A DNA stretch of 46,399 bases. Source: Candidatus Stercoripulliclostridium merdipullorum (GTDB lineage: Bacteria; Bacillota; Clostridia; Christensenellales; DTU072). The stretch is from positions 1 to 46,399 of the forward strand of contig DVOH01000031.1 of assembly GCA_018713745.1 (NCBI GenBank), read 5' to 3'. The notes beneath the pieces are model-generated. The model was not told where the DNA came from, did not search any database, and was given only the letters and a program-made list of their open reading frames with translations. Positions 1 to 46,399 of the stretch are shown here, piece after piece. How positions within the stretch are numbered: position 1 is the stretch's first letter; every line of letters starts with the position of its first letter. Both the position numbers and the translations under genes were made by a program.

Positions 1-3000
1 CGTTGCTGATCGTCGACGATGACCGTTGTGGTTTTGTCTTCGCCGAATTTACCCGTCTTCAGCAAAGTCATATTATCCTCATACGCAAAGTTGCGGACAT
101 ACACATCGGCGAGGGCATAGAATCCCCAACGAATTTCGACGTTGGTAATCGGAGGCGGATTTTCTGCGCCTTCAACGTCGGGCATCAAGTACATGTACGG
201 GATCAAAGCAGGCATGCTTGCGACGCCGTCGACGACGGTCTGCATGGCGCGGATTTCGCGGTGAAAGCCGACTTCGAGTTCGCGCGGCAAAACTTCGAAG
301 TCTGCTGCGCTGTAACGGATGAGATAATTGGAGAAGCGCAACAGATCGCTTTCGACAAATTGAATATCGTTTTCGCCGAATTGCGGACCTTCTCCTACGG
401 ACTTACGGAAGTTGAGGGTGGGACGGATCGAACCGAGATCGTCGGCGTCGGCATTCTTAAATCCGGTATACTCGACCAGGAAGCTGTTCTGAGCGGGTTC
501 GTCACCGTAAGTATATACAAACCGCTCCTGACCGTCGGGTCTGATATAGACATTGAGTTCTGCCTGATTGACGACGACGTAATACGCATAAGCGTCCCCG
601 ACATCGACGATATTGTAATTGCGGAGATCCTGAACATCCAGGCGGAAGCGCAGTTCGTGCTGCGTGGGACCTGCCGCGGTTTCGGGCGAAATTGCCGCGG
701 TATAAGAATCGACGGGAACGGGTTCGGTGAAAGCCCCTACATTGTTTTTGTTATCATCATAGCAGAATCCGTCGTAGTCGATGACGAGTCCGTCCCCGTA
801 AGTACGATAGAGAATCGATTTTTGATCGATATAATTGACCTTGATCCTAAGTTCTGCCTTGTTGATCGTCAACAAGCCGTCAACGGTCTCAAACACATAG
901 TTGGGCGAAACAAAGCTGTCGGGATTGACCGACACGGCGTAGGTTCCGACACCGGGACGCGCGGAAGCGTCACCGAGCTCGAATCCGTCGACGCTGTAAA
1001 TCGGATTGGCTTGCACGACGGAAATATCTTCGCCGTAACGGAATCCGCTATAAGTGAGAACATCGCCGAATCGACCTGCCGAAATCAGCTCGCCGTAAAC
1101 AAACCCTGCCGAATCCTCTGTCGCTTTGCCGATATCCTGCGACACCGTAACCGTAACGGTAGCGGGACGAATTACGAATACGCCTTCCTGGCTGCCGAGT
1201 TCGTAGTTTTCTCCGACCGTAACTTCCTGTGTCAGAATAATCCGATAAGTCCCGGCATTTTTCGGGGTTTCAACCAACTCGCTGCCGCTGCGCACTTCCA
1301 GCACCTGACCCGAAAGTTCGACGCCTTCAACCGGCACCGAAGGATTGTTGCCGTCCCAGAGGGTATAAGTCAATTCGGGATTTTCGTCCCCGTATACGAT
1401 TTCTTTGTCGTCGATTCTGACAAGAATATTCCATCGTTCGATGGTGTAGACGGGATTGGCATTGACCAGCGTATAGCTCTTATTGTTGTCGGAGTAGACA
1501 ATACGATATCGGTAATTGCCCGAATTGGTTGCCTGCACATTCGAGTTTGAGCTCCCGACTGCCGGTTCAAACAAAAACGCAATGAAGGTATCTTCCGTTT
1601 TGATTGCGGTCAGTGCCTTTTGGTAAGACTCTTGCATAAGGGCAAGATATTGTTCTGCTTTTTCGGCGTTGTTGCGGTTTGCTTCAAGATCGTCTGCGTA
1701 GCTTGTCACCAGGGCAAGCATTTCTACGGTTTCGGAATACAAGTCGGCTTGCAGAATCGCCTGATTGTCCTGCAACATAAGAAGTGCCGCCGAGGCGTAT
1801 TTTTTAATTTCGCTGACGCGGCTCGGAATGCTTGCGACGTCCGTTACGATCAGATTGGCAATCGGAGTGCCGATCGTCCTTACGCTTTCGATCACGGCAA
1901 GGAGTTGCTCGTGGAACTGATTGTACACTTCGGTTACGCTCTGCGTTTCGGTCGCGGCAAAGTTCCTGACGATCGGTTTATATCCTGTCGTATTGGACAA
2001 GACCAAATCTTCGATGCGGAACCCTGCTTGCTTGCCGTCGTATTGCTTGGAAGCGTTGGAAGTGCGCACCGTAACGCTGATCGCATTGATGCGGTAGATA
2101 TAGGTTTCTTTTAAGGAAACGTTATGGTTGCGATCGTCGCACACAATGCTGACCGAATATTCGCCCACATCGCCGTTCGGGCGGTCGTCCTGAACGGTAC
2201 GCGTGAAGACAAATTCAACCGCGCTTTTGGCAAGATTGGTTTTGTTGACCGAAGTAAAGGTGAAATTGAAGTTGTTTTCTTCGATTTCGGGGGCTTTTCC
2301 GTCATACGACTTGCTGAGGCCCACGCTGTAAATTTCGATCTTGACGTCACAAGGTACGATTTTGTAGCGGTAACCTTGCGTTTTGGTCAGAACGAAGTTA
2401 GGATTGGCGATTGTCCCGGCAACGATCTCGTAACTGATAATATTGCCTTCTTCGTCATAACGCACGTTTTGCGGTGCGGTTGTACTGCCTTCGACGGGAT
2501 TGACGACGGACAATGCAAGATTGACGTTGATGCCTTCGATTCCGCCGACGATGACAAAATCGTTTGCGGTAATCTGCGCGGGCTTACCCGTATATTCGAC
2601 CACCATGGTATTGGGATCGTCGGGATCGGCTTTCAGGAGTTTAATTTCCAGTTCTCTTTGGCGGATGGTAATCTGCGTTTCGAAGGAAGACGCCAAGCGA
2701 TAGTTGGCGTTGTCGAGACGGTCAACGCGAACGAGATACGTTCCGGCATCGGTCACGGAGTTCAGGTTGAGATAAACGTGAATCTGATCGCGGACGGGAT
2801 TGTTGTGCTCGTCGGTTTTAATGCTGCCGTCGGGATTGTACTCATACTGCACAAAAGTTTGCGGAACGGCGGCGGAAAAGGCAAAGGGTTGCGCGTTGTA
2901 TGCCTGATTGTCCGGCAGATCGATATAGTCGATTTGCTCGACGATCCGTTGGGTTATGGAATAAACGTAGGCGTTATCCTCACTGCCGGGGTAATCGGCA

Positions 3001-6000
3001 TACGAAGCGACGCTGTAATTGGGATTGGCGCTTCCGAAGGATACGGCGTAATTGCCTACATTGCGCGAAGCGTCCTGAAACGCTACCGTTACAAAGGCGG
3101 TTTCGCCTTCGAACGGAATCAAAGCGCCCTCTTTGTCGGCCGTCCATACCGAATAGGCAGCCAAAGCGGGAGTCTTTCCGTCGTAAACTTTTGTAAGATC
3201 GGATTGCCGAACTCCGATCCAAAGTTGTTTTTGCTCGATCGTAAAGACGCTTGAAGCAAAACGGATATCGTAATTGGGATTCGCGGTCAGCAAGGTCCCT
3301 TCCGTAACGGGATAAATACCGACGTTTTCACCCGCACGACGAACGGGTGCACCGTTCAGTGTTTGAGGTTGCCCGTCTTCACCCGTCACCGGTCCCGAAG
3401 CGTCGATCCCTTCGACGCCGGACACCCGGAAGGTCAAAGCGGGATCGCTGTCGCCATAGTATTTGCTTAAAGCGTCTGCGCTTACGGCAATGGGACGCTC
3501 GAGGATACTGAGGTTTCCTTCGATGACAAAGATGCGATAGTTGCCAAGGGTTCCTTCGGGGTTGACCGAAACGGATACGGGATAAACGTCGACGTCGGAC
3601 AAACGGTTGACGCCGTGCACAAACGAAATCGCACCGAGCGTCGCTTCGGGATTCTCGCTTTCTTCGGGATAGGCAAAGGCGTCGGGATCGAGGCAGGCAT
3701 TGTCTCTGAAATACGCGATCGTCGGCATGACAACCTCTTCCCCGTATATCTTATCGATGTTGTCGACCTTAATATAAATATTACGTTGCGCGATGGTCAG
3801 ATACTTCGCTTCGGGATCCAAGACGATTTCGTAATTGGGATTGGAAAGATCGCCGCGGTTGATCAGATACGTTCCGACGTTACGACCGCTTGCGCGACTG
3901 AGATTGCCGTTGAATTTATCTCCGTCAAGCAGCCCGCTGTCCGCGACACCGTCGATCGGAGCGGTCTCATAGGTCAGATAAATCGTCGGGGTTCCGTATT
4001 CGACCTGCACATTGTCGGGGATTACCGCCACTTGTCTGCGTTCTACCGTAAAGGTCGTATCGACATAAATAATGTTATAGTTTTTGCTGACGGCGTCCGA
4101 AATTTTGAGGGTATAGATCCCTGCCGCCGTACGCTCGACGATATCGACGGGATTTCCGTTGGTCGAGATAAAGGTTCCGATCCGGAAGATGCGAACGGGT
4201 CTGCCTTTGTCGTCATAGCAGACCGTCCCGAAGTCGACGTTCTGATCGGCAAACGCCGGAGAGAAAAAGTCTTCGTCATACGCAAACGGTTTGTCGTCGA
4301 CAATGGAAGGATCGTGGTATTTGTCGGGACTCATCGCAACGACCCGATAATCGGGATTTGCCGTTCCGTAAATCTTGGAAACGGCATCGATCTTGACATA
4401 GATCGTGCGCGTGTTGATGACGATTTCGAAATCGGTATTGACAAAGGAATTGTGAATCCGGTCGCCGTAAGCGTCGGAGTTATACGAAATCCGGATATAA
4501 TAACGCCCGACTTCGGTCGGCAAAACGGTATAGTCTTTGTCGGGATCCATATTGTTGATCTCGCCGACGGGAACGTACTGCACGAGAACGCGGTCGGCAG
4601 GCAGAACGGTATCGGGCATTGCCACGTCAAACGTGCTGTATGCCTGCACCGTCCATTTGGGTGCTTTGGTGTCGCCGTACATAAACGTGTAAAGATTGGC
4701 ATTGTCCATCACGACGACGGGATCTTTGCGATCTTTAACGATGACGGAATAACGGGTTTCGTACGTAACGCCGCCTTCGACATAGAAGATGTAAATGGTT
4801 TGACTCTTGCTGAATCCCGAAAATTCCGAGGTGTCGAAGCGGTAGTTGGTGATATAGAAGGTGCCGACGTTATTGAGCAATGCGTCTTCCATCGACAAAG
4901 TAACGGTGGTGTCGTTATTATAGTAAAGCGTTACCGTTCCGCCTTCCACGCTGAAGGAATCCCCTTCGATGTATTGTGTTTTGGGGAAGGTTGCGACCTC
5001 GATATTGAGGAGCTGTTTGGACTGAACGGTCACATACGCCGTGGTAAAGAACTCGTTTCCGTTTTCGTCGACATAACGAATGGTGAAGCTGCGTTCGCCG
5101 ACCGAAGGATCTTGAGCGTTGTAACCGCCGGGATTCTGTTCGGAAATGACAACGTTGCTTTGCTGCAAGGACACCGACCCTTTGGTAAAGTTGTTGTAAT
5201 TGAGAATGAGCGTTGCGCGGGAGAGATCGAGCGGCATGCCTTCGATCACGCGGAAGGGAGGCGTCGAAGCATCCAACTCGACGCTTTCGATTTCTCTCGG
5301 AACGATCCGAACGCGAAGTTCGAGATACGCCCGGTCGGAGTAATACAGTTTGACGATCTGCAGCGTCGCCGAGCCTTGGACAAACCCTTCCACACGGAAC
5401 TGAAGCGACCCGAGCGTCGTTTCGGTTGCCGAAGCGTCTCCCGCATATTTTACGCTGACGGGAAGTTCCGAAACCGGTCTGTCGTCGACCAGAACGGCAT
5501 TCCCGTAAAGGTCGAAGTCAACGCCTTCGCTGATTTCGGCCTCGGGAACCGATCCGCCTTTCCATTGCATCGATTCGACGGGCGACTCGATGACGGTAAT
5601 GGTCAGGAAGCAACTGACCGAAACGCCGAGATCGGCGTCGGCATAATTGATCGTGATCTGTTGTTCGCCGACGCCCAGCCCTTCGATGCTGGTATACTGC
5701 AATAAATCGAGGTCGACGGTTTTGAGAACGTTGTTGTCATACTGCAGACACACTTCCATCCCGCTCAGGTCGAGCTGCGTATCGACGCCGTAAACATATT
5801 GCGTCTTGAGGGGCATTGCGGTGATTTTCAGTTCGACAGCCTCGGGCGCGACAACCGTCACCGTTGTGCGGAATACAGGGGGAAGCCCGTCCTCGGTCGC
5901 ATAATCTCCGAGTGCCGTGCGGTATGTAATCGTAACGGCAAGAAGTCCGAGCTCTACATCTGCTTTGGGATCATAGTCGAGCATATCTTCGGTCAACGCA

Positions 6001-8101
6001 ATGCGTTCGGGTTCGTCGACGCCGTCGTAATACACTTCGATAAAAAGACCGTTCAGATCGATTTTGCCGTGCATCGGCACGATGCCGAGATCGGTATTGA
6101 TCAATGCAATGGATTGCGGCGCCTTGCGGATGACGACATCCAGTCCGACGCCCTGCTTGTCGGGATCGGCAAGTCCCGCATAGGTGACGTAAATCGGGAA
6201 GTCGCGGCTGAGTTCGCCGTCGGCAAGCGCGGGGAAGCGACAGACCCCCTCTTCCGCCCAATCGGCGACAAACGACCAACCTTCACCGAATTCGGATACG
6301 GTTTCGACGATTTTACGTTCGATCCCGTCATGCATTTCGATATAGGTCACGGCGATTTCCATCCCGCTGCCGGTGAAGACCGAGCCGGGATTGTAGCGGA
6401 GTTCGGGCTCCGCGACCATACCGAGCCCCGTATCGGAATCGAGCTTACGGATCACGTTAATGGCGGCGGTCAAGGGATAATCGGCGACGTATTTGTCGGA
6501 ATAAGCAAAGGTAATGTGTCCGCTGCCGAGGTTCTGATCATAGGAGGCGATCGGAAGATTGCGGATTTCGTCGGCGGCAAGCGTTTTTTGCGTCCCGTTT
6601 GCGTAATCGATCCGGAAAGACAAGCCGTCGGAGATTTCGGGAGCAAAGGTATAAAAGACGAAGAAGTTATCGTTGACGGGGGTAACCTTGACAACGGTAT
6701 TGGCAACCACCTTGAATTCAAAAAACGATTCGACTTCGCCGTACACGATCCGCCAGGTCTCGGTGCCCGCCGTATCGTAAACAAAACTTTCCTGCGGGGG
6801 GCGGTCGGGGTTGATCATGTTGGCGGTCAGCGGACGGGGCTCGGAGCGCGTACCGTTGTCGTAGTGCAAAACATATTGCCAACCCGTCAGATCGAAGGCT
6901 TTGTCTTGATAAATCGTCATTCCGTCGGGCATCAGAATTTCGACGTCGATATACATTTTGGGTTCGACAATCAGATCGATGTCGAACGTCGTTGCCATTT
7001 CGGCGACGTTTGCGCCCGAGATGTAATAGAAGCGCATCGTAACGGTCTGCGTTCCGGTACGATCGGGATCGTAATTTTCAAAGCGCACGGGCTGATTCTG
7101 CATTTCGGGCGTATAAACGGCTTCCAGTTTGCCGTCTTCTTGATACACGATATTGCCGTCGCGGAACAAAAGTTTTGCCTCGGTGCCGTTGTTGTAAGTA
7201 ATCGTCATTCCGAAGCCGTTGAGATTAAGGGAAAGTCCTTCGATCTGTTGCGGCGGCGTGTCGTACGCCACTTCGGCGACGTCGCGGGTCAGCACCTGCA
7301 CGGTGAACTTGGCAATTTTGCCGTAATAATCGAGCGTTACGACAACGGAAGAGCTTTCTTTGGTATTATCCCACGAAACTTTGAGATCGCCGCCGAGCGC
7401 GTTCATTTCGACGCGAACGGGATAACCGTTGTCGTAGGCAAGAAACAGTACGCCGCCCGTCAGGTCGATGGTTTCGCCGACGTAATAAACTTTTTTGGTG
7501 GGAGCGGTATCGATTTCGATGCCCGTCAGCGTTTTTGCCGCAACGGTGATGGGGAAGGAACCCGTCAGTTTTTGCCCGCCGGTGAGGGTATAAGAAACTT
7601 CGACGGTGTAGCTGCCCGGAATGTCCATATTGTAATCGCCGGAGATCATATCGGACGTAACGGGAACGGAAGTCGAAGTGCCGTTGTTGAATTCGATTTT
7701 AAGGACGACGCCGTCAAGATTGAGATTCTGCTCTTGGATATAAGTCGTATTGCGGTCGGTGTATTCGACGGTTGCCGACTTTACGGAAGGCGCCACGACG
7801 TTGACGGTTACGCTGGAGGTTGCCCCCTCGTACGAAATCGTCAGAATCTGCTTACCGAGCTGATCGGGGTTGAATCCGCTGATCATACTGAGATCGAGAG
7901 GGAAGGTCGTTTCGGAACCGTCTTTGTAACGCACATACAAAAGCGCGCCGTCCAACTGAAACGCCTGTCCCTGAACGTATTCGAGCTGAGGGAGTTTTTG
8001 CAACTCGATGTATTCGACGGCTTTTGCATCCTGGCAACCGACGGCAAACACGGCAAGCGCCAATACGATCAGCAACACAATCAGGATTCGTTTGAGTTTC
8101 A
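1..8101 (-). CDS. Giant Ig-like/MBG repeat lipoprotein, partial (C-terminus beyond left edge)
   Basis: The frame is open from ATG at 8101 to the left edge, at least 2700 residues, with no stop seen. The start has GGAGG seven bases upstream. Residues 1-23 form a lipoprotein signal peptide (MKLKR, a hydrophobic stretch, then AVGC with the lipidated Cys at 23), so the mature protein should sit on the outer face of the membrane. The first roughly 1200 residues are repeated bacterial Ig-like (Big_3 type) units with recurring phrases such as LDLSG, YDNGT, MISG and GxxTVTVSY. From about residue 1235 the units change to MBG domains, marked by KIYGTANPDY, KYYGDSDPAL, NVGTY and NYxI. An alpha-helical stretch interrupts one MBG unit at about residues 2039-2170. 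Its own sigma-A promoter lies at 8175-8203. An adhesive, glycan-binding or stalk role is inference; the C-terminal part is not visible. Confidence 0.9.
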
Positions 8102-8174
8102 TAGCATAACCTCCGGCAGGTCATTTCGTCCAAAAGGGCATACCTCGCCCTAATGTACACCGATACTTGTAACC

Positions 8175-8203
8175 AGTATAGCATAGTAGCGAAGCGATTT
8201 CAA
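8175..8203 (-). promoter_or_regulatory. Sigma-A promoter for the giant lipoprotein
   Basis: On the minus strand TTGAAA (8203-8198) is followed after exactly 17 nt by TATACT (8180-8175). The predicted transcript starts about 67 nt upstream of the ATG at 8101 and carries the GGAGG site. The preceding gene is closed by a terminator at 8284-8311, so this promoter defines a separate unit. Confidence 0.8.
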
Positions 8204-8283
8204 TAGCTATTATAAAATAAATATAATATTTATTATGCGCGTGTAAACCCCGACGTGCAAAGCGTTATCCCCTTGTACCGCAC

Positions 8284-8311
8284 AAAAAAGGCGCCCTATT
8301 CGGACGCCTTT
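8284..8311 (-). terminator. Rho-independent terminator after the RAYT-like gene
   Basis: Read on the minus strand, AAAGGCGTCC and GGGCGCCTTT (8311-8302 and 8296-8287) form a 10-bp stem with one G-T wobble around a 5-nt loop, followed by a run of six T counting the last three stem bases. It lies 22 nt below the stop codon at 8334. Confidence 0.9.
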
Positions 8312-8333
8312 AATTTTGTGCGAGTTGGGATCC

Positions 8334-10562
8334 TTAATCCTGGAAATCGGAACCCTTTTTTGCGCTTTCGTAAGCAGCCACAATGGCGGGAAGATGCTCG
8401 GTCACACCGAGTTTCGACAGCGCGCCGACCGCGGTATAACCCTTTGCGTCCTCCATATATTCGATCAACTTCAGCAAGAACGCCTGATTGGGATAGGCAA
8501 GTCCCAACTCCTTCATCAGATACTTGTAAGAGTAGCCTTTTTGTTCGTTGATGTTGACGACGATATCGAGCAAAACCGAAAGATCTTCGGGCACGATATC
8601 CAATGCGCGCACCGCGCCGTCATAGGTCAGACCGTAGCGCGATACCAGTTCGGTCGCCGTCCGTTGCATCAGATCGTAACGCGCTCTGCCCTTTTTGATC
8701 GTAAGTTTGCGGGACACATAGTCAAACGTAAACCCTTCTTTGTAGCAGAGATCGGCAACCACGCGGTGCATCACCTCTGCCGGCACGGTATCGACCAACC
8801 AGCAACGATATCCTTTCAGCACCCGCGTCAACGCCTCGTGATAAGCGTCGCTTTCGTAAGTCCGTACAAACTCGACAGGCTCGACCAAAAGCCCCTCGTT
8901 GTGGGCTCGCAGGAAGGTCGCCGCCAACGAAATCATGGGCTCTGCAACGTTGAATCTTCCCTTCTGCGTCAAGAGCATCAAAAATGCCAGCGAACGCCAG
9001 GAGATCGGCGTCGTCGTTCCGAAAGAAGGCGGCTCGGGAATCAGATGTTCGTTTTCCTGCATAAACCGCTTGAGGTCATGTCGGGCAAACGCCTCGGCAT
9101 TTCCGCCGCGCAAAGCGTTCTCGTCGGCGCTGAATTGCGCGATATCGGCTTCGACGGCTTCCAGTGCGGCAGAAATTTGTTCGACCTGTTGATAATAAGC
9201 AGGATCTCTACGCGACATTCCCGCGGCATAGTTCAACGATTCGGTCAACTCGGCTTTTTGATCCAACAAAACCTGAAGTTTGCCCGAGGTATCGGCGATA
9301 CGGTTTTGCAAAATGGCATCCGCGACACCGGTAAAAGCGCCGGGCAGCGTGACCGTCAGAAATTGCGTAAACGGTCCCTGCAGATAAGCGTTGATCGAAT
9401 TGAACGACGAGAACTTATAGTCGGACAACGCCATTCGGTATACGGGATAATCGGGACGACCGTTTGCCGTCTGTTCCAATCCGGATTCCAAGAGATCGCG
9501 GACAAAAACGGCAACGGGCTTGCGACGGAACACCGCGGCGTCCGTATGATACATTTCGCGATACGCACGGGTAAAGAGCCGATTGGCGGTTGCGATTGCC
9601 CCGACGATATCGATCCCGGCGGCGTCGCGCAAAGCAAGTTCGGCAGTCAGGCGACCGTTTTCGATCCCGATGGATTTGACCTGCGCCAAAGCATTTCCGA
9701 GCGCCGACTTCAGATTCCCCTGATAAACGTCGCCGTCTGCATCGTTACGGAACGCCTCCGTCTTCTTTTTCAACCGCGTCGAAACCCGATAAAGACCGAG
9801 AGACGGGTCGATGTTCTGCGCCCCTCTTCCGCCCGGCATATAATAATTGGGCATCAGACGGTCGCTGAGTTCAACGGGGTAGCGGAACCAGGGCGAAAGC
9901 GTTTCGTGCCGTTTTTTGCGGGGAGCGTTCCAAAGGGGCATATTGTGTACGATCCGCATGGCATACACAATCTGCCCGATCTGATCTTCGATGCGATCGG
10001 CTACGATTTGTTTCAGCGCGACCTGACCGCGGAAAACATGCCCGACAGGAGAAACGGTTTCGTTATAATATTTGCTGTAAGCGGTATTCACCGAGGCAAA
10101 AAATCGCTTGACGGTCACCGCAGTCTGATCTTCGGTCGACACCACAAAAAAGGCGCGACGGTCGACGATTGCGTACGCCACGATTTCGACTGCGCGATAC
10201 GCCGCGGCGGCTTGCTTCAGGCACTTCAGATAGTATTCCTTCGCGCCGTCCGTCGGGAAAGAAATCAGATTGCGCTCCCCTTCCACCGCCGCGCGGAAAA
10301 ACAAAGGACGCGTCGCATTGCGACTGCGGGCGCGGTTGCGCTCCGAACCCGCAATTACAATCGAAAAGTCACTCTCTCCCCCGCGATTGGGATAAACGGT
10401 CACTTCGGCATGAACGGTTTCTCCGCTCCGCATGTGGTAGGTTTGCTTCAGATATTCTTTTGCAAACGTGTCGGGATTGACCCCTAAGCCGGCAAGTCTT
10501 GCGAGCGCGGCATCGGAAAGCCGATAACCGCGCGTCGTCAGACGAACTTTACGTTTTGCCAT
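8334..10562 (-). CDS. RAYT-like Y1-transposase homologue with degenerate HUH motif and long C-terminal region
   Basis: 742 residues. The start is the ATG at 10562 (MAKRKVRL), preceded by GGAGGAATTATT; an upstream in-frame ATG at 10586 has no ribosome site. Residues about 60-220 resemble REP-associated/IS200-type transposases: an AYxI strand, then AYSKYYN, GHVFRGQ, and a D-x-I-x-x-Q-I-x-x-I-V-Y-A helix ending in a HNMPL segment that resembles HLNPVRA. Where active relatives have NHFHLLV, this protein reads RRAFFVV, so both metal-binding His are gone. The next roughly 500 residues have no clear match. They include a helical stretch around residue 420 and a possible helix-turn-helix near 650-690 (SRYGLTYDGAVRALDIVPED). 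Catalytic transposition seems excluded; a DNA- or RNA-binding role is inference. It lies 57 nt below the symporter gene and is followed by a strong terminator, so it is probably co-transcribed. Confidence 0.75.
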   Translation of the reverse strand: MAKRKVRLTTRGYRLSDAALARLAGLGVNPDTFAKEYLKQTYHMRSGETVHAEVTVYPNRGGESDFSIVIAGSERNRARSRNATRPLFFRAAVEGERNLISFPTDGAKEYYLKCLKQAAAAYRAVEIVAYAIVDRRAFFVVSTEDQTAVTVKRFFASVNTAYSKYYNETVSPVGHVFRGQVALKQIVADRIEDQIGQIVYAMRIVHNMPLWNAPRKKRHETLSPWFRYPVELSDRLMPNYYMPGGRGAQNIDPSLGLYRVSTRLKKKTEAFRNDADGDVYQGNLKSALGNALAQVKSIGIENGRLTAELALRDAAGIDIVGAIATANRLFTRAYREMYHTDAAVFRRKPVAVFVRDLLESGLEQTANGRPDYPVYRMALSDYKFSSFNSINAYLQGPFTQFLTVTLPGAFTGVADAILQNRIADTSGKLQVLLDQKAELTESLNYAAGMSRRDPAYYQQVEQISAALEAVEADIAQFSADENALRGGNAEAFARHDLKRFMQENEHLIPEPPSFGTTTPISWRSLAFLMLLTQKGRFNVAEPMISLAATFLRAHNEGLLVEPVEFVRTYESDAYHEALTRVLKGYRCWLVDTVPAEVMHRVVADLCYKEGFTFDYVSRKLTIKKGRARYDLMQRTATELVSRYGLTYDGAVRALDIVPEDLSVLLDIVVNINEQKGYSYKYLMKELGLAYPNQAFLLKLIEYMEDAKGYTAVGALSKLGVTEHLPAIVAAYESAKKGSDFQD

Positions 10563-10577
10563 AATAATTCCTCCTGT

Positions 10578-10596
10578 TGCGTGCATGGCACACGCA
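10578..10596 (-). other. Small hairpin just upstream of the RAYT-like start
   Basis: TGCGTG and CACGCA form a 6-bp stem around a 7-nt loop, directly above the ribosome binding site of the RAYT-like gene. No T-run follows, so it is not a terminator. RAYT proteins of other bacteria recognise small palindromes near their own gene. I did not find another copy of this one in the window. Confidence 0.4.
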
Positions 10597-10619
10597 TCCC
10601 GTTGTCAAAGATTCACCAA

Positions 10620-12143
10620 TTATTTTTCTTCGGCGTTGCTTGCGATTTCTTCATCGGAAGCGTTCTGAAGAGCTTCCTGTTGTTTTCTGGCAAGAATGAT
10701 CGCCGCGGCTTCGCGTTGTTCTTTCTCGTTGAATTTATAGAAGAACAGCGGAATGGCGGTACCGAGCAGGCTGAGCGCGCCGAGCAGAACGAGCATATAC
10801 CACATAATGTCTTTGCCCTGGGGATCGAGCGCGCCGGGGTTGTTGGGGGTTACGCCCGCCATATAGTATGCGAGAACGCCGATGAAAGCGCCGACCGCCA
10901 TGCTGATTTTGTTCATAAAGGTCTGCATGGCGAAGCAAATGCCTTCGGCGCGTTCGCCCGTTTTGAGTTCGAGGTACTCGACGGTATCGCCGATCATAGC
11001 ATATGTAAGAATATTGGAGAAGCCTTGCGGAACGCCGAGAACCACCAATCCGATCAGGGCGACGATCAACGTGGCGGAATCGGTGTACTGCGACTCTTTG
11101 TTTGCGATTCCGACGAAAAAGACGACAAACATCATCGCGGCGCCGACCAAGTGCGATACGATAAAGGTATTGCGCTTTCCGAAGCGTTTGGTAAACCACG
11201 GAACCATAACCGAAGCGACCAAGCCGCCGGGGATAATCGCCATGGTAATCAAGGTATACAGAGCTTCCCCTTTCATGCCGAGAAACTCGACGTTGGCAAG
11301 GACATATTTGGCAAAATAAAGACCGCCGGTATAGGTATACGCCATACGCGCCGACCCGAGGATACCGGAAATAACGATCAGCATTAAAGGTTTATTTTTG
11401 AAAAGGAGTTTGAGATTGTGGGCAAGTGACGGGGGTTTGGTGGTGGTGATCATGCGTTCTTTGGTCCCGTAGAATCCGACATAGAACAACGGAAGCGCGA
11501 TGATAACCAGTACGACGGCTGCCCAGAAATACACTTTGGCGAGTTCGGGACCCGCGTTGACGCCGTATTTTTCGCTGACGGGCGCCGTGATAAGCGGGAT
11601 AATCAGCGTAACAAGCCCCGCACCGGCTGTACAGAACAAACGGGCGACGGTCAGCATATTGCCGCGTTTCATCGTATCGGCGGTCATCGCGGTGGAAAGC
11701 CCCCAGTACGGAACGTCGGCAACCGTATACACCATCGACCAAATGACGTAAATGACGCTGATGGCGACAAACGATCCGACATCGTTTTTGTACACCGGCA
11801 GGAAGCACAGAATCGTCATAATCGCGATGGGAATCGCCATCCATTTCAGATAAGGACGGCATTTGCCGTATTTCGAACGCGTACGGTCGACGATGCTGCC
11901 CATAATGGGATCGTTCAACGCGTCGTAAATCCGCGTAAACAACATCAACAACGCAACGGCAAGCGCGCCGAAGCCGATGGCGTCCGTCATAAAAATGGTC
12001 AAATACGATCCGATTACGGTGCAGATCAAATTCTGACCGAAGCCGGCGATACTGTAGGTGATCGCTTCTTTGGGTTGCAGATCACCGTCGTTCGGCGTGG
12101 TTCCGAACAGCTTGTGCGAAAACGCACTGAGTTTTTCTTTCAT
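10620..12143 (-). CDS. GPH-family (MelB-type) sugar:cation symporter, MFS superfamily
   Basis: 507 residues with about twelve hydrophobic segments. The start is ATG 12143 with AAGGAG eight bases upstream. The cytoplasmic loop after the second membrane segment (NDPIMGSIVDRTRSKYGKCRPYL) carries the signature of glycoside-pentoside-hexuronide symporters: N-D-P, G, D-R-T, then K/R-x-R-P. A second loop with the same character is FTKRFGKRNT. The charged tail is Glu/Gln-rich. The family imports mono- or oligosaccharides with H+ or Na+. The gene is 44 nt below an intact class II aldolase and belongs to a cassette with a kinase and an aminotransferase, so it probably imports the substrate of that pathway. 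The substrate itself cannot be read from the sequence. Confidence 0.88.
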   Translation of the reverse strand: MKEKLSAFSHKLFGTTPNDGDLQPKEAITYSIAGFGQNLICTVIGSYLTIFMTDAIGFGALAVALLMLFTRIYDALNDPIMGSIVDRTRSKYGKCRPYLKWMAIPIAIMTILCFLPVYKNDVGSFVAISVIYVIWSMVYTVADVPYWGLSTAMTADTMKRGNMLTVARLFCTAGAGLVTLIIPLITAPVSEKYGVNAGPELAKVYFWAAVVLVIIALPLFYVGFYGTKERMITTTKPPSLAHNLKLLFKNKPLMLIVISGILGSARMAYTYTGGLYFAKYVLANVEFLGMKGEALYTLITMAIIPGGLVASVMVPWFTKRFGKRNTFIVSHLVGAAMMFVVFFVGIANKESQYTDSATLIVALIGLVVLGVPQGFSNILTYAMIGDTVEYLELKTGERAEGICFAMQTFMNKISMAVGAFIGVLAYYMAGVTPNNPGALDPQGKDIMWYMLVLLGALSLLGTAIPLFFYKFNEKEQREAAAIILARKQQEALQNASDEEIASNAEEK

Positions 12144-12187
12144 CTCTCTCTCTCCTTCTGTTTTGTTATCCCGTACAAACAGCCTTG

Positions 12188-12823
12188 CTATTTGACGATT
12201 TTACGGAATGCGGCAATAATATCGTCGGAACCCGACGCTTTTCTGCCGAGAATTTCCCCTGCCGCCCGTTCGATAAAACGACGGCTGGACTCCTCCATGA
12301 TTTTGCACACTTCGAACGCTTCTTCGATGCTTGCCGCGCATGCAAACATACCGTGGTTGGCAAGAAAACATGCGTTGCGCCCTTTCAGCGCCTCCACCGC
12401 GCCTTTGGTCAGCGTTTTGGTTCCGGGCAAACCGTACGCACCGACGCGCGCACTGCCGAGCACGGCTTTTTGCATGGCGTCGCTGACGACGGGCATTTCC
12501 TTGCGGGCGGCGGCTACCGAACTGCACCATAAGGGATGGCTGTGAATCACGGCGTTGATGTCGGGACGATCGCGATAAATCGCGGCGTGAATTTTCTTTT
12601 CGGACGTGGGCTTGATCGGGCTGTCGTACTCTAAGGTATAGATATCGACGATAACCGTATCTTCCGGGCGCATACGGATGTAGTCCATCGCGCTCGGCGT
12701 AACGACCATGCGATGATCGTCCAGACGAATGGAAATATTGCCCCAGGTCCCTTGTACCAGATTGCTCTCGAGGAGTTTGACGCCTGCCTCTTTGACTTTT
12801 TGTCTGGCTTCTTGCTCGGTCAT
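12188..12823 (-). CDS. Class II aldolase (L-fuculose-phosphate aldolase-like)
   Basis: 211 residues, the usual length for FucA-type enzymes. The zinc ligands of the class II aldolase/adducin family are present: H94 and H96 in IHSHP and H157 in NHGMF. The catalytic Glu is E75 in SEKKIH, and the phosphate-binding region TPSAMDY is in place. The family cleaves ketose-1-phosphates to DHAP and an aldehyde; some members are pentulose-phosphate 4-epimerases instead, and the shorter length here favours aldolase. The ATG overlaps the stop of the preceding paralogous gene as ATGA, which implies translational coupling. The gene lies between the FGGY kinase and the symporter, so cleavage of the kinase product is the likely step. 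Confidence 0.87.
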   Translation of the reverse strand: MTEQEARQKVKEAGVKLLESNLVQGTWGNISIRLDDHRMVVTPSAMDYIRMRPEDTVIVDIYTLEYDSPIKPTSEKKIHAAIYRDRPDINAVIHSHPLWCSSVAAARKEMPVVSDAMQKAVLGSARVGAYGLPGTKTLTKGAVEALKGRNACFLANHGMFACAASIEEAFEVCKIMEESSRRFIERAAGEILGRKASGSDDIIAAFRKIVK

Positions 12824-13449
12824 ACGTCCAGTTCCTCCTTCTTCGCTGCCTGATCTTTCTTGCTGTATTTTTTCTTGTAAACGAAGCGCATCAGCGCGGC
12901 GTCGAATCCGCCGATCTTAATCGCGCCTCCGAGCACCGTACTTTCGATATAGGCTTTTGCGCCCTTCTCGAGTACCAACGCGCCCGTATAGGCTTCATCG
13001 GGCGTTCTGCCCGTCGCAATCGACGTACCGCCCGGAATCAGACATGCGTTGCGCCCTTTCAGTGCCGCCAGCACATCCTGTTCGGCATCCGATTTCGCCG
13101 TGCGAATCCGCGGTCCGACGATTTGAGCAAAATCGTCAAGCACTGCGGGCAACACCTTCAGCGTATCTGCCGCCGCGCCGCAATATTTGGCATGGTTGAT
13201 AACGACGGCGTCGATATCTTTCCGATTTTTGAAAATCGCTTTCATCGTTGCCGCAACGCCCTCGGTTTTTTCGCCGAAACGGATTTCGGCAACGTCGTCC
13301 TGCGTCAAAGCATCGCAAGGCTTACGGTCGGACGTGATCAGAAATCCGTCGCCGACGCGCATCCCGATCACATCGCCCGGCTTTGCCAGTCCTTCGGCGG
13401 CAAGCAACGCGGCGTGATCGATCAATTCTTGTTTTCGTTTTTCGTGCAT
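12820..13449 (-). CDS. Degenerate class II aldolase/adducin-family paralogue
   Basis: 209 residues, homologous along its whole length to the next gene: AALKGRNAC against EALKGRNAC, DIDAVVINH against DINAVIHSH, and a similar C-terminal helix. Aligned without gaps, the first zinc His is Ile84, the second is retained as H86, the third falls in IPGGT (Gly), and the catalytic Glu is Val65. Metal binding and aldol cleavage are therefore unlikely. The start ATG at 13449 has AAGGAGAAGG upstream. Its stop overlaps the intact aldolase start by 4 nt. A structural or regulatory subunit forming mixed oligomers with the active paralogue is a reasonable inference; a diverged enzyme with other chemistry is the alternative. 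Confidence 0.78.
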   Translation of the reverse strand: MHEKRKQELIDHAALLAAEGLAKPGDVIGMRVGDGFLITSDRKPCDALTQDDVAEIRFGEKTEGVAATMKAIFKNRKDIDAVVINHAKYCGAAADTLKVLPAVLDDFAQIVGPRIRTAKSDAEQDVLAALKGRNACLIPGGTSIATGRTPDEAYTGALVLEKGAKAYIESTVLGGAIKIGGFDAALMRFVYKKKYSKKDQAAKKEELDV

Positions 13450-13484
13450 AGCACCCTTCTCCTTCCTTGATGATATAAATCGAG

Positions 13485-15008
13485 TTATTTGGAAGTGAAA
13501 CGCGTTCCGTTTGCGACTTCGTACGCCTTGCGGAGCCCGTAATAAATTTCCTTATAACTTCTGAACATCTTACTGTAAACGTCGTGATTGGTGGGATCGG
13601 GCGTATAGGTTTTGGTGACCTTGGCAAACTTGTATGCCTCTTCGAAGCCGTCCAGCTCACCGAGACCGATCAACGCAATGATCGCGCCGCCGAGCGCGCC
13701 GGCGTTGCGCGGGTTTTCCAACACGCCGAATTCGGTCCCCGTAATATCGGCAATGATCTGCATCCAGACCTCGTCCAATGCGCCGCCACCGATAATTCTG
13801 AAGCTATGGCAACCGAATTTGTAGTCTTTTTTGAAATTTTCCAAAATCCACCGGAGGTTGTAGCCGATCCCTTCGTATACGGCACGCATCAGATGCAGAC
13901 GGGTGTGACCTTCGTTGATATTAAACAACGTGGCGCGTGTCGTCGTGCTACTGACGGGACAACGCTCACCCTGCATCCAGGGCGTGCAGATCAAGGAGTC
14001 CGATCCGGGCGGAATCTTTGCAATCTGCTCGTCCATATAGCGGTAAATATCGTCGCCGTATTCTTCGTGTTCCTTTTTGAAAAACTGATTCATCAGCCAC
14101 TCGATGTTGCTGCCGGCGGCTTCGGTGATACCCGTAATCAGCTGCATTGCGGGGTCGGCGCTCTGAATCGCCGCCGCACCGTTTTTGAAGTTCGATTTGT
14201 CCTTGGTCGACGCGCACACCCATGCCGACGTTCCGAGATAAATATGAATATCTCCGTCCCGCGTCATACCGCTGCCGATACACGCACTTTGCACGTCGTC
14301 GCATCCGCCGAAGACGGGGGTCCCTTCCTGAAGCCCGAGTTCTTCCGCCGCTTGCATGGTCAATCCGCCGACAATGTCGGTGCTTTTGACCAAAGGCGGC
14401 AGTTTTTTCATATCGAGTCCCGTCAGTTTGAGCACGGAAAGCCAGTCTTTCTTTTTGAGATCGAGTCCGTAGGAAGACGCACCCGAAAGCTCGGCAACCA
14501 TCACACCCGTACAGCGATATTTCAGATAGCCGTTGACGTCCAAAAAGTACTTGGTACGCTGATAAATATCGGGGCGTTCTTCTTTGATCCAGATCAGTTT
14601 GGCAATAACGTCCTTCCCCATGATCGGCGTTCCGGCAATCAGCGAAAACAGTTTTTTGCCGCCAAGCTTTTTCATAATGCTGTCGGCTTGCTTCTGCGCT
14701 CTGCCGTCTACCCAAGTGATGTTGTTATACAACACCGCACCGTCTTCATCAACGGGGATAACGCCCATTGCTTGGGTTGCAAAAATCATACCCTTGACTT
14801 CTTTGGGGTCGATCCCTGTCTTTTGCATCAGCGTACGGCTCGCCTCGGTTACGCCCTGCCAATATTCTTCGGGGGATTGTTCGACCCAGGCAGGGTACGG
14901 ATAATATGTTTTGTAAGGACAAGTCGCACTGGCGATGATGTTGCCGTTGAAATCGACCATCACCGCCTTATCCGAACTTGTGCCCATATCATGTGCAATT
15001 ATGTACAT
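13485..15008 (-). CDS. FGGY-family carbohydrate kinase
   Basis: 507 residues, normal for the family. The N-terminal phosphate loop reads AHDMGTSSDKAVMVD. WVDGRAQ near residue 94 and FGGCDDVQSACIGSGM near 240 match conserved FGGY segments, and the C-terminal domain contains RIIGGGALDEVWMQIIADI, the typical FGGY_C signature. These enzymes phosphorylate ketoses or polyols with ATP; xylulose, fuculose and rhamnulose kinases are all possible relatives, and I cannot name the substrate. Start ATG 15008 has GGGAGAAGG upstream. It lies 29 nt below the aminotransferase and 35 nt above the aldolase pair, which suggests the product is the phosphate ester that the aldolase splits. Confidence 0.88.
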   Translation of the reverse strand: MYIIAHDMGTSSDKAVMVDFNGNIIASATCPYKTYYPYPAWVEQSPEEYWQGVTEASRTLMQKTGIDPKEVKGMIFATQAMGVIPVDEDGAVLYNNITWVDGRAQKQADSIMKKLGGKKLFSLIAGTPIMGKDVIAKLIWIKEERPDIYQRTKYFLDVNGYLKYRCTGVMVAELSGASSYGLDLKKKDWLSVLKLTGLDMKKLPPLVKSTDIVGGLTMQAAEELGLQEGTPVFGGCDDVQSACIGSGMTRDGDIHIYLGTSAWVCASTKDKSNFKNGAAAIQSADPAMQLITGITEAAGSNIEWLMNQFFKKEHEEYGDDIYRYMDEQIAKIPPGSDSLICTPWMQGERCPVSSTTTRATLFNINEGHTRLHLMRAVYEGIGYNLRWILENFKKDYKFGCHSFRIIGGGALDEVWMQIIADITGTEFGVLENPRNAGALGGAIIALIGLGELDGFEEAYKFAKVTKTYTPDPTNHDVYSKMFRSYKEIYYGLRKAYEVANGTRFTSK

Positions 15009-15037
15009 AAACCCTTCTCCCGTTTACGGTTGGTTGC

Positions 15038-16540
15038 TTATTTACGCAGTCCTTTTTCGGTACGGACAACGGTCGAGAAGACGCGGTCAAAGCGTTGCAA
15101 AGCGTCTTCGATCACTTCGTCGGTATCGGCAAGCGAAGTATAGAGGCGGGATCCTGCAAGCGTTACGATGCCGTTTGCCATATATGCCGCGCCCATGCGT
15201 TCCATCGACTCTTTGCGTTCCATCACCATCGCTTTGTTCTTGAGGATACCGAGGACGGACTTGACCAGCGAGAAGGACGAATAATCGAAGCTCATCGCGC
15301 CGGTGCATTCGAGGTGAACGATACTGCCCTGGCAGTAAGTAACGTAAGGCAGACCGTATTTGTTGATCAGTTGGGCAAGACCTGCGGTCAGCTTTTCGCC
15401 CGCGCGACCTGCTTTGACACAGGCGTTGGTGCGTTCGATTTCCTGAATGGTCAAGTAACCGGCAAGGGAACTCAAGGGGTTTGCCGCCAAGGTTCCGCCG
15501 ACGTATGCGCGATGTTTGCCGGTAGCAACGCCTGCCGCCATCAGACCGGCATAGCACTTTTTGCCGCCGACGCCGCCTGCCGCGGGATAGCCGCCGGCAA
15601 TGACTTTACCGAAGATCGTCAGATCGGGCTCGATGCCGAAGTAACCTTGGGCGCCGCCCAGTCCCAGACGGAATCCCGTAACGACTTCGTCAAAAATCAG
15701 CAATGCGCCGTATTTATCGCAAAGACGTCTGACCTCTTTGTTGTAGTTGAACGATACGGGACGCGTTCCGCTTTCGGGTCCGACGGGTTCGAGAATAACT
15801 GCGGCGGTACCGCCTTTCAATTTGTTGATGCGCAGCATCGATTCGAGCATGCCGAGATCGTTGGGGCGGACTTCGTCGGTCAGAGAATAGCACTTGCCGG
15901 GGATCCCGTGCGACTCGAGGAACTGCCGCGATCCGGGGATTTTAAGTCCGTATACCATCTGATCGGACCAACCGTGATACGCGCCGCCGATTTTGATGAT
16001 GCGTTTTTTGCCCGTAGCGATACGCGCGATTCTGAGCGACGCCATAACCGCTTCGGTACCCGATCCGAGCATACGGAACATTTCGACGGCGGGCATGTGT
16101 TTGTTGATCTCTTTCGCGAGGTCGAGTTCTGCTTTATGCAAAAGTCCCGTTACCGGACCGCAGTGATCAAGATGCTTTTTGACTTCTTCGCGGATGGCAG
16201 GATAGTTGCTGCCGAGAATCGTCGGACCGCCCGCCTGAAGGAAATCGATATATTTGTTGCCGTCGACGTCGTACATATATGCGCCTTCGGCTTTTTCGAT
16301 AGCAATGGGGAAGGGATAGTTAAACGCCAGGTTGTGCTGAACACCGCCGGGGATATAGTTTTTGGCTTCGGTCGAAATCGCCTTGGACTTGGCGCATTTG
16401 GTTTCGAAGTGCTCCAAAACTTTTTTCAGCTCGTCGTCGTTGATTTCCCAAATCGGTTCGGACGTCAATTTTTTAAGATCGGCATAAATCCGTTCGGGCT
16501 CTTCCCATTTGCTGATGCTGTACTTTTGTTCGTTATCCAT
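15038..16540 (-). CDS. Class III aminotransferase, glutamate-1-semialdehyde aminomutase-like
   Basis: 500 residues, about 70 longer than a typical GSA aminomutase. PLP-enzyme landmarks are present: YIPGGVQHN near the start, DVDGNKYIDFLQAGGPTILG, GSGTEAVMASLRIAR, AYHGWSD, the Asp motif LLIFDEVVTGFRLG, and the Schiff-base lysine K312 in TIFGKVIAGGYP. Start ATG 16540 has GGAGG nine bases upstream. No haem biosynthesis gene is nearby; the neighbours are a sugar kinase, aldolases and a symporter. A catabolic role is therefore more likely than tetrapyrrole synthesis: removal or shift of an amino group on an amino-sugar or aminopolyol. It follows the upstream lipoprotein gene by 29 nt without a terminator, so the two are probably co-transcribed. 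Confidence 0.85.
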   Translation of the reverse strand: MDNEQKYSISKWEEPERIYADLKKLTSEPIWEINDDELKKVLEHFETKCAKSKAISTEAKNYIPGGVQHNLAFNYPFPIAIEKAEGAYMYDVDGNKYIDFLQAGGPTILGSNYPAIREEVKKHLDHCGPVTGLLHKAELDLAKEINKHMPAVEMFRMLGSGTEAVMASLRIARIATGKKRIIKIGGAYHGWSDQMVYGLKIPGSRQFLESHGIPGKCYSLTDEVRPNDLGMLESMLRINKLKGGTAAVILEPVGPESGTRPVSFNYNKEVRRLCDKYGALLIFDEVVTGFRLGLGGAQGYFGIEPDLTIFGKVIAGGYPAAGGVGGKKCYAGLMAAGVATGKHRAYVGGTLAANPLSSLAGYLTIQEIERTNACVKAGRAGEKLTAGLAQLINKYGLPYVTYCQGSIVHLECTGAMSFDYSSFSLVKSVLGILKNKAMVMERKESMERMGAAYMANGIVTLAGSRLYTSLADTDEVIEDALQRFDRVFSTVVRTEKGLRK

Positions 16541-16569
16541 ATATATAGACCTCCGGTAAAAATTTCAGG

Positions 16570-19500
16570 TTAACTGCGTGGTTTGATGACGAAGGAATAC
16601 GACCTTCCTTCTTGCGGCACGGTATCGGCAAAGACATAGTTGTCGGATATCGTTACGGTATATTCTCCCGCTTCGACGGGTGCGCCTTCGATGATCGCGC
16701 CGTCCTTGCGATAGACCAAGTCCCCTGCGCCGATGCTGACGCTGTCGCCGCTCGGCAAGCGGTATACGGCGATAATCCGCTTCGGCGTACCGTCTTCGAC
16801 CAGGTTGTCGCCGCCCATAAAATCGATCGACGATTCGATGACGCGCTGTTTGATCGTCAGATTGTCGTATTTGAACAGAATCCGATAGCGGTCGTTGTCG
16901 TTGTCGCCCGCGACCAGTTCAAACTTAATCTGATATCCGGCATAGCCGCCCGTTTCGTTAAACTTGACGTTTTCGCCCGGCTCGCGCAACATGCGGATTC
17001 CGAGAACGTCGTCGCCTACCAGGCTGTCGCCTGCAATAAAGTAGCGGAATTCGGGATCGGGATCGCCGTAGAATTTTTCCTGCGGATATGCCTGCACGGT
17101 AATGATCTTGGCGATAATAAACAGGCTTCTTTCTTCGATCACTTCGTCGAGGTAATATTGGTTGCCGTCAATGGTCACCTGCATGGGATATTCGCCGGGG
17201 ACGGACGGAACCCGATCGGTCCATACGCCTTCGACGTAATACGCAATCGACCAACCGGGCAACACAAAACCTTCGACGGTATTGCGGAGGGAAAGCGTAG
17301 GCGTTTTGACGTCGCCGTAGAACGATACCGAATCGAGATATTCAAACGCTACGTGCTGTCTGCGATAGGTACGAACGGGCACTTCGAGCGAATACGATCC
17401 GTAAACCACACGAATGATCTGATCGACATACTGATCGGTGCCCACCGCGTTTTCAAACGGCGAAACGACATAATCGGCAAGCTGAATCAAAGGATCGGTC
17501 ATCGAAATAATATCATAGCTGACAGCGCCGTCTTTATCTTCGAAGACGCGTTTGATCTGCCCGCCCGAGAGATCGGGGAGCTGTCCTTCGACATAGTTAA
17601 AGCGATCGGGAAGCGTTACGACTTCGATGCCGGTCAGCTTGCGCTCGGTTACGCGAACGGGAAGGATGGCGGTACGGTTGCCGTAACGGATTTCGCAATC
17701 ACGGTCGGCGACAAAATCTTCTCCCTGATACGGGAAGGCGTTGGGATCGAACGTCACATAGCCGCGCTGAAGTTTGACAGCAACGGGTTCGGAACTGCCG
17801 CTGTAGACGACGGAGATATAAAACGGCGTAACGTTGAGATCCTCCCCGCGCGATACGACCAGGCGATATTCGCCGGGCGCGACTTCCGTCATGCCGTTCT
17901 GCGTGGGATCGAAGGCAATCGAAACCACTTCGTCGGCAAGATCGCGAATTTCGATTTCAAACGAACAAGCAAACAGATTTTCGCCGTGCCGATATTCGAT
18001 CAAGACCGATTTGGTACCCAAAGTCGTCAGATCCGGGAGCACAATATTCCAGTAATAGTCAAACGCGGCATATTCGACAACGCCCGAAGTATTGTCGTTG
18101 AATCGGCGCTCGATCTTCAGATCGCTCAAATCGAGTACGACAGGCGCTTCGGGGTCGAGGTAATAGACGGTGCGCGGCATTTGCTTCACGCTGATGGAAG
18201 TAACGGCACGTCCCGAAAGTTTGACGGCATAATCGACGAGAAATCCGTGGTACCGCAACTGAACCGTCTGCGTCCCGATATAATCGTTGCTCATCCGATA
18301 AATTTCTGCCTGATCGGCATTGACTTCGTAGATATTGTTGCGAGAATCCGTTACGCGCAGGACGAAAGGATTGTTGGCCAGATCGGCTTCGAACGCCGCG
18401 CGATCTTTATATTCGGGCGTATAGCCGAGCCTGTCGATCAGTCGCACTTCGGTAACGGCGGGATCTTCCGCGATGACAAAATATTCGAAGGCGGGATCGG
18501 CAACGGTATAGGTCCCGTCCGTAACGACCGGACGAACCAGATACGCGCCCGTTTCATCAAAATGAGTTACGGGTGTCAGCCCGTCCTCGGAATAATAAGA
18601 AAGCATCGGGAAGGTCAGTTCGACGGTGCGGAAATTCTTGTTCAGATAGGTCAGCAAAAACTTGCCGCCCGCGATCGATACGACATTATCTCCGACCGCA
18701 ACATAGTTGTCGGCGGGTGCGGTAAAGTCGACGGAGCGCAATGCGTTTTCTTTTACGACGAAGTCGAATCCGGCAGTGACGTTTTCGACGGTAAAAGCGA
18801 TGGTTTGCACCGAAGTACCGCCCTCTCCGACGACGTCGGAACGCGCTCCGGTATAAGAGAACGTCGCGTTGCTGCCGATTGCCAGCATGGATTCCGACAA
18901 AGTCGGCCATTGCTGAATTGCGGCAAGATCAAATACTTTTTCGACGGGATCGGGCGCAGGGACGGCAAACTCCCCGTTATCGTACTGGATGTTGTAGCGA
19001 ATCATCGAGGTTTTTCCGCGGAGAGAATCCCCTTCCCAATATTCGAGCCCGACGATCCCGTTGGGGTCGGCGAGAATGAGCTGAAGGGCGGTACGCTTTT
19101 TGACAACGACGGTTAAGGTCGTCGCCGCATCGTTGCCGTAACGCACGGTAAGGTTGTAAGTGCCGGGTTCGGAGAAAACCGTTTGCGAATCGATGCGGCG
19201 TCCGTTCTGGTCGCTGATGGTAAACGCAATATCGGTCAGGTCGGTTTCTTTCACGGTACCGTCGTCATAGGTCAGACGAACAAGCCCTGTTTCGAGATTG
19301 ATCCGTTCTCCCTGGATCAGTCCGTCGATCGAAGAAGGATCTTTGCTCTCGGCTTCGGGATAATACGAAAACGAACCGTCCTCCTCCCGAACGACGACGT
19401 TTTGCGTCACGCCGAACGAAACGGGATTGCGGATCAGATCGACACGCAGTACCGAGGGCATACGTACCCAGACCGCAAAGGTGGCAACGATCGGGTTGCC

Positions 19501-20346
19501 TTCCGAGGTCTCGAAGCGGAAGGTCGTCTGAACGCGGGACTCTGCAAGCGGAACGGAAAAATCATAATCGACGGACAGCGCATCCCCCGCGGCAACGGCT
19601 TCGTCGTACGTGACGACCGCGGTATCGCCGTTGTTGTAAGTATAGGCAAAAGTAAGTCCTGCCGTTTCCAGCTCGTCCCCGACAAAATAAGCGTCTTTTG
19701 CCGGCTTCGAAGCGACGGCTACCGCGACGACGTCCTTAGAAATAACTTGAATGGTGGTCGTAACGGTCTGTTTGACATAGTGAATGGTGACGGTATAAAA
19801 TCCCGGAGCAAACGAGCGACGATACCCGGTAACGACCGAGCTGGTCTCGTCGATCTCGGTATAAGCGTCGAGGGAATACAGGGTCGATCTGGCCTCCTGG
19901 TAGTAAACGCGGAGCACAACTCCCTTCATACTGAGGTAATCGCCTTCGACGACCTGAATGACCGAAGGTGCCGATTCGATTTCGATCCGCTGAACGGTAG
20001 ACTCTACAACGGTAACGGACAACGTCGTCGTCTGATCGCCGTAGCGGACGGTAACGGTCTGAGGTCCGATCACGTCGGAGCGATACCCTTCGATCATATC
20101 GGCGGTCAAAGCAACGGATTCGGTCTTGCCGTTGTAATAGGTAATCACGACGACGGCACCCTCGTTGACGGTAAACGGCTGATGGGAATACATTGTCAGC
20201 GAAGTAAATCCGTCGACGGCGATGGAACGTACACCCTGCTGATCCTGATTTTTTTGTTCACCCGGCGTACAGGCAACCAGCGCGAGCGCGGCAACAAAGA
20301 TCAGGAGGATCACCAACAAAACTTTTGCATTGAACTTAGTTTTCAT
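16570..20346 (-). CDS. Large Ig-like (Big_3) repeat lipoprotein with C-terminal MBG domain
   Basis: 1258 residues from ATG 20346 (MKTKFNAK). The upstream in-frame ATG at 20385 would leave only about a 14-nt leader after the promoter and has no ribosome site. An AGGAG lies 14 nt above 20346, an unusually long spacing. A signal peptide ends in LVAC with the lipidated Cys near residue 26. The body is a string of Big_3-type units with phrases such as DGFTSLTMYS, YYNGKTESVAL, MIEGYRSD and QTVTVRYG. Near the C-terminus is an MBG unit (EKFYGDPDPEFRYF). There is no membrane anchor at the C-terminus. It resembles the N-terminal half of the giant lipoprotein at 1-8101. The aminotransferase operon follows at once, so it may act in capture of that pathway's substrate; this is inference. 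Confidence 0.88.
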   Translation of the reverse strand: MKTKFNAKVLLVILLIFVAALALVACTPGEQKNQDQQGVRSIAVDGFTSLTMYSHQPFTVNEGAVVVITYYNGKTESVALTADMIEGYRSDVIGPQTVTVRYGDQTTTLSVTVVESTVQRIEIESAPSVIQVVEGDYLSMKGVVLRVYYQEARSTLYSLDAYTEIDETSSVVTGYRRSFAPGFYTVTIHYVKQTVTTTIQVISKDVVAVAVASKPAKDAYFVGDELETAGLTFAYTYNNGDTAVVTYDEAVAAGDALSVDYDFSVPLAESRVQTTFRFETSEGNPIVATFAVWVRMPSVLRVDLIRNPVSFGVTQNVVVREEDGSFSYYPEAESKDPSSIDGLIQGERINLETGLVRLTYDDGTVKETDLTDIAFTISDQNGRRIDSQTVFSEPGTYNLTVRYGNDAATTLTVVVKKRTALQLILADPNGIVGLEYWEGDSLRGKTSMIRYNIQYDNGEFAVPAPDPVEKVFDLAAIQQWPTLSESMLAIGSNATFSYTGARSDVVGEGGTSVQTIAFTVENVTAGFDFVVKENALRSVDFTAPADNYVAVGDNVVSIAGGKFLLTYLNKNFRTVELTFPMLSYYSEDGLTPVTHFDETGAYLVRPVVTDGTYTVADPAFEYFVIAEDPAVTEVRLIDRLGYTPEYKDRAAFEADLANNPFVLRVTDSRNNIYEVNADQAEIYRMSNDYIGTQTVQLRYHGFLVDYAVKLSGRAVTSISVKQMPRTVYYLDPEAPVVLDLSDLKIERRFNDNTSGVVEYAAFDYYWNIVLPDLTTLGTKSVLIEYRHGENLFACSFEIEIRDLADEVVSIAFDPTQNGMTEVAPGEYRLVVSRGEDLNVTPFYISVVYSGSSEPVAVKLQRGYVTFDPNAFPYQGEDFVADRDCEIRYGNRTAILPVRVTERKLTGIEVVTLPDRFNYVEGQLPDLSGGQIKRVFEDKDGAVSYDIISMTDPLIQLADYVVSPFENAVGTDQYVDQIIRVVYGSYSLEVPVRTYRRQHVAFEYLDSVSFYGDVKTPTLSLRNTVEGFVLPGWSIAYYVEGVWTDRVPSVPGEYPMQVTIDGNQYYLDEVIEERSLFIIAKIITVQAYPQEKFYGDPDPEFRYFIAGDSLVGDDVLGIRMLREPGENVKFNETGGYAGYQIKFELVAGDNDNDRYRILFKYDNLTIKQRVIESSIDFMGGDNLVEDGTPKRIIAVYRLPSGDSVSIGAGDLVYRKDGAIIEGAPVEAGEYTVTISDNYVFADTVPQEGRSYSFVIKPRS

Positions 20347-20405
20347 CGCGACGACCGTTACTCCTCTGCAATAGAAAAGGCGCATACCGTTAAGTATACG
20401 CCTTG

Positions 20406-20434
20406 ATTATATACTATAATTATATATAATGCAA
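20406..20434 (-). promoter_or_regulatory. Sigma-A promoter for lipoprotein and catabolic cassette
   Basis: On the minus strand TTGCAT (20434-20429), a 17-nt AT-rich spacer and a perfect TATAAT (20411-20406) lie between the GDPD-like gene and the lipoprotein. Transcription should begin near 20399. That argues against the ATG at 20385 and for the ATG at 20346. Confidence 0.85.
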
Positions 20435-20459
20435 TAGCTGACGCGGAATTTTACCAAAA

Positions 20460-21116
20460 TTAAATCGCGGAGCCGCCTTCCCGCTCCTCTCTGAGGCGCA
20501 AAGCGAGGTCAATGCGGTTGGTTGTCACGTTGTCGGGACGATGACGCAAAACACGGATCAGCTCATCTTCCCGATCGACCGTATAGACCGACACGCCCAA
20601 ACCGACCTCGTTGGCTTTTTGCAAAAACGCGTCGGTGGCGATATTGAAATTGACATTGACCCCTTTCAGTCCGGGATTGCCGAAGGAGTCGAGATAGCGT
20701 TTGACTTCGTCGAGTTTTTCGGGAGAAGTCCCGATATGGCGGAAAAAGTGGGTGTTGACATAGGCAATCGCGCCCGAACGCAAAGCAGGCACCTCGTCTG
20801 CCGAAAACGACCCGGTAAAATAAATCCGATCCGCCGCCCCCATCGATTCGGCAAGCGACACGATCTCTTCCGCCAGTCCTCTTTGTTTGGTATCGCAGTT
20901 GACCTTTTTGCCGTATTTCAGACAGAAAGCAAAGACATCCTCCATCAGAATCGCTTTTTTCAGCGATAATTTGGGCAGAATATGAGCAAGATACAGTTTC
21001 CCCCGCCCTTTTTGAATATCGACTTCGATCGCTTCCATCGGCCATGCGGCAATGGTATCGAAGTAGCGACGGGTGTTGCGCCCCGTTCCCAACGCGCCCC
21101 CATGTGCAGTCAACAT
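20460..21116 (-). CDS. Glycerophosphodiester phosphodiesterase-like protein
   Basis: 218 residues from ATG 21116 (MLTAHGGALG), with GGAGG seven bases upstream; a longer frame to 21386 has no ribosome site and an Arg-rich shadow-like sequence. The GDPD pattern is present at the N-terminus: H5 in AHGG, N14-T15, E31 and D33 in IEVDI, and H45 in LYLAH. The acid that usually follows the last His is Ile here. Later segments VNCDTK, YFTGSF, GVNVNF and VSVYTVDRED match the barrel strands of the family. The enzymes hydrolyse glycerophosphodiesters to glycerol-3-phosphate. No signal peptide, so cytoplasmic. It is the last gene of a tightly packed set, 17 nt below the PHP gene. The protein is shorter than many GDPDs and its activity is less sure than its fold. 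Confidence 0.78.
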   Translation of the reverse strand: MLTAHGGALGTGRNTRRYFDTIAAWPMEAIEVDIQKGRGKLYLAHILPKLSLKKAILMEDVFAFCLKYGKKVNCDTKQRGLAEEIVSLAESMGAADRIYFTGSFSADEVPALRSGAIAYVNTHFFRHIGTSPEKLDEVKRYLDSFGNPGLKGVNVNFNIATDAFLQKANEVGLGVSVYTVDREDELIRVLRHRPDNVTTNRIDLALRLREEREGGSAI

Positions 21117-21133
21117 AAAATTTCCTCCGATAT

Positions 21134-22108
21134 TTAAGATTTTACAAAAAACGGAGTAACCACGGCAAGCGTGCCGCGTTCCCCTTCGATCGTCCCTTCG
21201 ACTTCCACGCCTAAGTAGCGCCCGGACAGCGACAGCGGAATTTCCTCCCTCTCTCCCGCCTTGATCGGGAAAAAGCGCTCCCCTTCTTCCGTCAGCAACC
21301 GAACCCCGTCGATCGAAACGCCGAAGCGATCGGTATACGCTTTCCGCCACAATGATGCGCCGATCCGCAAGCGACATTCGCCGCAAGGAACCTCCGATCC
21401 GATTTCGTATGTCGCCCCCTCCCGTTCGAGCGCGAGGTCAACCGTAACGCCCGTCGACACATAGGTTCTGCCCCGGGCGATTGCTTGATAAACCGATCGG
21501 GCGTCGGGCGCGCCTTCGACCCCGACAAACGTTACGGCATAGGCTTTACCCTCATCGTAATCGGTATGCCGATCTCTTCCGTAGACGCAGGCAAGACGGT
21601 TGCCTGCCGCAATCAGTTCGTAATAGCGGTTCTTTGCCATCCGATTGGTGGGATTTTTTTGCGGGGACAAATACGACCAAACTTCATAATGACTGAACGC
21701 GCCGTAATCGTTCCCGAGTCCCCAGTCGTCACTGCCGCCCGTACAAATGGGATAACCGATGCGATAAGGATGCGCAATCCCCGCAATGCCGCCCGAAGCG
21801 CGCACGTTGCGGACGCATTCGACGACGGAATCGGGATTGACCGAACGCCAGTCCACAACGCTTTCGGCGCCGAGTACGGTAATATGCCCGTAAAACGTCG
21901 TCCACTCGATTCCGCGCAAAAAAACCACACCTTTCCGCCCGGCGATCCGTTCGGCTTCGTCCAGACCGCTGACGGCATTGTGGTCGGTCAGCGCAACCCC
22001 CGTAAGCCCGTCCCGCACCGCCGCTTCGATTAAAGTGTCGGGGGGCATTTTTCCGTCGCTGTGGACGGTATGGCAATGCAGTTCAAAGGGATAAAAAGTC
22101 GTTTTCAA
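21134..22108 (-). CDS. PHP-domain metallohydrolase, CehA/McbA-like (catalytic part)
   Basis: 324 residues with a TTG start at 22108 that overlaps the previous stop as TTGA; GGGGG lies about ten bases upstream. Metal-binding motifs of the PHP superfamily are present: H11 and H13 in ELHCHTVHSDG, D and H in LTDHNA, E in RGIEWTT, H in IAHPYR, and a GRDRHTD segment in place of the common GSDAH. The last 80 residues are beta-rich. CehA/McbA-type proteins are hydrolases with a wide and mostly unassigned substrate range. In many relatives a beta-sandwich domain precedes the PHP domain in one chain; here that domain appears to be encoded by the upstream gene at 22105-22542. Cytoplasmic by absence of a signal peptide. 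Confidence 0.82.
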   Translation of the reverse strand: MKTTFYPFELHCHTVHSDGKMPPDTLIEAAVRDGLTGVALTDHNAVSGLDEAERIAGRKGVVFLRGIEWTTFYGHITVLGAESVVDWRSVNPDSVVECVRNVRASGGIAGIAHPYRIGYPICTGGSDDWGLGNDYGAFSHYEVWSYLSPQKNPTNRMAKNRYYELIAAGNRLACVYGRDRHTDYDEGKAYAVTFVGVEGAPDARSVYQAIARGRTYVSTGVTVDLALEREGATYEIGSEVPCGECRLRIGASLWRKAYTDRFGVSIDGVRLLTEEGERFFPIKAGEREEIPLSLSGRYLGVEVEGTIEGERGTLAVVTPFFVKS

Positions 22109-22542
22109 AGGATCAGTTCCCCCTCGATTCCGACGGTAACGCAATCGCTGAGTACCGCGTGGGTACTGACCACCGCCCGATAGTCCCCTTTTCGGGGACG
22201 ATACGGCATAAAACCGGGATCGGGAGTTTGCGAAATACAATAAACCGCGTCGTTCAGGTGTCGATGCGCCGTTCCGATCCACCCGTGCGGTCCGTCCAGG
22301 GACAGCGTAATCAGATTGTTGAGCGGAAGCTCTTTGCGCGCTTCCGCTTCCGTACAATCGAGACCGTAACGCCCGTAGCATGCAACGACTTGATCGACAG
22401 CGTCCTCTCCTTCGTAGCGTTTGGGGGTGTAACGGTATCGGATCCGCAATTCCGTTCCGTCCGCAGGAAGCGAAAACGGGATCGCGATATGCTTTGCGGT
22501 ATCGGACGGCGATAAGGTCAGAGTTTCGTCCAGCACAATCAT
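22105..22542 (-). CDS. Separate N-terminal beta-sandwich partner of the CehA/McbA-like protein
   Basis: 145 residues, beta-rich. It resembles the domain that commonly sits ahead of the PHP domain in CehA/McbA proteins: an opening FSLPADGTELRIRYRY strand pair, LITLSLDGPHGWIG in place of the usual LDLGLFDPRG...GWSG, then TPDPGFMPYRPRKGDYRAVV in place of TPGYLPGPIPPGxW. Its ATG overlaps the thioesterase stop (ATGA) and its stop overlaps the TTG start of the PHP gene (TTGA). The two frames differ by one base and meet at a short T-run, so a single extra T would fuse them. It is either a genuine gene fission with coupled translation or a one-base indel. Confidence 0.72.
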   Translation of the reverse strand: MIVLDETLTLSPSDTAKHIAIPFSLPADGTELRIRYRYTPKRYEGEDAVDQVVACYGRYGLDCTEAEARKELPLNNLITLSLDGPHGWIGTAHRHLNDAVYCISQTPDPGFMPYRPRKGDYRAVVSTHAVLSDCVTVGIEGELIL

Positions 22543-22943
22543 TTCAGTCCGTTTTCTCCCAGTAAATAGCCTGTTACGGTGACATAGGCGATTTTAACGC
22601 CCGCGTCGTCAAACACGTCTACGGCATACAGCGCGGTATTGCGCCCTTCATTCAGAGCGTATGCACGCGCTTTCAGCCAAGCGGGACGGCGCGCTTTCAA
22701 AAAATGAACGGTAGCGTTCTGCGATACGGTAAAACGCCCCTTTGCATTGGCAAGCACCGCAAACGCAAAGTCCGCCATCGTAAAAATAAACCCGCCCTGC
22801 ACGGTGTCCCCCGCATTCAGATGGCGATCTTCGACGGGGGCAAAAACCACGGCTTCGCGCTCGGTGACCGACTCGACGGAAATCCCCGCAGACGCTACAA
22901 AACGGTCGCGCTCAAAAAATTTTCTGACACTTTCTATATCCAT
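22539..22943 (-). CDS. PaaI-type hotdog-fold thioesterase
   Basis: 134 residues, the usual size of a single hotdog domain. The segment RHLNAGDTVQGGFIFTMADFAFAVLAN matches the central helix and preceding loop of PaaI/YbgC-like thioesterases (N, G, G and D positions), and VSQNATVHFLKARRP matches the second conserved strand. Such enzymes hydrolyse acyl-CoA or similar thioesters; the acyl group is unknown. ATG 22943 has only a weak ribosome site. It follows the GH20 gene by 36 nt, and its stop overlaps the next start by 4 nt. Confidence 0.85.
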   Translation of the reverse strand: MDIESVRKFFERDRFVASAGISVESVTEREAVVFAPVEDRHLNAGDTVQGGFIFTMADFAFAVLANAKGRFTVSQNATVHFLKARRPAWLKARAYALNEGRNTALYAVDVFDDAGVKIAYVTVTGYLLGENGLK

Positions 22944-22979
22944 AATCCGTTCTGATTGATTCGGTAAAGCCGGCGGCGA

Positions 22980-24590
22980 TTATTTGGATTTTTTCTTTTT
23001 CCATTTATAGTGAGTCAACGCCCTGCGATATTCGCAATGTGCGTCCGACACATGGAATTTTGTCGTGACGCGCAGGCGCCGCCACAGCGAAGGATCCCAC
23101 ATATGCGACGGGCAGTATGTTATGCCCAGTTTGTCCAGCACGGGCAAAAACTTAACCAGCCGCTCTTTGAACTCGGCATAGTTCTTTTGGCTTGCGGGCG
23201 TCCAAGCCGTTTCGGCAAGGGCTTCGAGACGGGGATACGTCTGGAAATCCAGACGCTCCTGGGTCATAATCCATTCGGTCCAAAGCGTCCCTTCCACACC
23301 GAGAATATCGTCGTTGCGGTTGCTCAGCCCCAACTGTTCGGGTTCAAACCGATAGGTATTGCGAAGCGGAACCATTGCATAGGGCATATCGAAATAAAAC
23401 GCCTCGTGCTTGCTGAGAATCGCGCTTCCGCCGTTGCGCAGATGATCGGCAACGCGCGGATCTTTCAGCGGCGTCCAGTATTGCGCGATCACAGAGTGTT
23501 CCAGACCTTCGGCTTTGAGAACTTCGTTCCAACCGATCAACCGTTTTCCCTTCCGTTTCAGGTATAAAGCGATTTTGTTGTTAAAATAGCCTTGGAGTTC
23601 TTCTTCGTTTTTAAGGTTATATTTGCGGATGACGGCCTGACATTTCGGACACTTTTTCCACTCTTTTTTCGGCGCTTCGTCCCCGCCGATATGGAAGTAC
23701 GGCGCAGGAAACAACGACGCCATTTCGTCGATGATATCGTAAGCGAACTTAAAAGTAAAGTCGTCTCCCGCACAGGCTATGATACTGCAGTTGGGATCGC
23801 TGTGCAGGATCGGAACCTCCATCGGCAGCTTACGGCAAGACAGTTCGGGATAAGAAGCGATCGCCGCGCCGAGATGGGCTGGCATATCGATTTCGGGCAC
23901 GATCATAATGTTAAGCCGCTCGGCATACGCCACGATTTCCTTGATCTCCGCTTGGGTATAATACCCGTCGTACGGGATCCACTCGACATCCTTTTTGCCC
24001 CAGGCTTTTGTCTGTGTTCCCTTTCTTTTGGATCCTACTTCCGTCAGTTCGGGATACTTTTTGCTCTCAATACGCCATCCTTCGTTGTCCGTCAGATGCC
24101 AATGCAAAACATTGAGCTTGTGATACGCCATCATATCGAGCAGGCGTTTGACCGTCACCGGTCCGAAAAAGTTGCGCGACTCGTCCAAAAGGAGCCCTCT
24201 CCACTCGTAGCGCGGCTTGTCCTCGATCACGACGGCATGCATCGTCAGCACCCGCGCATGATCCATCAGCTCGGCAAGCATCAGTTGACGGATGCTGATC
24301 CCGGCATACAGCGCGCCGGCATGCGACGATGCCTGAACGATAATCCGTTCGCTCGTGCATTCCAGGCGGTAGCCTTCTTTGGGAAGACGCACGTCATACA
24401 AAAAGCGGATTGCCGCTTTGTCGCTGACGACAACGGCGGGACGAATTCCGCACGCCTTCTCGATGCTCTGCACAAAGTAATCGCGCGCCGCTTCGAGGGG
24501 GGGATCGGCGTAAACCGCCGTCGTGGAATTCAAAACAAATTCTCCGTATTTTTCTTCGTAAAAAGCGGGACGCGGAATCAGATGTATCAC
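22980..24590 (-). CDS. GH20 beta-N-acetylhexosaminidase
   Basis: 536 residues. The start is GTG 24590 with GGAGG eight bases upstream, and no signal peptide follows, so the enzyme should be cytoplasmic. Residues about 1-125 form the N-terminal GH20b domain. The barrel opens at YEWRGLLLDESRNFF and includes LHWHLTDNEGWRIE, the carbohydrate-contact segment. The catalytic pair of the substrate-assisted mechanism is D304-E305 in HIGGDEAP, and the conserved WNE (GWNEVL) and WTEW segments follow. It releases terminal GlcNAc or GalNAc from oligosaccharides. The gene sits 23 nt below citrate synthase, with a lone CPKC pair near residue 315. Together with LacZ and the DUF6067-like protein upstream it gives the cell enzymes for amino-sugar- and galactose-containing glycans. 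Confidence 0.92.
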   Translation of the reverse strand: MIHLIPRPAFYEEKYGEFVLNSTTAVYADPPLEAARDYFVQSIEKACGIRPAVVVSDKAAIRFLYDVRLPKEGYRLECTSERIIVQASSHAGALYAGISIRQLMLAELMDHARVLTMHAVVIEDKPRYEWRGLLLDESRNFFGPVTVKRLLDMMAYHKLNVLHWHLTDNEGWRIESKKYPELTEVGSKRKGTQTKAWGKKDVEWIPYDGYYTQAEIKEIVAYAERLNIMIVPEIDMPAHLGAAIASYPELSCRKLPMEVPILHSDPNCSIIACAGDDFTFKFAYDIIDEMASLFPAPYFHIGGDEAPKKEWKKCPKCQAVIRKYNLKNEEELQGYFNNKIALYLKRKGKRLIGWNEVLKAEGLEHSVIAQYWTPLKDPRVADHLRNGGSAILSKHEAFYFDMPYAMVPLRNTYRFEPEQLGLSNRNDDILGVEGTLWTEWIMTQERLDFQTYPRLEALAETAWTPASQKNYAEFKERLVKFLPVLDKLGITYCPSHMWDPSLWRRLRVTTKFHVSDAHCEYRRALTHYKWKKKKSK

Positions 24591-24613
24591 GGGTAATGCC
24601 TCCTATTCAACAA

Positions 24614-25984
24614 TCAGTGCCGATCGGCAAGTCTGACGTACGGAATCCGCTCGGCAACGGCGTTGTAAGCGGGACGGATGATTTTGCCGTTATTGCTGAG
24701 TTCTTCGATGCGGTGTGCGCTCCACCCCGACATTCTGGATACGGCAAAGATAGGCGTAAACAATTCGGGCGGGAGTCCCAGCATATTGTATACAAAGCCC
24801 GAATAAAAGTCGATATTTGCGCTGACACCCTTATAGATCCGCCGCTTGTCGGCGATGACTTCGGGCGCGAGGCGTTCGATTTTACTGTAAAGGGTATAAT
24901 CCTCTTCCAGTCCTTTTTCTTTTGCCAAAAGACCGACAAAGGACTTGAGAATTTTGGCGCGGGGATCGGAAATCGAATACACCGCATGCCCCATTCCGTA
25001 AATCAGACCTTTGCGATCGAAGGCTTCGCGGTTCAGCAGGCGCATGAGATAATTGCGGATTTCGGTATCGGAATAGGAGTCGAGATTGTTTTTCATATCA
25101 TCGATCATCCTTACGACCTTGATATTGGCACCGCCGTGGCGGGGACCTTTGAGGGATCCGAGCGACGCCGCTACGGTACTGTATGTATCCGTACCCGAAC
25201 TGGTGACGACGTGTGTGGTGAAACTCGAATTGTTGCCGCCGCCGTGTTCGGCGTGCAGGACAAGACAGAGGTCGAGGATTTTGGCTTCGAGCGCGGTATA
25301 CGCTCCGTCGGGGCGAAGCAGATGCAAAATGTTTTCCGCCGTTCCGAGCGTACGGTCGGGGCGGTGAATGATCAGACTTTCTTCGTCGTGGTAATGTTTA
25401 AAGACCTGATAGCCGTAGACCGACAGCAACGGCATCTGCGCCGTCAGCTGCAAACATTGCCGCAAGACATTCGGGATCGAAACGTCGTCGGGGTTATCGT
25501 CATAGGCATAAAGGGTCAGAACGCACCGGGCAAGCACGTTCATCATATCGACCGAAGGACGCTTCATAATAATATCGCGTACAAAGCTGATGGGAAGGGA
25601 GCGCATCGAAGACATCAATTCCGAAAAGGCTTTCAGCTCCCCCGCCGTCGGAAGTTTCCCGAACAGCAACAGATACGTCACTTCTTCGAAGCCGAACCGT
25701 TTTTCGTCGATGAAGCCGCGCACGATATCTTCGATGGGGATTCCGCGATAGTACAATTCGCCCTCACAGGGGACGGAGTTGCCGTCGGCGTCCTTTTTTT
25801 GAGAAATAATCTCGCTGATTTCGGTCAGACCGACGACAACGCCTTTGCCGTTGCTGTCACGGAGTCCGCGTTTGACGTCGTGCTGTTCGTAGAAAGAAGA
25901 ATCGATAACGGTGGAATTTTGTGCCAACACGGCAAGCCGTTCGATCAGGTCGCCGTGCGGGAGGGTGTTGGTAAAATCGGACAT
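24614..25984 (-). CDS. Citrate synthase family protein
   Basis: 456 residues from ATG 25984 (MSDFTNT), with AGGAGG just upstream; a longer frame starting at 26053 would overlap the promoter. The three catalytic residues of the family are visible: His in HAEHGGGNNSSF, His in GMGHAVYSISDPRAK, and Asp in ANIDFYSGFVY. The CoA-contact segment PIFAVSRMSGWSAHRIEE follows. The enzyme condenses acetyl-CoA with oxaloacetate; methylcitrate synthases share these motifs, so propionyl-CoA cannot be excluded. The N-terminal extension of roughly 60 residues is common in clostridial members. No other TCA-cycle gene is nearby. It leads the GH20-thioesterase-CehA-GDPD set. Confidence 0.9.
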   Translation of the reverse strand: MSDFTNTLPHGDLIERLAVLAQNSTVIDSSFYEQHDVKRGLRDSNGKGVVVGLTEISEIISQKKDADGNSVPCEGELYYRGIPIEDIVRGFIDEKRFGFEEVTYLLLFGKLPTAGELKAFSELMSSMRSLPISFVRDIIMKRPSVDMMNVLARCVLTLYAYDDNPDDVSIPNVLRQCLQLTAQMPLLSVYGYQVFKHYHDEESLIIHRPDRTLGTAENILHLLRPDGAYTALEAKILDLCLVLHAEHGGGNNSSFTTHVVTSSGTDTYSTVAASLGSLKGPRHGGANIKVVRMIDDMKNNLDSYSDTEIRNYLMRLLNREAFDRKGLIYGMGHAVYSISDPRAKILKSFVGLLAKEKGLEEDYTLYSKIERLAPEVIADKRRIYKGVSANIDFYSGFVYNMLGLPPELFTPIFAVSRMSGWSAHRIEELSNNGKIIRPAYNAVAERIPYVRLADRH

Positions 25985-26024
25985 AGCCACCTCCTGTTTC
26001 CGAAAGATAATAGTATACCTAAGT

Positions 26025-26053
26025 ATTATAGCGCAAAAGAACGCCGAAGTCAA
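26025..26053 (-). promoter_or_regulatory. Sigma-A promoter for citrate synthase
   Basis: On the minus strand TTGACT (26053-26048), a 17-nt spacer and a perfect TATAAT (26030-26025). It overlaps the last codons of the ECF S-component gene, so the citrate synthase unit can be transcribed independently, although read-through from upstream is not blocked by any visible terminator. Confidence 0.88.
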
Positions 26054-26727
26054 ACGTCAGATTGCGGGGATTGCCGCAAAACACGACCGATCCTTTTTTT
26101 CAAAAAGCGATGGAAGGCGATCACGGTCAACGCCGAAGAAACGGCATGGGCGAGATCGAAAAAGAAACTTGCCCCCCAAACGGTTAGAAACGCCGATACG
26201 CTCGGCTTGTCGAACATGGCAAACATCGAAAAGACGTCCAGCACGACCCCGTACATAAACCCTGCAAAAACGGCGTAAACGGTCAGTGCGGGCGTATCGA
26301 AGCGTGAAAGCGCGGCAGCGCCGATCCCGATCAGCCCCGTCGCCATCATCTGCCAGGGTGTCCAAAGCCCCTGTCCCAGAAGAACGTTGGAAACCAGCAC
26401 CGTCACCGCCCCCGCGGCAAACCCCGACCGTGCACCCAGCAAAACGCCCGCAAGAATGACAAACCCCGTGCTGAGCGTAAAATTAGGCAAAAACGCAAAC
26501 GCCCACCTGCCGACGACGGCGACGGAAATCAGAACGGCAAGCAGAACAATCTTTTTTTCGTCCGCGCCGCGCTCGAACCCGACCAACAGCGGAACGACTC
26601 CGAATAACGCCGCCCCCGCACTGCCGAGGGCATGCGGGATCAGCCCCGCCGTCGTCAGCGCCACGGCAACGACGGCAAAAACAACGCCCGCAGTCAGCGC
26701 GACAATTTGTTTAGTTTTGGAGCGCAT
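26050..26727 (-). CDS. ECF transporter S component, probably cobalamin or cobalamin-precursor specific
   Basis: 225 residues from ATG 26727 (MRSKTK) with AAGGAG upstream. About six hydrophobic segments and short loops are typical of ECF substrate-binding subunits. The segment GQGLWTPWQMMATGLIG resembles the G-x-G-x-W-T-P-W-Q-M signature that I recall from cobalamin-type S components in Firmicutes. It is the last gene of the riboswitch-controlled operon and overlaps the ATPase gene by 17 nt. B12 specificity rests on the riboswitch and on the transcobalamin-like partners; the S component alone does not prove it. C-terminal residues are basic, as expected for the cytoplasmic side. Confidence 0.82.
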   Translation of the reverse strand: MRSKTKQIVALTAGVVFAVVAVALTTAGLIPHALGSAGAALFGVVPLLVGFERGADEKKIVLLAVLISVAVVGRWAFAFLPNFTLSTGFVILAGVLLGARSGFAAGAVTVLVSNVLLGQGLWTPWQMMATGLIGIGAAALSRFDTPALTVYAVFAGFMYGVVLDVFSMFAMFDKPSVSAFLTVWGASFFFDLAHAVSSALTVIAFHRFLKKRIGRVLRQSPQSDV

Positions 26728-28204
26728 TCCAAAGATCTCCTTCGGTTCGGACTTCGGGGCAACGCTCGGCGGCGATCGACTCTGCGGCGGATGCGGCAAA
26801 GTATCCGCGATCGGAGTCGGTCAGTTCTCCGTCAAACAACAACGCCCGCCGACAGGCGACTTCCGCCGCAAAATCGTTATCGTGCGTTACGACGATCGCA
26901 CTGCCGCCCGAAGCGGCATAGGCTTTCAGTCGACGCGCCAAAATTTCTTTTGCGCCGCCGTCCATCCCTTTGGTCGGCTCGTCCAGAATCAGAACGTCGG
27001 GATCGGCGGCAAGCAATTTGGAAATCGCGGCTTTTTGCTTTTCGCCCCCGCTGAGATCGAGGGGATCGGTTTTTCGGAGGCGATCGGGCATTTGCCAGGC
27101 GTCGAATTCCGCTTCGGGCATCTCCTCCTCCAACGTATCGCGGTCAAACAGCCAATCGACGTTATCCGGAAGATACAGCACCCTATCGGGTCGTTTCAGC
27201 TTCCCGTAATAAGGTTTCAGTCCTCCCGCCAAAATTTTCATCAACGTCGATTTTCCCGCTCCGTTGCCGCCGTATACCGACAAGATTTCGCCTTTTGCAA
27301 GCGTCAGATCGACGCCCTTCAAAACGTCGGGATTTTTTTTGCCGTATCGGAATCGGATGCCGCGCGCTTCGAGTACGGGGGCACTGTGCGAACGCGGGAC
27401 AGATGCCTTCGGCAAACGTTTGACTTCGGCTTTTCGGACGGCGCGCCGCGCTTCCGCCATCGAATCGCACGGCACACCGAGATAATCTCCCACTTTCACA
27501 AACAACGGAAGCCAGGGATATACGCCGCTTTCTATTTCCTTGCGCTTACAGTCCGCTACGATTCTCCCTTCCTTCAACACTACGATGCGGTCGGCAAGAT
27601 TCCATAGCATCTCGGCGCGGTGCTCCGCCGCCACGACCGTAATCCCTTCTTCTTTGTTCAGTCGAGACAAAAGTCCCCCAAAACGCGCCGCGCTTACGGG
27701 ATCGAGACGCGAAACCGGTTCGTCCAGCAACAGCACCTTGGGACGCATCGTCATGACAGCGGCAAGATTGACGATTTGTTTCAGTCCCCCCGACAAGGCG
27801 TCGATTTCGGTTTCGCCCCGTTCGTTCAATCCGAAATAATACATGGCTTCCCCTGCCCGGGCGCGCATTTCGTCATAGGGCACGCCGAGATTCTCCATGC
27901 CGAAACATAATTCGGGGTAAACCCGATCGGCAACCGACTGTCCTTCGGGACTCTGTGCAACATATCCGACGGCAACGCTTTCGGTATCGCTCATTTCGAG
28001 CGGTCGCTTTCCGCAAACGGCAATATCGCCGGTTCCCTTCGGAGAAGCAAATTCTCGCTTGAACTGCCGAATCAGCGTGGTTTTTCCGCTGCCGCTTTCT
28101 CCCAGCAACAAGACAAACTCGCCTTCCCCGACCGTCAGATCGATTCCTTCCAGGGCAAACGCCCCGATCTTCAATCCGAAATTTTTGCAACGGATCGCTT
28201 CCAT
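26711..28204 (-). CDS. ECF transporter ATPase with two fused ABC domains (EcfA-EcfA')
   Basis: 497 residues from ATG 28204; GAGG lies seven bases upstream. Two complete ABC units are present. The first has Walker A GESGSGKTT, signature LSGGLKQ and Walker B VLLLDEP. The second, from about residue 275, has GGNGAGKST, LSGGEKQ and VLILDEP. The usual EcfA and EcfA' pair is thus carried on one chain, an arrangement known in several ECF systems. It powers transport together with EcfT and the S component on the inner face of the membrane. It overlaps EcfT by 34 nt and the S component by 17 nt, implying coupled synthesis. Confidence 0.92.
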   Translation of the reverse strand: MEAIRCKNFGLKIGAFALEGIDLTVGEGEFVLLLGESGSGKTTLIRQFKREFASPKGTGDIAVCGKRPLEMSDTESVAVGYVAQSPEGQSVADRVYPELCFGMENLGVPYDEMRARAGEAMYYFGLNERGETEIDALSGGLKQIVNLAAVMTMRPKVLLLDEPVSRLDPVSAARFGGLLSRLNKEEGITVVAAEHRAEMLWNLADRIVVLKEGRIVADCKRKEIESGVYPWLPLFVKVGDYLGVPCDSMAEARRAVRKAEVKRLPKASVPRSHSAPVLEARGIRFRYGKKNPDVLKGVDLTLAKGEILSVYGGNGAGKSTLMKILAGGLKPYYGKLKRPDRVLYLPDNVDWLFDRDTLEEEMPEAEFDAWQMPDRLRKTDPLDLSGGEKQKAAISKLLAADPDVLILDEPTKGMDGGAKEILARRLKAYAASGGSAIVVTHDNDFAAEVACRRALLFDGELTDSDRGYFAASAAESIAAERCPEVRTEGDLWNALQN

Positions 28205-29040
28205 TTCCACACCTCACAACCGTCAAACAAAATCGGCATCATCCCGATCCACGCCGCTCCCGCCGTCATCATTACGGCACCTGCCGAATCGAAATCAAAC
28301 CGCAACCCCGGAAAAAAGACGGTTTCTCCGGCAAGCGCATATCCGACAACGGTCAGCACAAACGCCGCTGCCGATCCAAACAAAAACACCGCGTCTGCCC
28401 CGCCGAAGCGGTACCGCCTGCAAAACGTTCTGCTTTTTATTCCGTATCCCCGCGCACGCATCGAGTCGGCGCGCGTCGCGCTTTCCTCGATCGCGCGGGT
28501 TATGGTTGCGCGTAAAGCACGATACTCCCCATTCAACCGCCCTTTGCCCGACGGGAGCAGTCCCGCCGCTTTCATGGCAATGCGAACTTCTTTGTGGGTG
28601 CGTTGCAACTCGGGGATCAGTCGCAACGTCATCGACAACAACAACGCCGTCGAAGGAAATACTTTGCCGAAGGCGTAGGCATAGCGATCGGCACTCATAT
28701 ACGCGTCGAATGCGGCAAACCAAAACGCCGCGGCAATCAGCATCATACCCGACACGCCTCCGTAAACAAAACTTTCCGCCGTAACCGTCAGCGATCCGAG
28801 CGTCAGCCACACGGTTACCCCCCTGCCGTTGACCAAAGGATTGATCAGCACGACAAACGCCGCAACGGGGATCGACCATAGCGCGCGCAAGGCGTAGCGC
28901 CGATCGGTCTGCACGGCATATCCGATCCCGCAAACGGTAAGGATGCCCAGTGCAATCGGCTGCTTGATCAGCACGCACGCGACGACCGCAAACATAAAAA
29001 ATACGATCGCGGTATACGGATTGAGATTACGGACAAACAT
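28171..29040 (-). CDS. ECF transporter T component (EcfT)
   Basis: 289 residues from ATG 29040 (MFVRNLNPYT), with AGGAG six bases upstream. Hydrophobic segments lie at about 10-100, and the long cytoplasmic coupling helices contain MRLIPELQR, AMKAAGL and ESATRADSMRARGYG. The last includes the conserved A-R-G tripeptide that contacts the ATPases. Two further membrane segments close the protein. It is the scaffold that joins the ATPases to the S component. It overlaps the upstream DUF4430 gene by 14 nt and the ATPase gene by 34 nt. Confidence 0.9.
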   Translation of the reverse strand: MFVRNLNPYTAIVFFMFAVVACVLIKQPIALGILTVCGIGYAVQTDRRYALRALWSIPVAAFVVLINPLVNGRGVTVWLTLGSLTVTAESFVYGGVSGMMLIAAAFWFAAFDAYMSADRYAYAFGKVFPSTALLLSMTLRLIPELQRTHKEVRIAMKAAGLLPSGKGRLNGEYRALRATITRAIEESATRADSMRARGYGIKSRTFCRRYRFGGADAVFLFGSAAAFVLTVVGYALAGETVFFPGLRFDFDSAGAVMMTAGAAWIGMMPILFDGCEVWKWKRSVAKISD

Positions 29041-29557
29041 CGAGATCTCCTTTCTGCAAGGAATACCGCCAACGGATGACGTCGCCGTCGGCAAGCGGCT
29101 TGCTTCCCGCACCGACCACGGCATAAACACCGTTGACGCTGTACAGCCATCCCCCCTCGTCGGTCAACTTTTCGGGGAGTCCCGCAAGGGAAGCGACATA
29201 ACCTCCGCGGGCGGAAACGGGAAGACCGTAACGATCGGCAACGCTTTGCAAGGCGTCCAGAACGGTCCCGCCCCCTTCCGTTTTTACGACCGCGTTCTGC
29301 ACAACGGTGCCGTCCTCTCCGAGCAACGCCCGTCCTTCTTCGCCGAGAGCGGCGAAGACCTGCTCTTTCAACGCGGCGTTTTCGGGCAAAAACAACGTGC
29401 GGCAGTCAATCGAAACGGTAACGGATACCGTTCCGGACGGAGTTTCCTGCAGGGGCTGCTCCCGCGTAAGGAGCATGACGGTCAACGGAACGGCAACGAT
29501 CAGCGCGATCAGAATTGCCGCAATCAGATAGGATTTTTTGTTTTTCGACCCTTTCAT
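29027..29557 (-). CDS. Membrane-anchored transcobalamin-C-like (DUF4430) protein
   Basis: 176 residues. A basic N-terminus (MKGSKNKKS) and one hydrophobic segment at about 10-31 anchor it, with the rest outside. The exported part matches the DUF4430/Transcobalamin_like_C fold (PF14478): VTVSIDCRTL, then VLDALQSVADRYG, and the hallmark GGWLYSVNGVYAVVGAGSKPLADGDVIRWRYS. In intrinsic factor and transcobalamin this beta domain covers the upper face of the bound corrinoid. There is no clear ribosome site: the ATG is only 5 nt below the stop of the preceding gene, so translation is probably coupled. The preceding gene supplies an alpha/alpha-barrel protein, the other half of a transcobalamin-like binder. 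Confidence 0.85.
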   Translation of the reverse strand: MKGSKNKKSYLIAAILIALIVAVPLTVMLLTREQPLQETPSGTVSVTVSIDCRTLFLPENAALKEQVFAALGEEGRALLGEDGTVVQNAVVKTEGGGTVLDALQSVADRYGLPVSARGGYVASLAGLPEKLTDEGGWLYSVNGVYAVVGAGSKPLADGDVIRWRYSLQKGDLDVCP

Positions 29558-29562
29558 ACCGA

Positions 29563-30702
29563 TTATAAAGCGCGATAAAAGCTACCCTTTCCTTCCGCGG
29601 CAAGACGGCAGGAGATCAACGCGCGCATCCCGTCCGTCGTCGAGAAGGAATCGGCATTCAGTCCCGCTCCCGCGGCAAACAATCCTTTTTCCGTTCCGTC
29701 CGTAATCCGCATCGAAAGGACAAAGTCAATCGTCTGTTTGCCGCCGACGGCGACAAAATCCGCTACGCTTTGTCCTGCCGCGCACAGCGCCGTCAGCGTG
29801 GTTGCGGTACTGCTGAAATTGGGCAACGGCTGATACGGCGGCGCCCAGGAGTCCACGCACACCGCGCCGTCCGCATTGAGTTTCTCTTTAATCCGATCGA
29901 GCCCCGCTTTCGCCGCCGCCTTAAATGCCTCGCTTTGGCAATACGAAGCGAAGGAGTACACCGTCATCGCGGTGGTATCGACGTCAAACGTTTCGACGCC
30001 GCCCGCAACATATCCCCAGCCGCCGTTTTCAAACGCAAGATCGACAACCAACGCCTCCATTTTGGCAAAGGTATTGTCGCTTTGGTGCTCCGTACCGTCT
30101 TTCGTGCGGTAAACGGCAGGAATCTCGCCGCCGAGACGCAAGGCAAGATAAGCGGGATTGAGGGTATAAATGCTCGGGTAGTCCCCTCCCGTTGCCGTTC
30201 TGTAACTATAATACGGATGCAACAATCCGAACCCTTCGACAACGGGCGTTTGTCCCATTGCCTGCATGGCGTTTGCCATGTGGAGATTGTAGTACGTCGG
30301 ATAAGCGTCATCGGTACAAATGACGTCGGTAGCGGGATCGCCGTATTGCAGGGCAAGCGCGGAGCAACGCGCAAGATAATCGGATTTGATATCGGCAGGC
30401 AACGCGACACAAGAGCGCGCGACGATTTCGACATAATTATCGTATACGGTACTATAATACAGATCGCCCCCCTGATCGAAACGATCGGAACGCAGCAACG
30501 CGATCAGCGCCGTGACGCTTTCGGTTTCCTGCGTGCGAAGGGGCGAAAGCGTTTGGTCGGGACGATCGGAAGGGTTGTTATCCGTCGGGGGCGTCTGATC
30601 GGTATCGTCGGGCGCGGTATCGGGCGCACAACCGACCGCAGTCAGCGCAAACAGCAAAACAATCGATACGAGTACAAGAAGCAATTTCGGGTATGTTTTC
30701 AT
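29563..30702 (-). CDS. Prenyltransferase-like alpha/alpha-barrel lipoprotein, transcobalamin alpha-domain-like
   Basis: 379 residues from ATG 30702 (MKTYPK), with AGGAG eight bases upstream; the frame continues upward to a TTG at 30822, but that stretch lies in the riboswitch leader. The signal peptide ends in TAVGC with the lipidated Cys at 25, followed by an Asp/Pro/Thr linker to about residue 65. The remaining roughly 310 residues have the repeat character of prenyltransferase/squalene-oxidase barrels: VVDLAFENGGWGYVAGG, DVDTTAMTVYSFASY, FSSTATTLTALCAAGQ. The D-x-D/T-T-A-M motif is shared with the alpha domain of intrinsic factor and transcobalamin. Being first after a cobalamin riboswitch, it is most simply read as a surface corrinoid-capture protein that works with the DUF4430 protein. 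Binding itself is inferred. Confidence 0.82.
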   Translation of the reverse strand: MKTYPKLLLVLVSIVLLFALTAVGCAPDTAPDDTDQTPPTDNNPSDRPDQTLSPLRTQETESVTALIALLRSDRFDQGGDLYYSTVYDNYVEIVARSCVALPADIKSDYLARCSALALQYGDPATDVICTDDAYPTYYNLHMANAMQAMGQTPVVEGFGLLHPYYSYRTATGGDYPSIYTLNPAYLALRLGGEIPAVYRTKDGTEHQSDNTFAKMEALVVDLAFENGGWGYVAGGVETFDVDTTAMTVYSFASYCQSEAFKAAAKAGLDRIKEKLNADGAVCVDSWAPPYQPLPNFSSTATTLTALCAAGQSVADFVAVGGKQTIDFVLSMRITDGTEKGLFAAGAGLNADSFSTTDGMRALISCRLAAEGKGSFYRAL

Positions 30703-30762
30703 CAAACATTCTCCTATATAAATGTATTTCCGCGGAAGCAAGGGCAAACGCCGCCAATACAA

Positions 30763-30782
30763 AATCCGTCTTTCGACGGATT
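30763..30782 (-). terminator. Hairpin in the riboswitch expression platform
   Basis: On the minus strand AATCCGTC, loop GAAA and GACGGATT form an 8-bp stem followed by TTGT, so the T-run is short (TTTTGT counting the stem end). It lies between the B12 box and the first gene and is the best candidate for the regulated terminator. A smaller hairpin with a GCAA loop lies at 30797-30810. Confidence 0.55.
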
Positions 30783-30844
30783 GAGCATAGCGAAAAGGTT
30801 CTTGCGAACCGCGGTTATGCAACCTCCCTCCGAGATTTCATAAT

Positions 30845-31000
30845 GTGACGGCATACGGCAGGTCTCCTGACTTGTGCGTCAAACCTCGGTCGGTCTTCCC
30901 GCTTGCGCAGTGACGTTTCGACCTTGTAGCACCTACAGTAACGGGGGTTGTGCGCGTTCGCGACTTCCCTATTAACGCCTTGCGGCGACCGTTATGCCCG
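30845..31000 (-). promoter_or_regulatory. Cobalamin riboswitch (B12 aptamer)
   Basis: Read on the minus strand the region contains TTAATAGGGAA, then CCCGTTACTGTA, GTCACTG, GCGGGAAGAC, and the B12 box AAGTCAGGAGACCTGCC at 30873-30857, which matches the class consensus. Order and spacing of these blocks fit the adenosylcobalamin-type aptamer. Boundaries are approximate. It precedes the alpha-barrel lipoprotein by about 150 nt and should turn the B12-uptake operon off when corrinoid is plentiful. It begins within a few bases of the stop of the giant surface protein, and no clear promoter of its own is visible. Confidence 0.95.
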
Positions 31001-31017
31001 ATTAAGTTGTAACCCCG

Positions 31018-34000
31018 TCAGCGGGATTTTGATGTTTTGCCGACGGATTTTTTCACGCGCGAAGGGTTGGGGGACTTCGCTTGTCCGAGGGCAACGTTTT
31101 TCTTTTTCTTCTTCCGCAACACGATCACGACGATGGCGATGATCAAAATCAACGCAACGCCGCCGCCGACCCCTGCCACGATATAAATCCACAGATTATC
31201 GGGCGTTCCGACCAGCGCAAACGATACCATATTTTCGGCATCGAACGATACGTTTACGCCGTCCCGCTTGACATTTTGCGCAACGACATATTTCCCGTCC
31301 ATATTTTTATAAACGATGACGAGATTGCGTTCGGCACTCAGTTCTTCGGTCAAAACGATGCTGACGCGTCCCGTTCCCAGTTCGGGCATGATTTCACCTT
31401 CGATGCTGACCGTAACGCTGTAAACATCCAGTGCTTTTTTAAGCGTGAGCGAAGCGTCGTTCATCGATTTGATCGCGTCGTTGTAGGCGTCATAGGTTTT
31501 TTGCGAAGCGCGTTCCGATACCTGAACAACCGATATCACCGTACGATTGTCGTAGTCGCCTTTCATCACAAACCCGAGTGTGGGATCCTGCAACAAGGTT
31601 TTCAGGATCGAAAACACGCTTTCTTTGTATTCGATCGTATAGTTTTCGGCGGATGCGCCGAAGGGCGTGATTTTGTAGTATCCGACCTTTGTCGGGAAGA
31701 TCACGTCGGGGAGCTCGTCCAGATCCGCCGCCGAATCGTCGCCCAAAAATCCTTCGTAAACGAAGTCCTTTTTCGGTGTTTCGGTTTCGCCGATTTCGAT
31801 GTCCGGCAGATAAATGGTCAGGACGGCTTTTTGTACGACAACCGTAATTTCGGCGCCGTCGGGATCAACGTAATTTCCGTTGGTGACAATATAGCGAGCC
31901 TGATATCTTCCCGCATCTTTCACGGGGCGATCGTACTCGAGTCTGCCGATCGTATCGACGGAATCGCCTTCCAGAAGATTTTCGATCCGCACCGTGAGGG
32001 GCGATTGCTCCCGTCCGTTGTAGGTGATGACGGGATTCCCGACAAATTCGACATCGATGCGACGCGGTTCCCCTTCTACCGCAAGCGCGACGGTAACTTC
32101 GCGGTAATTTGCGGAATCGGGTGTAAACACGGCGTCGAAGTACAATACGGGTTCTTTGCTGAAGTCGGGGAGAAGATCGGGGTCCGCCCAGCGGAAGGTA
32201 CCGGCCACGCCGTCAAGAACCCGGCAAGCGGGCTCGATGGCGGAAAGCGGATTGCCGTATTCGATTTTAAGTTCGTATTGCGTGCCGAAACGCGGTGCCG
32301 CAGGCAAAATCTGCAAAGAGGCGAGGAAGTAGCGCCCGATCGTATAGTTGCAATCGGAACAGACAATCCCGACGCTGGAATAGGCATAAGTTCCGACGTT
32401 TTCTCCTTCTTGTCTCCGCATGGCGGGATACTCGATCGAACCGTCGTCGCGCAGCACATACGCGCTTTCCAGGACGTCGTCCAACGTATCGCCCGGCACA
32501 AGGCCCGTCAGAGTCAGACGCGGTACGGGATCTTGCTGCCCGTATTCTTTTGTCGCGGCAAGCAGCGTCACCGTAACCTCTTTTGGGGTAACGGTATAAA
32601 CTCCGTTCATGGCAACAAGGTCGAAATTGGAGTTGACGGCGTCGTCATAGCCCGACAGAATAATGTTGTATTGACCGGCATTGACGCCGAAATCACAGAT
32701 TGCCGTTACATAGAGCAAACCTTCACCCACCATCGAAGGATCGGCAACCGCAACAAACCGTTCGGTCAGTGCACCGGGATCGGGAACGCCGTCGAAATGA
32801 CCGTCGTAAATCAAAATCTCGGAAGGAATCTGCGCTTCGCCGTAGACCGAAGTGAGATTTTTTGCCACGACGGTCAGTTTTTTGGGCAAGACGTTCATGT
32901 CAAAAGCGGAGGGATCGGCATAATCGATACGGACGTGATAGCCGTTTGCCGAACTTTCTCCTTCGGGTCGTACGAGATACGATCCGACGGGGAACCAGCT
33001 GTTTTCGGGGTCGTACAACGTGAACGACCCGTCCTTATTTTCGACGTAAATGGACGGAGCGACAAACCCGTCTGGAACGGTCTTGTCGAGATCCCCCTCG
33101 ACCAAACCTTCAAACGTATATGCGATGACGGGAAGACTTCCGTATTCGGCGGAAATCGAAATGCCCTTAATCGTGAGATTGACTTTTTGGACATCGAGGA
33201 TGAGATCGGCACTCCGCTTTTCGAGATAATTCTTGCTTTCGGCGCGGACGGCGTAAAGCACGACGATACCGCCGCCGGTAAAGGTCGCGATATCCCCGTC
33301 GACCGAAGCGAACCCTTCTCCGACATAATAAGTGACCTGCCCGTCCCCGCTGCCGGGAGCCGTCAGAACGAGTTGCTGCGGCGCCATGCCGTAACGCAAT
33401 TCAACGGCGGGATCGGCAAGCGCTAACGCCAGGTCACCCTGCTCGGCTTTGGCAACCGAAAACTCAATCGTGCCTTCCCCTTGGTAATTTCCGTCGACCG
33501 AAGCGACGGCGCGATAGCGTCCGGCGTCGACGGGCAAACCGTTTTCGTCGAGTACGCCGTTTTCCAGGACGCTGTATTCGATGCGATCGGGCGAAAGATA
33601 AATATCGCTTCTTCCGTCATTATAGTACGCAAGAATCGCCTGCCCCGCTCCGTCATACACCAGGTTGGTGTATTGTTTGAAGCGGATCTCAACCGAAATC
33701 GGCGATATGGTCAGATAGTACCCTTCTTCGGGCAATGCGATATCGTAGTAAATATCCGTGGTATCGAGGGGCATAACCTCCAGGCGATAGACGCCGACGT
33801 TAATCGCATATTCGACCGCCTCCCACCCGCTTTCGGTTTGACGGAAAAAGTTGAATCGGACATTGGGTGTTTTGCCGGCGACAACGTTTTGCCAGCTGTA
33901 TTGTTGGATCGATACGGGCGCGGCAATATAAGACACATTGAGGTGTTCGGGCAGGATTTCGAGGGTAATCTGCCGCTTGGTGATGGTCGCCGCCACACTG

Positions 34001-36804
34001 ATATAACCGGTTTCTTCGAGGGCGGTATCCGATTGCGGGTCGTCTTTGACCAAATAAACGCGTCCTTCCTCCGTCGTATCGTACAGCGTATAATTGCGCG
34101 CTGCGGAAGAGGCACTGCTGAACTCGAGCGCAACCGAAGCTACGGCGTCCAGCGGAGCGGAAGAAGGTTCGGCTTTGTTATAATAAACGGTTGCGGTAAC
34201 GCCGAGCAAAGCAAGATCACTCGGCACAATCCCCGCAAAAGCCTCCGTCCCGACGGGAACGGTAATGGGCTCATACGTCAATTTTCCGTCGTAAGGCTTT
34301 TCGTTGGGCAGCAACGAACGGATGACGGTCAGACGTCTTTTGGCGATGGTAAACGAAAGACTCTGACTTCCTCTGCGGACTCCGTTTTCGTCGGCGACCC
34401 AAACGGTCAGCGAATACGTCCCTGCCGCAGTGGGATTGTTGGAAGAATATATGATTTCGGTTGCAAAACCGACGTCGGGCAACTCGAACGAGTACGTCGT
34501 CGGGGTGCCGTCATATTCTCTCGTATCGATCGCAGGCGCGTTGACTGCGACAAACTCGGCACCGAACCGGTCGGCATCGGCCCCGGGCATTGCGACGACG
34601 GCAATGTTGCTGCGATCGGAGGAAGAGAATTCGTATTCAAACGAAGCCGTCATGGGATTGTTGACGGTATTGTAGACGACGGCTTCTTTCAGATAATATC
34701 CGTCCTCTGCTTTCAGGGCAAGTCTTACGGCTTGCCCCTCATAGAACCAACGTTCGGTTGCCGCGGATCCGACAAACCCGATCGAACCGTTGACAACGTC
34801 GGCAAGGCTGAGGCTTTTGACAAAGCGGGCATAAACCGTACCGCGATAATAAGAGTCGGGCGTCGCGGTGTAATATGCGCTGTCCTCCAAAACGTCTTCG
34901 GATGCCGTACGGAACTGCGGTCTCCAAACCCCGCTTTCGGCGCTGGCGGCAAATTGAACGGTCGATCCCGTCCTTGTCGCGACGACTTCGCCGTTCTGCC
35001 CTTCCACCATCATCGAGCCGAAGGTTACGGCGCCGACGGCATCGGCACTCCCCTGATCGGTGACAAACCAACAGTTGGCGGCAGAGGAAGCGCTTGTCTG
35101 CGCGGCAATCCCGCTCAAGCCCGAAGTCCCTTCGAGTCGGACCGTCGAAAGCAGGTCGGAACAGGTTACGTTAGCAAGACTCCCCGCAATTCCTCCGACA
35201 AAACGGATGCCTTCAACCACACCGTCAACCGTAATACCGGCAATTTTTCCGCCCGTCGCTTTGCCGACGACGGCGCCGACGGTTTCGGTCCCTTTTACGG
35301 TCAGATTGCCGAAATTAACGTTTTGAATCACCGCGCCTTCCGTCAGACCGAATACGCCGGTATTGTATCCTTCGCTGAGATCGGCAACGACGTCTCTGCT
35401 CCGATCGACGACGAGTCCCGAAATCGTATGATCATCCCCGTCGAAATTACCGCGGAACACCTGACTGCCGCCCGATCCGATCGGTTGAAATCCGCTGACG
35501 TCGGACATATCGAGATCGGAAGCAAGGCTGAAAAATTTACCGCTGTAAGTAACCGCACCGGTCATACGATAGGTATTGACGGCGGTCGAGAGGTACAAAA
35601 ACTGCGCCGGAGTTTCGATCAAATAAGGGTTATCCTGCGTCCCCCATTCGGCAGAACCCGATTCGGGCAAAAAGCCGTAAAAGCGGGTACTTGCCGCATA
35701 TTTGGAGAAATAAGGCGACCGCTGACGGAATCCCGCGAGTTCGGGATAAAAGACGGCGGCGGCATCGCCCGAGCGGCTTTTAGCGGACGCCCAGAAGATT
35801 TCGGTAGAAAGCGGAAACACTGTCGTTACGGACACCGTAGCCCATTCCGCCGCCGAATAACCGACAACGTTATTTGCGATTACGGTTGTGTCTTCGGGGT
35901 TACCGAGGGCGGTCGAAACAAAATCGGAATTGAAATAAGCATAAGACAGCGTCAGCTTATCCTGCCCTGTTTTGGCACCGATCAGACCGCCCGACAGCGC
36001 GGGGGTACCGCCGATCGTACGGACGGCGGCATAGCTTTCGACGACGGAAAGATCGTCGGCGCCGGAATCGGCAGTCCCGTCCGCAACGCCGATCAAACCG
36101 CCCGCCGTAACGGAGTCGGCACCCGACACGACCGTAATATCGGCGGAAGCAAACGAACGGGAGACCGAACCTTTTTTAAGCGAACCGATCAGACCGCCGA
36201 CCGAAGTCGCGCCGGAAGAAGCGTCGACCCGAATCGATCCGTTAAAGTAAGAGCCCGTAACGGAAGTGTTTTCGGCAACGCCGGCGATCCCGCCGACATA
36301 AGAGCCCGTAACGGAAGTGTTTTCGGCAACGCCGACGATCCCGCCGACAGCAGACGATCCCGTCCCGTCGACGACAACGTCATAGACACCGAGATCGGTG
36401 ACGGACGCGTTAGAAAGCTTCCCGAACAAACCCGTTGCGCCGCCACTCGAACTCCGAACGGTGGCATTGAAAATCCGGTGATGATTGCCGTCGAATTTTC
36501 CAAAAAACAGCCCTTTGGAGTTTCTCCACGGCTCAACCGTCTGTCCTCCGAAATCGAGATCCGCCGTCAAGCGATATTCGACATAAGCGCCTTCATCTTC
36601 TTCATAGGCGTCGCGCAACCGCAGATAATCATCGACGGTAGCGATCAGATAAGGGTCGGATTGCGTCCCGCTACCTACAATGCCGCCGGGATCGACACCG
36701 GGGTCGTCGGCGGATGCGACAAAAGGTACGGCACTCCCGACATACAACCCCGCCGCAACCAGCGCGAGCACGATCACCAAACCGAATAAGACGTTGCGTT
36801 TCAT
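31018..36804 (-). CDS. Giant membrane-anchored GLUG/MBG surface protein
   Basis: 1928 residues from ATG 36804 (MKRNVLFG), with GAGG seven bases upstream. The signal peptide probably ends after ASA at residue 32. Then come SDPYLI-type openings and GLUG motifs (VGGIVGVAENTSVTGSY, VGGLIGSLKKGSV) in two blocks, at about 45-320 and 430-620. From about residue 750 onward it is mainly MBG-type domains (EYGSLPVIAYTF, EYGQQDPVPRLTL, EYDGTPTTYSF, PYDGK). A juxtamembrane domain, a membrane segment near 1870-1896 and a Lys/Arg-rich cytoplasmic tail of about 32 residues close the protein. No LPxTG motif is seen, so it is held by the membrane helix. A 51-bp tandem duplication lies in the first GLUG block. 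The function is unknown; adhesion or matrix binding is the usual guess for such architectures. Confidence 0.9.
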   Translation of the reverse strand: MKRNVLFGLVIVLALVAAGLYVGSAVPFVASADDPGVDPGGIVGSGTQSDPYLIATVDDYLRLRDAYEEDEGAYVEYRLTADLDFGGQTVEPWRNSKGLFFGKFDGNHHRIFNATVRSSSGGATGLFGKLSNASVTDLGVYDVVVDGTGSSAVGGIVGVAENTSVTGSYVGGIAGVAENTSVTGSYFNGSIRVDASSGATSVGGLIGSLKKGSVSRSFASADITVVSGADSVTAGGLIGVADGTADSGADDLSVVESYAAVRTIGGTPALSGGLIGAKTGQDKLTLSYAYFNSDFVSTALGNPEDTTVIANNVVGYSAAEWATVSVTTVFPLSTEIFWASAKSRSGDAAAVFYPELAGFRQRSPYFSKYAASTRFYGFLPESGSAEWGTQDNPYLIETPAQFLYLSTAVNTYRMTGAVTYSGKFFSLASDLDMSDVSGFQPIGSGGSQVFRGNFDGDDHTISGLVVDRSRDVVADLSEGYNTGVFGLTEGAVIQNVNFGNLTVKGTETVGAVVGKATGGKIAGITVDGVVEGIRFVGGIAGSLANVTCSDLLSTVRLEGTSGLSGIAAQTSASSAANCWFVTDQGSADAVGAVTFGSMMVEGQNGEVVATRTGSTVQFAASAESGVWRPQFRTASEDVLEDSAYYTATPDSYYRGTVYARFVKSLSLADVVNGSIGFVGSAATERWFYEGQAVRLALKAEDGYYLKEAVVYNTVNNPMTASFEYEFSSSDRSNIAVVAMPGADADRFGAEFVAVNAPAIDTREYDGTPTTYSFELPDVGFATEIIYSSNNPTAAGTYSLTVWVADENGVRRGSQSLSFTIAKRRLTVIRSLLPNEKPYDGKLTYEPITVPVGTEAFAGIVPSDLALLGVTATVYYNKAEPSSAPLDAVASVALEFSSASSAARNYTLYDTTEEGRVYLVKDDPQSDTALEETGYISVAATITKRQITLEILPEHLNVSYIAAPVSIQQYSWQNVVAGKTPNVRFNFFRQTESGWEAVEYAINVGVYRLEVMPLDTTDIYYDIALPEEGYYLTISPISVEIRFKQYTNLVYDGAGQAILAYYNDGRSDIYLSPDRIEYSVLENGVLDENGLPVDAGRYRAVASVDGNYQGEGTIEFSVAKAEQGDLALALADPAVELRYGMAPQQLVLTAPGSGDGQVTYYVGEGFASVDGDIATFTGGGIVVLYAVRAESKNYLEKRSADLILDVQKVNLTIKGISISAEYGSLPVIAYTFEGLVEGDLDKTVPDGFVAPSIYVENKDGSFTLYDPENSWFPVGSYLVRPEGESSANGYHVRIDYADPSAFDMNVLPKKLTVVAKNLTSVYGEAQIPSEILIYDGHFDGVPDPGALTERFVAVADPSMVGEGLLYVTAICDFGVNAGQYNIILSGYDDAVNSNFDLVAMNGVYTVTPKEVTVTLLAATKEYGQQDPVPRLTLTGLVPGDTLDDVLESAYVLRDDGSIEYPAMRRQEGENVGTYAYSSVGIVCSDCNYTIGRYFLASLQILPAAPRFGTQYELKIEYGNPLSAIEPACRVLDGVAGTFRWADPDLLPDFSKEPVLYFDAVFTPDSANYREVTVALAVEGEPRRIDVEFVGNPVITYNGREQSPLTVRIENLLEGDSVDTIGRLEYDRPVKDAGRYQARYIVTNGNYVDPDGAEITVVVQKAVLTIYLPDIEIGETETPKKDFVYEGFLGDDSAADLDELPDVIFPTKVGYYKITPFGASAENYTIEYKESVFSILKTLLQDPTLGFVMKGDYDNRTVISVVQVSERASQKTYDAYNDAIKSMNDASLTLKKALDVYSVTVSIEGEIMPELGTGRVSIVLTEELSAERNLVIVYKNMDGKYVVAQNVKRDGVNVSFDAENMVSFALVGTPDNLWIYIVAGVGGGVALILIIAIVVIVLRKKKKKNVALGQAKSPNPSRVKKSVGKTSKSR
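36250..36351 (-). repeat. 51-bp in-frame tandem duplication in the GLUG block
   Basis: Positions 36250-36300 and 36301-36351 are nearly identical; the differences I see are one A/G substitution and the final base or bases. The unit encodes 17 residues (GGIVGVAENTSVTGSYV) and keeps the frame. Confidence 0.9.
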
Positions 36805-36830
36805 ACCAAATCCTCTCTGATCTTCTCTTG

Positions 36831-36857
36831 ATATACGCGCGATATTCGCGCGTATAT
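36831..36857. repeat. 11-bp inverted repeat in the 5' leader of the giant surface protein
   Basis: ATATACGCGCG (36831-36841) and CGCGCGTATAT (36847-36857) are perfect inverted repeats around a 5-nt centre. The element starts about 6 nt below the predicted transcription start and ends 26 nt above the ATG. It may be an operator or, in RNA, a stable leader hairpin. Confidence 0.75.
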
Positions 36858-36869
36858 ATATACGTTGCA

Positions 36870-36898
36870 ATTATATCATATCGCGCGCGGTATTTCAA
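36870..36898 (-). promoter_or_regulatory. Sigma-A promoter for the giant surface protein
   Basis: On the minus strand TTGAAA (36898-36893), a 17-nt GC-rich spacer and a perfect TATAAT (36875-36870). It follows the terminator of the upstream operon by about 25 nt. Transcription should start near 36863, directly above the inverted repeat. Confidence 0.88.
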
Positions 36899-36920
36899 GA
36901 GCCTACAGAGGAAAACGCGC

Positions 36921-36950
36921 AAAAAAAAGAGTCGGGCGGCCGACTCTTTT
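36921..36950 (-). terminator. Rho-independent terminator after the DUF6067-like gene
   Basis: AAAAGAGTCGG and CCGACTCTTTT form an 11-bp stem with a 4-nt loop, followed on the minus strand by a run of eight T counting the stem end. It closes the operon that starts at the GLUG protein. The stem is nearly symmetric, so it might also act on the other strand, where no gene ends. Confidence 0.92.
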
Positions 36951-36971
36951 CGTTGCGTTAAGGCAAATCGA

Positions 36972-39422
36972 TTATTTTTTTCGTTTGGCAACGACGATCA
37001 ACATCCCGGAATGCCCTTTCAGAGAGAAACTTTTGTTGAACGAAATCCGTTTTCCGCTGCAATACCCTGCAATGGCGGGACGAAAAACCTTTTTGCCGAC
37101 CGAGGTATAGCCGAGTTTGTTTTCGATCCCCATATCGAAGCGTAAACGCTTGGGCGAAGTATTATATACGGCGACCAACATATTGTCACCGCTGATATAA
37201 GAAGTTGCCAGCACGGAACGATTGTCGACGCGTACGGGATTGGCAGGATCCCAGTATCCGAACATTTTGCCGTCCGGGATCGCATAGTCGATCAGAACGC
37301 GATTGAAGTCGTCAAGCATATCCTTGTGTTTTTTGGAGTCGAAACGGAGCGGAACGGCATAAAGCATCGCCTTGGCAAGATCGACGTCTTCGGTCGTTTC
37401 CGCCGCAATCCCGAACGGAATCCCCGACAACGCCGTCAGAATATAGTCGCTGTCCTCTCCGCCCAGCCCTTCTGCGACAAGACTGTCGACAAACGGCAAC
37501 ACTTCGACAACCGCGGAAATCGCGGTGCAGTTACCGCACGCAGGAAGGTTGCATTCGGGCAGATCGAGCGCGATGCTTCCTTTGATTCCGCGTTTGCGGA
37601 CAAATGCCTTTTTGATGCGTTCCATCAGCGTGCGGGAATATGCTGCGTAAGGCAAACGGATGCCGTCCACGCAGGTGTTGGAAATCATATAATCGATTGC
37701 CGACACCAAGTAGTTGTCCAGTCGCGATTGGGGAACGGCAAGATACGTCCATTCCACTCCTTTCTCTTTGCCGACGGCGACGGTATTTTTTGCGGTGATG
37801 ACGGCGCTGTGCGGCACTTCGGGGAAGGGACGGTCGGCAGAATTCTGCGTGCTGTAAAATTCGGGGTTTGCAAGGCACTCGGCAGGCAAAGCGTTTTTGC
37901 GTAAAGCAAGTTCTCCTTCGAAACGCCTGAACATTCTCGCGTCGGCGTTGCGAGAGGAAATCACATCGTTGCCGAACGGAATCCGAACACCGATTCTTGC
38001 ATTATGGGCTTTCAAAACCGCATGTTTGATTTCCCGAACCGCGCCGATCGGATCGTTTGTCAAGGGCATGATTTCGGAATTCTTCTCGATTTCGAGCAGA
38101 TTGCAATAACTGTTTGCGGCTTCGGCAATCGCATTGGACACCGCGACTTTTTGTGACAGAACGCCGCGTCTTGTCCCGAGTCTTTTCTTGAGATCGACGC
38201 CCGCGAACGGCGTAAGCGCCATCGTAAACGACAGCGTCAATGTTTTGGATGCCGGCATGACCAATTTACCGGTATAGGCGCGCAATATCGCGCCGTTCCC
38301 CTCCTTACGGACGGCAATCCCTCCGTTGCCGAAGTTGTCCCAAGAGTCCGTGGGCAGCGAAAACGGTCGGCAATGATAAAACTTTCCTGCAATCGGCGCG
38401 GTACGTCGATTGGCGAGAAAGCGGATTTGCGCGCCGAGATCGACATTGCCGATCCAGACGGCATCGTGGAATTCGTTTTGGCTCCACCGAAAATCGAGAT
38501 CGGTCAAAGGTCCGCCCGCGGAACCGAGCCCGATGAGGTACGGCGTATCGACAAAGGAAAACATCAGACTGACGTCATTGAGAATCAGATCCCGATCGGC
38601 GGTCAGGTCGATGCGATACTCGACGGTCCCTTCGTAACGCGCGGTAGCTTTCAGTTCATAGCGCAAGTCATCGCTTTTTCCTTCGGCAAAGACCGTCGCG
38701 GCATGCTTGCGCTCCGAAATCTTGATGCGCGCAAACTTGAACTTATGCCCTTCCGCCTCCAGCTCGACGGGGCGGGAGAATAAGACTCTCTGCGGATCAT
38801 TGCACATCGCGCCCGAACGGCTGAAATATCCCGTACATTGCTCGGGCAAACCGTTGTTGCCGACCGCAAGGGCGCGTCCCTGAAATCCGATTTCGTTGCG
38901 GATCAGCGTAACGGGTTCGAATCCTTTGGGGATTTTGCGGTTGAGATGCATGCGGTCGTTCAACCATTTCAATCGGGCAAGCCCCTCTCCCTCGTCGGCA
39001 CCTTCGTTGAGGACGGGGTCGTCGGTCAGCGTCAGCTCGATGGGAAACTCCGTATCGCCGATCGTCGCAACGGTACGGTAAACACCGATCTCTGCTTTGG
39101 AAAGATCAAACCCGAAAAACAGCGTATACAAACGCCAGGGTTCGATCCGCATCGAACGCAGAAACGCCGTCCCGTCGGGATTGAAGCCTTTGCAATTCAG
39201 GCAAATTCCGGCATTTTTCAAGGTATTCGGACCTTCGACGACGCCGACGTCAGCCCTGAAATCGGGGATCAGGAACTCCGACAGCAAAACGATTTTGACA
39301 ACGGCATAACCATAGCGTGAAAATACGCCTTTGTACTCCGAGATCGGCGTATAATCTTTGAGGATGGACAAATCCGTAGGGTCTTTGATAACGGTTTCCG
39401 ATCCGATAGCATACAACTTCAT
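36972..39422 (-). CDS. GH123/DUF6067-like glycoside hydrolase family protein
   Basis: 816 residues, no signal peptide, so cytoplasmic. ATG 39422 has AGGAG upstream. The stretch GLARLKWLNDRMHLNRKIPKGFEPV, followed by a beta-rich region (GRALAVGNNGLPEQ), resembles DUF6067/GH123-related proteins, where an N-terminal beta domain leads into a barrel. In relatives, as I recall them, the barrel carries a GIDGLYLDDVAYD-type motif; here the corresponding part seems to be CVDGIRLPYAAYSRTLMERI, without the acidic pair. The enzyme may therefore be inactive or use other residues. A short Cys-rich patch (ECNLPACGNC) lies near residue 625. It follows lacZ by 54 nt and probably takes part in the same oligosaccharide breakdown. 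Family assignment is moderately sure, activity is not. Confidence 0.65.
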   Translation of the reverse strand: MKLYAIGSETVIKDPTDLSILKDYTPISEYKGVFSRYGYAVVKIVLLSEFLIPDFRADVGVVEGPNTLKNAGICLNCKGFNPDGTAFLRSMRIEPWRLYTLFFGFDLSKAEIGVYRTVATIGDTEFPIELTLTDDPVLNEGADEGEGLARLKWLNDRMHLNRKIPKGFEPVTLIRNEIGFQGRALAVGNNGLPEQCTGYFSRSGAMCNDPQRVLFSRPVELEAEGHKFKFARIKISERKHAATVFAEGKSDDLRYELKATARYEGTVEYRIDLTADRDLILNDVSLMFSFVDTPYLIGLGSAGGPLTDLDFRWSQNEFHDAVWIGNVDLGAQIRFLANRRTAPIAGKFYHCRPFSLPTDSWDNFGNGGIAVRKEGNGAILRAYTGKLVMPASKTLTLSFTMALTPFAGVDLKKRLGTRRGVLSQKVAVSNAIAEAANSYCNLLEIEKNSEIMPLTNDPIGAVREIKHAVLKAHNARIGVRIPFGNDVISSRNADARMFRRFEGELALRKNALPAECLANPEFYSTQNSADRPFPEVPHSAVITAKNTVAVGKEKGVEWTYLAVPQSRLDNYLVSAIDYMISNTCVDGIRLPYAAYSRTLMERIKKAFVRKRGIKGSIALDLPECNLPACGNCTAISAVVEVLPFVDSLVAEGLGGEDSDYILTALSGIPFGIAAETTEDVDLAKAMLYAVPLRFDSKKHKDMLDDFNRVLIDYAIPDGKMFGYWDPANPVRVDNRSVLATSYISGDNMLVAVYNTSPKRLRFDMGIENKLGYTSVGKKVFRPAIAGYCSGKRISFNKSFSLKGHSGMLIVVAKRKK

Positions 39423-39450
39423 ATTTTTTGTTACTCCTGTTTTTGGGCGA

Positions 39451-39472
39451 TCGCACCGTTTGACGGTTGCGA
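39451..39472 (-). other. Intercistronic hairpin between lacZ and the DUF6067-like gene
   Basis: TCGCAACCGT and ACGGTGCGA pair on the minus strand (nine base pairs, one bulged A, 3-nt loop). No T-run follows; the AGGAG site of the next gene comes about 13 nt below. It could stabilise or separate the two messages; not a terminator. Confidence 0.45.
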
Positions 39473-39476
39473 CTGA

Positions 39477-42400
39477 TCAGCGATGGGACTCGGGAACCTC
39501 CGCGGCATAATCGATTGCGCTTTCTTCGGCACGGAAGGGCAGAATCCGCACATGCAAGCGATGTCTGCGGGAGGGATCGAGGCAATAGCGTTTCAAGGGC
39601 AAAGGTCCGCAACTGTTACTACCCACGCCCGACACCGCACCGAGCACGGAACAATATGTGACGTTTTCTTCGACAATGTCTTCACGATGCTTGAAACTTG
39701 CCAGCGCACGGTCCGAGAAGTGCCGCACCTGGAACGAGAACGGCGTTTCGACGGCGGCAAACATCAGCCCTTCCCCTTCGGCATTACGCAGAGCGAAGTA
39801 TCGCACGTCGGTACGATTGCCGCTTTCCTGCGGGCGAATGTAAGGCTCGGTAAACGCTCCGACCCGATCGCGATAAATCCCGATCATATTCTGCTCTTTG
39901 AAATCGGGATAACTTTCGTAAGGACCGCTTCCGTAATAGATAACGTCGTCAAAATCGCGCGCAAGGGCAAACACTTTGCCGAATTTCGGCAGCATCGGCA
40001 AGCCGCGACGGCGCGGAATCAGCTCGGAAGTCAGATCGATGACGCCCGCGGCATTGACGCGATAGACGTCCAGCACCTCGAACAGCACCTTATCTTTTGC
40101 GTCCGTCAGCAGCGAACGCACCGTAACGACGGCGTCCGCACCGTGTTCGACAGCTTCCACCGAAACGGTACGCGTGCGGCAATCGTCATACCCCGCTTTT
40201 TCCCATGCCTTCTTGATGTACAGGTCGTTATCGATGGGAGCACGGTAAATCGTCGTTTTGACCTTGCTGCCGTCGACCTCTTTCAGCGGGGCGTCGACCA
40301 GATAGGAAGTTTCGCCTTTCTTATACGAAATAATTCCGCCGCTTTCCTTGGCAAAACGGATGGAGCCTTCATCAAAATTAACGGTTACGGTTTCCGAAGT
40401 CGTCGATACGGTTGCCCGACCTTTCACTTCAATCTCGGTATTCGGCATCCGCGAAGAGAGTTCGAGTTGCTCGTTGGCAACCTCCCTCTCCCCGTCGAAA
40501 TAACGGATATTCAAAAAGGCGTCTCCGCTTCCGACCGCGTATCCCAGGTCATAACGTCTTGTCGTTCCGGGATCGATGTCGCAGTCCAGCGTATAGCGGA
40601 AGCGATCGGTTCCGTCCACGTTCAGCGCAATCTGCGCCGTCAGATAAGCGGTATTGCGGAAGTTGTTGTAATTGGTCAGTTCGATCACGCCCTCTTCGGC
40701 AAGCGCGGCGCGAACAGGTCGATAGACGTTTTTCATCGACAGCGCGCCGGTATGCGGCGTGCGGTCGGGATAGAACAATCCGTCCACACAGAAGTTGCCG
40801 TCGTGGGTATATTCGCCGTGATCGCCGCCGTATGTGTAGCGGTATTTGGCGCCTTCGCCGTGATCGACGGCATGATCGACCATTTCCCAGATACAGCCGC
40901 CCATCAAATTGTCGTATTTATAAATTTCTTCCCAATATTCTTTCAGATTTCCGGCACCGACGCCCATCGCATGCGCGTATTCGCACATAAAATACGGCTT
41001 CGTATACATCGCCCTTCGCAGCGCAATGGTATTCGGCCCCATATTTTTGCGCGCGATGCGCGAGAGCCTTTCGACCGGGGGATACATTTCGCTTGCGACG
41101 TCGTACGCGCCTCTTCTCGTTCCGATCGCGCGTTCGTAATGAATCGGCAACATGGACAACGCTTTCAGCTGCCGATAACAGTAATCTTGACAACGGATGC
41201 CGCCCGACTCGTTGCCGAGCGACCACATCACGACGCTAGGCGAATTACGGTCGCGTAAATACATCCGTTTGACGCGATCCCAATAATGCTCCTTCCAACG
41301 AAGATTTTCGCTGATTTGTCCCGGCGTTTTGGTACCGTGCGTCTCGATATCGGCTTCATCGATGATATACAAGCCGTATTGATCGGCAAACTCCAAAAAC
41401 ATCGGATCGGGCGGATAATGCGACGTTCGGACGGCGTTGACGTTGTACTCTTTGCACAATTTGACGTCTTTTTCGATTTCTTCCGCCGTCATGACCCATC
41501 CCGTTTTCGGATGCGTGTCGTGGTGATTGACCCCCCGCAGCTTGACGGGGACGCCGTTGACTTTGAACACCCTGCCGGTAATTTCGACGGTTTTGAACCC
41601 CACCTTTTTGCAAATACATTCGCTGAGGAAACCGTCTTTGGTCAAGGTCAGGGTCAAGTCGTAGAGTTTGGGAACTTCGGCGTTCCACTCCGCCACATCG
41701 AGCTGCTCGAACGCGATCCGCACTTCGGGCTTGGCGGCGGCGACGCGGTAAGCGATCGTTTTGTCGCCGTCCGAAAGTTTTGCCGTCAAAGAGAGATTGC
41801 CGCGGGGCTGACGGACGTTCACCGTCAGAATGGCATCATACAAATCGCCGCTTTTTGCGGTAAAAAACTCGAAATCATAGATAAACGAGGGATAGTTGAC
41901 AAACAGCAGAACATCTCGGAAAATGCCGTTATAACGGAAAAAATCCTGATCTTCGAGATAGGAACCGTTACACCACTTATGAACGACGGCAAGGATTTCG
42001 TTGTTGCCTTCGGACAGATAGCCGTCGAGAACGAACTCTGCGGTATTGTGCGAGCCTTCGCTGTAGCCGACGTATTTGCCGTTGACATAAAGTTCGAGGC
42101 AGGAAGCAACGCCGAGGAAAGAAATGATATACGAACGGTTGAGATCGTCAATCGTAACGAAACGACGGTAAACACCTTTGGAATTGTACTGTTTTTTACC
42201 CGTCTTATAAGTAAATCCGTTGATATCCTCCCCGTATTTTCCGACCGACCGTTCTACGGGCGGCATGGGCGGAACAACCGGAAACGGATATTTGATGTTG
42301 GTATAAAAAGGAGGCTCATACCCCTGCAACTGCCAGCAGGACGGCACTTTGACCGTATCGAACGCCACGTTGTCTGTGTCGAAGTCGAGCGGAAACTCTT

Positions 42401-42599
42401 TCAGCGAACGGAAATAGGCAAAATCCCATTCCCCGTTCAGAACGACGACCTTGTCGCTGACATAACGTTTTTCGCCGACGGAAGCCGACTTGGCGCGTTC
42501 GGCGTCGCCGAACGGAATAAAATAAGCGCGTCCGTTGCACTTATTGTCGGCAAACACCTTAAAGTTTCGGTAATTGGTACTTCTAAGATTATATTTCAT
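39477..42599 (-). CDS. lacZ: GH2 beta-galactosidase (LacZ type)
   Basis: 1040 residues, the normal length for LacZ, without a signal peptide. ATG 42599 has AGGAGG four bases upstream. The order of domains is the jelly-roll sugar-binding domain (VPSCWQLQGYEPPFYTN), immunoglobulin-like domain, TIM barrel from about residue 340 (LRGVNHHDTHPKTGWVMT), and the C-terminal beta-sandwich small chain (YYGSGPYESYPDFK, SGNRTDVRYFAL). The acid/base is E464 in WSLGNES and the nucleophile is E540 in FMCEYAHAMG. It hydrolyses terminal beta-galactosides. It lies 30 nt below a GLUG surface protein and 54 nt above the DUF6067-like gene, forming one three-gene operon. Confidence 0.95.
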   Translation of the reverse strand: MKYNLRSTNYRNFKVFADNKCNGRAYFIPFGDAERAKSASVGEKRYVSDKVVVLNGEWDFAYFRSLKEFPLDFDTDNVAFDTVKVPSCWQLQGYEPPFYTNIKYPFPVVPPMPPVERSVGKYGEDINGFTYKTGKKQYNSKGVYRRFVTIDDLNRSYIISFLGVASCLELYVNGKYVGYSEGSHNTAEFVLDGYLSEGNNEILAVVHKWCNGSYLEDQDFFRYNGIFRDVLLFVNYPSFIYDFEFFTAKSGDLYDAILTVNVRQPRGNLSLTAKLSDGDKTIAYRVAAAKPEVRIAFEQLDVAEWNAEVPKLYDLTLTLTKDGFLSECICKKVGFKTVEITGRVFKVNGVPVKLRGVNHHDTHPKTGWVMTAEEIEKDVKLCKEYNVNAVRTSHYPPDPMFLEFADQYGLYIIDEADIETHGTKTPGQISENLRWKEHYWDRVKRMYLRDRNSPSVVMWSLGNESGGIRCQDYCYRQLKALSMLPIHYERAIGTRRGAYDVASEMYPPVERLSRIARKNMGPNTIALRRAMYTKPYFMCEYAHAMGVGAGNLKEYWEEIYKYDNLMGGCIWEMVDHAVDHGEGAKYRYTYGGDHGEYTHDGNFCVDGLFYPDRTPHTGALSMKNVYRPVRAALAEEGVIELTNYNNFRNTAYLTAQIALNVDGTDRFRYTLDCDIDPGTTRRYDLGYAVGSGDAFLNIRYFDGEREVANEQLELSSRMPNTEIEVKGRATVSTTSETVTVNFDEGSIRFAKESGGIISYKKGETSYLVDAPLKEVDGSKVKTTIYRAPIDNDLYIKKAWEKAGYDDCRTRTVSVEAVEHGADAVVTVRSLLTDAKDKVLFEVLDVYRVNAAGVIDLTSELIPRRRGLPMLPKFGKVFALARDFDDVIYYGSGPYESYPDFKEQNMIGIYRDRVGAFTEPYIRPQESGNRTDVRYFALRNAEGEGLMFAAVETPFSFQVRHFSDRALASFKHREDIVEENVTYCSVLGAVSGVGSNSCGPLPLKRYCLDPSRRHRLHVRILPFRAEESAIDYAAEVPESHR

Positions 42600-42629
42600 A
42601 AGTCCTCCTGTCTCCTTTGTGAAACGGCA

Positions 42630-44204
42630 TCATCCTGCCGCCGAATCGTATCTTCCCACGGTATCCGACCAGATTTTTTGCGCGGCGTCGATCGAAGCCG
42701 TCGTCGAAACGGTATTATCGATCAGATGGTCTGCGGGGACTTCCCCCGCTACGCCCGCAATTCCGCCGGCAATTACGTTCGCGGCGGCAATTTGGAGCGT
42801 TCCCGCGGCGATGAGATTCCGCAGATACAGATTGAGATCACCCGCCGCGCGCATGGTATTGTAAACCCGTCCTGCCGTCCCGCCGCACACCGCCACCGAA
42901 TCCGGTGCCGAAACGCTCAGTGTTCCGTCAAACTTACACCCGTTCAGGTTGTGGTTACGCAACACGCCGTAGATTCCGCCGGCAACGATCGTTTGCGCCG
43001 AACCGGCATCGGGCGCGTTGACGGTTACGGAATTGGATGCAGTAACGTTGACGCCGTCGTCGAAGAAATGGATATTCTGAACCGACGCCGTGCGATAATA
43101 CTTATTCATGGCACCGACCGCCCCGCCGATATTGGCAAGAACGCGGGCGTCCTCTTGCTCAAAGCTGTCTGTCGGAAACTCGGTCACCGGGGCGTTGCGG
43201 GCGAGGAGATCGACCGTCAGCGTACCTTTCACGCTGCATCCGCTCACCGATACGTTGGTGACATACCCGATCAGTCCGCCTGCCGAGAGCGGCGCCGGAG
43301 CCCTGACCGCAAATTTGAGATCGACCGTACAGTCCTTAACGACGTTGACGCCGGGATCTTCGTCGGCGCGACGCTCTTTGTCGGTTGCTTTCCCGACCAG
43401 TCCGCCGACATACAGAACGCCGGTTTCGGCGGAAACCGATATTTCTCCCGTTACGGTGCAACGGACGATATCGCTGTTGGAAGCGGTCGCCGCAAGAACG
43501 CCGAAGGCGTTTTCAACCCCTGCTACCGATGCCTTGACGTCGTGCAACGCGATGCCGTCCAGCACGGCGTTTTCGACCGAGGCAAACAGACCGCCCGCGG
43601 CGGTGGGGCGCAGATCGTCAATGCGGTATCCGTTGGCGTAATATCGCCCGCCGAATTTTTTGGGGATATAAGAAGAAGGCAACGCAAAGTCGGCAGTCTG
43701 GATATACGTCGCGGTCGTAGCGGCAGGAATCGCCGTAAAATCGGCTGTGGACGCAATTTTGACGGCATCGCCGAGCAGCAGTCTGACGACATAAACGGCA
43801 ACCTGCTTATTGCCGTACAGATAACGGACCGTGACTTCGCATTCCGACTCGGGATCTTTGAGGCGCTTCAGCGTAAAATCGCTGACCGCAACCAATTCGG
43901 GGTCGGAAACTTCGACTCGGAAGGAACTGAAAGCGGGATCGACCCAATCGGAAGGAAGCACAAAGTCTTCGCCTTTGGGCGCGGCAAGGTAAAACACGCC
44001 GTTCGGACCCGTCGGGGTCCCGGGCTGAACGCCCGGACGATCGTCTTGCAGAATCAGCACAACGGCAGTTACCGTAGCGGCAATCACCGCTACGGCAATC
44101 AGTACGCAGACGACGATAATCCTCTTCGTTCGGGGAGAAATCGGTCTGCGTGCCACGGACGCAAATTCGGTCTTGGACTCGTTGTGCTTCTCTGTTTGCT
44201 TCAT
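42630..44204 (-). CDS. GLUG-motif surface protein with N-terminal membrane anchor
   Basis: 524 residues. A basic cytoplasmic N-terminus (to about residue 28) and one membrane segment at 29-52 orient the remainder outside. A Pro/Gly linker follows, then a beta domain, then GLUG-type repeats (YVGGLVGKATD, SAGGLIGYVTN, NIGGAVGAMNKYY, VAGGIAGVAGE) separated by strands that resemble a right-handed beta structure. No catalytic motif or sorting signal is seen. No ribosome site precedes the ATG, and the promoter at 44214-44242 places the transcript start about 3 nt above it, so the message may be leaderless. It heads the lacZ operon and could help collect the glycan that the operon degrades; this is inference. 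Confidence 0.82.
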   Translation of the reverse strand: MKQTEKHNESKTEFASVARRPISPRTKRIIVVCVLIAVAVIAATVTAVVLILQDDRPGVQPGTPTGPNGVFYLAAPKGEDFVLPSDWVDPAFSSFRVEVSDPELVAVSDFTLKRLKDPESECEVTVRYLYGNKQVAVYVVRLLLGDAVKIASTADFTAIPAATTATYIQTADFALPSSYIPKKFGGRYYANGYRIDDLRPTAAGGLFASVENAVLDGIALHDVKASVAGVENAFGVLAATASNSDIVRCTVTGEISVSAETGVLYVGGLVGKATDKERRADEDPGVNVVKDCTVDLKFAVRAPAPLSAGGLIGYVTNVSVSGCSVKGTLTVDLLARNAPVTEFPTDSFEQEDARVLANIGGAVGAMNKYYRTASVQNIHFFDDGVNVTASNSVTVNAPDAGSAQTIVAGGIYGVLRNHNLNGCKFDGTLSVSAPDSVAVCGGTAGRVYNTMRAAGDLNLYLRNLIAAGTLQIAAANVIAGGIAGVAGEVPADHLIDNTVSTTASIDAAQKIWSDTVGRYDSAAG

Positions 44205-44213
44205 ATATTTAGA

Positions 44214-44242
44214 ATTATAATATAAGCGCGCAAAGAAAGCAA
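44214..44242 (-). promoter_or_regulatory. Sigma-A promoter placing the start codon at the 5' end
   Basis: On the minus strand TTGCTT (44242-44237), a 17-nt spacer and a perfect TATAAT (44219-44214). With a normal 6-7 nt gap the transcript begins near 44207, three bases above the ATG at 44204. Confidence 0.8.
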
Positions 44243-44255
44243 GATGTTTTGAAAA

Positions 44256-45071
44256 CTATTTTTGGGAATCGGAAGGACTGAAACCCAAAAGTTTTGCCGC
44301 ATTGTCGTACAAAACGGCGTTCAGCTCCTCGCTCGTCAAAGAAAGGCGCTCGAACAGAGCAAGCTCGTCGCGATAACTCCACATCGGATAATCGGTGCCG
44401 AACAAAAACCGCTCGATCCCGATTTTGCGCATCAGTTCGGCAACGCGTTCGGGCGGTAAGAACGGGAGTGTCGAAGAAGTATCGAGCCGAACGTTGGGAA
44501 CTTCGAGATACCCTTCCGCGTCTTCCCATTCCGAAAATCCGCCGAGATGCGCCGCAATCAGCGTATGGGTCGGAAACCGCTTGGCAAGCGCAATCATCTG
44601 TCGCGGATGGCTATAGGCAAACCGCTTGTCGCCCGTATGAAACAGAACGGGGAAATCGGGATCGATCTCCTGCATCACGGCGGCACACTCTTCTCCGTCC
44701 AGCGCAAATCCCTGAAAGTCGGGATGCAACTTGACGCCGCGACATCCGAGATCGCGGGCGCGGCGGTACTCGGCTTTGATCTCGGCGACGGACAATGCGG
44801 GATGCAGTGTCATAAACGGAATCAATGCGGGATGTCGTCGGGCCTCTCCCGCGATAAAGTCGTTGATATGCCCGACCTGATGCGGCGTCGTTGCCACGGC
44901 ATGACAAACGACGGCGGAAACGCGGTAATGCTCCAGCAGCGCAACAAGCTCCGCGGTCGTACCGTTTCCGACACAGAGAGAAACCCCGTAAAAACGTTCG
45001 ATCCCCTCGACGGCGCGTCGGGCAATGGCGTCGGGATAAATATGCGCATGAAAATCGATCAGCTTCGGCAT
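44256..45071 (-). CDS. Amidohydrolase-2 family metal-dependent hydrolase
   Basis: 271 residues, usual for the ACMSD/amidohydrolase-2 group. The N-terminal metal motif is H8-A-H10 in LIDFHAHIYP. Later metal or catalytic positions are the His in GVKLHPDFQGF, the His in LFHTGDK, the His in IAAHLGG and the Asp in FLFGTDYPMW. Such enzymes catalyse hydrolysis or decarboxylation at a single metal centre; the substrate cannot be told. ATG 45071 has AAAGGAAAG upstream. A possible extended -10 (TG, one base, TATAGT) lies at 45092-45100, so the gene may have its own promoter as well as read-through from the regulator above it. Confidence 0.85.
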   Translation of the reverse strand: MPKLIDFHAHIYPDAIARRAVEGIERFYGVSLCVGNGTTAELVALLEHYRVSAVVCHAVATTPHQVGHINDFIAGEARRHPALIPFMTLHPALSVAEIKAEYRRARDLGCRGVKLHPDFQGFALDGEECAAVMQEIDPDFPVLFHTGDKRFAYSHPRQMIALAKRFPTHTLIAAHLGGFSEWEDAEGYLEVPNVRLDTSSTLPFLPPERVAELMRKIGIERFLFGTDYPMWSYRDELALFERLSLTSEELNAVLYDNAAKLLGFSPSDSQK

Positions 45072-45091
45072 GGGTCTTTCCTTTTTGAAGT

Positions 45092-45100
45092 ACTATACCA
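45092..45100 (-). promoter_or_regulatory. Possible extended -10 element for the amidohydrolase gene
   Basis: TGGTATAGT on the minus strand fits an extended -10 element (TG, one base, TATAGT). No good -35 hexamer is seen 16-18 nt upstream. It lies 20 nt above the start codon. Confidence 0.4.
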
Positions 45101-45182
45101 CACCGAACGAAAAATGCCGGTAAATTTTGCGTAAAATTCGACTTTTCCGATATGCACAAATGCGCATTGGTTAATACTGTAG

Positions 45183-46172
45183 CTACAGATACATTTTATT
45201 GCGCCAAAATCGATTGCAGGTAATCCCGATAGCGTTCGGCAATCCGCTTGGGCGCCAAATCTTGATTTTGTTGCCCAGCGTACAGCACCAGCCGAAAAAC
45301 GTGGGACTGATCCCGACCGTCGCGGTAAACGTCACCTTCCCGCCCCCTGCGTCGCTGAGGCGCAGCGCCTTGCCGAACTGATCGACCAGCACGTCGATCA
45401 CGCCGACTTCGGCTTCAAACGTAACGTCTGCGGTTTTGCCGCCGTACATCGAAAACATCCTGACTTTATGATCGGCGGCCGTATGCAAAATCGTCTCGGG
45501 GACCGTGCGCTCGCTCGGCTCGATCGCAACGCGATCCATCCGATCGACGCGATAAACCGCGCTCCCTTCGTATTTGGGATCGTACGCGATCAGATAATAG
45601 TTATCCTTTGCAAAAACCGTCGTGACGGGATTGACGAGATAGCGCGCTCCGTTTTTGCGGTACACGCATTCTCCTTCGGCGCCGTAATCGAAATAGCGGA
45701 AAGAAATCTGCCGTCCCGCAACAATCGCGTCGCAAATATCGGATACGCTGTAATAAATCGATTCGTTGAGATGTTTGACGGTATCGAATTGTACGATATT
45801 GTGCTTCAAAAGACGGGCGCGATGGCTTCCGGCAAGGGCGGCGAGCTTGTCGACCAGCTCTTCCGTCTTCCCCGGCGTAATAAACCCTGCCGCCTGAACG
45901 GCGTCGATCAGAATTTTGATTTCGGGCAGTTGAAATTTGCGATCGACGACATAATAGCGATTGTTGCGCGAACGGCGACACATTACTTCAAACCCGTTGC
46001 GCGTCAGTTCTTCCATATCGGAATACAAGGTCCTTCGATCGCAGGCAATCCCTTCCGCCTGCAAACGATCCATAATTTGTTTGGTCGTCAAGGGATGATC
46101 CTCGTCGCTGTCGCGACAAAGGATTTCCCACAATTTCAGCAATTTAATTTTGTAAGAACGTTCTTTTGCCAT
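45183..46172 (-). CDS. WYL-domain (DeoR/YafY-type) transcriptional regulator, C-terminus frameshifted
   Basis: 329 residues from ATG 46172 (MAKERSYKIK), with GGAGGAATT upstream. Residues about 5-75 form a winged helix (LTTKQIMDRLQAEGIACDRRTLYSDMEEL), and the WYL domain follows (ISFRYFDYG, YLVNPVTTVFAKDNYYLIAYDP, YRVDRMDRV). The WYL module senses small ligands or nucleic acids in other proteins. The end is abnormal: after GNKIKI the present frame gives WRPSGLPNAIG and so on, while the neighbouring frame gives APKRIAERYRDYLQSILAQ and a stop at 45196, the normal C-terminal helix of the family. One missing T in the TTT run at 45257-45259 explains this. It is either a real mutation that alters the last about 20 residues or a sequence error. 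Confidence 0.85.
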   Translation of the reverse strand: MAKERSYKIKLLKLWEILCRDSDEDHPLTTKQIMDRLQAEGIACDRRTLYSDMEELTRNGFEVMCRRSRNNRYYVVDRKFQLPEIKILIDAVQAAGFITPGKTEELVDKLAALAGSHRARLLKHNIVQFDTVKHLNESIYYSVSDICDAIVAGRQISFRYFDYGAEGECVYRKNGARYLVNPVTTVFAKDNYYLIAYDPKYEGSAVYRVDRMDRVAIEPSERTVPETILHTAADHKVRMFSMYGGKTADVTFEAEVGVIDVLVDQFGKALRLSDAGGGKVTFTATVGISPTFFGWCCTLGNKIKIWRPSGLPNAIGITCNRFWRNKMYL

Positions 46173-46217
46173 AATTCCTCCCCCGGTCGGCTTCAGACGT
46201 AACAAATTGACTTTCTT

Positions 46218-46246
46218 ATTATAATAGAATCATTTGACAAAATCAA
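46218..46246 (-). promoter_or_regulatory. Sigma-A promoter for the WYL regulator
   Basis: On the minus strand TTGATT (46246-46241), a 17-nt spacer and a perfect TATAAT (46223-46218), about 45 nt above the start codon. Confidence 0.82.
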
Positions 46247-46399
46247 CAATTTTTTTTGTTACCCGGTTACCTGTGATTTTCAAAATTTATCGTCAAGCAG
46301 CAGCCGGCGCGCTGCTTGAATCTGCACATTTGTTTTGAATTTTTGGAAGATTGTGATCGTATCTGACAATTCATTTGATTGATTTTGAATTTTTTTGAT
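46247..46399. other. AT-rich non-coding end of window with direct repeat and hairpin
   Basis: No gene is visible. GTTACC occurs twice (46258-46263 and 46266-46271), 8 nt apart and just upstream of the regulator's -35, a possible protein-binding site. CAAGCAGC and GCTGCTTG (46294-46301 and 46311-46318) form an 8-bp hairpin stem; no clean T-run follows on either strand. The rest is AT-rich with short runs of A or T. Confidence 0.5.

Follow-up and report, generated by a model that had tools for sequence, protein, structure and literature searches.

An ECF transporter operon behind a cobalamin riboswitch encodes a candidate two-part, intrinsic factor-like capture device in Clostridia

Introduction

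To our knowledge, ECF transporters are considered to take up their substrates without the help of an extracellular binding protein. The window analyzed here, i.e., the whole stretch of 46,399 nucleotides of contig DVOH01000031.1 from Candidatus Stercoripulliclostridium merdipullorum, contains an operon in which genes for two exported proteins precede the genes of an ECF transporter, and the question that this locus raises is whether these two proteins capture corrinoids for the transporter. The initial annotation had proposed that they do so, and that a lipoprotein and a DUF4430 protein represent exactly the two folds of intrinsic factor and transcobalamin. In vertebrate TCN proteins, a DUF4430 domain forms the C-terminal end (PMC4350170).

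Results

The operon and its riboswitch

All parts of the proposed operon, namely a cobalamin riboswitch, a lipoprotein, a DUF4430 protein, EcfT, a double ATPase, and an S component, were recovered by Rfam, Pfam, and HMM searches, and their coordinates, order, and spacing on the minus strand had been given correctly by the initial annotation (Table 1). With 81 bits, the riboswitch exceeds the gathering score of RF00174 (31.5 bits), and Cobalamin was the single RNA family found when the window was scanned with Rfam. The leader between riboswitch and lipoprotein gene is 137 nt long, and its fold surpassed that of 200 of 200 shuffled sequences (z -3.4), a weak signal that reflects pattern only. 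The DUF4430 gene begins 5 nt after the lipoprotein gene, and the subsequent genes overlap by about 14 nt (DUF4430/EcfT), 34 nt (EcfT/EcfAA'), and 17 nt (EcfAA'/S). EcfT and two ECF ATPase domains, as expected of a CbrT-type ECF transporter for cobalamin, are encoded in the window.

Table 1. Features of the operon, listed in the direction of transcription.
Feature	Position	Strand	Evidence
Cobalamin riboswitch aptamer	31009-30840	minus	RF00174, 81 bits, E 1.7e-18, model matched over its full length
Terminator-like hairpin, possible expression platform	30763..30782	minus	AATCCGTC-GAAA-GACGGATT followed by TTGTATT, 8 pairs; weak, pattern only
Exported lipoprotein with alpha/alpha-toroid domain, 379 aa	30702-29563	minus	HMM of fused relatives without the window, N-terminal hydrophobic segment; fold taken from the model of a relative
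Membrane-anchored DUF4430/transcobalamin-like C-terminal domain protein, 176 aa	29557-29027	minus	PF14478, E 1.5e-15; N-terminal TM segment
EcfT transmembrane coupling subunit	29040-28171	minus	PF02361, 26.0 bits, just above the cut-off of 25; EcfT homologues at the same place in relatives
EcfA-EcfA' fused double ATPase	28204-26711	minus	Two ABC domains; ECF ATPase models
S component, CbrT-like (cobalamin)	26727-26050	minus	PF12822 above cut-off; phmmer against PDB (6fnp); family profile

The two exported proteins

The lipoprotein carries a signal peptide and a lipobox (..LLFALTAVGC), as read by eye, and had no match of its own in Pfam. When an HMM trained on relatives, with the window left out, was run against the 183 ORFs of the window, the lipoprotein was nevertheless the only one selected (E 4.7e-15), with an alignment restricted to the C-terminal half of the domain, which shows that the protein is divergent. 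The DUF4430 protein was likewise picked out by an HMM of relatives (E 4.4e-22), and it has one N-terminal TM segment. The earlier label "prenyltransferase-like" is thus appropriate as a class of fold, to which relatives are linked weakly by Pfam and clearly by profile comparison, whereas the window protein itself is too divergent for Pfam.

PF14478, the C-terminal domain of intrinsic factor, transcobalamin, and haptocorrin, was detected in the DUF4430 protein (Table 1) as well as in relatives, whereas PF01122 had no match in the window lipoprotein or in six relatives (Pfam, E up to 1). The vertebrate carriers are single polypeptides, whereas two genes are used in the window. Searches of the PDB with the sequence of each exported protein alone gave nothing significant, the DUF4430 profile retrieved chance-level PDB matches without a transcobalamin, and the single-sequence AlphaFold2 model of the lipoprotein reached a pLDDT of 37. 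NCBIfam offered no specific name and a faint likeness to membrane proteins of the SCO2321 family, for which our literature search found no relevant paper. A BtuG-type beta-propeller was rejected as an identity, as Pfam assigned none of the proteins of the window to a propeller family and the modeled relative described below consists of a toroid and a beta domain.

Fused relatives and their gene neighborhood

Relatives were collected by a PF14478 search in related genomes and by scanning 84,980 species genomes at the DNA level, for which fused relatives served as seeds; a mixed alignment lacked conserved stretches. This yielded 80 loci from Clostridia, nearly all in metagenome-assembled genomes and many from rumen and gut. 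Toroid and DUF4430 domain reside in one ORF in 72 of these 80 loci, a share that is biased upwards because the loci were found with fused seeds. The fused relatives that we examined consist of a signal peptide, the toroid, two closely spaced TM segments, and the DUF4430 domain, a layout with a TM hairpin that would place both domains outside. At two loci (L017 and L021), adjacent genes encode a toroid protein with a C-terminal TM segment and a DUF4430 protein with an N-terminal one. This is an intermediate form, with the hairpin of the fused proteins cut in two. The window pair is built alike, except that a lipid anchor replaces the first TM segment.

Downstream sequence of 4 kb or more was available for 59 loci; of these, 50 encoded EcfT within 3.5 kb, and in 49 the full set of EcfT, EcfAA', and S component adjoined the capture gene. 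Many toroid or DUF4430 proteins of the relatives are large and contain multiple domains. In a class-wide sample, the toroid/DUF4430 profile matched in 114 of 291 genomes at E 0.001, a number that may include other toroid proteins; under a strict threshold (1e-20), a profile of the fused proteins matched in 23 of 199 genomes of the phylum. This intrinsic factor-like variant of ECF-dependent B12 import is probably widespread in Clostridia.

Some relatives have a beta-propeller partner, for which a PDB search returned designed propellers and quinoproteins. BtuG was not among the PDB matches listed, and we therefore claim no link of this partner to BtuG.

Association with cobalamin riboswitches

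Two sets of genomes were inspected for Cobalamin riboswitches up to 8 kb upstream of the toroid gene on the same strand, with chance expectations that assume uniform placement. Such a riboswitch was present in 13 of the 18 genomes whose toroid matches were strongest, the window included (0.07 expected), and at the best toroid gene in 11 of 22 genomes of the second set (0.09 expected), or in 14 of these 22 when all listed toroid genes are counted. For both sets joined, a Cobalamin riboswitch precedes 24 of 40 best toroid genes by no more than 8 kb, with about 0.16 expected. The remaining 16 genomes had no riboswitch within this distance of the best toroid gene; some of them have one farther upstream (9-27 kb) or on a different contig, and four genomes have none.

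For those loci that were searched against the whole of Rfam, the riboswitches preceding the capture gene belonged to the Cobalamin class. At four loci (L069, L075, L079, and L094), a second Cobalamin riboswitch lies between the capture gene and EcfT, so that the capture part and the ECF part appear to be controlled by B12 separately. What adjoins the relatives is Cobalamin riboswitches and ECF genes, and not other riboswitches or enzymes, whose prevalence would have spoken against the initial annotation.

Predicted structure of a fused relative

The structural comparison with transcobalamin was carried out with a fused relative (L060, 535 aa) in place of the window pair, which is linked to it by HMM. 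AlphaFold2, supplied with 61 aligned sequences, predicted a toroid and a C-terminal beta domain with a pLDDT of 90.5 and a pTM of 0.78, so that the model of this relative, too, did not contradict the initial annotation. In a Foldseek search of the PDB, each of the 13 top-ranking structures was a transcobalamin, haptocorrin, or intrinsic factor, with E values between 2.1e-8 and 7.8e-7. After a gap, squalene-hopene cyclase followed as the first other match (4.9e-4); the isolated transcobalamin beta domain 5no0 was also found. Among the matches listed, only these three carriers spanned both domains. VIA-align superimposed the model (residues 30-521) on intrinsic factor 2pmv over 345 residues of both domains (Z 19.4, rmsd 4.0) and on transcobalamin over 336-344 residues (Z 17.7-18.5).

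Cyclases and epimerases match the toroid only, over about 250 residues, with Z scores of up to 20.9. For the toroid alone, squalene-hopene cyclases (20.9) and sugar epimerases (19.4) are equally near as intrinsic factor (19.4), and the toroid profile resembles squalene-hopene and drimenyl diphosphate synthases. As the toroid is a common fold, it is its pairing with the beta domain that points to B12 carriers. The claim that exactly the two folds of intrinsic factor and transcobalamin are present thus holds at the level of predicted folds, whereas no kinship to the animal carriers was detected at the sequence level, neither with profiles against the PDB nor as PF01122 in Pfam.

Substrate and host genome

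The S component of the window had 6fnp (ECF-CbrT) as its sole significant phmmer match in the PDB (E 1.1e-7, next match E 3.9), and the profile of the S-component family matched 6fnp with E 6.3e-20. ECF-CbrT of Lactobacillus delbrueckii transports cobalamin and cobinamide, and works without exported capture partners (PMC5997447).

The host genome comprises 1.73 Mb and is 96 % complete. The Cobalamin riboswitch of the window was the only one found in it, and one clear B12-binding enzyme, which is MetH-like, was detected. Searches of this genome revealed no FecCD/BtuC-type permease, no NrdJ, and no cobB/CbiA match. One riboswitch, one MetH-like enzyme, and the lack of matches to a BtuC-type permease and to cobB/CbiA fit a B12 auxotroph that is supplied through this operon, with the caveat that the genome is incomplete.

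Discussion

The fusion of both domains in relatives, the structural matches of the modeled relative, the CbrT-like S component, and the riboswitch association all support the view that the operon encodes a dedicated ECF importer of the group I type for cobalamin or related corrinoids with a two-part extracellular capture device, a reading to which we assign a probability of about 0.82. Scarcity of cobalamin would permit expression of the operon via the riboswitch. The lipid-anchored toroid protein and the TM-anchored DUF4430 protein would both be located outside the membrane and jointly correspond to a vertebrate B12 carrier with its two domains. In most relatives found, both halves are parts of one polypeptide, joined by a TM hairpin. 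We infer that the corrinoid is held in the cleft between the mouth of the toroid and the small beta domain, and that the assembled pair hands it over to the S component of the CbrT kind, for which EcfT and the fused ATPase would provide the energy. The proposal of the initial annotation that the exported pair captures a corrinoid and feeds the ECF complex is thus supported by sequence comparison and modeling. The ECF pump as such is known, and the novelty lies in the capture device; in the open-access literature, we found no paper that links DUF4430 or intrinsic factor-like proteins to bacterial B12 uptake.

The role of the exported pair could also be a different one. The ECF transporter might import cobalamin by itself, while the pair strips B12 from host or bacterial binders, stores it at the cell surface, or serves as cell-wall adaptors, without delivering substrate. 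S components bind their substrate themselves, the L. delbrueckii transporter manages without such partners (PMC5997447), and the large multi-domain toroid and DUF4430 proteins of many relatives would suit such a role; we nonetheless consider it unlikely, as the near-constant adjacency to ECF genes and a fusion that would have both domains outside suggest a part of the importer. It is far less probable still that the toroid is an enzyme of the squalene cyclase kind or a lipid or terpenoid binder, with some other import substrate and a riboswitch that merely reports B12-dependent metabolism. In addition to the profile likeness to squalene-hopene and drimenyl diphosphate synthases, a conserved D-x-D-x-T-A motif of the toroid, which resembles the repeat motif of such enzymes, could be taken in its favor. 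However, the DVDD of the cyclases reads DVDT in the window and mostly DVDV in relatives, the neighbors in relatives are transporter genes, the S component is nearest to CbrT, and B12 carriers alone cover both domains among the structural matches listed.

A third alternative concerns the substrate and leaves the mechanism of the two-part importer unchanged. Cobamides other than cobalamin are common in gut habitats. As CbrT also carries cobinamide (PMC5997447), cobinamide, pseudocobalamin, or another cobamide could be the substrate instead of cobalamin itself; our data do not discriminate here, and we regard this as a real, albeit minor, possibility.

Whether the exported proteins are true bacterial counterparts of the animal B12 carriers is a further-reaching matter. 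They may represent the same two-domain clamp, here split and separately anchored, that assembles around the corrinoid and so provides a dedicated ECF importer with an extracellular unit for substrate binding, and shared ancestry with the animal carriers may hold; we see the chances of this view as evenly balanced. As PF01122 is not detected and the device is not a single polypeptide, the window system is not an intrinsic factor in the strict sense. It would rather work like one, and the case for structural kinship is stronger for the fused relatives.

If the importer reading is true, an intrinsic factor-like partner constitutes a new ECF architecture with a role that is undescribed for ECF transporters. 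It would also put a name to the device by which many Clostridia of gut and rumen capture B12, in competition with Bacteroides and the host, assign a function to part of DUF4430, and turn the origin of the animal B12 carriers into a testable question. Both domains are small and should be easy to assay once their anchors are removed.

Among known systems, the surface lipoproteins with which Bacteroides binds B12, BtuG among them, are alike, by analogy, in that an exported B12 binder feeds a membrane transporter, but the folds are unrelated, as BtuG is a beta-propeller, and the BtuG system is linked to TonB at the outer membrane and not to an ECF transporter. Two studies of gut genomes annotated B12-specific ECF sets with CbrT, CbrU, or CbrV in, among others, Clostridium and Ruminococcus, and we found no mention of toroid or DUF4430 proteins in them (PMC6593275, PMC9306216). 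ECF-CbrT of L. delbrueckii (6fnp) shares with the window system a CbrT-like S component within an ECF complex and the link to B12; it differs in that the ECF module of CbrT also serves other S components and that exported capture proteins have not been reported for it, whereas the window has a dedicated EcfT/AA' and two exported partners. The vertebrate intrinsic factor, transcobalamin, and haptocorrin (2pmv, 2bb6, and 4kki) likewise combine a toroid with a small beta domain that follows it at the C-terminus, and the fused relative is predicted to match them over its whole length. In contrast to these carriers, with which they share about 12-16 % identity and no detected PF01122, the bacterial proteins are membrane-anchored; a TM hairpin separates the two domains of the relatives, the window has them on two proteins, and the link is to an ECF importer, not to receptors.

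Variants of the operon and neighbouring genes

Some relatives of the operon in other Clostridia genomes encode a PQQ/BamB-like beta-propeller protein, with a Cobalamin riboswitch ahead of it and DUF4430 and ECF genes adjoining. In loci L018 and L024, this propeller takes the position of the toroid. The propeller proteins of the relatives share a likeness of 30-33 %. The beta-propeller is possibly an exchangeable capture module. A minimal version, which was found in four loci, consists of a small DUF4430 lipoprotein and a short S component. It is preceded by a Cobalamin riboswitch in L026 and by an AdoCbl-II riboswitch in L029, and a metH-like gene adjoins it in L028 and L029; the L029 S protein had no match in the PDB.

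Three loci carry an additional lipoprotein gene immediately 5' of the fused gene (toroid and DUF4430 in one exported protein). Its product comprises 1-2 repeats of a domain that, judged by eye, is DUF4430-like, and it is a further exported part, conserved and without a name. In four loci, a second Cobalamin riboswitch separates EcfT from the fused capture gene. A 1950-aa surface protein is encoded immediately upstream of the window's Cobalamin riboswitch, and a link of this protein to B12 was not evident.

Features of the operon relatives and of the window
Feature	Locus	Position	Strand	Remarks
Beta-propeller relative	L024	6115-8031
Beta-propeller relative	L018	7366-10822
Beta-propeller relative	L017	2309-5761
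Additional lipoprotein gene	L020	5058-6419
Additional lipoprotein gene	L022	422-1186
Additional lipoprotein gene	L060	6907-7821
Minimal version	L026	7201-8437
Minimal version	L027
Minimal version	L028
Minimal version	L029	6767-7934
Second Cobalamin riboswitch	L069	11533-11675
Second Cobalamin riboswitch	L075	11533-11673
Second Cobalamin riboswitch	L079	11593-11733
Second Cobalamin riboswitch	L094	11952-12089
Surface protein	window	31018-36870	-	MBG-type repeats, C-terminal TM

Multi-copy toroid domains

According to the profile matches, the toroid domain is present in several copies in many Clostridia. These copies often lie within very large open frames (1000-3600 aa) and cluster with DUF4430-like matches; they are perhaps cell-wall forms of the operon's capture domain.
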